DNA of 64,000 nucleotides from Owenia fusiformis (taxonomy: Eukaryota; Annelida; Polychaeta; Sabellida; Oweniidae), in assembly GCA_903813345.2 (NCBI GenBank), contig CAIIXF020000005.1, forward strand, positions 2,170,001-2,234,000, written 5' to 3'. Made by a program: the position numbers and the translations under genes. Positions 1-64,000 of the stretch are shown piece by piece (the stretch's first letter is position 1; each line of letters starts with the position of its first letter). Under the pieces are notes generated by a model. It was not told where the DNA came from, searched no databases, and saw only the letters and a program-made list of their open reading frames with translations.

Positions 1-2406
1 GTGGCAGGTCTAGCAGGGGGCAGAGTCTATGATATCCTGCTTGATGTTTACCCAGAGAATGACAAGTTTCTTCCACACAAGTCAAACAAATTGGTAGGAT
101 CTTTATTGATGATGTTTATCTGATTATATATTTATTGTTTAACTTTATGAAGCCTGTGTAAGTACCAACACCTGTGGTATTTCGAAATAATGTTTAACTC
201 ATGGAGGTGTTCCATTTTACAGGTTTTAATGTGTAGTAAAATTGTGAATTTATCCCACAAGCCTCAATTTGCACTTTACTTTTAGTAGAAGGTGACACCA
301 TAAACACAATCTTATATAGATATGATAAATATAGTAAAAGGATTTAGATTTATGAACTGAAGGAATCAAAGGCATTGAAAAGGAGTTTGATATTTTGTCA
401 TTTTGCAACAATCTGATTGGCTTTGTAGCAGTTCATTGGTGTTTTATGCAATATGTCAACAGCTGCTTGCAAAACATTGCCATTTTGTTCACTAAAATAA
501 TGCTACAATTCTGTATATTTACAGATGTTGAAATGTCCTGAGACTACAGAGACTGGAGGTCCAGTTATCTCCCTAGAAGTGCCAGACAATGAAGACACAA
601 TGGCAATTGTGTGGAAGTCCATCTCAACATCACAGAACCCTATCTTAGGTTATAGGTTATATCTCAATGGACAGCAATGTGGGGATACAGTAAGTTGTTT
701 TGTGTTTGTATTTTGTTTACCACCAATGAAGGTGAACAATACCTCTGGGATATAGATATCCTGTATATGTACGGTCTTAATTAACTTAAATAATCCTGAA
801 AAACCCTTCCTTGAAGGAGTCATGGGTGCTTTAATGTGCACTCATAAATAGACATCCAAGTACACAACACCGCCTTTTTACGTGTCGTGGACCACTCAGT
901 CAAACACCCTGAAGTACTTTATGCAAACAAGCAAATTAAGTCTTGCCTGAATTGAGGATCAAATCCAGGACCAATGCATAATGGATGTGATTGTATTAAT
1001 ACAGTAAACAACCTTGTGTCACATATAGTGAGCTTTAAAATCATACTATACAAAAATATTCCTGTACAGACTACATAGTGCTATTAGCAATTCATAATCA
1101 ATTATAACTTCATGAATTCCTCCACAAGGTTACACCCAATGAAGCCAGCAATAGATGTCGCTGTGTCATAGAAGGATGTCAGCTAGATGTCATATACAGA
1201 GTGGTTGTCATGGCATTACCAGAAGGTAAATATACTTTGTACTACTTCTAAACATTTTTCAAAGGCATTCTTAAAAGATTCCTTAAACATTAGCTAGTAA
1301 TTAGCATTACCTTCAATAATAACAACAACTGACTGATAATTTCAGTTTTATTATGTTACCACAACAAGTGATGATATATTGTTATAATCCCCAACTTTTT
1401 TTGCACATTTGACATGTTGTTCGGCAGTTGGCATCTGTAACAAATGGCATGTGGTGACATTTGCATGTTAATGCCGTGTGAATATTTATATTGTTCTCGA
1501 TCAGGTGGGTCAAAGCCAAAAATGTCTAATGAGTTGGAGGTATCATTGCCATTGGATACCTCACAGATAGTGCTGCCCCCTGCTGAGCTGCGAGGTGATG
1601 ACGAGGATATCTATAAAGACTATATAGAGGTCTCTGAAGGTTCTGGGTACATGCCTGGCATGGATGAAGGTATGAACAATGTAATGTTATACTTGAAATA
1701 ACCTCATGTATAAGATCAAGGATATATGCTTTTGTAATGTTGATACAATAAAGTGCAATTTATAATTCAGTACATTATAGTGTAATATAATAATACAATG
1801 TGATACATTATATTGTTGTGTTTTAAACAAATGAGAAATGTTGATTTTTAGCCCCTGAACTTGATATTACTGAGAGAGATGATGCTGAGAATGGTATAGA
1901 AGATGAGAATAATGGATATGAAGATAATATCCTTGATGGTGATCAGAGGCTTAGATATGAAGGTTAGCATACCAAACATCAACCTTTTGATGTTAGATCT
2001 GAAACAGTCTTGTTCAGTATTGTTATTCTCTTAAAATGTGGTTTCATTATTTCTACTTCCAATTAATAAACTTCATTGCGGAGTCCACCTCATTTAAATA
2101 ATTTCAGATGTGTATGCAAAAATTAAAAGCCATTAATTTTGAATTCAAGTTTTGAAATTCTCAAAATGGTTAGTCATGATCCAAATAATGAACAATTTAT
2201 GATGGTACAATTATACTCATATTGATATTAAAACTAGCTACACAAAATGATAGTTTACATGTAATCACAATATTGATTTGACATTGAAGGAGAGGGAGAG
2301 GAAGATTCAGAACATGGATTGACACCAGAGCAACAATCAGAGTTACCACAGCAACCATCTGTGTCGCCACAGCAACCATCAGACCAGGGAATAAGTGTTG
2401 ATAGAG
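1..2406 (+). CDS. FN3/thioredoxin-fold giant protein, exons 1-6 (5' end outside window)
   Basis: Exons read as 1-93, 525-689, 1129-1225, 1505-1669, 1852-1962 and 2290-2406. Each is bounded by AG/GT and the phases (0,0,1,1,1,1) join without a stop. Exon 1 is the end of an FN3 domain entering from upstream. Exons 2-3 form one FN3 domain with the core Trp (IVWKS), the hairpin GYRLYLNG and the closing strand YRVVVMA. Exons 4-6 leave the fold: they are Asp/Glu-rich, then Gln/Pro-rich (QQPSVSPQQPS), and probably disordered. No signal peptide can be judged because the start codon is not in the window. The hairpin style recalls intracellular FN3 proteins such as RIM-binding proteins, but no SH3 domain is seen, so I give no name. 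The exon-6 acceptor has a weak pyrimidine tract and is the least certain junction. Confidence 0.8.
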
Positions 2407-2469
2407 GTAACCAACTACATTTATTATAATTAAAAATATTCATAATTTGTATCAAGTAATATCCTTAGA

Positions 2470-4682
2470 CATGTCGTCGCGTGAGAATAACTTTGTACTA
2501 ACTGCCATTTTCAAAAAAATTGAGATAGACATGGAATTTTACTATTTGAAACACAGGCTTTCATCTCAGATACATGCCCCATCTCAATTCCCTCTTATTA
2601 AGCTAGAATTCAGTGTGAAATTGTACCATCTCCAGACAAACAGCTTATTTCTAATTTCAAATTGTCATATCTGATATCAACTGTTTCAACCAATCAACTC
2701 TCTAAGAATTGGTCATGTGACTTGCAAAACTTGGAGTTATAACAATCTTATATTAAAACGAAGTATGCCAATATGCATGTTATTGTATCTAGAATGAAAT
2801 AATGTTTTGTAACACAATACCATGCCTGGCCTTTCATGTTTTAGTTTTAGAACTATTACAAGTAGATCAAAAAAATAAAATGATACAGTTTGTGTAATCC
2901 CATGCATATTCAAATTATATGCCCTCAATTACTCTTTGTATTATGGATGCTCATTGGATTATTCATGGCCACATGATATGAAATAGAATTACTAATTTCC
3001 TCGAAAACCCAAATCCTTGCTACCAGGGAAGATGAAAAGTACAAATGACCAGTTAATTAGATCATGTGAGCAGTCAAAAGTACCCTTTATCTTCCCTGCT
3101 ACCAGGTCTTATTAATAGGGGTTTGAATGGCCAAATGCAATAGAAATGCATATACGAAGCTGTCATCATTAAATGTTGAAAATGAAAGACTACTTATTTG
3201 TTTCTTCAAATAGAGTACATAATAATAGGTTATATACTAGATATAGTAATCAAAACAAATAGTAACTGTCATATTTTGCACTACATTGCTCAAAGGCAAT
3301 CACTGTCTGTATACTATTGAAATCTCTTTCAAAATGATGTTTTATAGTTTGTGGAAAAAAGCTAAATCTATTTAAACTAGCTTGAACTTTTACTGACCAT
3401 ACACTATATCAATAAGGAGTTATCTTTATGTTAGTATAAGTCCCTTAAAACACTTATTTTATTTTCTCTTCATCTATGATTTACTATGCGCTTTTCACTG
3501 AACATCTGGGATCTTTTTAGTTATTTTATTACTAGTATGTTTTCCAGATTTGTCCTTTCTTTTGCATTTTTGGGATCATTGTTTTTAGATCATCTACATT
3601 TTATTTTGGAAAAGTAACAAATTGGTTCCATTTCTTTACAAAGAGCCACTCTTAGTCTCCACTTCTACAATTGCTTCAATTCCCAATTGTACTCCACAGA
3701 GTAGCAAACAACAGAAAATGATTGGATAATGATAGCTGCATCCCAATGAACAAAATGTGATTACCTAAATCGAGGTTTCATCACTTTCATTAATCTAAAA
3801 TGAATTAGAAATTATTTTCAAATTTCTTCCATGTGCATGTAATAAAAATTGGTTATGTCTTAGGCCCTAAGGATCTGAAACCTGCTGGTCAAAATGGAAT
3901 TACGGACCAGTTGCAATGTTATTCTCCTATACCCAGTGAAAAAATCAACTGGTCTGTATCAAAAATAACCTGATAATGACCAGCGGACCGGCCCTTAGGG
4001 GCTACATTGTAATGTGCTGGGAGGTTTAGGCTACAGGGTTTATACCGAGGGAAATATGTGGGGGACCGTATTGGCATCATTGGTTTCAATGCATTGTACT
4101 TCTGCCTTAGTTTCAAAGGCAATAAATTCTTTTTGAAGGGTGTCCTGAGATTCCAAAATTAAGAAATAATTGTACTTATTTGAGAAAATGATTTTAAAGT
4201 TTTATAAATTGAATTTTCTTTATTTTATTAAATAATATTCTTTGGTTTTTGAAGATTTTTTTACAAAGCAAAACATTATTTTTCATTCTAGATACAATAA
4301 CATGCATATTGGCATACTTGGTTTTAATATAAGATTGTTATAACTCCAAGTTTTGCAAGTCACATGACCAATTCTTAGAGAGTTGATTGGTTGAAACAGT
4401 TGATATCAGATATGACAATTTGAAATTAGAAATAAGCTGTTATTCCGGTGGGAAATTGTATCAACTCCTTTTCCATAGTTTTAAAAAAGGATCTTGTAAA
4501 TTGTTTCAAGGTATGATATTTCATATAAGATATCTCTAGGGTGAGACCAGGTGACATACAAAAAATCAAGTTTCACATAGCAATACTAAGTAAGATACAG
4601 ACCTCTAAACTTTCAAACCTTGATTTCTCAGTTCCGTAAAAATGTGAGATAGTACAAAGTTATTCTCATGCGACGATGTACC
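2470..4682. mobile_element. Foldback (long inverted repeat) DNA element in intron 6
   Basis: The two ends are inverted copies: tcgtcgcgtgagaataactt near 2473 reappears reverse-complemented, with one change, near 4660-4677. Inside them, about 160 bp at 2640-2800 matches 4286-4443 on the opposite strand almost base for base. The outer arm segments between these blocks have diverged. The central part holds no coding sequence I can recognise. This is the layout of a non-autonomous DNA transposon or foldback element. The exact edges and the target duplication were not resolved. Confidence 0.6.
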
Positions 4683-4767
4683 AATTACTGTTAATTGACT
4701 CTCATGTTCTTTAAATCAATGACTAATAATTTGGGTTGTGTTATTTTACTTGGTTCTTTGGAAATAG

Positions 4768-7700
4768 GGCCAGGTCTTGGTGGCTGGGAGTTGGTGAGGC
4801 ACATACTTACGATCTCACATTGCCTCAGTGCCTCTGAGGTGAAGCCCTCTAAAGCCAGGAGTAAAGCATCTAAGCTTGCGGAGATGAGGTATCTTGCAAA
4901 GGAATTGAAGTATTATCAACTGGACCCGAGGTTTAATGCAGAGAAAATCAGAGATGAGACTATTAGAAGGTTTGGCAGAACAAAACCTGAACTTCCTAGT
5001 AGGCTTGACATCAGAGATACTTTGGGTATACCTACACCTGATGTTGTTACAAGTCCACCCCCAAGATCAACATCTGACCAAGGTCCAAGGAGGCTCTCAC
5101 TGCCACAAGGAGGACGACGTTCCAGCAGCCCTATGGCTAGAAGGCCCCCTAAGTCACCTAACAGGCGTATGACAGTGGGACCCAACCAGGGGCAAATATT
5201 CAATCCTGGGCAGAGGAGAATGTCTAACGCTGAAGCCCAGCAGATGCTGCTGCCACCTGGTGGGCTCCCTAAGAAAGGTGGACTACACGCTAGCAACAGT
5301 ACAAGCTATAGAACAAGTGATGGCTTCAAGAATATTGCATCAAAAGCTATGGCTTTGTCTAAGGTTGCAAATGTTTTCAAGAAGATGCAAGGAGGTGAGA
5401 AATCTATCCTTGGTGTGTCAGTCTCCCAACAGGAGACACGAGAGACATCTCCAAGCCCTTCGTCACCTAGTAGTCCCTCATTGTCTCCTAAATCGCCAAG
5501 ATCTCCACAAAGCCCCAGGAAGAGCTCAATCACAGAGTCCCGAGAAAGTAGAAGCAAACAGAGGGCCAGGACATTGGGCACTGAGCTTTTGCTACTTGGG
5601 GGTGTTAAAAGGCTGGGGGATTCTGGGAGTCCAAGGATGTCTGTGCAGTCTAAGCTGGAGAGGATGTGGGAAATGGGAGAACAAGGTACCATAGGAACAA
5701 AGTAACATCACGTCTAATCACAGAATGAAAACTTTCACAAATTCAGAAAACACCACATACGTATGGCATATTTCAATAGCTGAACAAATCACACAACACA
5801 TGGACTTTTCACTTTAACAATTTCTTTACTCTCATTTGGGGTGCAAACTCCACTGGGAGAAATTTATGTTTTCATTGATCACTTTTCACATATATTATGT
5901 ATTATGTTATATGACCTCATCTAAGTATTTCAGATAGTCATCTTTATCTAACCCTCTTATTCATTTCCTTACATGTATTTTTAATGTAATACTGTATGTA
6001 TCCTTGCTTTTCCTTGTTTTATTACATTTTTGTTATTTTTGTAACCTACAGTAATAGAAAACACGTTAAATACAGTTGTGGCATAATTTTCCGAATTCCA
6101 GGTTTTTCTTTTATCTCTGTTTGATTTATTTCTTTATCATGTTGTTTGTATGATTAAAGCTGTATTTCAGGTAGTTATATATTTCACATTCATGCTGTTT
6201 ATATGTTGATTATACAATGAATGAACAATGAACATTGATGTGACTTTAATAGAGGAGTTGCAATATAGATGGATCTAAAGATGTCATTAGAAAGTTTGGT
6301 CAGGCCAGAATACTTTTTGATTAAATATATGGAGACACCTGACAAAAGTCTCTTGATTTAACATTGACATTTTGATCCTTAAAAGAATAAATTAACTTTC
6401 AAAGATTTTTAACTTTGTATCATTAAATCTCATTAAAATGAAACAATAGCAAAACCTCTATTGTAAAAGACAGCCTTGGTAAAGCATCCAACAATTTTTA
6501 ATATTACAGAGAGTGAGCATGGAAGGTCCATACATGATGAAGAGACCAGGACCAATGGAGGAGACACTATGGAAGCAGATATTGTTGGAGGCAGTTCACG
6601 ATCTGATGATCCCAACCAGGAACAGGTTTGTTTCTAATACACCTTTCACATGAAATGTTTCTCCTATAAAACTGTGAATTAAACCAAGTTCTTTCTTTCA
6701 TGATAGATTATTTAGTATTACGTTTTTAGAGTAATATTATGTGATGTTTTTTTGTATATCAAATGCTAATCTACGACCAATCACAAGTTTGACATCTATT
6801 GACACATAGCCACTTCTCTTGTTATCTGATTTCATTATACAGCTCAATTTAATGTAACGCAACGAATGTTTGCAATTAGTAATGTCATAAATATTTAAAA
6901 AGATACAAATGAGTTACGAATTCGTAAATTTGCGAATGGACCATTTTTGTATGCTTTCGTAAGTCATTCCTAATTGTTTAGTATTTTACATCCAACTTGT
7001 TTGAGTTGTTTTAAAGAATATAAATTGAAACTTCATTTTTTGCAGACTGCTCAGATAAGTGTAGATGAGACTGCTGAATATGATGAAGGTGTTGCATCAG
7101 CTTCCGACCAATCAGGTGATGAATATCAGTCACATGACCATAGAGTATCCAATCAGGTGGCAGAAGAGCCTGGCTTGGAGATTGATGGTACTAGACAACC
7201 CTGGCGTAATAAGATGAAGGATACTGCCAAACTGGGCATGCACTTGTCAAGAGGAAGGCACAGGAAGAAATCAGTTGAGGAGAAAATAGAACAAACAGAA
7301 GTAGATAATAGTCCTCAAACTAATTACGAGGTAAAATAATTTATTCCCACTAATTCATTTCATTGAAAGCTTTTTGAGTGTAAGTGAAAGTTATATATAA
7401 ATATGAATGTGGTTATATTTAAACCTATGTATGAATCAAACCCAAATCTGAAGCAAAAATGCTCAAATTCCATTTTATATGAACTAGTAATTAAATGGAC
7501 AGAACACATAATCCAAGATAACTATTCAGCAAATCCCAATTTATTGGCCTTGTAGGTGGAGATGCAAGATGAGGTCCCGTCCCAGTCCAGACCAGAAAGT
7601 GTGTCTAGCATGGGGTCTGGGAAGAGACGTCGTAGGAAGAAGAGAGAACGAAGAGACAGAGACAATGTGGTAGAAGTGGAAGAGAGTGTAGATCTCACTC

Positions 7701-8572
7701 TGCCTAGTAATGACACACAGGTAATATTAATGACACACATGTAAAATTAATGACACACAGGTAATGTTAATGACACACATGTAAAATTAATGACACACAG
7801 GTAATGTTGATGACACACAGGTAATATCAAAGATTCACAGGTAACATTTTTAATAGTTTTATAGTTTATTTCATAATATAACATATTAGAACATACAAGG
7901 CATTTGCATTAAAACATTGATGGCTAAAATTACTATTGATGAAGTTCACATTTTAACAGGGCATGCTTTCAATGCCCATGGTCAGGGTTTACAGGAGTGG
8001 TTGTTTCGAAGATGTCACATGCCCAGCTATTCTTGTACATGTACTGTGTGGCATTTATAGATCTCTAAATATATTATAACATATCATAATTTATCGAAAA
8101 GAAAAATGTATAGGCGAATAATGTGATTATTTTCTTATATATATATTTCAGACTCCCAGTGATAAACAACCTTTTAGTCCAACATCAGTTGTCAGCACTG
8201 TTCCCCTTATGGCTGCCATGGACCTCAACAATCAGGTAAAAAGTCATTATATTGGTCACAAATGATGAAACACAAGGTCATGCATCTCAAACAAGATATC
8301 CTTGCGATGATATACCTTTTTCAGTTTGCTACCAATTACATTTCCTTCTGTAGTGTAGAAAAATGATATCAAATGTGTGTTTGATTTGACCTTTATTTAA
8401 TGCAGGATGACTTCTTACCTGTTCCCATGGTAACAGTCGATCACCAGGGTCCAGAGAGTGTTCTGGTTAGATGGAAGTTACCACGGCAACCAGAGCCCTC
8501 GTACAGATTATTGGTGTATGTAGTGAATGTGATAGGAATCAAGTTCCAGTCTGAGGTCAACAGTGATATAAG
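4768..8572 (+). CDS. FN3/thioredoxin-fold giant protein, exons 7-12 (disordered linker, start of second FN3)
   Basis: Exons are 4768-5685, 6510-6625, 7046-7330, 7556-7720, 8152-8235 and 8406-8572. Exon 7 (306 codons) is rich in Ser, Pro, Arg and Lys. It begins with a possibly helical stretch (AEMRYLAKELKYY) and carries many SP dipeptides near 5450-5520, which are potential proline-directed kinase or SH3-ligand sites. Exon 9 is acidic then basic. Exon 10 has a strongly basic run (GKRRRRKKRERRDRD) like a nuclear-localisation or microtubule-binding patch. Exon 12 starts the second full FN3 domain (VLVRWKLP). The start of exon 7 at 4768 was chosen because phase 1 fits and a pyrimidine tract precedes it; an acceptor at 4854 would also keep frame. 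The whole linker from exon 4 to exon 11 is about 650 residues with no recognised fold. Confidence 0.75.
7708..7846 (+). repeat. 20-bp tandem array grown from the exon-10 donor
   Basis: The exon 10 end (aatgacacacag, then gtaatatt) is followed by about six further 20-bp units of the form gtaatRttaatgacacacag. Several keep a CAG/GTAAT splice donor and others read CAT/GTAAAA. The unit is not a multiple of three, so use of the next donors would change frame and soon meets a stop near 7742. Confidence 0.85.
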
Positions 8573-8862
8573 GTAATATATTTATACAGCATAAAAAGGG
8601 ATATACTTAATATACAAGTATTTATACAGCATAAAATAGGCATATATTCTTCCAATCCTTACCCAAAGAAGGTGGGCTCTAAAGAAGTTAGGCTCATATA
8701 TTTTTTCCATTTAAATTATGACTCAAGTAGGCATTTCTCAAGTTTAAGTCAAACCTTTAAGAAATATAACATTGCTTTAAATATTTGAACACTCATCAAA
8801 CATTTCTTAGCATGTACATTTTCCTCTCCCCTGTCAAATGTTTTTGTCCTAAAACCTCACGA

Positions 8863-9294
8863 GATAAGAGGTAGGTATTAATGAACATGTAGAGGAAAGG
8901 TGTTAATGAACATGTAGTGGAAAGGTAACATGTAGAGGAAAGGTATTAATGAACACATAGAGGAAAGGTAACATGTAGAGGAAAGGTATTAATGAACATT
9001 ATTAATTAACATGTAGAGGAAAGGTATTAATGAACGTGTAGAGGAAAGGTATTAATTAACATGTAGAGGAAAGGTAACATGTAGAGGAAAGGTATTAATG
9101 AATATGTAGAGGAAAGGTAACATGTAGAGGAAAGGTAACATGTAGAGGAAAGGTATTAATGAACATGTAGAGGAAAGGTAACATGTAGAGGAAAGGTATT
9201 AATGAACATGTAGAGGAAAGGTATTAATTAACATGTAGAGGAAAGGTATTAATTAACATGTAGAGGAAAGGTATTAATGAACATGTAGAGGAAA
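8863..9294. repeat. Intronic minisatellite (about 18-25 bp unit)
   Basis: Some 20 variant copies of aacatgtagaggaaaggt, with or without attaatg, are joined head to tail, giving 18- and 25-bp subunits in irregular order. The array starts about 290 bp after the exon-12 donor. Each unit has an AAAG/GTAT or AAAG/GTAAC motif resembling a splice donor. Confidence 0.85.
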
Positions 9295-9876
9295 AGCCCA
9301 TCTGTAACACAAACTGTTTCCAAGAGAGGTTGTAGCATTTTAAGTTATTTACAAAGGAATCAAAGTAAATTGCATTTCTCAGAGATTTTCACTAATCCAT
9401 ATATATTCATAGAAGAGTCATTCACACACTTAATATTAAAACAGATATACACATATACTAAAAGTGCTTTGGCATAGAATGCATGTACACATTGAATTCT
9501 CTTTAATATGCACACAATTCTGATGACCACACATGTGACTTTTATGTTGAATATGGTGTCAAGAAAACACAAAGTTTGATTGATCTTTTGTATGAGTGCT
9601 AGTTGGAATCTCTCAATATCATACAACTTTAAGTTTCAATTTAGAAACTGCACTGTGCATTTGTTAGAGAGAATATGGTACACTTGTTGGATTATCACAC
9701 TATCTTATCTTTTGGCCATCATTTGGTTTTAGTGAAGACATCCCCATGTACAATATATTTTGGGTTCACTTATTAAAACAGCTGTTGCTCTCAGTTGTTA
9801 TTAAAAATAGTTAATTTGTACACCATAAATATTATATCCTCCTTTGTGTAAAATGAATCCTTCAAGAGAAACTGTA

Positions 9877-10985
9877 CAGGGTGGGCCAATAAAAGTTGGA
9901 ACATTTTTCTTTTTATTCAATTTTCTTTATTGTTGCAGATCAGTTCACAAAAATTCATATAATGGTAAAATTATTATTTGTGAAAATGTTAAAGATACAA
10001 ATATGTGTGTATGATTTTTATGGTTTGTCATGGTCATGATCTGTATACTGTGTGCGTCATGAAAAATTTCCAAATTTTTCTCTGCTTGAGACATCATTGC
10101 TGTAAATACAGTATCTCATACCATACAATATATGCCCTTCAAATGGTCTCAGCACAATTTCCATCAATTAAAACATATGTAGTTATCTCTAAGAGAAGCT
10201 AGACATGTCTCCCTTGGATAATATAGCTTAACTGACCTCAGCTTTTATCAAAACTGGCACAATATGTCTCAAAACCTGTCATTTAAGCCATGCGTGACTG
10301 TCAAATACAGCTCAGACTGATTGTTCAAGTCGGTGGAGGACATGTTCAGTAATTAAATGTTGAGCTTGTATGTTCATATTTGTACAAGCTGTTGACAATT
10401 AATTGTTTTTCAACTTCCTAAAGTATTGAAGATAATACATGACTAAAAGAAAAGTTACAATTGATGGAAAAATGTTCCAATTTTTTTACTTAATGCAAGG
10501 GTTTCCTTAACATGTCCTTCGCTCACCTGAACAATCAATCTTAGCTGTATTTGACAGTTATGCATGGCTTAAATCACAGGTTTTGAGACATATTGTGCCA
10601 ATTTTTAAAAAAGCTGAGGTCAGTTAAGCTATATTATCCAAGGGAGACATGTCTTGCTTCCCCTAGAGATAACTACATATGTTTTGATTGATGAAATTTG
10701 TGTTGAGACCATCTGAAGGGTACATATTGTATGGTATGAAAGATACTGTATTTTCAGCAGTGATGTCTTAAGCAGTGAAAATTTTGAAATTTTTCATGAC
10801 ACACACAGAATACAGATCAAGACCATGACAAGCCAAAAATAATCATACATACATATTTTTATCTTTAAGATTTTCACAAATAATCATTTTACCATAATCT
10901 GAATTTTCATGGATTGAACTGCAAAAATAAAGACAACTGAATAAAAAGTTCCAATTTTTGTTCCAATTTTTATTGGCCCACCCTG
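9877..10985. mobile_element. Foldback/MITE with ~490-bp terminal inverted repeats, TA target duplication
   Basis: The left end cagggtgggccaataaaa is mirrored by ttttattggcccaccctg at the right end, with TA on both sides (9875-9876 and 10986-10987). The two arms stay complementary over roughly 490 bp each, so the element is nearly a single 1.1-kb hairpin. No transposase frame is visible. The TA duplication and CAG start fit a non-autonomous Tc1/mariner-type element. It ends 33 bp beyond the stop codon of the neighbouring FReD gene. Confidence 0.8.
10969..10974 (-). promoter_or_regulatory. Candidate poly(A) signal of FReD copy A
   Basis: AATAAA on the - strand lies 45 nt past the stop codon, within the terminal inverted repeat of the foldback element. 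No closer signal is seen, so the element may supply the 3' end of the transcript. Confidence 0.4.
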
Positions 10986-11018
10986 TATGTCTGTTTTACA
11001 TAGGCCATTATTTGTTTT

Positions 11019-14000
11019 CTAATTTATAGGTTTTATAAGGACATCCATTCCCGTTGTCATGCAATAGCTTTTGCTGCATTGTTTATATAACATCTCAGGC
11101 ATGCAGAGTCTCTGTAGGCCTGGGCTAGGTGGAGCCACTGCATCGGCTCTTATATCACACTGGGTACAATCGTTGTACCACCAACCACCTCCTTCTAATT
11201 CATCTGCACAGTTAAGTGTAGCTGACATGTCATTGTCCGAGTCTGTTGTCGTGAACTTCATACCTCTCCAGGCCTGGGCAGGGTCAATCGTAGAAGCGAT
11301 AGCTATGTCAGGATCTGTATCACATGTGTTGCCAAGACAGGTGAAATCAACCATTGATCCGAGTGTCAGTTTGTATTTCTCTGTCTCGTTAGCAACATAT
11401 ATGCTATCATACGTGTAGACATAATCTGTTGCAAAAAGATCATTCTGGGGATTCACAATAATCTTTACCTGATAATCAGTGTGAGACGTTATCTGATGAA
11501 ACACTTCCAAGCCTAAGAATTGTCCAAATTCTGCTGTAAAATATCCGCGTTTGTATCCTTCCCAATCTGTGTATATATCTGGGTCATGTCCCAATTTGGA
11601 CCTCTTTCGGTATATCATTGTCCACTTGTCTGTACAGCGCACCTGTATAGGGGTGGGTACACCAGGAGGATGGGTGAGGTACATACTGTTTGGATCCCCA
11701 AGGATGGTGACCACCTCTTCACAATCTGCAAGAACATATAAGTCATTTATTGACATGTTACTGGTGCATATTTTTGGGGGGAAGAAGCTGCTGATCTGCT
11801 GAGGTTTGCAGTCAATTGGTCGCACATTTTTCAGCCTTAATTTAGGATCAAGTGTCACATTATCATTATCATTATGAGGTTCCATATCCATCCGCCAAAA
11901 GGTATGACCCCTATATAGTCCATTTAAAAACTGTGGTTTTGTTCTAAATAACGCCATAGTTGGCTTCTAGGGTACCTAGTATGCCACTATTTGGTATCAA
12001 AATAAAGAGGAGGAGTTCAACTTTCATTTGAATTACGAAAATAGCGATGTAGGTCAAAATAGTTCCGACGTGAGCATGTTTACTACGCGTTTGGGATTTG
12101 GGCGAGGATTTGAGTAAATGGTAGCAAACGCGAGTTACAATAAATGGACGCTGATATCTCAAAAAGTAACCTGACTCCCTATGATTTGATGTAGATCAAT
12201 CGAACCCCTATATGAACAGGTACATTTTGATATATAACACTATGGGGGGTAAGCGTTTTATATCACGAACGCCATATGTGCAAAGTATTGTTCTGAATTT
12301 TCGAATTTGGCGTTGGATTACGGTACTCATACCATGAATAAACATTTATCCCTTTTACATGAAATCACTAACTCCTATAGAACTTATGAAAACAATCATG
12401 TCCTGGTTATTGTTGCGTATATATTTGCGTGTGATTTCTGTCAAGTTTCATTGTAAATAAAAAATATTTGACGTCTCCAGTAATAGATGTAGTCTCCACA
12501 TTGAGCTTAAAAAATAATGAAATTGATTCCCCAATCAATAGAGCCATTGGTATCATTCAGAACATGAAAAGCGTTTACTTTATTTCATGATCAAAGAATT
12601 GTTCAGTTTCTGGATTTCGTTAAGTTTTTGAGTGAATGCAATTCAACATTTGAACAAAAACATTTAACAGTATGACATAATTGCTAAAGAAAAATTGGAA
12701 ATGATTTTTGAAGTAGCAACTAAATGCGACATGAGAAGGTTCTATTCAAAATGGAACATTGAGCAATGATGACAATTTAAATCACGCATGTTACAATTAG
12801 TGGTGCAAATATGAGAGAAAACTATTATTATGCCATAAAAGCATGTTTTCCCTGGGAAAATAACAGGGAATAAAATTGGTATTCAAAAAATCCTGTATCA
12901 GCCAAAATCCCGTATTGGATCCCATATCAGAACTATTCCCAGTAATTTCTAATTTCTGAAAATATTATATGATAAATTGTATCATTTTATGTCACAATCA
13001 TTGGGTGATGTCATACAAAAATTAAAAATAAATAAGTTTTAGAAAATCTATATAGAATAAATAGGTTATTGATGGTCGTGATGCAATATGAATTTTTTCC
13101 TTGACAAAATATGATATTGGCCTTGGAAAATATCATATTGACACGTGGGCTATCACCCTCGCCCCCTTTTCCCTCTGAATAAAATTCATATTCCATCCAT
13201 TCCATTAAATAACCTCTATATATATAATGAATCTTGTGAAAAGCAGAACCTGAAATCAACAAATATCATTAGATTCTTTAAATTTAAAAATGAATAAAAA
13301 TGAAATTGGCTTGGGTTATTATCAAATAATAACCCAAGCACTAAAATTATATATAACTTTCATATTTTTATTTGCTATTTTCATGGCTGCAAAATATTCA
13401 TTACATTAATAAGTTTCCATATTTATTGCTCACATGGGATCGATCATTCAACTCTACAACTATATCATTCACCATTGGATACAAGGCACATAGAACAACA
13501 TCACTCAAACAAGTCCATCAATTGAACAATATAAAACCTTTCAGTTCTGAGGTTGATGATTTGTATCACAAAAGAGATGTTAATTTGAACTGAAGAAGTA
13601 AATTGATTTTTAGCTGAAATGGTGAATATGTTAGTTTAGATTTTTCTTAAAACATATGGGAGCACAGAATTCATAAATATGTAAATTCTACAAGAAGTTT
13701 TGTTTTGCTCTAAGGGGTATGAATAACTAGCATTATTTACAATATCACTCCAGCATTGTATACAATATCTTTCTACTTTTGTACCAGTATTATATAAAAC
13801 ATCAATCCTATATTTACCAGTATTGTATACAATACCACTTTTATTCCTAGCCATAACTTTGTATACAATACCATTCTTGATTGCACGAGTATTGTATACA
13901 ATATCTCACTTATTCATAATAATATAACTCTTCTTTCTAGCTTGCAGCAGTATATACAACATCACTTTAATTTACTTCACTTTAGATTTCTGTATAATCA

Positions 14001-15426
14001 AATTACCTTTCACAATGTGTTGACACTCATCACCATAGTAACCTGCAACACAGTGACATTTTCCCGGACTCTTGGTTGCTCCATTCTGGCAGTTTAGATC
14101 TAAATGAGAAGTAATCAAAATATATGGCAATCGAGAAAATCAAAAATGGTTATAGAACACAGCATAAAATGAAACATCTAAGAGATTTGAGACAATGAAA
14201 ACAAACCCAACTATCCCAAATCATATTCCATCGTGAAAAGAAAAAGTATTTTATACCTTCTCTCTTAACCATTCATTTATGAAATATAAATATGATTATA
14301 TAGCAATGTGACGAAGTTGAAAATGAGATATCCCATGTTATTTTCCAATAGGGAAAACTCCATGCTGTCTATTGTTTTCAGGCTTATTTTGGTCACCAAT
14401 ATTGGATATCTTAATAATTTGGATTGCTATACAATTGTCCCTCTCAGTGGAGAATGAGAAGAATGAGATCTTTGTACAATGAGGAAAAAGTTTTGAAAAA
14501 CGTAGGCTGCTAATCCATTATCTATTGGTATTATCCAAATGACATTGCTATTATTTTTCTGTGCTTAAGTTGAGGATAACATATTGTACAAATCTAAAAT
14601 GAGAAATGTGTGGTCTAACGATAATCCCAGTCAAAAATAAAACTGTCTGAGGGAACTAATGAATAATATGAATCTGACTTTGTCCAATATTCACTATTCT
14701 TTGTTGTTCAACTTTGTGCAGATCAGTTCTCTTTAATATCCAATAATAATACAGAAATCAGGGGCGTAGTCAGCAATTGTCAAGGAGGGGGGGTGCAATT
14801 TTTGGGTTTGCATAAATGCGAGTGAAGGGAGCCCAAAAAAGGGTACAGGGGTTCACCACTGGAAATTTTTTAAAATTTACATTGTACCATATATGGTGTA
14901 TTCTAAGCATTTCAAACTATAATTTGTTAATGTTTTTTCAACAAATTTTTCAAAATTGCTTATTTTCTTTATTGTGGGGGTTGGGGAGAGGTGCGACCTG
15001 GTTAGGCCTTTGGAAATTGAACTGCCAAAGTTTTATTTACAAGCACTAGTTTTGAATGTCAACTAAAAAACAGTCGCAAGAATATTGGCTTCAACAGTAT
15101 GTCACATCTTCCGCAGTATTGTCTTTAAACTTACATTTTGTGAAGTGGTCGACTCCTGGTGTGTTGAGATTAGGTTCACTTGAGAGTGAAGCTCCATTTA
15201 TCTCACACATCACATTGCCATTGCTGAAGTACTTTACGTTATAACTCTTGCATCCACCATCAGCCGAAACACAATCCAAGCTGCACTGGCTGGCATACTT
15301 CCTCTCTATTGCTCTCACTGTATTATTTCTGGAAGCGCCAGATATTTTCTCAAACAGTTGATGGCACTCAAAAATATGTATAAAAACTCCAGGAATTAAT
15401 ATCAAGCGAAAAAGTTCAAAAAACAT
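11019..15426 (-). CDS. Secreted PAN/apple-EGF-fibrinogen-like protein, copy A
   Basis: Three exons are read on the - strand: 15426-15135 (start and PAN/apple), 14099-14007 (EGF-like) and 11725-11019 (fibrinogen C-terminal domain and stop). Phases are 1,1,0 and the total is 1092 nt (363 residues). The N-terminus MFFELFRLILIPGVFI is a signal-peptide-like hydrophobic stretch. Next comes a Cys pattern CHQLF...CSLDC...CKSYN...MCEING typical of PAN/apple folds. The EGF exon has six cysteines, ending in CHCVAGYYGDEC. The FReD starts at DCEEV and includes WTMIY, DWEGY, the calcium-site-like DSDNDMS and GGWWYNDC. FReD proteins commonly act as lectins or immune recognition molecules in invertebrates; that role is inferred. 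The gene lies antisense inside a + strand FN3-gene intron. Confidence 0.88.
12100..13700. other. Intron 2 of FReD copy A, no gene recognised
   Basis: AT-rich sequence with no coding signature. A stretch near 12400-12620 resembles 17270-17460 in the other FReD copy, so the tandem duplication included intron DNA. A perfect 13-bp-arm hairpin lies at 13309-13339. Confidence 0.6.
13732..13910. repeat. Degenerate tandem repeat around the palindrome gtattgtatacaatac
   Basis: Four to five spaced copies of the self-complementary 16-mer or close variants (for example at 13821, 13859 and 13890) occur at roughly 35-50 bp intervals between the last two exons of FReD copy A. No function is evident. Confidence 0.7.
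14160..14260. repeat. Weak copy of the dispersed repeat family
   Basis: The segment with aacaaacccaactatcccaa followed by a gtgaaaaga motif matches the core of the family at 42130-42370, with poor ends. Confidence 0.45.
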
Positions 15427-15714
15427 TCTCTTCGCTGGATTGCTATGTTAGTTAATGTGATTTCGAGCATTTGGATTCCTGATAGAAAAGTCATTATTAA
15501 TTGATAAACTCATCAAATCTACCATTACAGTGATCACGCAGAGTGCATGGAAACTCCATTATTTTCTAATTACAGCTTTTTAGAAGTGAGCTCCCAGGTT
15601 GATGTGATGTTAATGGCATATTAAGTGTGTATTTGCTAGCAGTGTTGTTTATTGCATGTATATGATATATACTTTTGTGATGCATCAACTGAGCATGTTC
15701 TAAATGTCTAAGCA

Positions 15715-15900
15715 CATGTGCCAAAGGGAAAGGGCCAACAGTTGTAATGGTAACCCAGCATGAAAAATAAAACATCTAACTGTAGACCAGTCATAAGGAA
15801 AATAAACCCCAGCTATCTCAAACCATAATCCAACATGAAAGAACAGTATGTCACATCCCCCCCCCCCTTTTACCATCCAAGTCCCATTATCAGCTTTTTG
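15715..15900 (+). repeat. Copy of the dispersed repeat family
   Basis: It starts gtgccaaagggaaagg, passes through ccagtcataaggaaaataaa and ends after a C-run. It matches the copies at 21545, 37325 and 42130 in order and spacing. Family type unknown. Confidence 0.65.
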
Positions 15901-16281
15901 TAAAAACATTGAAAGTTTGGTCTTACATTAGTCCTCACTGTTAGTATCTGCTTACCAACAAGGGTAACAATAGCAATATCATTGTTCAATGTGTTCTTAT
16001 CAAAACTTTCATGAATGGTTACACTCTTAATTGTTCGCGATTAAACCAATCTTATCAACATTAGGGAATGAACTCTGTTCAAATAAAATGATTATTGGAT
16101 GGGTAATCATTTTTTCAACTGAAGATGCTGTCTCTGTGGATATAACAAAAAACACACTAAATCACATTACATATCAGTTGAGAAAAATTAACTGTTTCAA
16201 TATTAATTTTGTGACATCATGAATAAAAGTTTTTACAGCTATACGTGTAATACATATTTTTTTTAATTCTTGAGGTCACAT

Positions 16282-16287
16282 TTTATT
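16282..16287 (-). promoter_or_regulatory. Candidate poly(A) signal of FReD copy B
   Basis: AATAAA on the - strand lies 68 nt past the stop at 16355. Confidence 0.4.
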
Positions 16288-16354
16288 GTTTCCTGTAAAC
16301 AGGTACATTTCCTCTATACATGTATGTTTCCTTTATAGAGGCATTTTTTTTCTT

Positions 16355-19204
16355 CTAATGAATAGGTTTAATAAGGATCATCATTCCTGTTGTCATACAA
16401 TAGCTGTAACTGCATTGTTTATATAACATCTCAGGCATACAGAGTCTTTCTAGGCCTGGGCTAGGTGGTACCACTGATGTGGCTGTTATACCACACTGGG
16501 TACAATCATTGTACCACCAACCACCTCCTTCTAATTCATCTGCACAGTTTAGTGTAGCTGACATGTCATTGTCCGAATCTGTTGTTGTGAACTTCATCCC
16601 TCTCCAGGCCTGGGCAGGGTCAATCGTAGAAGCAATAGCTATATCAGGATCTGTATCACATGTGTTGCCAAGACAGGTGAAATCAACCATTGATCCGAGT
16701 GTCAGTTTGTATTTCTCTGTCTCGTTAGCAACATATATGCTATCATATGTGTAGACATAATCTGTCCCAAATAGATCATTCTGGGGATTCACTTTGAGTT
16801 TTACTTGATAATTGGAGTTAGATGTTATCAGATGAAGCATGTCCAAGCCCAAGAATTGTCCAAATTCTGCTGTAAAATATCCAAATTTGTATCCTTCCCA
16901 ATCTGTGTATATATCCGGGTCATATCCAGTCTGAGACCTCTTTTGGTAGATCATTGTCCACTTGTCTGTACAGCGCACCTCTATAGGGGAGGGTACACCA
17001 GGAGGATGGGTGAGGTACATCCTGTTTGAACCCCCAAGGATGGTGACCACCTCTTCACAATCTGTAAAAGATCACATGTACCAAGTGCAATTTATTGAGG
17101 TTAAAAGCAGTGGCTGCCTGTGCTCAAAGTAATCATTTTGATGATTATATACCAAACTGCAATGGTAGTAGAGTGATTTTGATAGATATGTAAAGCTAAA
17201 AGAATAAATTTGCTGGTACCAATGATTGTTCGCAAAAATGAATTATTAACTGTACAGTCAGAAAATCAAAAAGAAATTAAAAACCTGGACTGAATCTGAT
17301 CGTGTAAGGAATTGTGTATGGTTTAAAATTGTTTGGCATGATTCTTGTCAGGTTTCAGTGTGAATGGTATATACACAATGAGGGAGGAAGTAAGGAAACT
17401 GATCCCCCAATCAATAGAGCCTTCGGAAAGTTGATAATTTTATTTCATGATTAAGAATGGTTAAGTTACCACATGAACTTATAAATATTTTGTCCATTTT
17501 TACTGGCTTGATTTTCCTTGATATCAATTATTCTTTATTCATGTTATTATGGGTATGTTATCTGATAGAACCAGATTCATTTTCTGGTTGTCTGAAAATG
17601 TTTGATGTAAGAATAATTTTATTAAAGGGAGAATCATATCTACATCCTTCAACACACCGTCAGATTTCACCATTGAACCGATCAGTGCATGATTGATTCT
17701 CCCAAATCGTCGATCGATGCACAGAATTGGATGCGCCGATGCACCGGTCGATGCACCCAAGTTCTGCGCTGTGATGCACCTTAGTGTGAATTGGTGAAGG
17801 AAAAAACTAGGAAAAATCTTTAAATCCTTCAAAATGATAAATCCAATTCATAGAAAAACAATTGTATTATCGGAAAAATCTTTAGTTTTTCTGAAATAAA
17901 GCACTTTTGGGACATGACAAGGAAGCATATGAGCCAAAAATAGTCTAAAATTGAATCAATTTTGTTTAGCTAGTTGCTAGATTTGACTCTCCCTTTAAGA
18001 GGCACTAGACCAATAACTGGGTAGATTTGGCAACCCTGAGAATGTTTACTATTGTCCAACCTAACAGATTTTCATTATTTAATTACACAGATTGAAATGA
18101 GATATGACCTGATCATGATGCTCCCAAGATACCAAAACCCAATCCCTCATAGATGTAGCTGAATTTTATACGTTGACACATCGTCAAAATGACTGTTTGA
18201 TGACAAGTTATATTTTTCTTGAAATTGCATGTCTCAATGATACATCAAGACCTAAAACAAGAGTGTTAACTGTTATTTGTATCAAAAGATTGCCCATTTG
18301 TGTGTCATTTGAATGTTGTTCATCAATGTAGATTAATAGATTGAATATGGTTGTCAACATTTAAAATCATATAATTCAAGATTTGTGTATATTAAATTAC
18401 CTTTTACAATGTGTTGACACTCATCACCATAGTAACCCACCACACAGTGACATTTTCCTGGACTCTTAGTGGCTCCATTCTGGCAGTTAAGATCTAAATG
18501 AGATGTAATAAAATATATGAGTGAATCTGCACTGTCTCAGATTCTGTTGTGTCCCATTTCAGTCTAAGGGAACCTATGCATAATTTGAAACATTGACTTT
18601 GTCCAATATTCTTTTTTGCTCAACTTTGTTTCGATCAATACCCTTTAATGTACAACAATTGTACAGAATTTGATACAGCAGAAAATGCAAAAAGCCATTA
18701 ACATGACAGAATGTCACGAAATGGTTATGGTTTATTGACAAACAAAAATGATGAATTTCAATTAAAAAATGTCAGGCGCAAGAATATTGGCTTAAGCAGT
18801 ATGTCACATCTTTGTGGTGACATAAAAATCAAATCCTTTAATATTTTAAAACAGTTAGGTACACTGAAATCTGAAGCTTTATTATACCATCATGGGTCTT
18901 TAAACTTACATTTTGTGAAGTGGTCGACTCCTGGTGTGTTGAGATTAGGTTCACTAGAGAGTGAAGCTCCATTTATCTCACACATCACATTGCCATTATT
19001 GAAGTACTTGACGTTATAACTCTTGCATCCACCATTAGCCAGAACACAATCCAAGCTGCACTGGCTGGCATACTTCCTCTCTATTGCTCTCACTGTATTA
19101 TTTCTAGAAGCGCCAGATATTTTCTCAAACAGTTGATGGCACTCAAAAACTTGTATAAAAACTCCAGGAATTAATATCAAATTTACAAGTTCAAAAAACA
19201 TCAT
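16355..19204 (-). CDS. Secreted PAN/apple-EGF-fibrinogen-like protein, copy B
   Basis: Exons are 19204-18910, 18493-18401 and 17061-16355, 1095 nt in all (364 residues), with the same phases as copy A. The start was placed at the Met-Met before FFELVNLILIPGVFI, which gives a signal peptide; an upstream in-frame Met at 19330 would bury it. The PAN, EGF and FReD parts are nearly identical to copy A. Differences cluster in the FReD segment around the DWEGY region (RSQTGYDP versus RSKLGHDP, and LHLITSNSN versus FHQITSHTD) and near the C-terminus. The exon layout, matching exon lengths (93 and 707 nt) and shared intron fragments show a tandem duplication. A TTAA-flanked MITE sits in the second intron. 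Confidence 0.88.
17626..17994. mobile_element. MITE with TTAA target duplication (piggyBac-type)
   Basis: AGGGAGAATCA at the left is mirrored by TGACTCTCCCT at the right, with TTAA on both outer sides (17622-17625 and 17995-17998). The 369-bp interior is non-coding and contains several gatgcacc/cgatgca motifs. The TTAA duplication is the piggyBac hallmark, but the inverted repeats are short, so the assignment is tentative. Confidence 0.55.
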
Positions 19205-19973
19205 CTCCGGATTGTGATGTTGGTTAATGAGATCTGAAGCAGTTTCATAAATGATTGTCTCGCTTATAGAAAAATCATTATTTATTGAAGAACTCATCAA
19301 TTCTTTCCATGGAGAAATAGACCCGAACAAATGCCAATTGCATTTCCATTATATCATCAATGCTTTTTAGTTTAAAGTTGATGAAAGTTCTATTGGAATA
19401 TTGAATATCACTTATGGTTCAAGCGTAGAAACTTGTTAAGTTGCCAATAATATAATAAATATTTATTATTTCATTCTGTAGGTCACATTTTGTTGTTTTT
19501 TGATGGAGGCACCGGAAATTGAAATAAAAATCAATCAGCAGCAGTCAATACTGTATCAATAACATGACATATATATATGTGGGTACATATTTAATGATTT
19601 TTCACTTGGCACCTTTGTTTTTCAATTGTAACCTTCAAGGGGGATCTTGGCAATGGCATCGGTGAATTGATGTTTTATAGATAATGGAATAGACATTTTG
19701 CTGATGGATGTTTACCTTTCGATAGTTTAATTGACCTTGAGACTTTTTGTTTGTTTCACATCATTCACATTATTTGAGACTGAATACTCTTGTGTAAAGA
19801 GTAATATATACACCTAATTTTGATGTCAAGTTTATTTTTTTTCAAATTGAATTTATTCTTCATCTTGAATTGTGCCAGTATGAATGACATATCCCATGTT
19901 CTTATGGTGTTGGATTGTGATACGTATGATAAATGCATTTTGAGACAATATGGTTATTGTTATTGTGTTTCAG

Positions 19974-22183
19974 CTTTGAGTGCCTACAGGAGGAGAATGG
20001 GGAGAGTATAGCTGCTGTGCAACATTGCTGGAACCTCACTGACTCCACTAGATGCTTGGTAGAGGGGCTCAGTCCAAGTACACTTTACAGGTCAGTCATG
20101 CTTGGTAGAGGGCTCAGTCCAAGTACACTTTACAGGTCAGTCATGCTTGGTAGAGGGCTCAGTCCAAGTACACTTTACAGGTCAGTCATGCTTGGTAGAG
20201 GGGCTCAGTCCAAGTACACTTTACAGGCCATTCATACTTGGTAGAGGGGCTCAGTCCAAATAACATTTACAGGTCAGTCATGCTTGGTAGAGGGGCTCAG
20301 TCCAAGTACACTTTACAGGTCAGTCATGCTTGGTAGAGGGGCTCAGTCCAAGTACACTTTACAGGTCAGTCATGCTTGGTAGAGGGGTTCAGTCCAAGTA
20401 CACTTTACAGGTCAGTCATGCTTGGTAGAGGGCTCAGTCCAAGTACACTTTACAGGTCAGTCATGGTTGGTAGAGGGGCTCAGTCCAAGTACACTTTACA
20501 GATCAGTCATGCTTGGTAGAGGGCTCAGTCCAAGTACACTTTACAGGTCAGTCATGCTTGGTAGAGGGGCTCAGTCCAAGTACACTTTACAGGTTAGTCA
20601 TGCTTGGTAGAGGGGCTCAGTCCAAGTACACTTTACAGGTCAGTCATGCTTGGTAGAGGGGCTCAGTCCAAGTACACTTTACAGGTCAGTCATGCTTGGT
20701 AGAGGGGTTCAGTCCAAGTACCCTTTACAGGTCAGTCATGCTTGGTAGAGGGGCTCAGTCCAAGTACACTTTACAGGCCATTCATACTTGGTAGAGGGGC
20801 TCAGTCCAAATAACATTTACAGGTTAGTCATGCTTAGTAGAGGGGCTCAGTCCAAATAATCTTTGCAGGTCAGTCATGGTTGGTAGTAAGGGTTAGTCCA
20901 AGTACACTTTACGGGTCAGTCATGCTTGGTAGAGGGGCTCAGTCCAAATAACCTTTGCAGGTCAGTCATGGTTGGTAGAAAGGGTCAGTCCAAGTACACT
21001 TTACAGGTCAGTCATGCTTGGTAGAGGTACATTTTACAGGTCAGTCATGCTTGGTAGAGGGGCTCAGTCTAAGTACACTTTACAGGTCAGTCATGCTTGG
21101 TAGAGGAGCTCAGTCCAAGTATACTTTACAGATCAGTCATGCTTGGTAGAGGGGCTCAGTCCAAGTACACTTTACAGGTCAGTCATGCTTGGTAGAGGGG
21201 CTCAGTCCAAGTACACTTTACAGATCAGTCATGCTTGGTAGAGGGGCTCAGTCCAAGTACACTATACAGTTCAGTCATGCTTGGTAGAGGGCTCAGTCCA
21301 AGTATACTTTACGGTTCAGTCATGTTTGGTAGAGGGGCCTAGTCCAAATACACTTTACAGAATTACAATTGATCACAATCAATTTTGTTTCTATTTTGTT
21401 TCTGTCACTGGAGTAAGACCATATTGAGATGCATTGGGTTTGATTTCCCTTTGACTGGTTTGGCTTTTAGCTGATATTTCGTTTGACAGTGCTTTGTTGA
21501 AATAGCACTTGATCTTTTCTCTTTTGGCACTTGTGATAAATATCTAATTACTGGTGCGAAAGGGAAAGGACCAAAAGTTGTAGCCCAGCATGAAAAAGCA
21601 AACTTTAACTATATACCAGTCACAAGAAAAACAAACCCCAGATATCCCAAAACAATGATCTAATGTGAAAAGAAGCAATGTCTTTGACCCCCTTTCTCCC
21701 ACATAACATATTTCAATAAGATATGTATTTTTAGGATATTTGTTGTTGCCAACTACAGTGTAATCCATGCTGGTCAGCCCTGTGAGATCCAGGCCACCTC
21801 CACTGTGATACACTACACCTCTCTAGGAGCACCTCAACCCCCCACTCTCTCAGTAACTAGTCTACAGCTTAGACAGGTATATTTATGTTAACATCTTATT
21901 CGAATTCAATTACGTATGTAAAATATCATCCTTTAAATCATCGTTAGTGACTCTGAGACATGACAGGTTCTATTAACTTCATATACCCAAGCAGTTTCTG
22001 ATTTTGAATCTATTATTGATTTACCTTGTGTGTTTACCTTGCAGGTTACATTAAGCTGGGAGGCTGGAGAATGCCACAGGGATGTGGAGATATCTGGCTA
22101 CAAAGTCTATGTTGACAACAAACTGTTGGGTGACAAACTCAGTGCTAAAACTACTCAAACAACAATTGATAACATTCAGCCTG
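19974..22183 (+). CDS. FN3/thioredoxin-fold giant protein, exons 13-15
   Basis: Exons are 19974-20090, 21735-21876 and 22045-22183. Exon 12 ends in phase 2 at 8572, and exon 13 resumes in phase 2 after an 11.4-kb intron. Exon 13 finishes with the FN3 signature L-S-P-S-T-L-Y, continued by FVVANYS in exon 14, so the second FN3 is split over exons 12-14. The third FN3 runs over exons 14-16 (PPTLSV, then VTLSWEAG, ISGYKVYVDN, and TIDNIQPG). The donor of exon 13 is embedded in a long minisatellite, with the alternative donors described separately. Two minus-strand FReD genes sit in the intron before exon 13, and a serine protease lies in the intron after exon 15. Confidence 0.82.
20053..21360 (+). 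repeat. 45/46-bp minisatellite grown from the exon-13 donor, about 29 units
   Basis: The unit is the last 36-37 bp of exon 13 (from gcttggtagag to actttacag) plus the first bases of its intron (gtcagtcat). Unit 1 is the genuine exon end with its donor after 20090. Units 2 and 3 are exactly 45 bp, so their donors (after 20135 and 20180) stay in phase 2. Most later units are 46 bp because of an extra G. Nearly every unit retains CAG/GTCAGT, with a few reading CAG/GCCATT or CAG/ATCAGT. One unit near 21014 is shortened. Confidence 0.95.
21545..21720 (+). repeat. Copy of the dispersed repeat family
   Basis: From gaaagggaaaggaccaaaag to ctttgaccccctttctccc. It ends about 15 bp before the exon-14 acceptor, so it supplies part of the sequence upstream of that exon. 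Confidence 0.7.
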
Positions 22184-22257
22184 GTAGGTGGTTTCTGATA
22201 TTAAGAAATCTATATAGGGATTTTATCAATTTATTATTGGATCTGAAACAAAGGAGC

Positions 22258-22773
22258 ACGTAAGGTATCGCAACAGATTCCAGACAGTCATATGTTGGAT
22301 ATTGGGTAGTTTCCGGAAATGTTGTCCTGATTTTCAGTCTTATTAAAGCAAAATAGGATTCATGCAGGGCTTTTAAAGATATCAATTATGGGTGACAAAA
22401 ATGAAAACAATGGATTGCATGAGTTTTCCCTATTGGAAAACAACATGGGAAATATTGTTTTTCAATTTATCCCAAATGAATCCATTTTCCTTTTAAGAGG
22501 TTAACTATGTCTCAAAACGCAACATATAGATGCATCAAACATTGAAAAAACAGGGGTGGAAAGGGTCGAAAATCAGGACAACATTTCAGTAAAAAACGTG
22601 CTGGTGGGGTGTTTGCACCTTTCTTGTCTCAAAGTCCAAATTATTTTATCACCTCTATTAATGCTTGTCCTGGAGTTAAAGCATTAGCCTAACATATGCA
22701 CCTGTTCAAATCCTCATAAAATAGCAAAAAATCCAACATATGACTGTCTGAAATCTGTGGCAATACCTTACGT
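22258..22773. mobile_element. MITE with ~75-bp inverted repeats in intron 15
   Basis: The left arm starts acgtaaggtatcgcaacaga and the right arm ends with its imperfect reverse complement. Further matching blocks (ccagacagtcatatgttgga; aaatgttgtcctgattttc) extend the pairing inward. It is 516 bp and non-coding. Superfamily not determined. Confidence 0.6.
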
Positions 22774-22874
22774 TGTCCTTTGATCGATATACAGTGCTTC
22801 ATCAATCTCAATGGAATTTGACCATTATTGTTAATGTTAAAGTTAATATTAAGATAAAACCCTTTAAAGCCATC

Positions 22875-23117
22875 TTAGTATTTATTTTTTCCATGTGTAT
22901 GTATTGTTGTCTTAAAGCAACAATTTTTGTGTATCCAGTCAATCTTATTTACCAACAGCCTCCACAGTGTCCTCTCCTCTATCCAGTCAATGTAAGAGTT
23001 GACCTTGGTGAATATTCCTGGTTCCTCACCACAAGTGCCACCTCTAGACACAATCGCCATCTGGACATATCTCTCATCCTCCTTGTCATAGCATACCACA
23101 GGGCTGCCAGAATCCCC
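22875..23117 (-). pseudogene. Duplicate of the serine-protease last exon (alternative or decaying)
   Basis: This codes the same 45-odd residues as the true last exon, from GDSGSPVVCY to NSYIDWIE, with almost no changes. It then runs into a different 32-residue tail ending GKNKY. Its acceptor reads atggag instead of atgtag, which should weaken splicing. Flanking intron sequence (about 23330-23470) also matches 25085-25250, so a segment rather than just the exon was copied. It could be an alternative terminal exon downstream of the main one. Confidence 0.6.
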
Positions 23118-24868
23118 CTCCATGATACTTTATTCATTACCTTGTATTGTGATTAATATGACTATTGGTCACTGCTTGTTTATATATCAAATAACTGGTT
23201 GCGATAATGAAGTTTTTTTACCTTGTAAATGCTTGTCCTCTTTGATGTTCTGTCTTCTACCATATTTCTTAGATAGAAATTGTGTTTACCAATTTTGACA
23301 TTGTGATAGGCAGAAAGCTTTAGTATATTTTTTGTGAGATGAATTCATATTTTCCAAAGGCTCTCTGAATTCTTAATATGTATTGATACACAGACAATCT
23401 CCAACAGCACAACTATTAACTGTTTAAGTGCATTTTGTTTATGCTGCGAGTTTATCTTATGGTATAAATGTAACATTTAACGGGAATTAAACATTAATAA
23501 AAATAATGTTCACGGCTTCAGTCCATAATAGTATTACTAAACATAAAATTTGTGTAGATGACACAACTTCTAAGTTTATTTTATCTTCCTAGCTACATTT
23601 TGCATAATCTTTTTTTCATCTCAAGCACTGTTATATATATTATCTGTATCTCAAAATTGTTCTTTTAACAAGCTGAAATAGTTCCTCCTGTTTAAACCGC
23701 AGTTGTCTGACCACTCAACTATATTAGTTTAAACATATTCTTATGGAAACTCTGTGTCATTCCTTATGAAGCTAAAAGCTAATCTTCGTGTTTAACTATA
23801 TATCCATGTTGGATAGCATCTTCCAAAGTTTGTATAACATTTTCAAAAGCTTAAAGCTACTATACTTTCAAAATCACATCTTCATGATTATAACATTGTC
23901 TTAGGAAAATTGTATGGTATTTCTAAAAGCTAAAAGCTATCCTATTCAAAATCACATCTCTGATTGTAACATTGTCCTAAGAAGCTTGTGTGATATTCTT
24001 TAAAGAAAAACTATCATCTTCTTGATTATAACATTGTCCTAAGAACTTGTATGGTATTTTTAAAAGCTATCCTATTCAAAATCACATCTTCATGATGATT
24101 ATATTGTCCTAAGAAGCTTGTATGATATTTTTTTTAAAGCTAAAAGCTATTCTGTTATTTAAAAGTCATACATCAGTATATATACAGTTCTTGGAGTTCT
24201 TGGAATAAGGGCGGATCTCAATTTGAACAGGTTGATCCGATTTTTGGGGACAGTTTAATTTATGGGGCAATACCCTTGCCTCTCCTGTAACCACATGTCT
24301 GCATTGGCAAACAAAGGAATGTGTACATTGATCACTTTAATCGCTGCAGTAAGGGGGGGGGTGAATATAATCTATTCCTGTGGTCAGAAATAAATGTTTC
24401 TCCAGGAACTGTCGATACACATGAGATCAAAGTTAGTTACAACATCTAATTACATTTACATGGTTAATAAACAATGCATATTCAAGCAATTAAAAGTTGC
24501 TACCCTACAACATTTGAGACTGAATGTTCTATTTTGTATAAGTACTTGTATCTACAACTTTTCTTGATGTTATGAGTATTGGCTATATCCATTTTTGATT
24601 TTTTCTTTACCGTGTGTCGTAATTATCTCAGTAAGAATGAAATGTCTCTTGGTTTTCCTAAGTCTTAAATTGTGATATTGATTTGCTAAATTGAGTGAAA
24701 TGGTTTCATTATATCTCATATTAAGTCTATTTAATCTGGTTGTTTATGTATAGATGGTTAGAATAGATTCTATGGATTTGTTGCAGTGTTAATTGTTTTA
24801 TTGAATAACAGTTGATATTATGTCATATTTATTTATTGTCTTAATATTAAAGTTACAATTTCTTTTTG
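23118..24868. other. Spacer between the two protease last exons
   Basis: AT-rich with no gene. It includes a degenerate tandem repeat (about 23760-24155, unit near 90 bp, keyed by ttataacattgtcctaag and aaaagctat) and a reverse partial copy of the dispersed family near 24520-24700. Confidence 0.6.
24828..24833 (-). promoter_or_regulatory. Candidate poly(A) signal of the protease
   Basis: AATAAA on the - strand, with a second overlapping copy at 24832-24837, about 36 nt after the stop. The proximal last exon therefore has its own 3' end before the duplicated exon. Confidence 0.45.
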
Positions 24869-26914
24869 TCAATATTTTTCTCCATCAGCCTGCAAAGTGT
24901 CCTCTATCCAGTCAATGTAAGAGTTGACCTTGGTGAATATTCCTGGTTCCTCACCACAAGTGCCACCTCGAGACACTATCCCCATCTGGACATATCTCTC
25001 ATCCTCCTTGTCATAGCATACCACAGGGCTGCCAGAATCCCCCTACATGATACAACAAATACAAATTATGTAATTTAGCTGAGAAAAAGTTTCTTCCTTT
25101 CTGTAAACTGTCTGAATTCCTGAATTGTTTTGATACACAGATAATCTCCTACAGTACAACTGGACATTTTGTTTATGCTGTGGATTGATCTTTGGGCATA
25201 ACAACTTATGGAAATGATATACATGTATAATTGTACTATTAGTACTCACTTGACAGGTTCCTATGGTTGCTTCTGCATTAAAACAGATTTCATCCTTGTA
25301 TATTGTCAAATTATATTCCCCATATATGGTTGTATTACACACATCAGGTTTGACTATTGGAAGTTTTGCATGTTGTAATACATCTGAGGGCAAACTTCCA
25401 TCTAGGAAAAAAACAATTGTAAATTGAGATGAAACTTGTTTTGGCGGATAAGTTAGAATTTCCAATATAATAAATCATTAAATGGGAAAAGTCTTAAGGT
25501 CCCTAAGTTGTATGTGATCTTGTGTACAATGAATGTACAGACTTGGGACTTTTGTTGTCTAGGCTACTATATCTTAGCAATAGAAAACCTTTGTTGAATT
25601 TTACTTACTTCTGTACTTCCTATCCTTTGTCCATCCCCATCCTGCCACCATGCAGTGTCTCCCAGGTTGAACTTTGTCAAGGTCTGCCTCATCAGGCAAA
25701 CACACAACATTTACATTCTCAGTCAGTGTTGTTGGGTAACTTAGCTTCACCAAAGCTATGTCAATGACAGGTGTGATGAGGAAGTCTTCGAAAATGAAAT
25801 TATTAAATATGTTTAAGATCTGTTACCTATACCTGTTGGGATAACATGATACCATAGGTCATAGTTTGGAATTTTAAGGGGTTCTTTTCTTATTGATGAT
25901 TTTTCTATTGAACAGTTTTGCTCTTGATGATTCTTTTTCACCTGTGCTTACATGAATCTAATTGCAGCATATAGATAGATGTAGATTCCTATATAGCTGA
26001 TCAGTCTATTGTTTACTCAGATACACTGTACAATGATACAGAACATTTTGGAAACTTAGATATTATTAAAACTTACTGGTCCAATTAGGATGAAGATATA
26101 TTTTCTCAACTGGAACATCAACATGTGTGGCATTATCATCTAACATGTTGTGTTCCCCTATTCTCATCATCCAGTGTTCAGGGTGGCTGGTATCAAAATC
26201 ACCAAGGTTATCTCCCTCCAAGCCCCTGGGAATGAAAATGGGAAGATAATCAATGATGCAGTGTCTTCAATAATAATGGTGTAAGAAAAGCAATGATACC
26301 AAAGGTGTGCTTATGACTGTTCATCTTAATTGTGTCTAAGAATCAATATTTACTTGAGCTTTGACATTTCGTCAGAGTGGGTGATATTAAAGAAAGTTGC
26401 TGCAGAGTGCTGGAAGAGCAACCAGTAACACTGCTTCACTACATTTAGGGAATAAATCAAAATCTTGAAAATGTTTTCAAGTAATATTTGTATTTGTAAG
26501 TGGCATAACCAAGGCCTGCAGCCAGGGGGTTCGCATGATTTTGAAAGAATTTTTGGCCAGGGGGTTCGAGGTGTTCCTGGAATTTTTCTGAAAACTGGCA
26601 AAAGATGTCTACAGATGTCTAAAGATGTCTGAGGCCTGTCGCCGCGTAGGTATTCATTCGTATGAAAAAAATCACTTACCAAAAGCAGTGAGCTGCAGTT
26701 AGCACCCACTGTGGATGGATCAATGAACCCCCACACCCGTACATATATGGCATTGAAGAGTTGTATGTTGATGAGTTGAACACTACTTGTCTTCTCATGT
26801 TAATCAACCAGGGCCATTCACCAAAACGAGAGCTCTCTCCACCGACTATGCGCTTTTGTCGCTTTCCATATTTACTACGTCCACAATGAGATGGAATAGG
26901 TATTTCTTTTTGTC
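24869..26914 (-). CDS. Chymotrypsin-fold secreted serine protease
   Basis: Exons on the - strand are 26914-26680, 26225-26077, 25785-25609, 25401-25250 and 25042-24869, with phases matching and a stop at the end. A short basic propeptide with a Cys (HCGRSKYGKRQKR) precedes the activation site R/IVGG. The triad is complete: His in LTAAHC, Asp in DIALVKL, Ser in GDSGSP. The residues before the Ser (GTCQGDSGSP) put Gly at the chymotrypsin position 189, so trypsin-like Arg/Lys specificity is unlikely and an elastase- or chymotrypsin-like pocket is expected. The mature domain is about 270 residues, normal for S1A. Exon 1 of this set begins in phase 1, so at least one upstream exon is missing; the signal exon is probably at 30244-30306. 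It is nested antisense in an FN3-gene intron. Confidence 0.88.
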
Positions 26915-29900
26915 CTATATGGAAAAGATTAATTTACATTTGACACAACTCACAACCTCTCACAGTATTTGTCTCGTAGGATTTCATGGTTTGTTTCTTC
27001 GTGAACTGAACAGACCCGGGTGAACAGACCCCTTGGAACAGACCTTATTTTCTAAAGTTAAGAGTATGTTCTCAATGTGTATACTGTATAAAAAGAGGAT
27101 GGTTGATAGTAAGAAAACATACCTTTGTTCTCTTTGGTTGGTTCCACAAACTTTTCTTTCACATTAACCTTATCATCGTATTTACTTTTCAAATCTGCTT
27201 TGAAAATGTTATTCCATGTTGGCTGGAACATGAACAAATTAATTATAAACCTGGTGCTTTTCAGTTCATGGGATGTAGAGTATGCCTCTGTCCATCAGTC
27301 TATCCATTTGTCTTTCTTTGTAATAACTCTTTTAACAGTTGTCAGATTTAATTCAAATTTCAAAGACTTGTAGTTCTACCTTGTCCCAGCTATTGGCACA
27401 AGATTTCTACTTAAAAGCAGTGACCACCATTTTCATATATTTTTGGCTGTATCTTGAATGCCTCTTTAGCTGGGGTCATAGATGAGATTTGACAGAATTA
27501 TAGGTTTATAAGAGAGTCTGAATTCTATAAAATGGAATACTGTGTTACTTTAGTATAATTTATATCTGTAGAGAAAATCTATATTCTTTATAAATGTGAA
27601 CCTTTTCTTCAATTTTCCATTTTTCATAAATGATTGATACATATGTGCTGCTTAACCAACTCGGGTCATGTATTTTAAAAAGTATTGCAGCCCATGGTAT
27701 AAGTTTACATCTTTGTTCAAGATGGAATCATTATAATGGCCATATATATCATCCCTCATTAATACAATACTATAACTAAACAGTGCAATTATAGGTTTAA
27801 TGACCTTGAATTTGACAGAAATAGGGTAAATGGCAATCAGGCGACTAGTTCTAATTTGGCACTTTTCCGTTTGTTTATTTATATTTGAATATAAAGTGGG
27901 TTACATACAGTACATGTATGCATACATTTTCAATAATCCTTCAACACTCTACTATACCCTAGAAATGCATAAGATACTCTGTTTGTCTAATTGCATTGTT
28001 TAGTATATTTTTGAAAGTACCTTATTAACATCTAACAGTCATCCGATAAACCATTAATAAGAAACAGACAAATAAAAACAAATAACATAATGGGTTGCTC
28101 ATGAACACCAAATGCAAGGTGTTTCAAATGTTGTTTTTTTAAATTAGTCCTTGACATGGGAGAAATAGTTGATAAATGATGTATTTGTCGATATATGGGC
28201 ATCATAATTTGATGATGCATTAAGAGGTGGAACATCGCTAAAAGGTCAGAGTTAAAAAAAGTTGTTTTCACTTGTGATTTCATTGTCCTTCAAGATCTAC
28301 TGGTATTAACAAATATGACTAACTGAAAATATACAGCCATCAGGATAAAATTTAAAGCAATAACTTTTTTACACATTCATTGTTCTCGGATGCTTCAAAT
28401 AGTAGTACCAGATTGACATCTTATACAGTCAGTCAGAGAGAAATGATGTGTATGTGCATTGCTTGTACAGTATTGTTCTGGCTTATGGTATTTATGCTGG
28501 AGAAATAGGGATCGAAACCAACCATAGTTCTCTCCTGGTGACCATTGCAAAATATTAGGTTTTATGGTCCCTTTGATACGCTTATGGACTTTCAGATTGG
28601 TTTCTGTCTATCCCACATCATTTCAGACTGATTGCTCTATCTTGTATCTTCTATCTTGTAACTATTTCAGATGTTATGAGTATTGGCTATTAATTTTAAA
28701 TTTGTTTTTCAACATGTATTGTAATGAATTCAGTATGAGGGAAATGTATTGGTCTTGGTGTTATGGTCCCGGATGGTGATATTACTACTTGAATGGTGTA
28801 GAAGAGGGCTGTTAGATACTGTTTCTTTTCATGTTGGATTATTATTTGGGATAGTTTGAGCTAGTCGATATCGAGAAAAGCAGAACTGTAGGCCAAATTC
28901 TGGTTGAAAGTTCTGGTTGACTGGCCTGGAAGATAGCAAAGTATTAATCTCGTCTTAATTTTTTTTTTTTAAACAAGTTCTTTAATATGTGGGCTCAGTC
29001 AAGCATCATACTGAACAAGATCTTGTAAGAGTTTTCCCTATCCAGGCAGATTTCTCCAAATCACATTCTTTATGACCCCATTATATTCTGAAAATAATTT
29101 TAGAATATACTGAACACCATACCCAATGTGTATCTCTGATATGTCAATCTGGCACTATAATTTAAAGAGGCTCTATGCCATAGGATAGCAAAATCAAGAC
29201 CCCTCTGGACCTTTTTGCATATTGAGTTTCACCACATATTCACCCATCTGCTTACCAGAAAAGAAATCCCAAAATCCCCCTCTTTCAGTGTAAATTGTGC
29301 TGGCCAATCTAATTATTTTCGCGGAAATTAATTCAATCTTAAGTTTGAATATACCGGGAAAGTCCTCCTGTTATCTGATTGGACATTGAATTTGTTTATC
29401 ATGAACCTGATTGGGTTCCTGGTTCAAGGCGCTTGTGTGACTCAATGGGGATCCCCCTCGTTAGCCAAGGAATCAATTGTGTTTAATTCTGGAGGTTGGT
29501 TGTTCTCTTGATTATTTCAATATTTTGGCAATAATATGCCCAAAAGTTATTCTCAAGATATATCTACGGTATGTGAGATATTATATGAGCAATAACAATA
29601 GGACATCATTGATTGCCTGGGGGAGAAATCTATGGTATAGTGAATCTTTAAGGCATAGCTAATATCAGGGATGTTTGGCGCAGATAATGCCAGCAGGCTC
29701 TGCAAGTGAAGGAAATTTATATCTGAGGAGCATAATACTGCTGCTTGGAAGATTTCTTCTAGATGGTAGAACGCATGCTAAAAATAAAGAATGTGGACAT
29801 GGATTTTTTTTGGCCGATCCTGTTTGTAGTATTGATTTGAAATTGTAACCTTCATTATAGAATAGCAGCAATCTATGAAAATCATTATTAAGATAGTCAA

Positions 29901-30243
29901 ATCACGGACTTCAGTACAATATAGCTAGAAATGTGTGTTCATCGAAAAGAATGACATATGAATAATGCAAATGTCTGAATGAATGGAAGTAGAACTTCAT
30001 TTGAGAAATTAACAAACAATATCAGCATTTTACCAATTATCTGTAAAAGGGTTCATCTCCAGTAGTAATTGTTTTTTCATCAAATGTCATGATGTCTGCC
30101 TTAACCCAGTCATCAAGAGAGCTTTATGCATAGATGCAAACAATAGAAAAACTATTTATATTCCGAAATGAATATCATGTCTGTTCTAATGCTCATATTA
30201 GAAAGTTTAGAACTAAGTTATTCAGAATTATATATCCACTTAC
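26915..30243. other. Protease 5' intron region, no gene confirmed
   Basis: At least one protease exon should lie here or nearby to reconcile the phases, but I could not fix it. A reverse copy of the dispersed family lies near 28650-28880. The rest is AT-rich with no protein or RNA signature. Confidence 0.5.
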
Positions 30244-30306
30244 CCATGCCGCCACAGTGGAAACTGTTATTAGGACGATTAGTGAGGTGACTAGATTCAT
30301 ATTCAT
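30244..30306 (-). CDS. Probable signal-peptide exon of the protease
   Basis: From ATG at 30306, 21 codons read MNMNLVTSLIVLITVSTVAAW and then meet a strong donor (gtaagt). The sequence is a clean signal peptide with an AA-type cleavage site. It lies upstream of, and on the same strand as, the protease. It ends in phase 0 while the next confirmed exon begins in phase 1, so an intermediate exon is needed. It could also belong to another small secreted product. Confidence 0.5.
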
Positions 30307-31061
30307 CTGGAATATATTTATCATTCCTTAAATTATGAAACTTATTTTGGTTCGTTAAAAAGTAGCAAATGAAAGTATTATTTCCCCTTTAAAATACATT
30401 GCTTTCTCCCTTGGTACGTTATATAATACTTATAAATTATATTGTTATATCTTCATGAAATATTTTCGCTACAATAGTTTATGAAATATTACTTACATTT
30501 CTGTTCTAAGTGCCCGAATAGCCACATTGAGAGAACGATAAATATCAGTACGCACTCGGATGTTATTCCAAAATGATGATAATTTATATGAAAAGAGGTT
30601 TTGGATGATTTATCATTTATAAACAGATAACAATTGCTTTGAGAATTTCTTTGAAACAACAACTCGTAACTGGCACTCATTAACACGATAATTATAGGAT
30701 TCTGACAAGTATAATGACTTGGAATTTATACTTGTATTTTAATATTTGGATTTATGATACACAGTTCATGGCAATGAACATCAATGAAACTGGGGAAATT
30801 AAAATAAGCATTAAACTAGATATGTCATGAGTCAGTGTTTGATATTTATAGGAACATATTTCATGAGAGTAGGTTGTGACTAACTTCATATGTATTTTAT
30901 TTCCGGCAGTCCTATTGGCCAATAATTCATTAGAGAAAGATGGATTACATGTATTACATACCTCATTTATATGAGTGAATGATAATTTAATTAGTCCAAA
31001 CAATTTTCTAATTTGCATCTTAAAAAATGATAATATGCATGTATGCTTTGTGTCATTTTAG

Positions 31062-34000
31062 GCAAAACAATCAGAGTGAAAGTGATCACACTTACAGAAC
31101 ACAGAGTTGGAAACAGTGGGCCCTCTAACATTGTTAAAGTGAGCTGCCCCAACTGCCCTCCCCCTCCCAACATCTCGCAACAACCCTCCTACAAGAGAGG
31201 TCTTGTCATTATAGCCTGGGAGAAACCTGAAAGCATTGGAGGCTCTGACAAGAGAGAAGATATTCTATATTACAAGTTAGTAGTTTAAGCAAGTTGCAGT
31301 TCTTCCAAAGTTTCATTTGTTTGAATGGATAAAGAAAGCTCAGTCTGTTTTTATGGTCTCGACCACATTTCTAGGGTACTACATCTATCCTAAAAAAATA
31401 TTAAATTTAATCTTTTTCCAAAGTAATTTTAATATGCTGATATTTACCTCATGGTGTCACCTTGTATAACATGTACATGTAGTTTTTTTAGGTTCATTTT
31501 TATAAACAAATTAAGTGTACTCATTTATATTCACCTTATAATATTTAAGATTTTATTTGTGTAACCTGTTTGATTCCTTTTTCAGTATATACTTGGATGG
31601 GGCGTGGCATGGTGAAATCATGGCAACCACACAAGCCAATAAGAATGGTTACCAATATCACATGACAGACCTGACTCCTGGACAGTCCTACGATATTCAG
31701 ATGAAGGTGAACATTTTACGATCAATTTAATGCCTAGGCGTAGGCCCTGTACTACTGTTTTGTATGACATATTATCATGAAATAAAGAAAACATAATTTA
31801 TGATCACTGTACATTTAAAAATAATCTGTATAATAAATACTAAAAGGTTATACACACAGGAGATTCATTTCATGATTGAAATGTTATTAATATTATTATT
31901 CAAGGCCTATGCGGGTGACAAGAGAACAGAAGGGAACCATGTGTACTGTCTGAGTGAATCTATTATGTCCAACAGTCTCCCTGTGATGTGCCCTGCACCA
32001 CCCAAGTCCCCTTGTTTGACAATAGAGGGCATACATGATGGTGGAATTGACGTCACGTGGCAGAGTCCACAACAATATGGTGATGCTGTCGTCTCGGTCA
32101 GTTAATTAAACAGTCAAGTAACAGTTTCCAGCTGATTTAAGTGCTTTCATTATTAAGAAGACTATTTATCATTTGAATTTTTGCTGTATCCAAAAGTGAC
32201 GTTAGCATTTCAAATTATATTCCTCAAAAATTGTATTTAATTTGCTGCTAAAGTGACTTTTGCATAAAGTTATTATTTTAATTTTATTTTTATTCTATTA
32301 ATTGTGTCAAAAATGTTTGGATGCATTTTTGAAATCATTCCCATTGATGGTCATGCTGTGTTGTCGATTTCTAGGGCTACCAACTGCTTAAAGACAACAA
32401 ACTGTATGGGTCAACTATACCCCCAGATGTCCTCAGCCTGCGCATCAAGGACGTCTCACTGGGGGAGAAGGTGACCCTACAACTTGTGGCCCTCACAGAA
32501 CATGCAGTTGGTAAGCTAGAGGGCACCAGAGTGATAGGGCACCATGAGATCAGACATACTAATGCATCTACTGATGGGGACTCTGGAATAGGAAGATCAA
32601 GCTACTATGAAAAAGAGGAGAAAGGTGAGTGTCACGCAACATTGCGATGAATCAACACACAAACTCATGACCTCATGGTTTCACTAACAGTGGTAGCCTA
32701 GCAGGTTTATTTTATGGTTACATATTCACAGAGTAGAAAGAAAACCAGTGTCACTGAATATTATGAGACAGTTATAGCTCAATTTATATATCAGTCATAA
32801 CAATGACTTACTTGTGTATTAAGGTGGCTCAAAGGATAAGAGTTTTAATTACATACATGTATTTCATAATACTCATACAATCATACATTAATACTGTGTT
32901 TGAGTATTCTTGTACTGCATCAGAAATTAGCAATAATGTTGGTGTGTACGAGTAAAATACTTTATATAGTGATTTAAATCTATTCACTTTAGAAATCAAT
33001 CAGCTCTTGGGAGAGAAATATTCAGCATGTGTGCCAGGTCCAAGGTTGACCATACATTATACAGGACTTGTGATGGCACCAACCAAAGTATGGTGTGAGA
33101 CAGTCACAGGGCACTCTGCCATGGTGGTCTGGAATAAAGGTAGTTTGATTTACTGTCCATTGTATTGTGGGTTAAGATTCACACAGAATATAACATCAAT
33201 TGTTTTTATGTCACTACCACAAATGGTGTTTTAGTCTCCAAATTCTTGGTGGTATTCGTCAGCGGTTGGTGTACGGTGTCTGTAACAAATACCAGGTGGT
33301 GACAGTTTGCTTGTGAATGCCTTGTTTAATTTTATTATTTGTATAACTTAGTTATTTTTTACATTTTTAACAAGAATATTCTGGATTCCTCTAATTAATC
33401 ACAAGAAAATTAGTATTGATTATTCTATTTATTTAAATTTGAGTCCTAAAGAATCTCACTGAGAGCAATCGTTTTGCAATATTTCAATGGAATCTTGAAA
33501 ATGGTTGACACTTTTAAATGCTACTTTCTGTAACAATGGGATTTGAAATTTCCAAATAATGCATAAAATAAGAGATGAATGAAATAATAAAGTTTTGATA
33601 GCAAATATCATCATTAACTGTACTGTAAACTGGCTGTAAACAACCCAATGACACACCGAATTAAGGCAATATTTATTTTATTTTCAATTGAAAATTTGGT
33701 TTTATTGTAAATATTTCACAATAAGATTAGTGACCCTAATAATGGAGTGCTTAACCTGTTGCTGGCCATTGATGGATTATTGTATTGTAACATATTGTGT
33801 TAGATCAAGGTAAATGATACCCTTTGTTAGGGCCCTTGCAAAAGTTGTGAAGACCCTTGCTAAAGTTTTGTTATTTTATTGTAAGAATCTGATATAATGC
33901 AATTAAAAATATTTTGTAACATTTGGTATTTTGGAATATTAAAATAATGTTTGAATTTAAAGAATTATTTAGTTTTTCTCTCATGCCTGTGATTTTCCAA

Positions 34001-37000
34001 AGATAAGACTAAGATCATTTTAGCAAGGGTTTGAAAATGGATAAATAGAGAATTTGTATAAAGTGTACAGGTATTGATCATGTAAATTTTAACGTATAAT
34101 GTATCTTTGAAACACATGTAGAATTTTCTGATCAGTAAAAATATTTCTGTCAAGTATACTGATATAATTTTGTATGGAACTTAAGGTAATGTGTTAAATC
34201 TTCATTTTTTATAAAAAGCAGTTAACAAACAACATTACAAAGAGACTCATTGTGTACTTATCCCGAATCAAACATTTTGAATGCTCTTTGGTTTGTTTTT
34301 GCTTGAACGTATTTGAATTCTGAATAGGTTTCTGTCACACATTGAATACAGGGTATATAGTTTAAGTCAAATCATTTACAACGAAATAATATTTTTATAT
34401 TTATTCATCATCATATGTGTATCATATCATTTTGTTTATAGCAACAAGTGTACTATAGCTAAAGAAAAATCACATTTCTTAGTTCTTGATAGTTATTAAT
34501 AATACTGGTATAGTAGGTTATACAGTTTATATTTTATTTTTGATTTATAGGGGCAAAGTTTTCAATTCATTTTAAGTTATTCACGTTCAGTAATATGGAA
34601 AACTTGGTAAATAAAAATCGTTGGTTTATACATAGTTCTATACAGTGTATGACTCCTCATGTGTTTTACTATTTTAGAATTGTGTTATATTTAACAGGGG
34701 AAAAAGTGAAGCCTCACTATGTACTCCCAGATAGTTACCAAGTGACCTGGTGGCCAGGAGATATTTTAAAATTGTGTTATATTTAACAGGGGAAAAAGTG
34801 AAGCCTCACTATGTACTCCCAGATAGTTACCAAGTGACATGGTGGCCAGGAGATAAACCTGAAGAGAACATCAACAGTCAGGCATCTAGAGGTAAGATCA
34901 CAAGTATTATTTTGGAAAACCTTAACACTTAATTATCTCCATTTTTGGAATATTCATACCTTATGATTTGATCACAAGTCATTGCTCATCCAAAAGTAGA
35001 CGATGGTTTTTCTCAGAATTGTACAGTCATACCAAAACGAAGCTCTATATAGTAGGAACTAAATGAATGTTCTGGTGATGCTTGTGAAACCTATACATAC
35101 TCAGTGATAAAGTTTGAATTTAAAATCAGAATATTGGCAAATTTGAGGCACATGTGTTTTGCAGATGACCACCTGAACATTGAAGGCCTAGATGCCAACA
35201 CCACCTACACTGTAATTGTTGAAGCAAGGAAATTACAGTCCTATACACAGACACAAGAAGGTAGGGAACTTATATAACCCACCCTGCTTTAGTTAAATTA
35301 AGAATATACACTTGTTAAGCTTAGAATTAACACATTTAATATTTATTTCCTTTAAGCTTATTACATTTTCAGTATTGATACTATGTGTATTATGAATCTT
35401 TTAGAGCAGTTTAAGATTCAATTTTATATAAAATTAATTGTATAAAATGAAAACATTAATATGTGTTAACAGTATGTAAGATAGATATGTACTGAAGCAC
35501 TTAATCATTATAATGATGTTAAAACTAATTAAGTTTATAAGTGTAATTTGAATTACTAATCAAGCTTTGATTAAGATCTACTAACCTTCATGTTTTCGGT
35601 GCAGATCTAGAGAGTGATGAAATTCGACACAGTTTTATCCTGACTAGTAAATCTGAGCATATAAAATTGACAACAGCGCAACCTCCGGATCCACCAACAA
35701 ATCTTGGTATTTTATCGTCGACTTGTAACAGCATCAGTGTCGCATGGGATCCTCCTAGAGAACATGGTGTTGAAGTAATTGGTGAGTTAGAGATAAAATG
35801 TATTGTGACAGAACTCATAACTTTCAATACTTCATGTGCAGTCTTTCATGTTTAATTGTATATTAAATACTTCTCAATCCACTGAACAGTCCATCTTGCT
35901 GTTATAGGCAGTTTTTCGGTACAGATCTGGAGAGTGATGAAATTTGGCACAGTTTTATCCTGACTCGTAAATCTGAGCATATAAAATTGACAAATCCGAT
36001 ATTTATTTTCTGAATTAGTCTTGATTGTTTTTTTATGTATACTTTTTCTTTGCAGGTATCCGTGTAGATTGTGTTCCACTTCGTGCCCATAGCAACCAGC
36101 ACCGATGTCTAGAGTTAATGCCTGACAGCACATGTGCAGTCTTGGAGAATCTCCTCGAGAGCACTGAATATCACATCACAGTTACTGCACTTACTGAGGA
36201 GTTCTTTGATCAACTTCCTGCTAAAGACAAAACTAAGAAATCACGAACATTACCAAAGGATATAATAGTTCAGAAAGCAAGCCCATGGTTACCAAGTTCT
36301 AGTATAATCAGTATGACATCAGGAACTAAACCTCCCTGTGATGTCACAGTGGTGGACACAGGGATGGACTGGGTGTCGATACGCTGGCTACCTGCACAAG
36401 TTAATGGCACCAACTGGATGCAAGGAACTATAGTACGCTGGGCAGAGGTGAAGCCAAAAAGTCAGAAAAATGAAACCACACTAGCTAATCATGCAGAGTT
36501 AATGCCAGGAGATACAACATTGAAAATCCAGGATCTTCAGCCTGGTGTGCAATATAAGATTGTAGTGGAGGCTGTTGTTAGTGTTAAAACTACTATTAAA
36601 CCTGGTGAAGGCCCAGACACAGTCAGTGATAAGACTAGGGAGGGTGCTAACAGGAGAACTGCTCATGTTATGTCCTCAGCTGTATATGTAAGGACTAAAG
36701 CCCCTAGTGAACCCCCTGTTGTGTTAGTAACTGGTTTCACTAATGACTCCATACACCTCTACTGGGAGAAACCCTCTATGTTTACAATACTCCACAAAGA
36801 AGGTGATGAAACACCTCAGTATATACGGAGGTGTCTGGAAGGTTATAAACTAGAGATTAATGGTAAGCTTCATATGAAGCTTGGGTCAGCTGCTCAGAGT
36901 TGCACATTGACAAAATGTAGAGCAGGCAGGACATATAATATTGTGTTAATTGCTCTTACATGTACTGAAGATGTGAAGAAAGAGCGGAGGGCTAAGAAGA

Positions 37001-37129
37001 AAGCGCTGCTGGAGAGTAGTAGCTCTCTGGGGAGTATGTCCGGTGGATACAACAGCCCAGATCTTGATGAGGAGAATGATGAGTCAAGATCTGAAACTGT
37101 TTGGGTTGTTCTACCAAGAACTCAGGAAG
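31062..37129 (+). CDS. FN3/thioredoxin-fold giant protein, exons 16-24 (FN3 domains 3-9)
   Basis: Exons are 31062-31275, 31586-31706, 31905-32096, 32375-32624, 32993-33139, 34790-34891, 35165-35260, 35605-35781 and 36056-37129. All phases agree. FN3 domains are recognisable by the early Trp (IIAWEKP, DVTWQSP, VVWNKG, SVAWDPP, SIRWLPA, HLYWEKP) and the late L-x-P-G-x-x-Y or similar motif (DLTPGQSYDI, GLDANTTYTV, DLQPGVQYKI, CRAGRTYNI). Exon 24 is unusually long (1074 nt). It holds the end of one FN3, two complete FN3s, and a Ser/Asp/Glu-rich low-complexity stretch near 36990-37110. Exon 21 uses the second of two nearly identical acceptors, because the first leads to an early stop. Exon 23 has a partial copy in its downstream intron. 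Confidence 0.85.
32625..34670. other. Introns 19 and 20 of the FN3 gene
   Basis: Outside exon 20 (32993-33139) this is AT-rich intron sequence with no mobile element, RNA gene or reverse-strand gene that I recognise. Confidence 0.5.
34671..34854 (+). repeat. 92-bp direct duplication across the exon-21 acceptor
   Basis: Copies at 34671-34762 and 34763-34854 differ at only two positions. Each contains the acceptor tatttaacag and the first 65 bases of exon 21. Splicing to the first acceptor reads through the junction of the copies into a stop (ending GDILKLCYI), so only the second gives a full protein. Confidence 0.95.
35912..35993 (+). repeat. Intronic copy of the exon-23 acceptor and exon start
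   Basis: This repeats 35593-35673 with about six differences, including the acceptor (cggtacag versus cggtgcag) and the first 23 codons. No matching donor follows. It lies just upstream of exon 24. Confidence 0.9.
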
Positions 37130-37324
37130 GTATGTACAGTGTAGCTCTAATATTCAAATAAGATTTTTAGCATGGGAAAAACAAGTGGATTAAATTTCAA
37201 AAACAAAACAACGGGAATCCCTATAAATTATTTATGTACATTTTTCATTTTAGTCAATAGAGTAAGCCACATCATATAGATATATCAGTGTGAACTTAGG
37301 TTTTCATTAGACAGTAAAGTGTGT

Positions 37325-37500
37325 ATGCAGAAGTGCCAAAGGGAGAGGATAAAAATTGTCTTAGAGCCCAGCAAGAAAAAGAAAACATTTTAAGTGTACA
37401 CCAGTCATAAGGAAAACAAACCCCAACTATCCCAAACCATAACCCGACATGAAAAGATTTAGTATTTACAGAACCTAACCTTCCTCAAAACCATTACTAA
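37325..37500 (+). repeat. Copy of the dispersed repeat family
   Basis: From agtgccaaagggagagga through ccagtcataaggaaaacaaa to the ccttcctcaaaaccatt end; same order as the other copies. Confidence 0.65.
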
Positions 37501-37738
37501 CAAGTACTTGTTGATTAACATTGGTTTTCTAAAAATACATTGTTCTTGAACTCTTGTGGATTGCTGTAATGTTTTGTGGAATTAGAATTTCATTTCATCA
37601 TTAAAGACTGGTTTTGAGTTGTGGCTTTATCTTTTGATATATCAAGTGCATTATTTCCTGCTAACATTTCTTTCATGTATCAACACTACATGCATATTAA
37701 TATATTTTTGTATACCAATTAGTTTATATTACTTCCAG

Positions 37739-40700
37739 GTAATGTTGAGAGTGTGCTAGGCACATACAACAGTGACCACGATGAGATGAGACTTGTTTGG
37801 ACAGTAGTAGAAGATTCCTACATGATCAACCAGTTCAATGTGGTCTACTTCAACACAACAGAGCCTGGTATAGAGAGGAAGTGTGTCAATGCTGATACAA
37901 GGGCTTGTACTTTGCCAGTTAAAACATTCAAGTACGTTTGAAATAGTTTGCAACCATGTTTTTGTATCTCATTTTTTTCTCACAGATATACAGTGTGTCC
38001 CAAAAAAAAGGAAACCGGCAATAGATTGCTTATTTCTCAAATATGAATAATAATAGGAAAATGTCACAGCTACCATCTGATAGGTTATGATGTCCTTTTT
38101 CATATGATACCAAAGGTGTTTATTTTTCTTCACGGATGACTGAGTTATAAGGGATTTAAGTGACCATGTCAGAAATTGGTTTGTGCCACTTTTTCTGTCA
38201 TGAATGGCTGAACAATGAGGGATTAAAATGGCTATGCAAGACATTGTCTTATTCGAAATACACATTTCTGAACAAGCATTCAACATAGCAAGTTCATGCA
38301 GCTGACCCAAGATCAAAGAGTATTTGTAGTGCTCCTCCTCATCGTCGGATTATCGTTCGGGACAGATTAAGGGCGCTGTTCAAAAGAAGAGTGATTGCCT
38401 TGAACCACAAGATTGAGTTCATCGAGATCCCCAGACCTGACACCCTGCGACTTCTTCATTTGGGGTTATCTCAAGGGTAAAGTATTTACAACACCACCAA
38501 GAGACGTTGATGATTTAAGGGCCAGGATTGTCGCAGCAGTGGAGGATTTAAGGGGACAGAGAGACATCATCAGGGATGCCGTACGTGCGATGAGATCAAG
38601 GGCAGACATTTGCATTGAAAGGAATGGGGGTCATGTTGAAGGACATTGGGGTTAAAACAACTTTGAATGGACATTGGGATTTAAAAGGGGTGTTAAACAT
38701 GATATGTGTAATTTTAATTGGAATAAATGAGTAAAAGAGTGATATCCTGATGTTTGTTGTTACTTATCACTTTGTTATGATGGTGAAATTGACTTGGCTG
38801 AAAGTGGTACAAACTCATTTCTGACATGGTCACTTAGATCCCTTATAACTCAGTCATCCGTGAAGGAAAATAGACAACTTTGATATCATAAGAAAGAGGA
38901 CATCATAATCTATCAGATGGTAGCTGTGAAATTTTCCTATCATTATTCATATTTGAGAAATAAGCAATCTATTGCCGGTTTCCTTTTTTTTGGGACACAC
39001 TGTACAGTATTTAACTTGATGAGTTTGTTGAGGTATGATATAAATTACACATATTCATTTATGTTCACACACAAAAGTGCAAAATACTTCATAGCCCATA
39101 ATTCAAACACAACATTGTTACACATGTTCCAGGACTGTTTATGAAGTGGCCATAGAACCTGTATATGACAATGATAACATCAGACAGCAACCACAACATG
39201 TACATATTCAGGTTCCTGGGGCCCCTGATGCTCCAAATATATTTGCCAGAAGCATTGATCAAGAGGAGTTTGTCATAGAGTGGGGCGAACCAAGAACTTA
39301 TGGAAATGTCAAAATAAAGGGATATCAGGTAATATGTCTTTCAAGATTCTAAGTGATTGACTTGAAAAGAGGTTGAGCTGGTGGCTTGTGGTCTATTTTG
39401 GCATCACTTATCATCCCAAATAAAATCAGATATTAGCCTGAGTGATGTAGAGATGACTGAAGGAGCAGGTTCATTTATGTACAGTGTACCTAAGCCAGAT
39501 AATCAGAAAGCATGCTGGGTATGTTATAAGAATATGAACTCAGAACAAACAGTATGACATAGATTGTTGTTTCACCACTTTCTCTTCACAAATTACTGCA
39601 TATCTAATATTATTGTCACTTTGCATATATATGTACTTCTTGATTTCTATATATCTACTTTTTAGGTGTACATGAATGATAAGAAAGTAGGCAATATGTT
39701 AAGTGCTTCCCACAGAAAGGCTGTAATTCCTTGTAGGCCAAACAGGTATGTTGTAAAATTCCATCAATCAAATGAAAATGCAGCTTCCTTTGATTTTTAT
39801 TATTGTACATTGATTTTAGGGATTGAGATTGAATCATAGTACATGTTTTCTTAAAAGGTTTTAGAAGCCCTTGGCTAAGGGAACTATATTGAGTTCCCAT
39901 TTCATTAATTTGATTTGCTGGATTATCTGGTTTAATTCAATAGTTATTGGTTGAAATTAGAGAGGGCAAATGTAAAACAGCCTATGTATAAAATAAATAC
40001 TGGTTATCTGTTATCTTATTGACTACTATACCTTTTGTCAACTGCAGGCATTACAAGATTAACCTAACTGCTGTAACTGCTGTGAGAAGATTTGCTGAGA
40101 CTTCCAAGTCAAACGCGCTACACATTAACACATCTAGTGGAATAGGTGGATTATTTACTCCAGGTATATGAGTCAACATATTATATGTCTTCTGTTATGA
40201 TTAAAACTAAAATGTCTTTGTGTGCGTCTTTGCATTTATACAGTTCTGTATGAAAGAAAATCCCAATTTTGTTTACCTTCCTCATTTGTAGTGAGCTGAA
40301 AAATGATTAAAATTGAATTTTTGTGAATTATTCTTTGATAACTCTGCATGATCTAATAGGTTCACAATCATTGAGCCCAGATGGCTTGCAATCTACAATG
40401 GATTCTACACACATGGGAAATGTTAGTGATGAGATATCCCTCAAGGTGGTAAAGGTGACTGATTCTACCATACACCTGGACTGGAGTGCCTGGCTGGAGG
40501 TGGATGGCCTACTCTGCTTTAAGATACAATGGAGCAGTGTAGCTGTTCCAGCTGTAAGTCATATTTGATATTCAAATCGAAGATAATATGTACAGTCTTT
40601 AACATTCTAGTTTATCAATACCGTAGTTTGTAGTTTCATCCTTTTGACTTGTCTTTGAATGTAACATTATGTGCTGCTTTCTGATTTTATTTGAAGCAGT

Positions 40701-43700
40701 AGGATTTCTCAATCACAATATCTTGTATTTGTAAAGCACATGAGATAAATTATATTTCTTTTGCAGCAAAGAGAGGTGAAGATTGCCAGTAAAGAAAGAA
40801 GCTGTATTCTACAGAACTGCTATCCAGGGACCAATCATTTTGTACGTATCCTGGCACTTGGGGATAGAGATGAGGTATTGGATAAGTCAAGACAACTAAC
40901 AGTTCAAACTTCTGCATCTCCTGATACTCCGGTTCTTACTCTCAGGTATATGAGCATTTATTTTCTAATAATGAAGTCATTGTCACATGAAACAATTGGT
41001 GTATTGTTGATTTTATATTTTTCATATTGAATGTGTGTTTACAACTTTGTGTTATTTTGATATAAAAGAGTTGCCCTTTGTGCAGTTGCATCATCATCTA
41101 TTTTGTTAGTAATTCTCAAAATTTCCAGAACCCTTATAATCTTAGATTCTACTTCCAGGGCTTGTAACTTCAAGTACATAGCAGTGCAGTGGGAGGCCCC
41201 CAAGACGTATGGTGATGCCCTGGTGGCTGGCTACAAAGTGTATGTAAATGGTGTTGTTGAGACCATACTAGGACCAGACCAGTACACCTATGCTTTCACT
41301 CATGGCCAATGGTGTCACGAGTATGCCTTCCAAATTCAGGTAAGAATCATCCACTCATTGAGTTTCAAGGCTTTATATATAAATGCTTCCCAGTTAAAAT
41401 CAAAGTATGACAACAAATAGACTGATACACAATATAAAATTGAACTTGAAGCATAAAATTATATGAATAAATACTTATTTTCTTTATAGGCTCTTTCCAC
41501 TATTGAGAAACTCCATAGCAAACCATCGGAGCCTTTTTTAGTTGAGTGGCCAGGTGTAAGAGCTCCAGTATTATCCAGGGCTCTCACAGTGTCTAGCAAC
41601 TCTATCAAGATAGTATGGGATACTCCCTATGCAAGTGAAGGAGTCAAACTGAAAATGTACAAGGTAAAATAGTCACTATTCAATTGTCCATAAATAAATA
41701 GTGATAATGCAAATCCTGGATAACACAAATACAAAAAAGATATTTTGGTTGGTTTTCGTATATATCCTCTTGACTGTCGTAGTACTCTGTATACTGTACA
41801 ACATAAGTGTACAGTATGTGGTAAAATTAGAAGGTATAGCAGAGGTGTGCTTTAAATTCACCTTAAATTTCCTCCAATTTTCAGCTGCTCTGCATTTATG
41901 AGGAAAGTAATGAGATATCACAAACTGTTAGTCCAATTCATCCAGAAACAAAGGAGGCAGAAGTCCATAATATGAAACCGGGCTCATATCTGGTCCATCT
42001 TGAAGTACATGTAAGTCAACAAGAACCGTATATGTTAAATATATCTGAGAATAATAAATTAAACACTACCTTCTTTAAAATATCGCTTTTCTTCATCATC
42101 AAGTTACATGTAAGTTAGAGTCATTCTAAGTGAATATATAAAGGGAAAGGACCAAAAGTTGTAATGGAACTCAGCAAGAAAAAGCAAACTCTAAGTGCAT
42201 ACCAGTCAAGAAAAACAAACCCCATATATCCCAAAACCATGATCTAATGTGAAAAGAAACAATGTCTAATACCCCATTCCCCCACCATTCAAGAACCAAT
42301 ATCACAATCCAAGACCAGAAGATCAAGGGACATTTCATTCATACTGAAGTCATTACAATACATGTTGAAGGAAAAATTTGAAATTGATAGCCAATTGAGG
42401 CGGTTTTCTTTAAATTACTCCAATATCTGGGTTCTTTGGCCGTTTTCTTGTGACTGTTTACAATAATGACTTTATTAGTTTGCACGGCGAAACATTTGGA
42501 CTCCAGATTCAACTTAGTTTAGCTGAATTCGGAGGTTTATCGAAAACAAAAGAATTTTGGCCACCATGTTGAATGATACTAACTGCAGTAAGAATCATCC
42601 AGCTGTGGAACAATGCCAAAGACATTATGAGCACTCAAGGCTTATTTGACTCCATTTGTAGGTGCATGGAAGTAATCATGTTGTGCGGTCAGAGTCGGTG
42701 AGAGTCCAACCTACGGTGACACCGGACCCCCCACACATCACAGTCACTGTGGTTGGCCTAGAGGAAAGGAGACAAATACAGAAAGTTACTGCTAATCTGC
42801 TCAATAAGAGAGACAAGTAAGATTAATTATTACTATTATACTGTTATTGAGGCATGGTTCCAGACCAAAAAAGAAAGTTCTATTTTAATGCTCAAATCAA
42901 TAATGATGTATTAATAGTTAAATAATTAATGTATGTAAATTGAAGTAAGTGATGTGCTACCTGTACATGTAGACTGAACTTGTATGAAACCTGCTTTTTA
43001 GATTACTGTCTATGATACCTGGTAGACCTCCCAGTCCGATGAGGATGTCACATGAATCTCAAGTAAGTGTTGAATACTCGTTATTGTAGCCATTCAGATC
43101 CCAAAAATATGATCCTCACCAGGGGAGCACAATAAACTAGACATAGCAGTTTTTGTACGTTATACTGACAAAAAAATAAATAAAAAATAAATAATATGAT
43201 ATTAAAACCTCAAAAATAGAAACTAGAATAATTTCTGAATTGAAAAATTGAACATTCGATCGCTGCAAATTCAGATTTGAATTCTGACCAGACGAAGGGG
43301 CGGATTTCGGAGGAATATTCATGGAATATTTATGCCCAGTCATGTTATTGTACGAAAAATATTCATAAGAACATTTTTTCATGAGCCAGGCCACTGTATC
43401 TTCCCTTTGGGAAAATTTTATCCAGATTCATTCAGTAGTTATTGAGATATTAATTATTTAGTCCAGGCATATCATTTATTGCACTCTTTGAAAAAGAAGC
43501 CAGTTGCGTGGGATATATTTGCTGAAATAAGGCAGCATGGTAAAGGTTTAAGCAATATAAACAAACATTTAACATGTTACTGATGAAAGTTCTTATAATT
43601 CATTTTTTCTCTGTTTACCAGATTTACCTCAAGGTGTCTGAAACTCTACAGCAAGTGGAGGAGATGCTAGATGACTGTTTCTCCTCTCTGTCACACTATA

Positions 43701-44176
43701 CTGGGAACCTTCTTGCACATGTTAGCTGGCAATGTCCCCAGAGCAATCCCCATGTAACTATCTGTGGCTTCAAGGTTCTCATTGATGGCAAACAGTATGG
43801 TTCAACATTGCATTCTGGCGTAAAGAATGTTAGAATTAAGGTACATGTAGGGCTGCATTGTATGTATTTCCCAACTTATTTGTGACAGAATTTATCCTTA
43901 TTAACCTACCTGGAACTCTCAAATACTCTGATATTCAAATATTCCATTACTGTATGTTCACTTGACCTCACCACCATACCCTCAACTATGTGTAACCTTT
44001 TCTTAATCTTACTTACAGCTTGGTCTTGACAAACTTGTACATAAATTGACTATGGTAGCTGTGTCAGAGAAACCACGAACCAGTAGTGTCCCATCTAATA
44101 TAGTAGAGCTCCTAACAGACCCTTTCCAACCCTACACATTCTTTTGTTTCCACACAATACATTCAAATAATGCAAA
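37739..44176 (+). CDS. FN3/thioredoxin-fold giant protein, exons 25-37 (FN3 domains 10-15)
   Basis: Exons are 37739-37931, 39133-39328, 39666-39745, 40048-40163, 40360-40553, 40767-40945, 41159-41339, 41490-41663, 41885-42010, 42662-42816, 43002-43062, 43622-43840 and 44019-44176. Phases match throughout. FN3 cores are visible as RLVWTVV, VIEWGEP with IKGYQVYMND, HLDWSAW, AVQWEAP with VAGYKVYVNG, IKIVWDTP, and HVSWQCP with GFKVLIDGKQYG. The repeated GY-V-Y-hydrophilic-G hairpin suggests that several domains arose by internal duplication. The domain over exons 34-37 contains an inserted linker with PGRPPSP. A mariner-like element sits in the intron after exon 25, and a copy of the dispersed repeat sits in the intron after exon 33. 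Confidence 0.85.
37991..39002 (+). mobile_element. Mariner-like DNA transposon remnant with ~200-bp inverted repeats
   Basis: The ends are cagtgtgtccc and gggacacactg, flanked by TA (37989-37990 and 39003-39004). The arms are about 200 bp (37991-38200 and 38795-39002). The interior at 38413-38655 codes the C-terminal end of a Tc1/mariner-superfamily transposase: RSPDLTPCDFFIWGYLKGK contains the third catalytic Asp (in the C-D-F-F segment), and CIERNGGHVEGHW is the usual tail. The N-terminal domain and the first two catalytic acids are missing, so the copy is internally deleted and non-autonomous. It lies in intron 25. Confidence 0.85.
42130..42370 (+). repeat. Fullest copy of the dispersed repeat family
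   Basis: It runs from aaagggaaaggaccaaaagt to catttcattcatactgaagt and a few bases beyond. Other copies lie at about 14160, 15715, 21545 and 37325 on this strand, and about 24520, 28650, 46720 and 54240 on the other. No tRNA-like head, coding potential or clear inverted repeat was seen, so SINE versus MITE is undecided. Confidence 0.75.
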
Positions 44177-44354
44177 GTAAGTACCCATATGCTTTGTCAT
44201 GTTTTGTTTTTATCAAACATCAATTTTCTTGCTGCATTTTACAGTCTGATAATTTAGATTTTTGAAACCTACAATGTATCTCAGAAATAAACATGATCTT
44301 CAATGAAAACCAACCAGACCAATGGCATGTCTATAATGTTGTTAATTGTTTTAG

Positions 44355-47300
44355 ATGGCCAAATCTTGGATGCTGTCAATACATAGATACACTGGAGTAT
44401 GAGCGACGGTTTCCTACAAGGTCATACAACAATGGGCTTATGCAGCACAATATTCCTCCACCATCTTGCCATGTAATGGATGTCTTCGATGGAGAGTTCA
44501 ATCCACTGCTGCCACCTAGTGGGCCGGATTGCCCAACTGTACTATTCTTCTGGACTAGATGGTATTATTAATTACATGTATTCTACTTATTATGTTAATT
44601 TAAAATAAGCAGTACCTATCACTATGTATACCAAGAGCATACCTATTTTGTATTATGATTAAAATAAATAGTAAATACAGGAATATGCACGGTTTATTAA
44701 TGAAATTCAGACTTCAAGGTAACATAAATAAATTGTACATTTTTCTTAGGTGCCGCACATCCCAGTATGCTATGGCAAACTTTGTGAGGTTTACCCGAGA
44801 GTTTCCTAGGGAGTATGATTACATAGCTGTGTCGTGTGTGGATAAAGAGAAATACCCCTGGGAGAGGCAAGAATTGACACACTATCTCACTGAAAATACT
44901 TTGAGGGATGAGACAATCAGACATTGCTTGAATATCAGTGCATCTTCTGCTTATGTGGCAGGCAGCCTGCTGAAGAAAGGGATGCTTGGTAGGCACATAG
45001 TGTGACTTTTGCCATTATAGTGGGAGTTTTGTTAATTGTCTCATTGTCTGATATTGAAAATATTTATTTGCATTTAAACCTCTAGAAACCAATATGATAT
45101 GAGTAAGGTCACTACAAATTAATATGTGACAAGAATGTATTCTGTTTAATGGCATTAAAAAATGACAAAAATCCTAAAAAAGACGAAATGGCTCTAGACC
45201 CATGAGGTTTTGGGATTCAGTTAGGTATTGTGCTTAACAGTCAATTTGTTTTAATGGCCTATAAATATCTTTGCTTACCATTTTGATTTTTTAAGTAACT
45301 TTAATAACACTAAATTCACAGTAGACATGGTACCATTATCAAAGCTATGAGGCTAAGTGCCTTGAAAGTCATTTATTGATCGATTAATGGATTAAAAAGC
45401 AGAGAGAAGCATTACTTATATCTTTGGGGAATAGAGCCAAGTTGATCACTTACTTAATTTAACATTTATCTTGCAAATGGCAGCCAAACATTTATTTACA
45501 TCATGTTGAATAAATACCGAATAAGTAATTATTAAGACGTGTTATTGGGAATTTCCGATTGCTATGCTTCTATGGTTGCCCAAAAGTAATTGCAAATATT
45601 ATGTATATGGCTTCAAGAATTTCTGTTATTGACTTTCAGCAAAGCATGGCAAGCATGATAGAGCGATGAGTGATAAGGGGGTCTATGGTGATATCAATGA
45701 TTTGTTTAATGTGATAGGAGTGCCTACAGTTGTCATTATACACCCAGATGGTAAGAGCAACTTCTTCACTAAAAGAGCAGCTATTTGCACATATGTATAA
45801 GTTGTGGGACATTGGACATTGTTGACATCAACACCCACTTTATTAAAACCAGTTCTTACAGGTACACAGTCAGTTGAAATGACAATTCATTTCCGAAGTC
45901 TGTTTCAAGTGAGATATAGCACCTGTTGCAGCTGCGCAGGGCTGAATTGCTTCGTAATGAAGGATTGTGTGTCTGTTTCACCTCAAAAGTCCAAAGTCAC
46001 AAAGCTTTTTGTCAAAGTGCTTTGTAAGGAAGCAATTTACCCTGCTTTAACCTATATCTACATACATGTTCATGTACACTATCAATATCAATAACATCAA
46101 TATCCACGTATCCCATTGTAATCTGTATGACAAGGTCCTATATACTCATATATATATATTAGATATATGATGATTAATCTTTAATTTCAGACTATATTGC
46201 ATGGCATGGCAGATATGCAGCATTAGACTACAGCCACTTTAAGGGATATATGCAACATGCCCTTGCCTCTATTTACAATGAAGACTGTTCTGTCCACCAA
46301 TGTGACACTTGCCAGAATGAAACATCAATAGACATAGATAATATAGGTAAACATAATTAAAGACTCCCATAAGACACAGCACTAACATTTATAGACCTCT
46401 TAACTTAAAAGACAAAAGCTTTCTCTAGGATTCAATATATTGATTACTAATTAAGTGCATCATCCTGGAATCCTATCACAATTTATGTAATCTTTGCCAT
46501 AGTCCAAAAACATCCAATAAATACAAGTTAACTTAACCAAGCATTTTAAACTTAAAATTATTCACAGACTTGATTAATCTATATGCCAATGAAAAGTAAA
46601 GTTATGTCTCTAAGTCTGACATGTAGCATGCTAAATGAAATCAATCTTATATTATGCTGAGTCGAAAGCAAAATGCCTATACCAAATATTATGTCAGTGT
46701 CAACTACTCAACTCCACTCCTTTTTAGAGCTTATTTAAATGTGTCCCTTGGAGTTATAGTCTTGGATTGGGACATTGGTACTTGAAATGTGGGGGACACA
46801 GTTTGTTTTAACATTGGATTATGATTTGGGATAGTTGGGGTTTGCTTTCCTATTGGCTGTTTTCTTTTTCGTCCTGTGTATCGTAACCATTTTTGGTACT
46901 TTCCTACAATACATGTTTTGGAACTTTCACATACATATCTATGACTGGAGAAATATGAAGTACATCTACTTGCATTACCACCTTTGTGCTTATTGTATCA
47001 CCACAAAGATATTATAGATACATATAAATAATGACCATTATTTAGCTTCTGTTTAAAGGTCTTACACTCTGTGACTTACAAGTATGAATTCTTACACTTC
47101 GTGACTTACAAGTATGAATTCTTACACTTGGTGACTTATGAATTCTTACACTTGGTGACTTACAAGTATGAATTCTTACACTGTTGTTTACATGTATGTC
47201 ACCATGTAGTGACGTTTTAAATGCCTTGTATTATAAACGACATGCATGTTCTTTACAGAGATTGGTTGTAAAACATATGATCGCACTTCCCTGTTACTAC

Positions 47301-47548
47301 ACAGTTCTGGAAATCCATCCGTGAAAGCCAAGACAGGAGGCACAATCGCAACACCTTCATTCAGCACCAATAAGAAACAAACCAAACCAGATGACACTTT
47401 GTTTACAAAATCACAACGTTCCAAAGACTCTAGGCAAGCCAAACAGGAGATTGACATTAATGTAAGACCATATTCTGCAAATGCAATGCCTGAGACTCCG
47501 ACCAAGAAGAAATCTAGGAAGCCAATATCTGCAAAACGATCTAGATAA
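44355..47548 (+). CDS. FN3/thioredoxin-fold giant protein, exons 38-42 (thioredoxin-like domain, basic tail, stop)
   Basis: Exons are 44355-44561, 44750-44988, 45640-45750, 46191-46346 and 47259-47548, with the stop at the end of the last. The segment VLFFWTRWCRTS, split by the exon 38/39 junction, lines up with the first strand and active-site WCxxC of thioredoxins. The second Cys is replaced by Ser (C-R-T-S), a monothiol arrangement. Later, GVPTVVIIHPDG matches the cis-proline and the following strand. An expanded helical insert lies between them. After the fold comes a Cys cluster (CSVHQCDTC) and a Lys/Arg/Ser tail ending near KSRKPISAKRSR. Redox activity is an inference only; a CxxS site could equally serve binding or isomerase roles. 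Summed over all six blocks, the coding length is 8289 nt, exactly divisible by three. Confidence 0.82.
46720..46890 (-). repeat. Reverse copy of the dispersed repeat family
   Basis: The stretch with ggattatgatttgggatagt and ggggtttgctttcctattgg is the reverse complement of the core of the 42130 copy. It lies in intron 41 of the FN3 gene. Confidence 0.6.
47058..47182. repeat. 31-bp tandem repeat, about four units
   Basis: Units of cttacacttcgtgacttaca plus agtatgaatt; one unit lacks the acaag part. In intron 41, 75 bp before the last exon. Confidence 0.85.
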
Positions 47549-48312
47549 AGTCTACAGACTTCAAAAGAAATAATATTGCTCACATTGTGTGGTTTGTTAA
47601 GATATTAATGGTGGCCAGAATGTTGCCACACCACAGATTGTTATTAAGCCAGTCATAAAATTAATGCTTAGTCATAAAGTGTGCAATACCAAATAATTAA
47701 TAAATTTGTGTTAAAATCATATTTTCCTTGATATATTTTTCATTGATTGAATTATGTAAAATACTATTTGAATTAAAATATTATGCGAAATAATGTAAAT
47801 ATCTACTGCAATTGGCATGTAAATTGAATTAATTTATTTGTTTAAATAATGCCAGTCCTAATCACAGCTGTTTTCAATGTATTGACTATACTCCTTGATT
47901 ATCTTTCAATTTTGTTATTAATATTCAAGTATATTATGATTGAAAATGTTTTCAATTCATACTGATATACATGTAGTTATATTACAATGGCATTCATTGT
48001 GTGTGAACATATTTTGTATGTATACTTGTCAGTGATATCCATTGACCATAATAGATGAGTGTCTATTTGTTTATATTTTCAATCACAGACACATCGTGAA
48101 GGTTATTTTTTGTACAAATATATACAAATCACCCAAATATGTTTTATGTTTAATTTATTCATTTAAACTAAACATGTAATTTACGATGTTCCATTGATTT
48201 TATCTCGATATTAAACATACATTTAACAGAATTCAAATGAAAATACGTTAACAAAATGATTATAACAGAAGACACAAAGAAAGATATGTGTAGTTATTCT
48301 AGCAAATAGACA
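47549..48312. other. Convergent 3' intergenic region
   Basis: The FN3 gene (+) and the GT31 gene (-) end towards each other here. A + strand AATAAA lies at 47699-47704, 151 nt past the FN3 stop. A - strand AATAAA lies at 48154-48159, about 155 nt past the GT31 stop. Nothing else is seen. Confidence 0.6.
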
Positions 48313-49479
48313 TCATATAGTCCTATTGTCATCAATAAGCTTGCCCCTAGAATGCTCTGTATTTTTGTTTAATGTTTTCATGAATTCTAGAACTTTCTTC
48401 CAGACTCTCAAGATTTGGTTTATATTTACGGCTTGTCCAAAGATAAGTTGTTGCTCAAGTGATATTGGATGAAGAAATTTTTCTATAAATTGCATTGGGC
48501 TTATGGAGTACTGCCTGTTGAACTTTTCACGAACGAGACCAGCTTTAGTAGCTAGAAGTCCCGATATGAAATAATCGTCAACCCAGAAAAATGGTTCATA
48601 TAATGAGCGTTTATACATAGCCTTCGGTGCATCTGCACTTAATACAAATGCTGCCCCTGAGCAATATGGTGGAAATACATTTGGTTCGTATTCTGCCTCA
48701 GAAATATACCATTTACTCCTCTTGTCTCGAACGACATGCATTCTGAACCAAATATGGCATAGAATCAAATTACTGGTTCCTATGTCATGTTCTAATCTGG
48801 CTTTCAAATGTTTAATGAGGATGAATATATTAACGAAAATATCGTCATCCGTTTTTAGGATAAATTTAGCAGTTTTGCAATAATTGGTTACCCATTTCAA
48901 CCCCATTATTCCTTTATAAGTTAGATTCCTGTAGGAATCCACGAAGTCTTCTTGGATGATATCATGGTAATGTTCACTTTCGAATTTAATAGCGTCATTG
49001 AGTTTCCGTGTACTTGCATTTCCCAAAAGGAATATCAATTTGATGGATATATCCTTGATGTTATTTGCATTGCCCCACGTGTCTCGTATAACATTTCTAT
49101 GTCTAACATGACCAGGTGCCGTATGAACATAAATCAGAAGAAATGTTTCATTGTCACACAATTTCTCTTCATTTATAATATAATCAAAATTATGCGGACT
49201 TATTATTTTTTGTGTACTTGAAATCGGAAATTCTGACTTGATAATTTTATTCTCATTCGTCTTAGTTTTAAAAGCTTGAAATTCAGCAGATCTCTTTTGT
49301 TCGACTTGTAGGTAGTGCCTATTTGATTTAACTGGTATCTCCATTTCTCTCCCCAGTCGGTCGAAAGGTCTCTTTGCGGTTCTCGAATGTCTAGATTGTG
49401 ACATGTATATCATAATAATGAGAAATCCCAGTGTTGCACAAAATCCATATTTGTACACAGTTGTAATTCGGGGTAGCAT
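48313..49479 (-). CDS. Beta-1,3-glycosyltransferase, GT31 family (B3GALT-like)
   Basis: Single uninterrupted frame of 388 residues. It is a type II Golgi membrane protein: a short cytoplasmic head, a transmembrane segment near residues 11-26 (GFCATLGFLIIMIYM), a stem, then the catalytic domain from about residue 110. GT31 motifs appear in order: RNVIRDTWG, IFLLG, EDFVDSYRNLTYKG, the metal-binding KTDDDIFVN, PPYCSGAAFVLS and FFWVDDYFISG. The family transfers galactose or GlcNAc in beta-1,3 linkage from UDP-sugars; which sugar and acceptor cannot be told from sequence. N-glycosylation sites are visible at NET, NAS and NLT. Coding in one exon is common for this family. It is convergent with the FN3 gene. 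Confidence 0.93.
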   Translation of the reverse strand: MLPRITTVYKYGFCATLGFLIIMIYMSQSRHSRTAKRPFDRLGREMEIPVKSNRHYLQVEQKRSAEFQAFKTKTNENKIIKSEFPISSTQKIISPHNFDYIINEEKLCDNETFLLIYVHTAPGHVRHRNVIRDTWGNANNIKDISIKLIFLLGNASTRKLNDAIKFESEHYHDIIQEDFVDSYRNLTYKGIMGLKWVTNYCKTAKFILKTDDDIFVNIFILIKHLKARLEHDIGTSNLILCHIWFRMHVVRDKRSKWYISEAEYEPNVFPPYCSGAAFVLSADAPKAMYKRSLYEPFFWVDDYFISGLLATKAGLVREKFNRQYSISPMQFIEKFLHPISLEQQLIFGQAVNINQILRVWKKVLEFMKTLNKNTEHSRGKLIDDNRTI

Positions 49480-52400
49480 GGTTTATGTACCGGTTGTGTG
49501 TCACTCCATTACATAAACGTCTTTTTCTGATGGTTTGTCGTATAGCCTCGATGGTATTTAAAGGTACGCACTTGCATCAAATAGAAGATCTGTCTGTCAT
49601 ACCATTTGACAGCGTTATGATGTTATACCCAATATTTGTGATATAAGACTTTGCATTTCTTCTGACTCGGTTTGTAATGGACAAAGTCTCTCTTGTACCT
49701 TCAGACTGTGTTATAACAGACAGAGCCTCATTTCATACTATCTAATTGTGATCCATTATAAACAACCCGTCTTATATACGCTGGTAATTTTGTAAGCTGT
49801 CATTACTTTCTTACACCTGTCAAAATTGATGTGATCGTTTCTTCAGTGGTGTACAAAATTAGTTTCTGGATGAGCCTGAAACAAAAGAACGTAATCGATA
49901 TTATTCATGGCTTTGGACAGTTGACATCTGAGTCATTTGATGACATATCAATTGTTTAAGTGCTCCCTGTTCTATGTCTCAGCTCTTGATTAACTTGTAT
50001 CATAAATATGGTTCTAATTATGCTAATCATTATGGATGTGATAATTATCGAAGCATATCGATTTTTACTTCTACAATTGGCTACCAGCTGCCCCAATATT
50101 TGAAGCAATTCCAATATTTTATTCTTATCCAGGTCCTCGAGTGCACCCATTTGGAAACAATGAATCACTTGCTAGGGGAGATATCCTGAAGGGGGGGGGG
50201 GTAGACAGGCAATACTGAACACATAAATATAACGTTAGATTTTTGTTTTTGTTAGATCATGGTTTGGGATTGATGTTGTCTTAGATCTTTTTTCCCCCTG
50301 TTTTATTTTATGTTTGGGTTATGATTATGATCTCTGCATGATGGGCTGTGTACCAGTTCTGTTAGACACTATATCTTTGTCCGATATATCATTCTTTTTC
50401 TGATCTAAAATAGCTCCAGTGTTACAATCCGTAATGATCAGTAACTTTGACTCCCTTCTGAAAAGATCAAAGCTTGAAGCTTGAGTAATTCAAAATAGAA
50501 GTTTAATATCAAAATCTCTCGAAACACATCGCTATGAATTAAAATATTTGAAAAAGCAATTTATGATCGCATTTACAGATCTTGATTCTTAAAACTAGTA
50601 AAATAACTTATATATCAGCAATTCATATTATTGACTTATGAATTGTCTAACTTACAGCCTGGCACATTTATTGCCACTATTTATAATTTTCTGTTGTTCC
50701 AATGACACCTATAAAGGATGAGCTCACATAAGAATAAACACATTTCTTCATTTATGGACGGAAGAAGATCTAGTCAGAAATCAGCGGATTTTTTCACATA
50801 ATCAATACGCCAATTAATTCAATATTTGCACTTCTCAAATGCAAATTAAATGCAAATTCAATCCTCAAAGAAAATACATATCCTTTCAATATTTATATTT
50901 AGTAAATCCAAGATCCTAAAGGTAATCTCCCTCATAATTTAACCAACACGATATGCATTTAAATAAAATGTGTCAATTCAGTATTTACATTTGTGTTACC
51001 GCTTCTTAAACAACACATCAATTCATTTTGTTGTTCAATGCTAATTATTTGAGTTGGGCGTCTAAGGAAAGCTGCAATGATACCGGTTGTTATTGATCTC
51101 CCCATACATAAAATAGTGAACATAACTCATATTGTAATTCGGTATTATTGATTAATGGTAAGAAACTGATGAGTTTCCGAATACCTACTGTCACCGGAGG
51201 AGTTGGCATTGGCATGAATAATGTACAATGAGCAAAACAAGTTAAACAGAACGTAATACAGGGTAAAATAAAAATGAAATACAGACACTTGAATGGTAAA
51301 ATTACACAGCTGCATGTAGAGGCAAATTATAAGATTCTTGATGAATCGGGTAATTGATATGAGCTTTCACCCCGTTTCTGTTATAATTTGCAATTACAAT
51401 GGAGCATGACATATTACGTCGAGCTAGATCATTTGTAGTCAAAACGATGAGCCAAATCTTCAAAAACATTGTTACTAATAACAAAGTTTACTCTTGTTAT
51501 GATAGAAAAAGCATAAAACGGAAAACAAATACAAAAACAACATATTTTAATGATACAATTATACTGAGTACGAGTCAATGTCATGGTGATATTTAAGCGT
51601 TAACGAAGGATGGGCAACATCACATAAAAGTTAACAGTCTGGAATGGAAACAAGGAAAATTATGTTAAAAGATTGAATGCTGTATTATGTATCTCTTAAA
51701 AGAATATCAAATAAGAAAGAAACGGAAGCGACACATGTTAAACAAAGTAACATAGGGTGAAACAAAAATGCAAGTCTTGCATTTCAGAATAATGTTCTAA
51801 ATTGTAATGCTCCGTCCTTGATGTTTAAGTGAGAATAGTATTATGTAACGTGAACGAAGGTGTAATCGATTAAATACCGTGATGACATTTCCAAAATATT
51901 CAACAGTAACATTGCCAATCAAATTTATACGATCCATATGATTGGATATTGGGTCTATTCTATTGTTTATCTGGTTGTTCCATTTGCATCAAGTTTATAT
52001 GTGTTTCATTTGGCCATATGGTTCCATATGCCTTCATTGCATGCGATAGTGAGGATCCGATAAATCTGAATGATGAACTATCCTTATGGGGGTTTTCCAA
52101 TTACCATGGCGGCTCATTTTGTAATGTTTACTCTACAATTAATGAATCACATCCACATATGCATAACTCAAAGAGAAAATAGAAATGCGAGCAATCATGA
52201 TCAGCCAGTGTTCATTACCAAAATATAATATCACAAATGAAGAAAATAATTCCTTTTGAATAGTATATGGATGCTGAAACACAATGTTCAAAACAACTGA
52301 AGAGACTGTTTATTTGTAGAAAAAATGACACTCAGAATGTTTACATCATTGTTGTCCTTTTGAATGAAGTATGAACACTTTGAATTATAAAGAATGGAAA

Positions 52401-53739
52401 TAAGGAAATATGAGTTCGAATTAGTCCGATATCTTCGAAAGATCATGAAGATGTACTCGTAAATCGGTGATGAATATCCAGTTTTGTATATTAATGCATT
52501 TCATCAATATATTATGTTTCTGTGTATCTTATGTTGTCCTTTTTGCTTTATATTACATGCAAGGTAACATAATCGTAATTCTGACTTACCATGGTACAGT
52601 GTATGTACAAGCATGTCACGTCAACAAGGCTCCCAATCAGCATATTCCTCCCAAAATGATTACTTTGAAGTACACTTCTTGTACAAACTAAATCAATCCA
52701 ACCCTCAGTAGATCTCAGAAAAAGCAATATCCAAATTGTCTGTATATCTCAAGTCGGCACACGGGGGAAATAACCAAGTATAACAAGACTCTTTTATCGC
52801 TCGATATATGGCAAGAATTAATACTGCTTTATTTTGGAGAGCAGTATCTCCTTCGTTGTAATTGACTGCTGAAGGTTGACTTAGTCACACTGCTGTTAAA
52901 GGCAGCTCATTATGGCCATCTTGAAAGATTGATTTGTACTAATCTTTTTATATTTATCATTGCGTAATTGTAGTACGTGCCTGCTCTCCTTATGTGATGA
53001 ATTGAGACGAGACAGATGCGTTTAATAAATCTTTCTTCAAATTGATATTGGATCAAAAACAATTATATTTACAAAAGTAATTTATTTACAATATTGATTA
53101 TGAATTCATATAAAGAATTTAAAGAAATAAAACGATTCTTTTTGACACCTCTTCTAATTAGTATTGTTGATTCAATGATACAATTCATCGATGCCTTTTT
53201 AGATTCCCACTGATTACTTTATTCAATCATTCAATTAACAATTAAGATACAACACCCACGATGTTGTCATTGTCCACAGCTCCTACATCAAGAGTAACAC
53301 ATTTTCAATGAAAACAGAAATTCGCACTTAATATGACTCGTCCTTCGATACTGGGTATTAGTAAAATACTGGTAAAATAAATATTGACTTTTGCTGTGGA
53401 TATAATGTAATAAATCCAGATGTATATCTGCTGTAGATAGAGGAATCCAGGTCTTTTTTATACCTGAACATTCAAATATATTTAAGATTAATGGTATTAT
53501 TTTGGTTACTATGTTACTAAGGAAATGTCTAGATCTATTGCCAGTGTCTATTGGGGTCTATGGTATATTTCTTGGTTTGTGGCAAACGGTGATGGCTCAG
53601 TGTAACCGAATCTGAATGGAGTTTGCTGTTCGCCAAAGTACTGCATTCGTTTTCTCTGGTCTTGGACAGTCCTAATAAAAAATTGAAAAAGATTGAAAAT
53701 TACCGTTTATCAAAAACATATTTCATATGTGTATATGAT
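49480..53739. other. Intergenic region, nothing recognised
   Basis: AT-rich with only short open frames on both strands that lack any family signature or codon pattern. A G-run lies at about 50192. A weak resemblance to the dispersed repeat occurs near 50250. Upstream regulatory DNA of the GT31 gene presumably lies at the left edge. Confidence 0.5.
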
Positions 53740-54232
53740 CATATTGATTTCTTAGACAACTGGCATGAATGGATTTATGAGCATTTATCATCCACTTATT
53801 TATTCTCATATGTTTTAAGGTAATGCTATTTGGGGAGAAACGTGTAGTTTACTAAACTCCCCACATCGCAATCAAAGGAAATTCACCTGCATTGCGACAA
53901 CTAGCGATTACAGAGCCCATTCCTTCCATTATTTAAACAGTACAATCTTTTGAATACATTTGGCGTACGTAGACAACAGAAATGTATTTTCATGTATAAA
54001 TGGGTCAACAATATACTACCAGAATGTATAACCAATTTTTTAAACTATTCAGACGAGACACAACCATGATACTAGAAACTAGAAACATGATAAGCCTAAA
54101 GAGCGAACAAACTATGGAATTGCTATGATAAGTTTTTCGGTACCAACAATTTGGAATCAGTTGCCAAACAAGATCCAATCCTCTCTAAGTGTTCCAATCA
54201 TGAAGAGATACTTGAAATACTTTGTTAGTTAA
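53740..54232 (+). mobile_element. 3' end of a non-LTR (LINE) retrotransposon
   Basis: Broken frames give the end of a reverse-transcriptase ORF. GNAIWGE corresponds to the usual GN-x-W-G segment of the thumb region, and TRNRNMISLKSEQ, VPTIWNQLP and MKRYLKYFVS followed by a stop at 54230-54232 match the C-terminus seen in Jockey/CR1-type LINEs. The frame is interrupted several times and the 5' part is absent, as expected of an old 5'-truncated copy. Confidence 0.6.
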
Positions 54233-54239
54233 ATGTAAC

Positions 54240-55010
54240 AACACTTTCATCAATTTCTAATTTTTTCTTCAACATGTATTGTAATGACTTCAGTATGAAT
54301 GAAATGTCCATTTGTGTTCTGGTCTTGATTGTGATATCGATTCTTGAATGGTGGGGAAGGGGGTATTAGACATTGTTTCTTTTCACGTTAGATCATGGTT
54401 TTGGGATATATGGGGTTTGTGTTTCTTGACTGGAATGCACTTTTGCTAAAGCCCGGTATACACCAATGGGGCAAGTTGGGACCTCCATAGACTTAACATT
54501 GCGTGGGACCTCGTGGGACCTTTTGGGATTTTGCCCCATGAAGTCCGTGGGACTCCATGGGACTTCGTGGGATTTTGCCCCATATTGCCCCATCGAGTCC
54601 CACGAGGTCCCAGGAGGTCCCATGAAGTCCCACGTGGGACTCGGTGGGACTCGATGGGGCAAAATCCCACGGAGTCCCATGGAGTCCCATCGAGAATGAA
54701 CATGTTCATTCTTTCCATGGGGCATCGTGGGATTTTCGGTCATATGACGTGTTGTGCGAAGCCCGACATACACCAATGGGGCACGGTGGGATTTGATGGG
54801 ACTCCATGGGGCTTGATGGGACTCCATGGGGCACGATGGGGCAAAGTCATCAAGGTCCAATGGGACTTCGTGGGATTCGATGGGGCAAATTGGGATTCGA
54901 TGGGGCAAGATGGGACTCGATGGGGCAAGTGGGATTTTGCCCCATTGGTGTATACCGGGCTTAAGTTCCATTACAACTTTTGATCATTTCCCTTTGGTAC
55001 TCGTGCTTAG
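54240..55010 (-). repeat. Dispersed repeat copy split by a MITE
   Basis: The left part (54255-54446) and right part (54965-55010) together match the 42130 family in reverse. The break coincides exactly with the edges of the Harbinger-like element, so the dispersed repeat is older than that insertion. Confidence 0.75.
54450..54961. mobile_element. PIF/Harbinger-like MITE filled with a GGGAC/ATGGGGC repeat
   Basis: The ends AGCCCGGTATACACCAATG and its exact reverse complement are flanked by TAA on both sides (54447-54449 and 54962-54964). A 3-bp TWA duplication is the PIF/Harbinger hallmark. The interior is a dense imperfect repeat of gtgggactccatggggc-type units. It reads in one sense in the left part, partly in the other near 54595-54690, and again from 54775. 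A second internal copy of the terminal sequence lies at 54757-54778, suggesting a composite. Open frames through it on both strands are low-complexity by-products, not genes. Confidence 0.8.
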
Positions 55011-55230
55011 ATATTCATTTATTTGGGCATTATATGACACACCAGTTAGTGACTACCAAAAAGAAGCATTTATACACAAACGGATCCCCTCTATTCTTTT
55101 GTATATTGAACTTTTTTTTATATATGTTTAACACATCTTAAATGATATATTTATTAAATCAAAAATGTTGGCTGAGAACTGATCCACTAAATCAATTTAT
55201 TTTTCAAGTTAAGTTTTTTTTGTATGTCTT
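54965..55230. other. Reelin 3' flank
   Basis: Includes the end of the dispersed repeat and two - strand AATAAA motifs (55196-55201 and 55150-55155), 30 and 76 nt past the reelin stop. These are candidate poly(A) signals. Confidence 0.5.
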
Positions 55231-58200
55231 CTATGTTATCCGACCCGAGAAAACCACCTGGTGGGGAAACCAATCAATTAAAACGCATGAGACAGCACAA
55301 ATCTCTACAAAACCATCATAAACATTATATATATCATTATTAAACAGCCCATTATTAGAATACACTAACATTGAAACTTCAACATAATCTATGGCCCACT
55401 GGTCCTTCCCAAGTCCACTGTGTATAGGCTGCCACCATCTGAACTGGACTCCAATGCCTTTAGCATCTGATGGCAGGTCGTAGGAAACTCTTTGTGAGTT
55501 GAGATATTCTCTGGGCTCATGCCTAGCAATCAGGTGCCAAGTTATCCCCTAAAAAAAAAAATATCGTTAAACAAAATAAAATATATGTGTTAACATTTTA
55601 GCATTTTTAAAAATAAATATTTACATGCAGGTATTTTTTGTATAATTTTTAAAACATTTTTTCATTATTATCTTAACAAGTTCTTTCTTTAGCCACCCCC
55701 CTGAATAATATCGTATGTTTATTTCTGTGTTTTATGAAATATTTGTTTTTTTTGTATAAAATGTTGCTCTTATTTCCCTTTGTTGCCAGTGTTGGAAACT
55801 GCACAAATAAAAAATAACATAAGAGCCATCTATTCAGTATAACATGATTCAGGTTTTACCTTGTTTTTAGTGTATTGTAAGAGAACGCTTCTTGTGTGCG
55901 CTTCATCTAGCAGAACGTTGCATTCAGCTGTTTGTTTACGGCTACCAATTCTTATCACAAATAAGATTTTACTGGAATAAAAACAAACGTACGTTGAAAA
56001 TGTCGTTTATTTAGTCTATGCAGTAATCCTGCATCATTCAATTTCACCGTACTCTGTCAAGAAACAATGGCGAAATGTATCAATGCATTCTGGTGTTGCT
56101 GTCTAGATCGTTGCTTTATTAGGTTTATTATGATTACCTGACTCTCGTTGTGTCCATCTCTACAGTTCGAGCCTCTCTATGTCCACATCCATTAAACGAC
56201 AAGGTTTTCCCATGAGCGTAAGGCAGCAAAGTTCCACAACTTATACCAATACCCCCTCCCCTAACTATTTCCCAATGCTGTTTGTTGACTCCTCCTTCGA
56301 ATCCATCTACCATCTTACTGATCAGCTGCGTCCGTATTGGCTGGCACGATTCACCTGTCATACGTTTATATTGTTTAGTTTATTTTGGCCTTTTAAAGAC
56401 TGACAATCAATCAGAATTTAAAATACATGTCTTATATGCTGTATTCAAGAATTCCTATACGGTACATCATTTATATTGATTCTTATATTAAATCGGGTAT
56501 GTGTCAATTCTTTTCAAATGTAGGATTTTGACGTAAAGAGATGACTTGTTCAGTTTTACATTGCTTGTTGACTAACTTACCAAAATATCCTTTGTCACAT
56601 ACACATTCACCTCGTTTACAATCTCCTCTACCGCTACAGTAATTGGGACACTTCTCTCCTATGTATATATCATCTAGAGCCCACGATGGAGCATCACCCT
56701 CACCAAGCTGTTGGATCCAACGGAACCTTGTTTGGCTATAATAGTATAGACAAGTTATGTAGCACACCTTCTACATTGTGCAAAAGAAACTCATGATAAT
56801 TTGATTTGTCATTTTAAATGTGTACGTTTTGAAATTACATGGTGTGTTCCTTCTGCATTTCTACATAATTTCCCTGGATACTTAGTCTACCTAGAGTACG
56901 CCTTGGAGGTCAGCGGTATGGTAATTCTCGTCCACTTTAGGTGTAGATTAGCGTCAAACACCGTTCCCCTGTGGTAATCATATGGCTGGCATTCACTGCT
57001 ACTCAGACTGGGATCTGTCAAACACTGGTGCCGCAGCAGCTCCCATTCATTCTTCATAGGGTCTTTGTTAAACGCTAAATAAATGGGTTGGTCTGTGTTA
57101 CAAAAAAATGATTTATCCTTGCACCCAACGGCTATCTGGAAATGTAAAATGAAACGGTTGTCACTTCTGTATTTGATATCTACTTTGAACAATAGAGATC
57201 ACATCAAATGATACAATACGCATTTTAACGATGCAAATGTATTGCTCGCATGTTCTCTTTAATTGGAACAACGGGAATTAGTTTCGTTCAGAAAGTATGC
57301 AGTCACTGAACTTTTCTCACCTTGAACTGTATCATATACCTGTCCTGTATAATCATCTGTTGGGTTGTGATCTTTCTCACCCCAACCTTGCTGCCCCACC
57401 ACACTGCTTTCCCCGGTCGCCCGCAAACACTGCTTGCAATTTGAGCATGTGGTAGGAACTCCCACTTTTCAGCATCAAACTCCATGTCAAAGTCCTCTAT
57501 TAACTCATGAGGATTGATTTCTGTACCACCAATGTAGATGTTGTCCAACGCCCAGATGGATTGGGTTGTGTTCTGCTTGGATAATGGTTGCCACCAGCGT
57601 ATTCTCGTCGATTTGGTTCTTGCTTGCTGCGGAAGTGGTATGTAGTCTTTTTTGGGAGTTGCGTATGATGCATAGTCAAGTATGTGTAGACCATGCCATG
57701 TAATCCCTTTAACAAAAGATAAATTACTTCATGTTTATGAATATCGTTTCATATAGCTGCGATTGATTTAACTTTAATACTGAATATTCAATTACGTACC
57801 CCCATTGATTGAATATTGCAGAAGTACACTTTCGTCCCTTGACTTTGGAAAACCACAACCATCTGTGGTATCATGGCCCCCTATCTGGGCATAGTACTGA
57901 ATGAATCTACAAACACGTCATTAGATTTTTAAAAATTTAAACTCTCAATTGACATATATTACAAGTCTAATATTGTTTCATTTTTAAATCATAACTCGAT
58001 CGATTCAATGATCGATTCCCTTCATATGAGATGATTTGATAAAATACTGCTGATTTTGGATGATTTGATAGGTTCGATTAGTAGTTTTTGGCAACTTTGT
58101 ATGTTATTTTCCAACTATTTCTCCCACGTCTTCTGATGATATTAACAATTGAATCAACCTACTTGGCATCTCTGAGGTCTAGATCTTTTGTTACTCCTTG

Positions 58201-60336
58201 TCTCTGACCAATGCTGCTGAATACAATACTTTTGTCTTCTATCAATACCCCACAACCGTCCCCTGATGTCCCGCCTTGTATCATATCCCAGTTATCCATT
58301 CCAGACCCTGCCTCCTCCTTCATATACGTCTGTAATGTAAATAAAACGTTCCCCAGGAGCTCCAAATACGACCACGACCCAATTCTATACAACGCACTAT
58401 GACATGCTATTTCTGTCTTATAATTGATATTGCAGGATGTCAAATGTTGTTTTTTTTCTGCCAGGGTATAAACACTACCTCACTTATATCATTACCTGAG
58501 ATGTTTCCGCGTATTGACACACTTCTCCAGAATATCCCCTCCTGCATTTACAGTCTGGAAAGTCACAGCGTCCATTCCCACTGCACATGTCCTTGCATCC
58601 TGGTCCAATATAGACGTCATCGATGGCCCAATGTTGACCGCCATTAGAGTGCTGGTTGTTCTCATCTACTTGTCTCCAACGGAACCTCGTGGATCTGTAA
58701 AATGCAAATATGAATGGATTGACATCTGTTGATGCTGCAGATACACTAAACCAACAATTGGACATGATACAACTATGGTATGGTCAAGTATTGTATAATT
58801 ATGTATGTATTGTACGAGTATTGTGAAGAAAGTGATTCTTATTAAAACACATACAATGATATTTCATTCCCGTGTAATGGTATGGTATACGTTCTCCACC
58901 CTGTCTGAGCGTAGTATACACTTGGCATCGGAACGTCTCCATTACATTGAGGGAATGACGGGAAACATTCCGTCACAAGATAGTGCCATGTCACGCCATT
59001 ATCAGTTGAGAATTCTAATCGAACAGGTGATATATAGGCATCCCAAGATGCATTGCATCCCACACTGATACTGAATTGCACGATGTAGTCGCTACGCACA
59101 GCGACATCTATTGTCTCAGCAGTTGAGTTCTCATTGGGCTGATATTGCCCAACTAGGGCAGTTTTCGAGTTGCAGTACTCGGCGATGTGGGTATTGTCTG
59201 TGCTTATCCATTTTGCATTGCTAATACCATTGTTAAAGTTATCTTTAAGTATGTTAGTGTTAGTATCTGTTCCACCGATTACAATGTTGTCGATTGCCCA
59301 GTCATCCTTGAGATATCCTGAATGTACAGGCTGCCATAGTCGAATGCGTGTACCGTTGTGTTTGGCAAGTTTTGGAATAGCAATTGTAACAAAACTGAAA
59401 TAAAAATTGAACAACGTAAATAGACAATTCATGTTGTTTTGTGTACTGTAGAGAACTAAAAATGTAGAAAAACTATTGATTGTAAAGGCTATGATTTCAT
59501 TAAGAACAAAACATTGTCAAAGAAAATACCTTGCTTTGTAGAACATATCGTAGAATAACTCTGTGAGTTTGAACCACCTGTTCCCTCCATTGGTAGAATA
59601 ATCAACAAGGATTCCATTGTCTCTGTTTCTAGGCTTTGCAAGACAACCGAACTTAGCGTATAATTGTATGTACACCGCAGAAGAAAGGTCCAAATCTCTG
59701 GTGATTGCATGCCTACTACAACCCTGAAAGTATAAGCAAGGGTATATGCCACATAATTTCTGTATTATAATGATGAATGGAGATGGGTATAAGGAAAGAT
59801 TGCAAAGACGAGTTTTACATAACATACCCCATAAAAGTGAAGTGAATGACCAGAGACTATTACTCCACATTTGACGCTAGGGTATCCTCCCGCCACACTT
59901 TGCCACTTGTCATATGATACTTTCTCACCAAATGCGTCATTCAGTTGTTGAGGAAGTTGTTCTTTTGGTAATTCACACGAATCTCCATACCAACCCTCAT
60001 CACAGCTAAAACACAATTATAGCTGTACTAATAACTTCTAGATATCCTTAATTTTGTTCATAAATTGCAAAACACCATGTTTTAAACTTAATGTAGAGCT
60101 GATGACACATATTGGAAAACACGCAACAGAGAATAATTAGAGTCAGTACGAGCTCTGTCAAATGGTATCAAATTTTGCATATCTACAATATATACCTGCA
60201 TTGTCCACGTGCACATCTGCCGTGTCCACTACACGTACATGGACACTCATCACCAATGTATATATTGTCAATTGCCCAGGAATCCTCAGCATCGAATCCC
60301 ATTGGCTGACGCCACCTGAATCTCGTCGCTTTTGAC
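55231..60336 (-). CDS. RELN: Reelin, last 13 exons (end of repeat 6, repeats 7 and 8, C-terminus)
   Basis: Exons from 5' to 3': 60336-60196, 60005-59828, 59723-59530, 59394-58855, 58694-58496, 58329-58163, 57906-57800, 57706-57321, 57135-56891, 56735-56581, 56354-56138, 55971-55860 and 55548-55231. Phases agree throughout, giving about 985 residues. Reelin repeats are plain: RFRW-x-Q and W-A-I/L-D-x-(I/V)-(Y/V)-I-G segments, EGF modules (CSGHGRC, CSGNGRC, CSGRGDC), and strands such as [14 protein letters not shown] and LLQYSINGG. The segment [18 protein letters not shown] and the final [10 protein letters not shown] with [10 protein letters not shown] match the vertebrate repeat 8 as I remember it. 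Reelin is a secreted matrix signal for neuron positioning, acting through lipoprotein receptors in vertebrates; its role here is inferred. Upstream exons lie outside the window. The tail after the last repeat lacks the basic stretch known from vertebrates. Confidence 0.93.
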
Positions 60337-60357
60337 CTGTAAACATTTTCTACATAT

Positions 60358-63300
60358 TGTCATAATGTCTTAATTATGTTAATTAGATGCTTTATGTTAT
60401 GTCATAATTGTACAAATGTGTTACGTCACAATCTATGGAATAAACGCAGTTGATAGTCAGACACGACACGAGTGAAGTTCAATTCTCATAACATGGTGAC
60501 TAGATGTGGTTAAAATTGGATTAAATTGGTGTTCATGCCGGATATTACTCATATATAGTGCCCGATAATCCTATAGGACAGTAATGGCATCATTTAGACT
60601 GACACCACCGGAAAATTTGGATACAAATAACCCGAAACTATGGAGGTTCTGGAAGCAACGCTTCACAAGATTCAGGACAGCCGCAAAACTTGATTCTGAA
60701 TCGGAGGAAAGCCAGATAAACAGTTTACTTTATATTATGGGTCCAAGATCAGAAGCGATCTATAACAGCTTTATATTCGCAGAAGGAGAGGATAGATCTA
60801 AATATGAAACCGTTTTGAGGAAATTCGACGAGTATTTCGTTCCTAAAGTTAATGTGATAGACGAGCAGCGGCGTTTTCATGAGATCGCACAAAACTCTTC
60901 GTCTGTTGACACGTTCCTGAGAGAACTGTACGAACAATCAGAGGTTTGCGCTTTCGAAAATAAAGAGACGGAAATACTTCATCAGTTCGTTAATGGACTA
61001 TCTAACGTGGAACTTCAAAACAAGATAAAACTGATGGACTATTCTAAACTCACGTTGCATCGATGTATTGAAATGGCAAGAATCCGAGAGGCTGTGCGCG
61101 AGACTGGCCCGCCTCAACCTGTTGATGCGATTAAAGCCCGTGGAAATAGTTCAAATCACCGCAAACAGAAACCCGACCGTGAATGTGGTAACTGTCTTCG
61201 TAAGCATGCAGAGGGGCAGTGTAATGCCCATGGAAAACAATGTTCCGCCTGTAAGGGCATCGGGCATTTTAAAAGGGCATGCCGCAAGACAAAAGGTGGG
61301 ACTGTTAATAAACTTCCGAGTAAAAGCTCAAACAAGAAAATTGAATCTACAGAATACGTAGAAGATCAAGATGAGGATTATGTATTCCTATCGGAAATGG
61401 TAATTCCCAATGACCCAGGCATTCCAGGATTACCAGACCGGATCTTCGGGACAGATGTCGATGTATGCTCACAAGCTTCACCCGTTCCAGGTAGCCAGAG
61501 TGACGATATTAATACATCACCGCTTGCTGATTATGTTGATATCGACAATATGACAGACGTCACAGATGTGAATGATCAAGTTCCAGCGTGGTTTAAAGAA
61601 CTTAGGATAGCAGGTAACAATCCCATTCTTTTCAAAATCGATTCAGGGGCTGATGTTACCATGATCACCAGTGATACATACTCTAGTTTGCCTAATCCTC
61701 CTCCATTACGTCCGAGTAGAGTTAAGCTCAGTAGTCCAGGGGGTCCTGTCAAATGTAAAGGGGTGTTTACCGCTCAAATTCCCCATGCGTCACGCAAATA
61801 CAGGGTAAACATGCACGTCGCAGATACTTTTTCTGGGGTAAATCTTTTGTCCAGGGGCTGTGCTGTAGCCATGGGTCTTTTCAAAGATTTAGGGTCTGTT
61901 CATGATACCTTTAATGACTGTTACGGTGACGTTGGTAAGATTGACTGTAAGCCAGTTCACATTGACCTAAAATCAGACGCTGTGCCTTATAGTGTACCTT
62001 GCTCCAGACGTTTACCTTTACCATTAATGGCTAGAGTGAAAGATAAGTTAGAAAAGCTTGAATCTCAAAGTGTTATTTCACGCGTTACTAGTGCCACTGA
62101 TTGGTGTGCTCCCATTATCGCGGTAGAAAAGAAAAATGATGCTGATCCAAGAATTTGTGTGGATTTACGTCGTCTAAATCTCAGTGTGAAACGTGAGAAG
62201 TTTATCCTCCCTACACCAGAAGACGTTTTGCACAAGTTGGCCGGCTCCACCGTGTTTAGTATTTTGGACGCGTCGAGTTCTTTTTGGGGTCTCACATTAG
62301 ATCACGAATCATCTCTATTGACTACGTTCATTACGCCTTTTGGAAGGTATAAGTTCAATCGCGTACCATTTGGTCTTAACTTCGCAAGTGAACTTTATCA
62401 GAGACATATGAGTGACATATTTTCGAAGGTTGATGGTGCCGAGGTCGTAATCGACGATATAATCGTACATGGAAAAACTCAAGCAGAACATGATAAAAAT
62501 CTCAAGAACGTGATGGAACTCGTAAGAAAGGTAGGGATAAAGCTCAATCGCCGAAAGTGTAAGTTTTCATTGCCGGAAGTCACATTTGTTGGCAATCGAA
62601 TTTCAAAGGACGGTGTAGCTCCTTCACAAGAACACATAAAGGCAATTCAACAGCTAAATACACCTACTGACGTCACAGAACTACGTAGATTTTTAGGTAT
62701 GGTCAATTTTCTATGTCGTTTCGTGAAAAACTTAGCTGAAGTTGCAGCTCCGTTGTATGCATTGCTTAGAAAGGATGTTGTTTTTCAATGGGAAAAAGCC
62801 CAAGATAATGCTTTCAACGAAATCAAACGAATGATATGCAACGCGCCGGTACTAGCTTTTTACGACGTTTCTCGTCCTACTATTGTTAGCGCAGATAGTT
62901 CTAGCTACGGAATCGGGGCGTGTCTTCTTCAGAAAAGTAAAGATGACATTTGGAGACCGGTTGCATTCGGATCAAGAAGTTTATCTGAATCGGAAAAGAA
63001 GTATGCCCAAATTGAGAAGGAATGCCTTGCTTCGGTATGGGGGTGTGAACATTTTTCCAGATATTTAGTCGGTTTACCCGAATTTGAAATTTTTACGGAC
63101 CACAAACCCCTTGTGCCGTTGATAAATTCCAAAGACATTGATAAAGCGCCGATTAGGTGCCAGAGACTTCTTATGCGATTGATGCGCTTCAACGTGCGTG
63201 CTAAATATGTCCCGGGAAAGGATATGGTAATAGCAGACACATTATCGCGCGACCCGATGAAACCGTGTAATGAAAAACAGGATGATTTCGAAGTAGATAT

Positions 63301-64000
63301 AGAATCTTATCTGTACTCACTTGACAGAAATAGACCTATCGCTGATCAGTTATTGGAGAAAATCCGCGAAGCTACAACTTTGGATGCTGATCTTTTACAG
63401 GTAAACAAATACATTTCTCTTGGATGGCCACAATCTATTAAGAGTGTACCGCCAGCTATCAAGCCATATTTTGCAGAACAAGGTATGTTGAGTTTATATA
63501 ACGGAGTTATAACACATGGCTCGCGTGTTGTCGTACCTCGGAGTTTGCAGAGGGATATGCTTGAACGCATCCATCATGGTCATTTGGGCATTACAAAATG
63601 CAGATTGCGCGCGAATCAATCTGTATGGTGGCCTGGAATGAGTTCGCAGATAAAAGATATGGTAAGTAAATGTGCTCATTGTGTTGTTTCAAGGCCAACT
63701 CAAAAGCATGAACCATTGATACCTACTATTCTACCTGATAGGCCATGGTCATTAATCGCAGCGGATCTTTGTGAGTTCCAGAATCAACACTGGTTGGTGA
63801 TCGTGGATTACTTCTCTCGTTTCCCAGAGATCGCGCTCATGAATAAAAACATTACATCAAAGAATGTGATAGACAAAATGAAAGGCATATTTGCCAGATA
63901 TGGTATTGCTGATGTTGTGTCGGATAACGGTCCTCAATTCGCAAGTCAAGAGTTTGCAGATTTTGCTAAGAAATACAATTTCCGTCACATAACTAGTTCG
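60358..64000 (+). mobile_element. Ty3/Gypsy LTR retrotransposon (runs off the window)
   Basis: A short putative 5' LTR spans about 60358-60493 (TGT...ACA, with an AATAAA inside), followed directly by TGG, as in a tRNA primer-binding site. One continuous Gag-Pol frame starts at 60584. In order it holds a capsid-like Gag with a zinc-knuckle-like Cys/His region (about 61190-61290), an aspartic protease (DSGAD, about 61640), reverse transcriptase (about 62000-62600, active site IDD), RNase H (about 62870-63250), an HHCC integrase finger (about 63570-63690) and the integrase core (from about 63750). The element looks whole as far as it can be seen, and is probably young. Its 3' part lies outside. 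It sits in a reelin intron on the opposite strand. Confidence 0.9.

Follow-up and report, generated by a model that had tools for sequence, protein, structure and literature searches.

Amphioxus "mirages" are the closest described systems to the array reported here. They are minisatellite-like tandem duplications of 5' or 3' exon-intron boundaries that carry AG/GT in many of their units, and they are known in Adh3, the globins BflGb6 and BflGb9, TnC, and PGBD5 (PMC3087553, PMC3902484). According to these accounts, the units of the Adh3 mirage measure 10-72 bp, mirage copy number differs between haplotypes, and regular splicing is reported to be undisturbed, the units being regarded as sequences that could serve as cryptic splice sites. 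The cases described in these two sources are all cephalochordate. Among the matches listed in a literature search that left subscription literature mostly uncovered, the term occurs in these two papers on lancelets, with one further occurrence in PMC4540964.

Related arrangements are described in other settings. Human segmentally duplicated genes contain internal tandem repeats at exon-intron boundaries, and differences in their copy number are associated with novel introns and with alternative transcripts (PMC2812944). Tandem duplication has also been invoked for intron gain, as in the AGGT model of Rogers and the case of a potato RdRp gene (PMC4974935). A VNTR lies near extra donors in pri-miR-137 (PMC6692358), and minisatellites occur in the introns of earthworm metallothionein genes (PMC12783039).

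Here we describe a minisatellite at the end of a fibronectin type III (FN3) exon in the annelid Owenia fusiformis. The window analysed is a stretch of 64,000 nucleotides (assembly GCA_903813345.2, contig CAIIXF020000005.1, positions 2,170,001 to 2,234,000 of the forward strand), and positions below refer to it unless stated otherwise. As far as the published descriptions cited above go, the array resembles amphioxus mirages in that the repeat spans an exon-intron boundary and has AG/GT in many units; it differs in having 29 units of mostly 46 bp and, unlike the amphioxus mirages, in being known from the genomic sequence of one assembly alone. With the human boundary repeats it has in common that it is a minisatellite at an exon-intron boundary, and with Rogers-type intron gain that splice signals are multiplied when a splice boundary is tandemly duplicated, although the array lengthens an existing intron whereas the Rogers model makes a new one. 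GC content is 35% across the 200 kb surrounding the window and ranges over 33.5-39% among five other samples of 10 kb, and C1-C6 are 31.9-62.2 Mb long. A search for hemerythrin was negative, which is uninformative here, and one for COX1 likewise gave no match. Amphioxus has about 41% GC and 19-20 smaller chromosomes. On these general traits of GC and chromosomes the host does not appear to resemble amphioxus, which would extend the range of mirages.

A Minisatellite across an FN3 Exon End

Splitting the array at the unit start gave 29 tandem units on the + strand across 20052-21360, and TRF returned 46-bp rows at 20052-21027 and 21027-21360 with 91-92% matches. Both results agree with the sequence-only reading, which had proposed about 29 tandem units composed of an exon end and its 5' splice site. 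Unit length is 46 bp in 22 cases, 45 bp in five (units 2, 3, 9, 11, and 28), and 33 bp in one, and the last unit has 39 bp. With 1.3 kb at approximately 90% identity, the array is far beyond chance. A further TRF row of 138 bp covers the whole of 20052-21360 with 90% matches; its period equals three 46-bp units, and a higher-order repeat was rejected, the unit labels giving only short echoes such as those of units 4-5 and 16-17. The locus is single, all eight matches in a search of the 498-Mb assembly (525 contigs) falling inside the array. Features of the array and its surroundings are collected in table 1.

Table 1. Positions of the array, its flanking exons, and two likely sister arrays in the window (slashes mark splice junctions here and in the text)
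Feature	Position	Strand	Remarks
FN3 coding exon, 3' end = repeat unit 1	19974..20090	+	In phase with exons 8406-8572 and 21735-21876, giving an FN3 domain when spliced (Pfam fn3, 25.6 bits; cut-off 25)
Unit 1, 39 exonic and 7 intronic bases	20052..20097	+	Donor CAG/GTCAGT after 20090
Units 2 and 3, 45 bp each	20098..20187	+	In-frame open donors after 20135 and 20180
Units 4-29	20188..21360	+	18 more GT donors; use of any of them would run into one shared premature stop
Next coding exon, completes FN3 F strand (IFVVANYS)	21735..21876	+	Start placed by homology
Donor-anchored array, 20-bp unit TAATGACACACAG/GTAATAT, 7 copies	7708..7848	+	First unit ends exon 7556-7720 at CAG/GTAATA
Acceptor-anchored 92-bp tandem duplication including exon start	34670..34855	+	Downstream copy taken as start of exon 34783-34891, hand-set

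The units differ in their degree of conservation. The sequence of unit 1, which is coding, recurs identically in units 6, 7, 13, 14, and 25, and mismatches to the consensus (gaps not counted) average 0.67 in units 1-15 versus 2.64 in units 16-29. This pattern would fit growth and homogenisation of the array close to the exon and decay of its distal copies. No Rfam match at or above the gathering threshold was found in 19500-22300, and two two-unit folds were ordinary (z of -1.41 and -0.71); the array was accordingly rejected as an RNA element. With 21 GT donor sites within 1.3 kb, the array might bind U1 snRNP without splicing, and so protect the transcript or titrate U1, but so abundant an snRNP would hardly be titrated by one locus and we regard this role as extremely unlikely.

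The exon model behind these assignments is home-made and crude. A first version placed exons in repeats and was discarded as a model; a second, trained on 15 first-version exons of which none lay in an array, gave 47 candidates. These were reduced to 40 by dropping two end exons together with five candidates from the interval 11-18 kb, where genes lie on the opposite strand; two starts were set by hand. The 40 predicted exons begin 2.7 kb ahead of the window, end at 45.75 kb, and are assumed to form one gene, in which the exon carrying the array, numbered 13 in the sequence-only reading, is, in this rough model, the 16th; its start was shifted from 19990 to 19974 after the boundary placement test reported below. 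FN3 domains are also found in a large exon at 36056-37129 (57.6 bits).

Joining the donor of unit 1 (donor 1; donors are numbered by unit) to position 21735 in silico gives a native FN3 F strand, STLYR/IFVVAN. Dscam chains align across this junction (whole-sequence E of 3e-6, single stretches being weak), so the exon end falls inside the F strand, just past the conserved tyrosine. The strand is named after the usual FN3 fold. The acceptor at 21735 has the lowest crude score of the 40 modelled, and the exon program picked 21759 instead.

Other coding material lies within and beyond the gene. The 11.4-kb intron ahead of the array's exon contains nested coding pieces on the minus strand (11019-19348), including a Fibrinogen_C match at 16355-17071 (83 bits) of which 11019-11966 is, by eye, a near copy. 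A putative Reelin-type gene occupies 55-60 kb on the minus strand, with a Reelin_subrepeat-B match at 58842-59516 (92 bits), and a G+C-rich family of 10-bp repeats (ATGGGGCTCG-like) at 54430-54980 is open in several frames on both strands.

We consider it likely that the array is a mirage, that is, an intronic minisatellite derived from duplication across the FN3 exon end and its 5' splice site, of which the first donor is used. The unit spans the exon-intron boundary and many units keep AG/GT; the native boundary lies at the array edge and the native protein is restored, these last two features being observed in silico only. Under this proposal, a 46-bp piece spanning the exon end and donor would have been tandemly duplicated, with new copies added on the intron side and the original donor remaining beside the exon. 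Splicing from the 5'-most donor would link the native codons with the next exon and remove the remaining array as intron, while slippage or unequal exchange would let the array grow and turn over. With the first donor still in place and in use, these events would be nearly neutral and expose little to selection.

Predicted Coding Consequences of the Duplicated Donors

The repeat multiplies a complete donor, as the sequence-only reading had noted, but not in every unit as it had supposed: GT is kept in 21 of the 29 units. The others have GC (units 4 and 16), AT (10, 24, and 26), TT (27 and 28), or, in the truncated unit 29, AA, and five of the last six units lack GT if this truncated final unit is counted, donor loss being more frequent among distal units. 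Seventeen of the 20 extra GT donors share the 9-mer of donor 1, and these are thus not degraded decoys. The commonest site, CAG/GTCAGT, ranks eighth among the 40 modelled donors according to a textbook weight matrix.

Most units end in TTTACAG/GTCAGT, placing an acceptor-like AG directly before the donor, and AG is kept in register in 27 of 29 units. This layout raises the prospect of a self-correcting ratchet, in which a transcript spliced from a far donor would undergo a second splice between donor 1 and the AG belonging to that unit, so that exactly the native junction is regained. Crude acceptor scores of the units (0.5-2.3, mostly 1.5) do overlap those of the 40 modelled acceptors (-0.7 to 4.5). 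However, the pyrimidine stretch is short and weak, duplication of an AG/GT boundary yields the same layout by default, and a single unit is too short for the usual animal intron. We judge such resplicing to be very unlikely.

Open products arise only from donors 1, 2, and 3, with 0, 15, and 30 additional residues, respectively. The 45-bp length proposed for units 2 and 3 holds, as does the prediction that their donors would add exactly 15 and 30 codons with no stop. Unit 4 has no GT, and each of the 18 GT donors after unit 3 leads to one and the same premature stop inside the array. Later units had been expected to shift the frame, but the donors of units 6, 11, 14, 17, and 20 stand at distances from donor 1 that are divisible by three and are in register, being blocked by the stop instead. 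Since every later GT donor meets this stop, the length of the array past its third unit cannot determine protein length in frame, which contradicts the suggestion that allele length tunes the protein; copy-number changes matter to the protein only if units 2-4 are affected. The same stop argues against a coding array, in which several units would be exonic and the true donor would lie further downstream. Units 2 and 3 are indeed open, but donor 1 alone leads to a standard FN3 F strand, and we find this arrangement highly unlikely.

A narrower form of protein-length variation is unlikely. Donors 1-3 would all be used as a switch, adding 0, 15, or 30 residues to the FN3 domain, probably by lengthening the loop that precedes the F strand, and the set of proteins would change with alleles that alter units 2-4. 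Consistent with this, the three donors share one 9-mer and each yields an open product. Units 1-3 each end in LSPSTLYR, so the +15 and +30 forms rebuild LSPSTLYR/IFVV at the new junction, and Pfam fn3 scores stay level at 25.6, 24.9, and 26.1 bits for the +0, +15, and +30 forms, with the +15 form just missing the curated cut-off of 25. These scores do not prove that the fold survives because the matched stretch in the longer forms (9-95, versus 9-101 in the +0 form) ends in the first copy; an extended loop ahead of the F strand is conceivable. Against a switch, just 2 of the 20 extra GT donors qualify, the adjacent 45-bp units 2 and 3 could result from one duplication of a neighbour, and with 45 bp in 5 of the 28 downstream units the chance for unit 2 alone is about 18%. 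Selection for in-frame units 2 and 3 was rejected, being not significant if both represent a single duplication event. The amphioxus precedents also argue against it, as they are described without aberrant mRNA (PMC3902484).

Under the mirage interpretation, we infer that donor 1 is the main site and that donors 2 and 3 are used rarely if at all. Products of later donors would probably be removed by nonsense-mediated decay, and the array presumably varies in length. Where 5' splice sites are duplicated, the intron-proximal site can win. For this reason, and because most of the extra donors equal donor 1, leakage to them may be real.

Likely Recurrence at Other Splice Junctions

Further boundaries in the gene model also carry likely sister arrays. 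In total, 4 of the 10 TRF arrays in the modelled gene straddle an exon boundary against 0.53 expected (P=0.001), two of these boundaries, at 34783 and at the exon that precedes the window, being called from the crude model and by eye; without the array reported here the result is 3 of 9 versus 0.47 (P=0.008). An array was scored as straddling if the boundary was crossed by at most one period, and random placements could either leave exons untouched or overlap one at a single end by between 3 bp and one period.

Two of the sister arrays are anchored at donors. In the 20-bp array at 7708-7848, the donor register reads CAG/GT in five of seven copies and CAT/GT in two. The other array consists of 19.5 copies of a 24-bp unit with the donor ATCAATATCATCAAG/GTATGAAAT, lies 2.6 kb before the window (C5:2167417-2167890; L015 7417-7890), and closes a modelled exon of the same chain with its first unit at AAG/GTATGA. 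The 92-bp duplication at 34670-34855 is the mirror image of these donor arrays. The remaining 6 of the 10 arrays are purely intronic, including a donor-like one at 8873-9294, a complex 18/25-bp array (AAAG/GTATTAATG) situated 300 bp into an intron, off the boundary.

Nine donor-like arrays that lie beside or away from the one reported here, and whose edges were judged by eye, comprise three at an apparent boundary and six with no visible exon. The three are the 24-bp array before the window and two others. At L014 3132-3193, a 30-bp repeat of 2.1 copies begins at the apparent donor CAG/GTAAGA of a short open exon. At L016 6853-6925, on the minus strand, a 20-bp array of approximately 3.7 copies ends at an apparent acceptor, AATAG/GTAACATG; the exon there reads as reelin-like by eye, and this may be a boundary array in another gene.

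Donor-like sequences also tend to be enriched in arrays. In a 314-kb sample containing 70 arrays, the best donor score ranked within the top quartile of its matched controls for 30 arrays (P=0.0008), within the top tenth for 13 (P=0.02), and within the top twentieth for 6 (P=0.14). Across the genome, where arrays were counted by motif alone and irrespective of exon position, the donor motif MAGGTRAG and its mirrored control GARTGGAM have similar numbers of single occurrences (61,712 versus 59,138), whereas windows with triples number 999 for MAGGTRAG, 291 for GARTGGAM, and 269 for a second control, MAGTGRAG. Singles of the latter, counted in the sample only, numbered 52 versus 42 for MAGGTRAG. 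Since triple windows overlap inside arrays, loci were counted by hand. Among the matches listed, there were 7 donor loci in C1:0-22.4 Mb, 18 mirrored loci in 185 Mb, and 26 MAGTGRAG loci, of which the 21 on C1-C6 (248 Mb) were used for the rate. The corresponding rate ratios of donor arrays, among these matches, are 3.2 relative to the mirrored motif (P=0.014) and 3.7 relative to MAGTGRAG (P=0.007). Confined to the same 22.4 Mb, the contrast is weak, with 7 loci for the donor motif, 3 for the mirrored motif, and 1 for MAGTGRAG (P=0.17 and 0.035). Per Mb, arrays of the donor motif thus outnumber those of the equally abundant mirrored motif about threefold; with the stricter motif CAGGTAAGT there is little excess, triples occupying 73 windows versus 56 for its mirrored control.

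The placement test and the motif counts suggest, but do not settle, that splice boundaries are favoured for the birth of repeats beyond what tolerance allows. A broader proposal is that splice boundaries, donors above all, act as birthplaces of minisatellites in this genome, so that boundary arrays would form a recurrent genome-wide class outside lancelets, would be linked to a process at splice junctions, and would continually make spare in-frame donors. We hold this to be possible but doubtful. An example of such a process would be transcription-coupled breaks or R-loops at 5' splice sites, which might give rise to arrays there beyond chance and tolerance.

Significance

Boundary minisatellites are natural experiments on how the spliceosome selects one donor from several identical ones, and they form a stage in one of the models of intron gain. 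The gene described here offers 21 nearly identical donors, three of them compatible with the coding sequence, together with three likely sister cases. If the class proves to be common outside lancelets, splice junctions would be a general source of tandem repeats.
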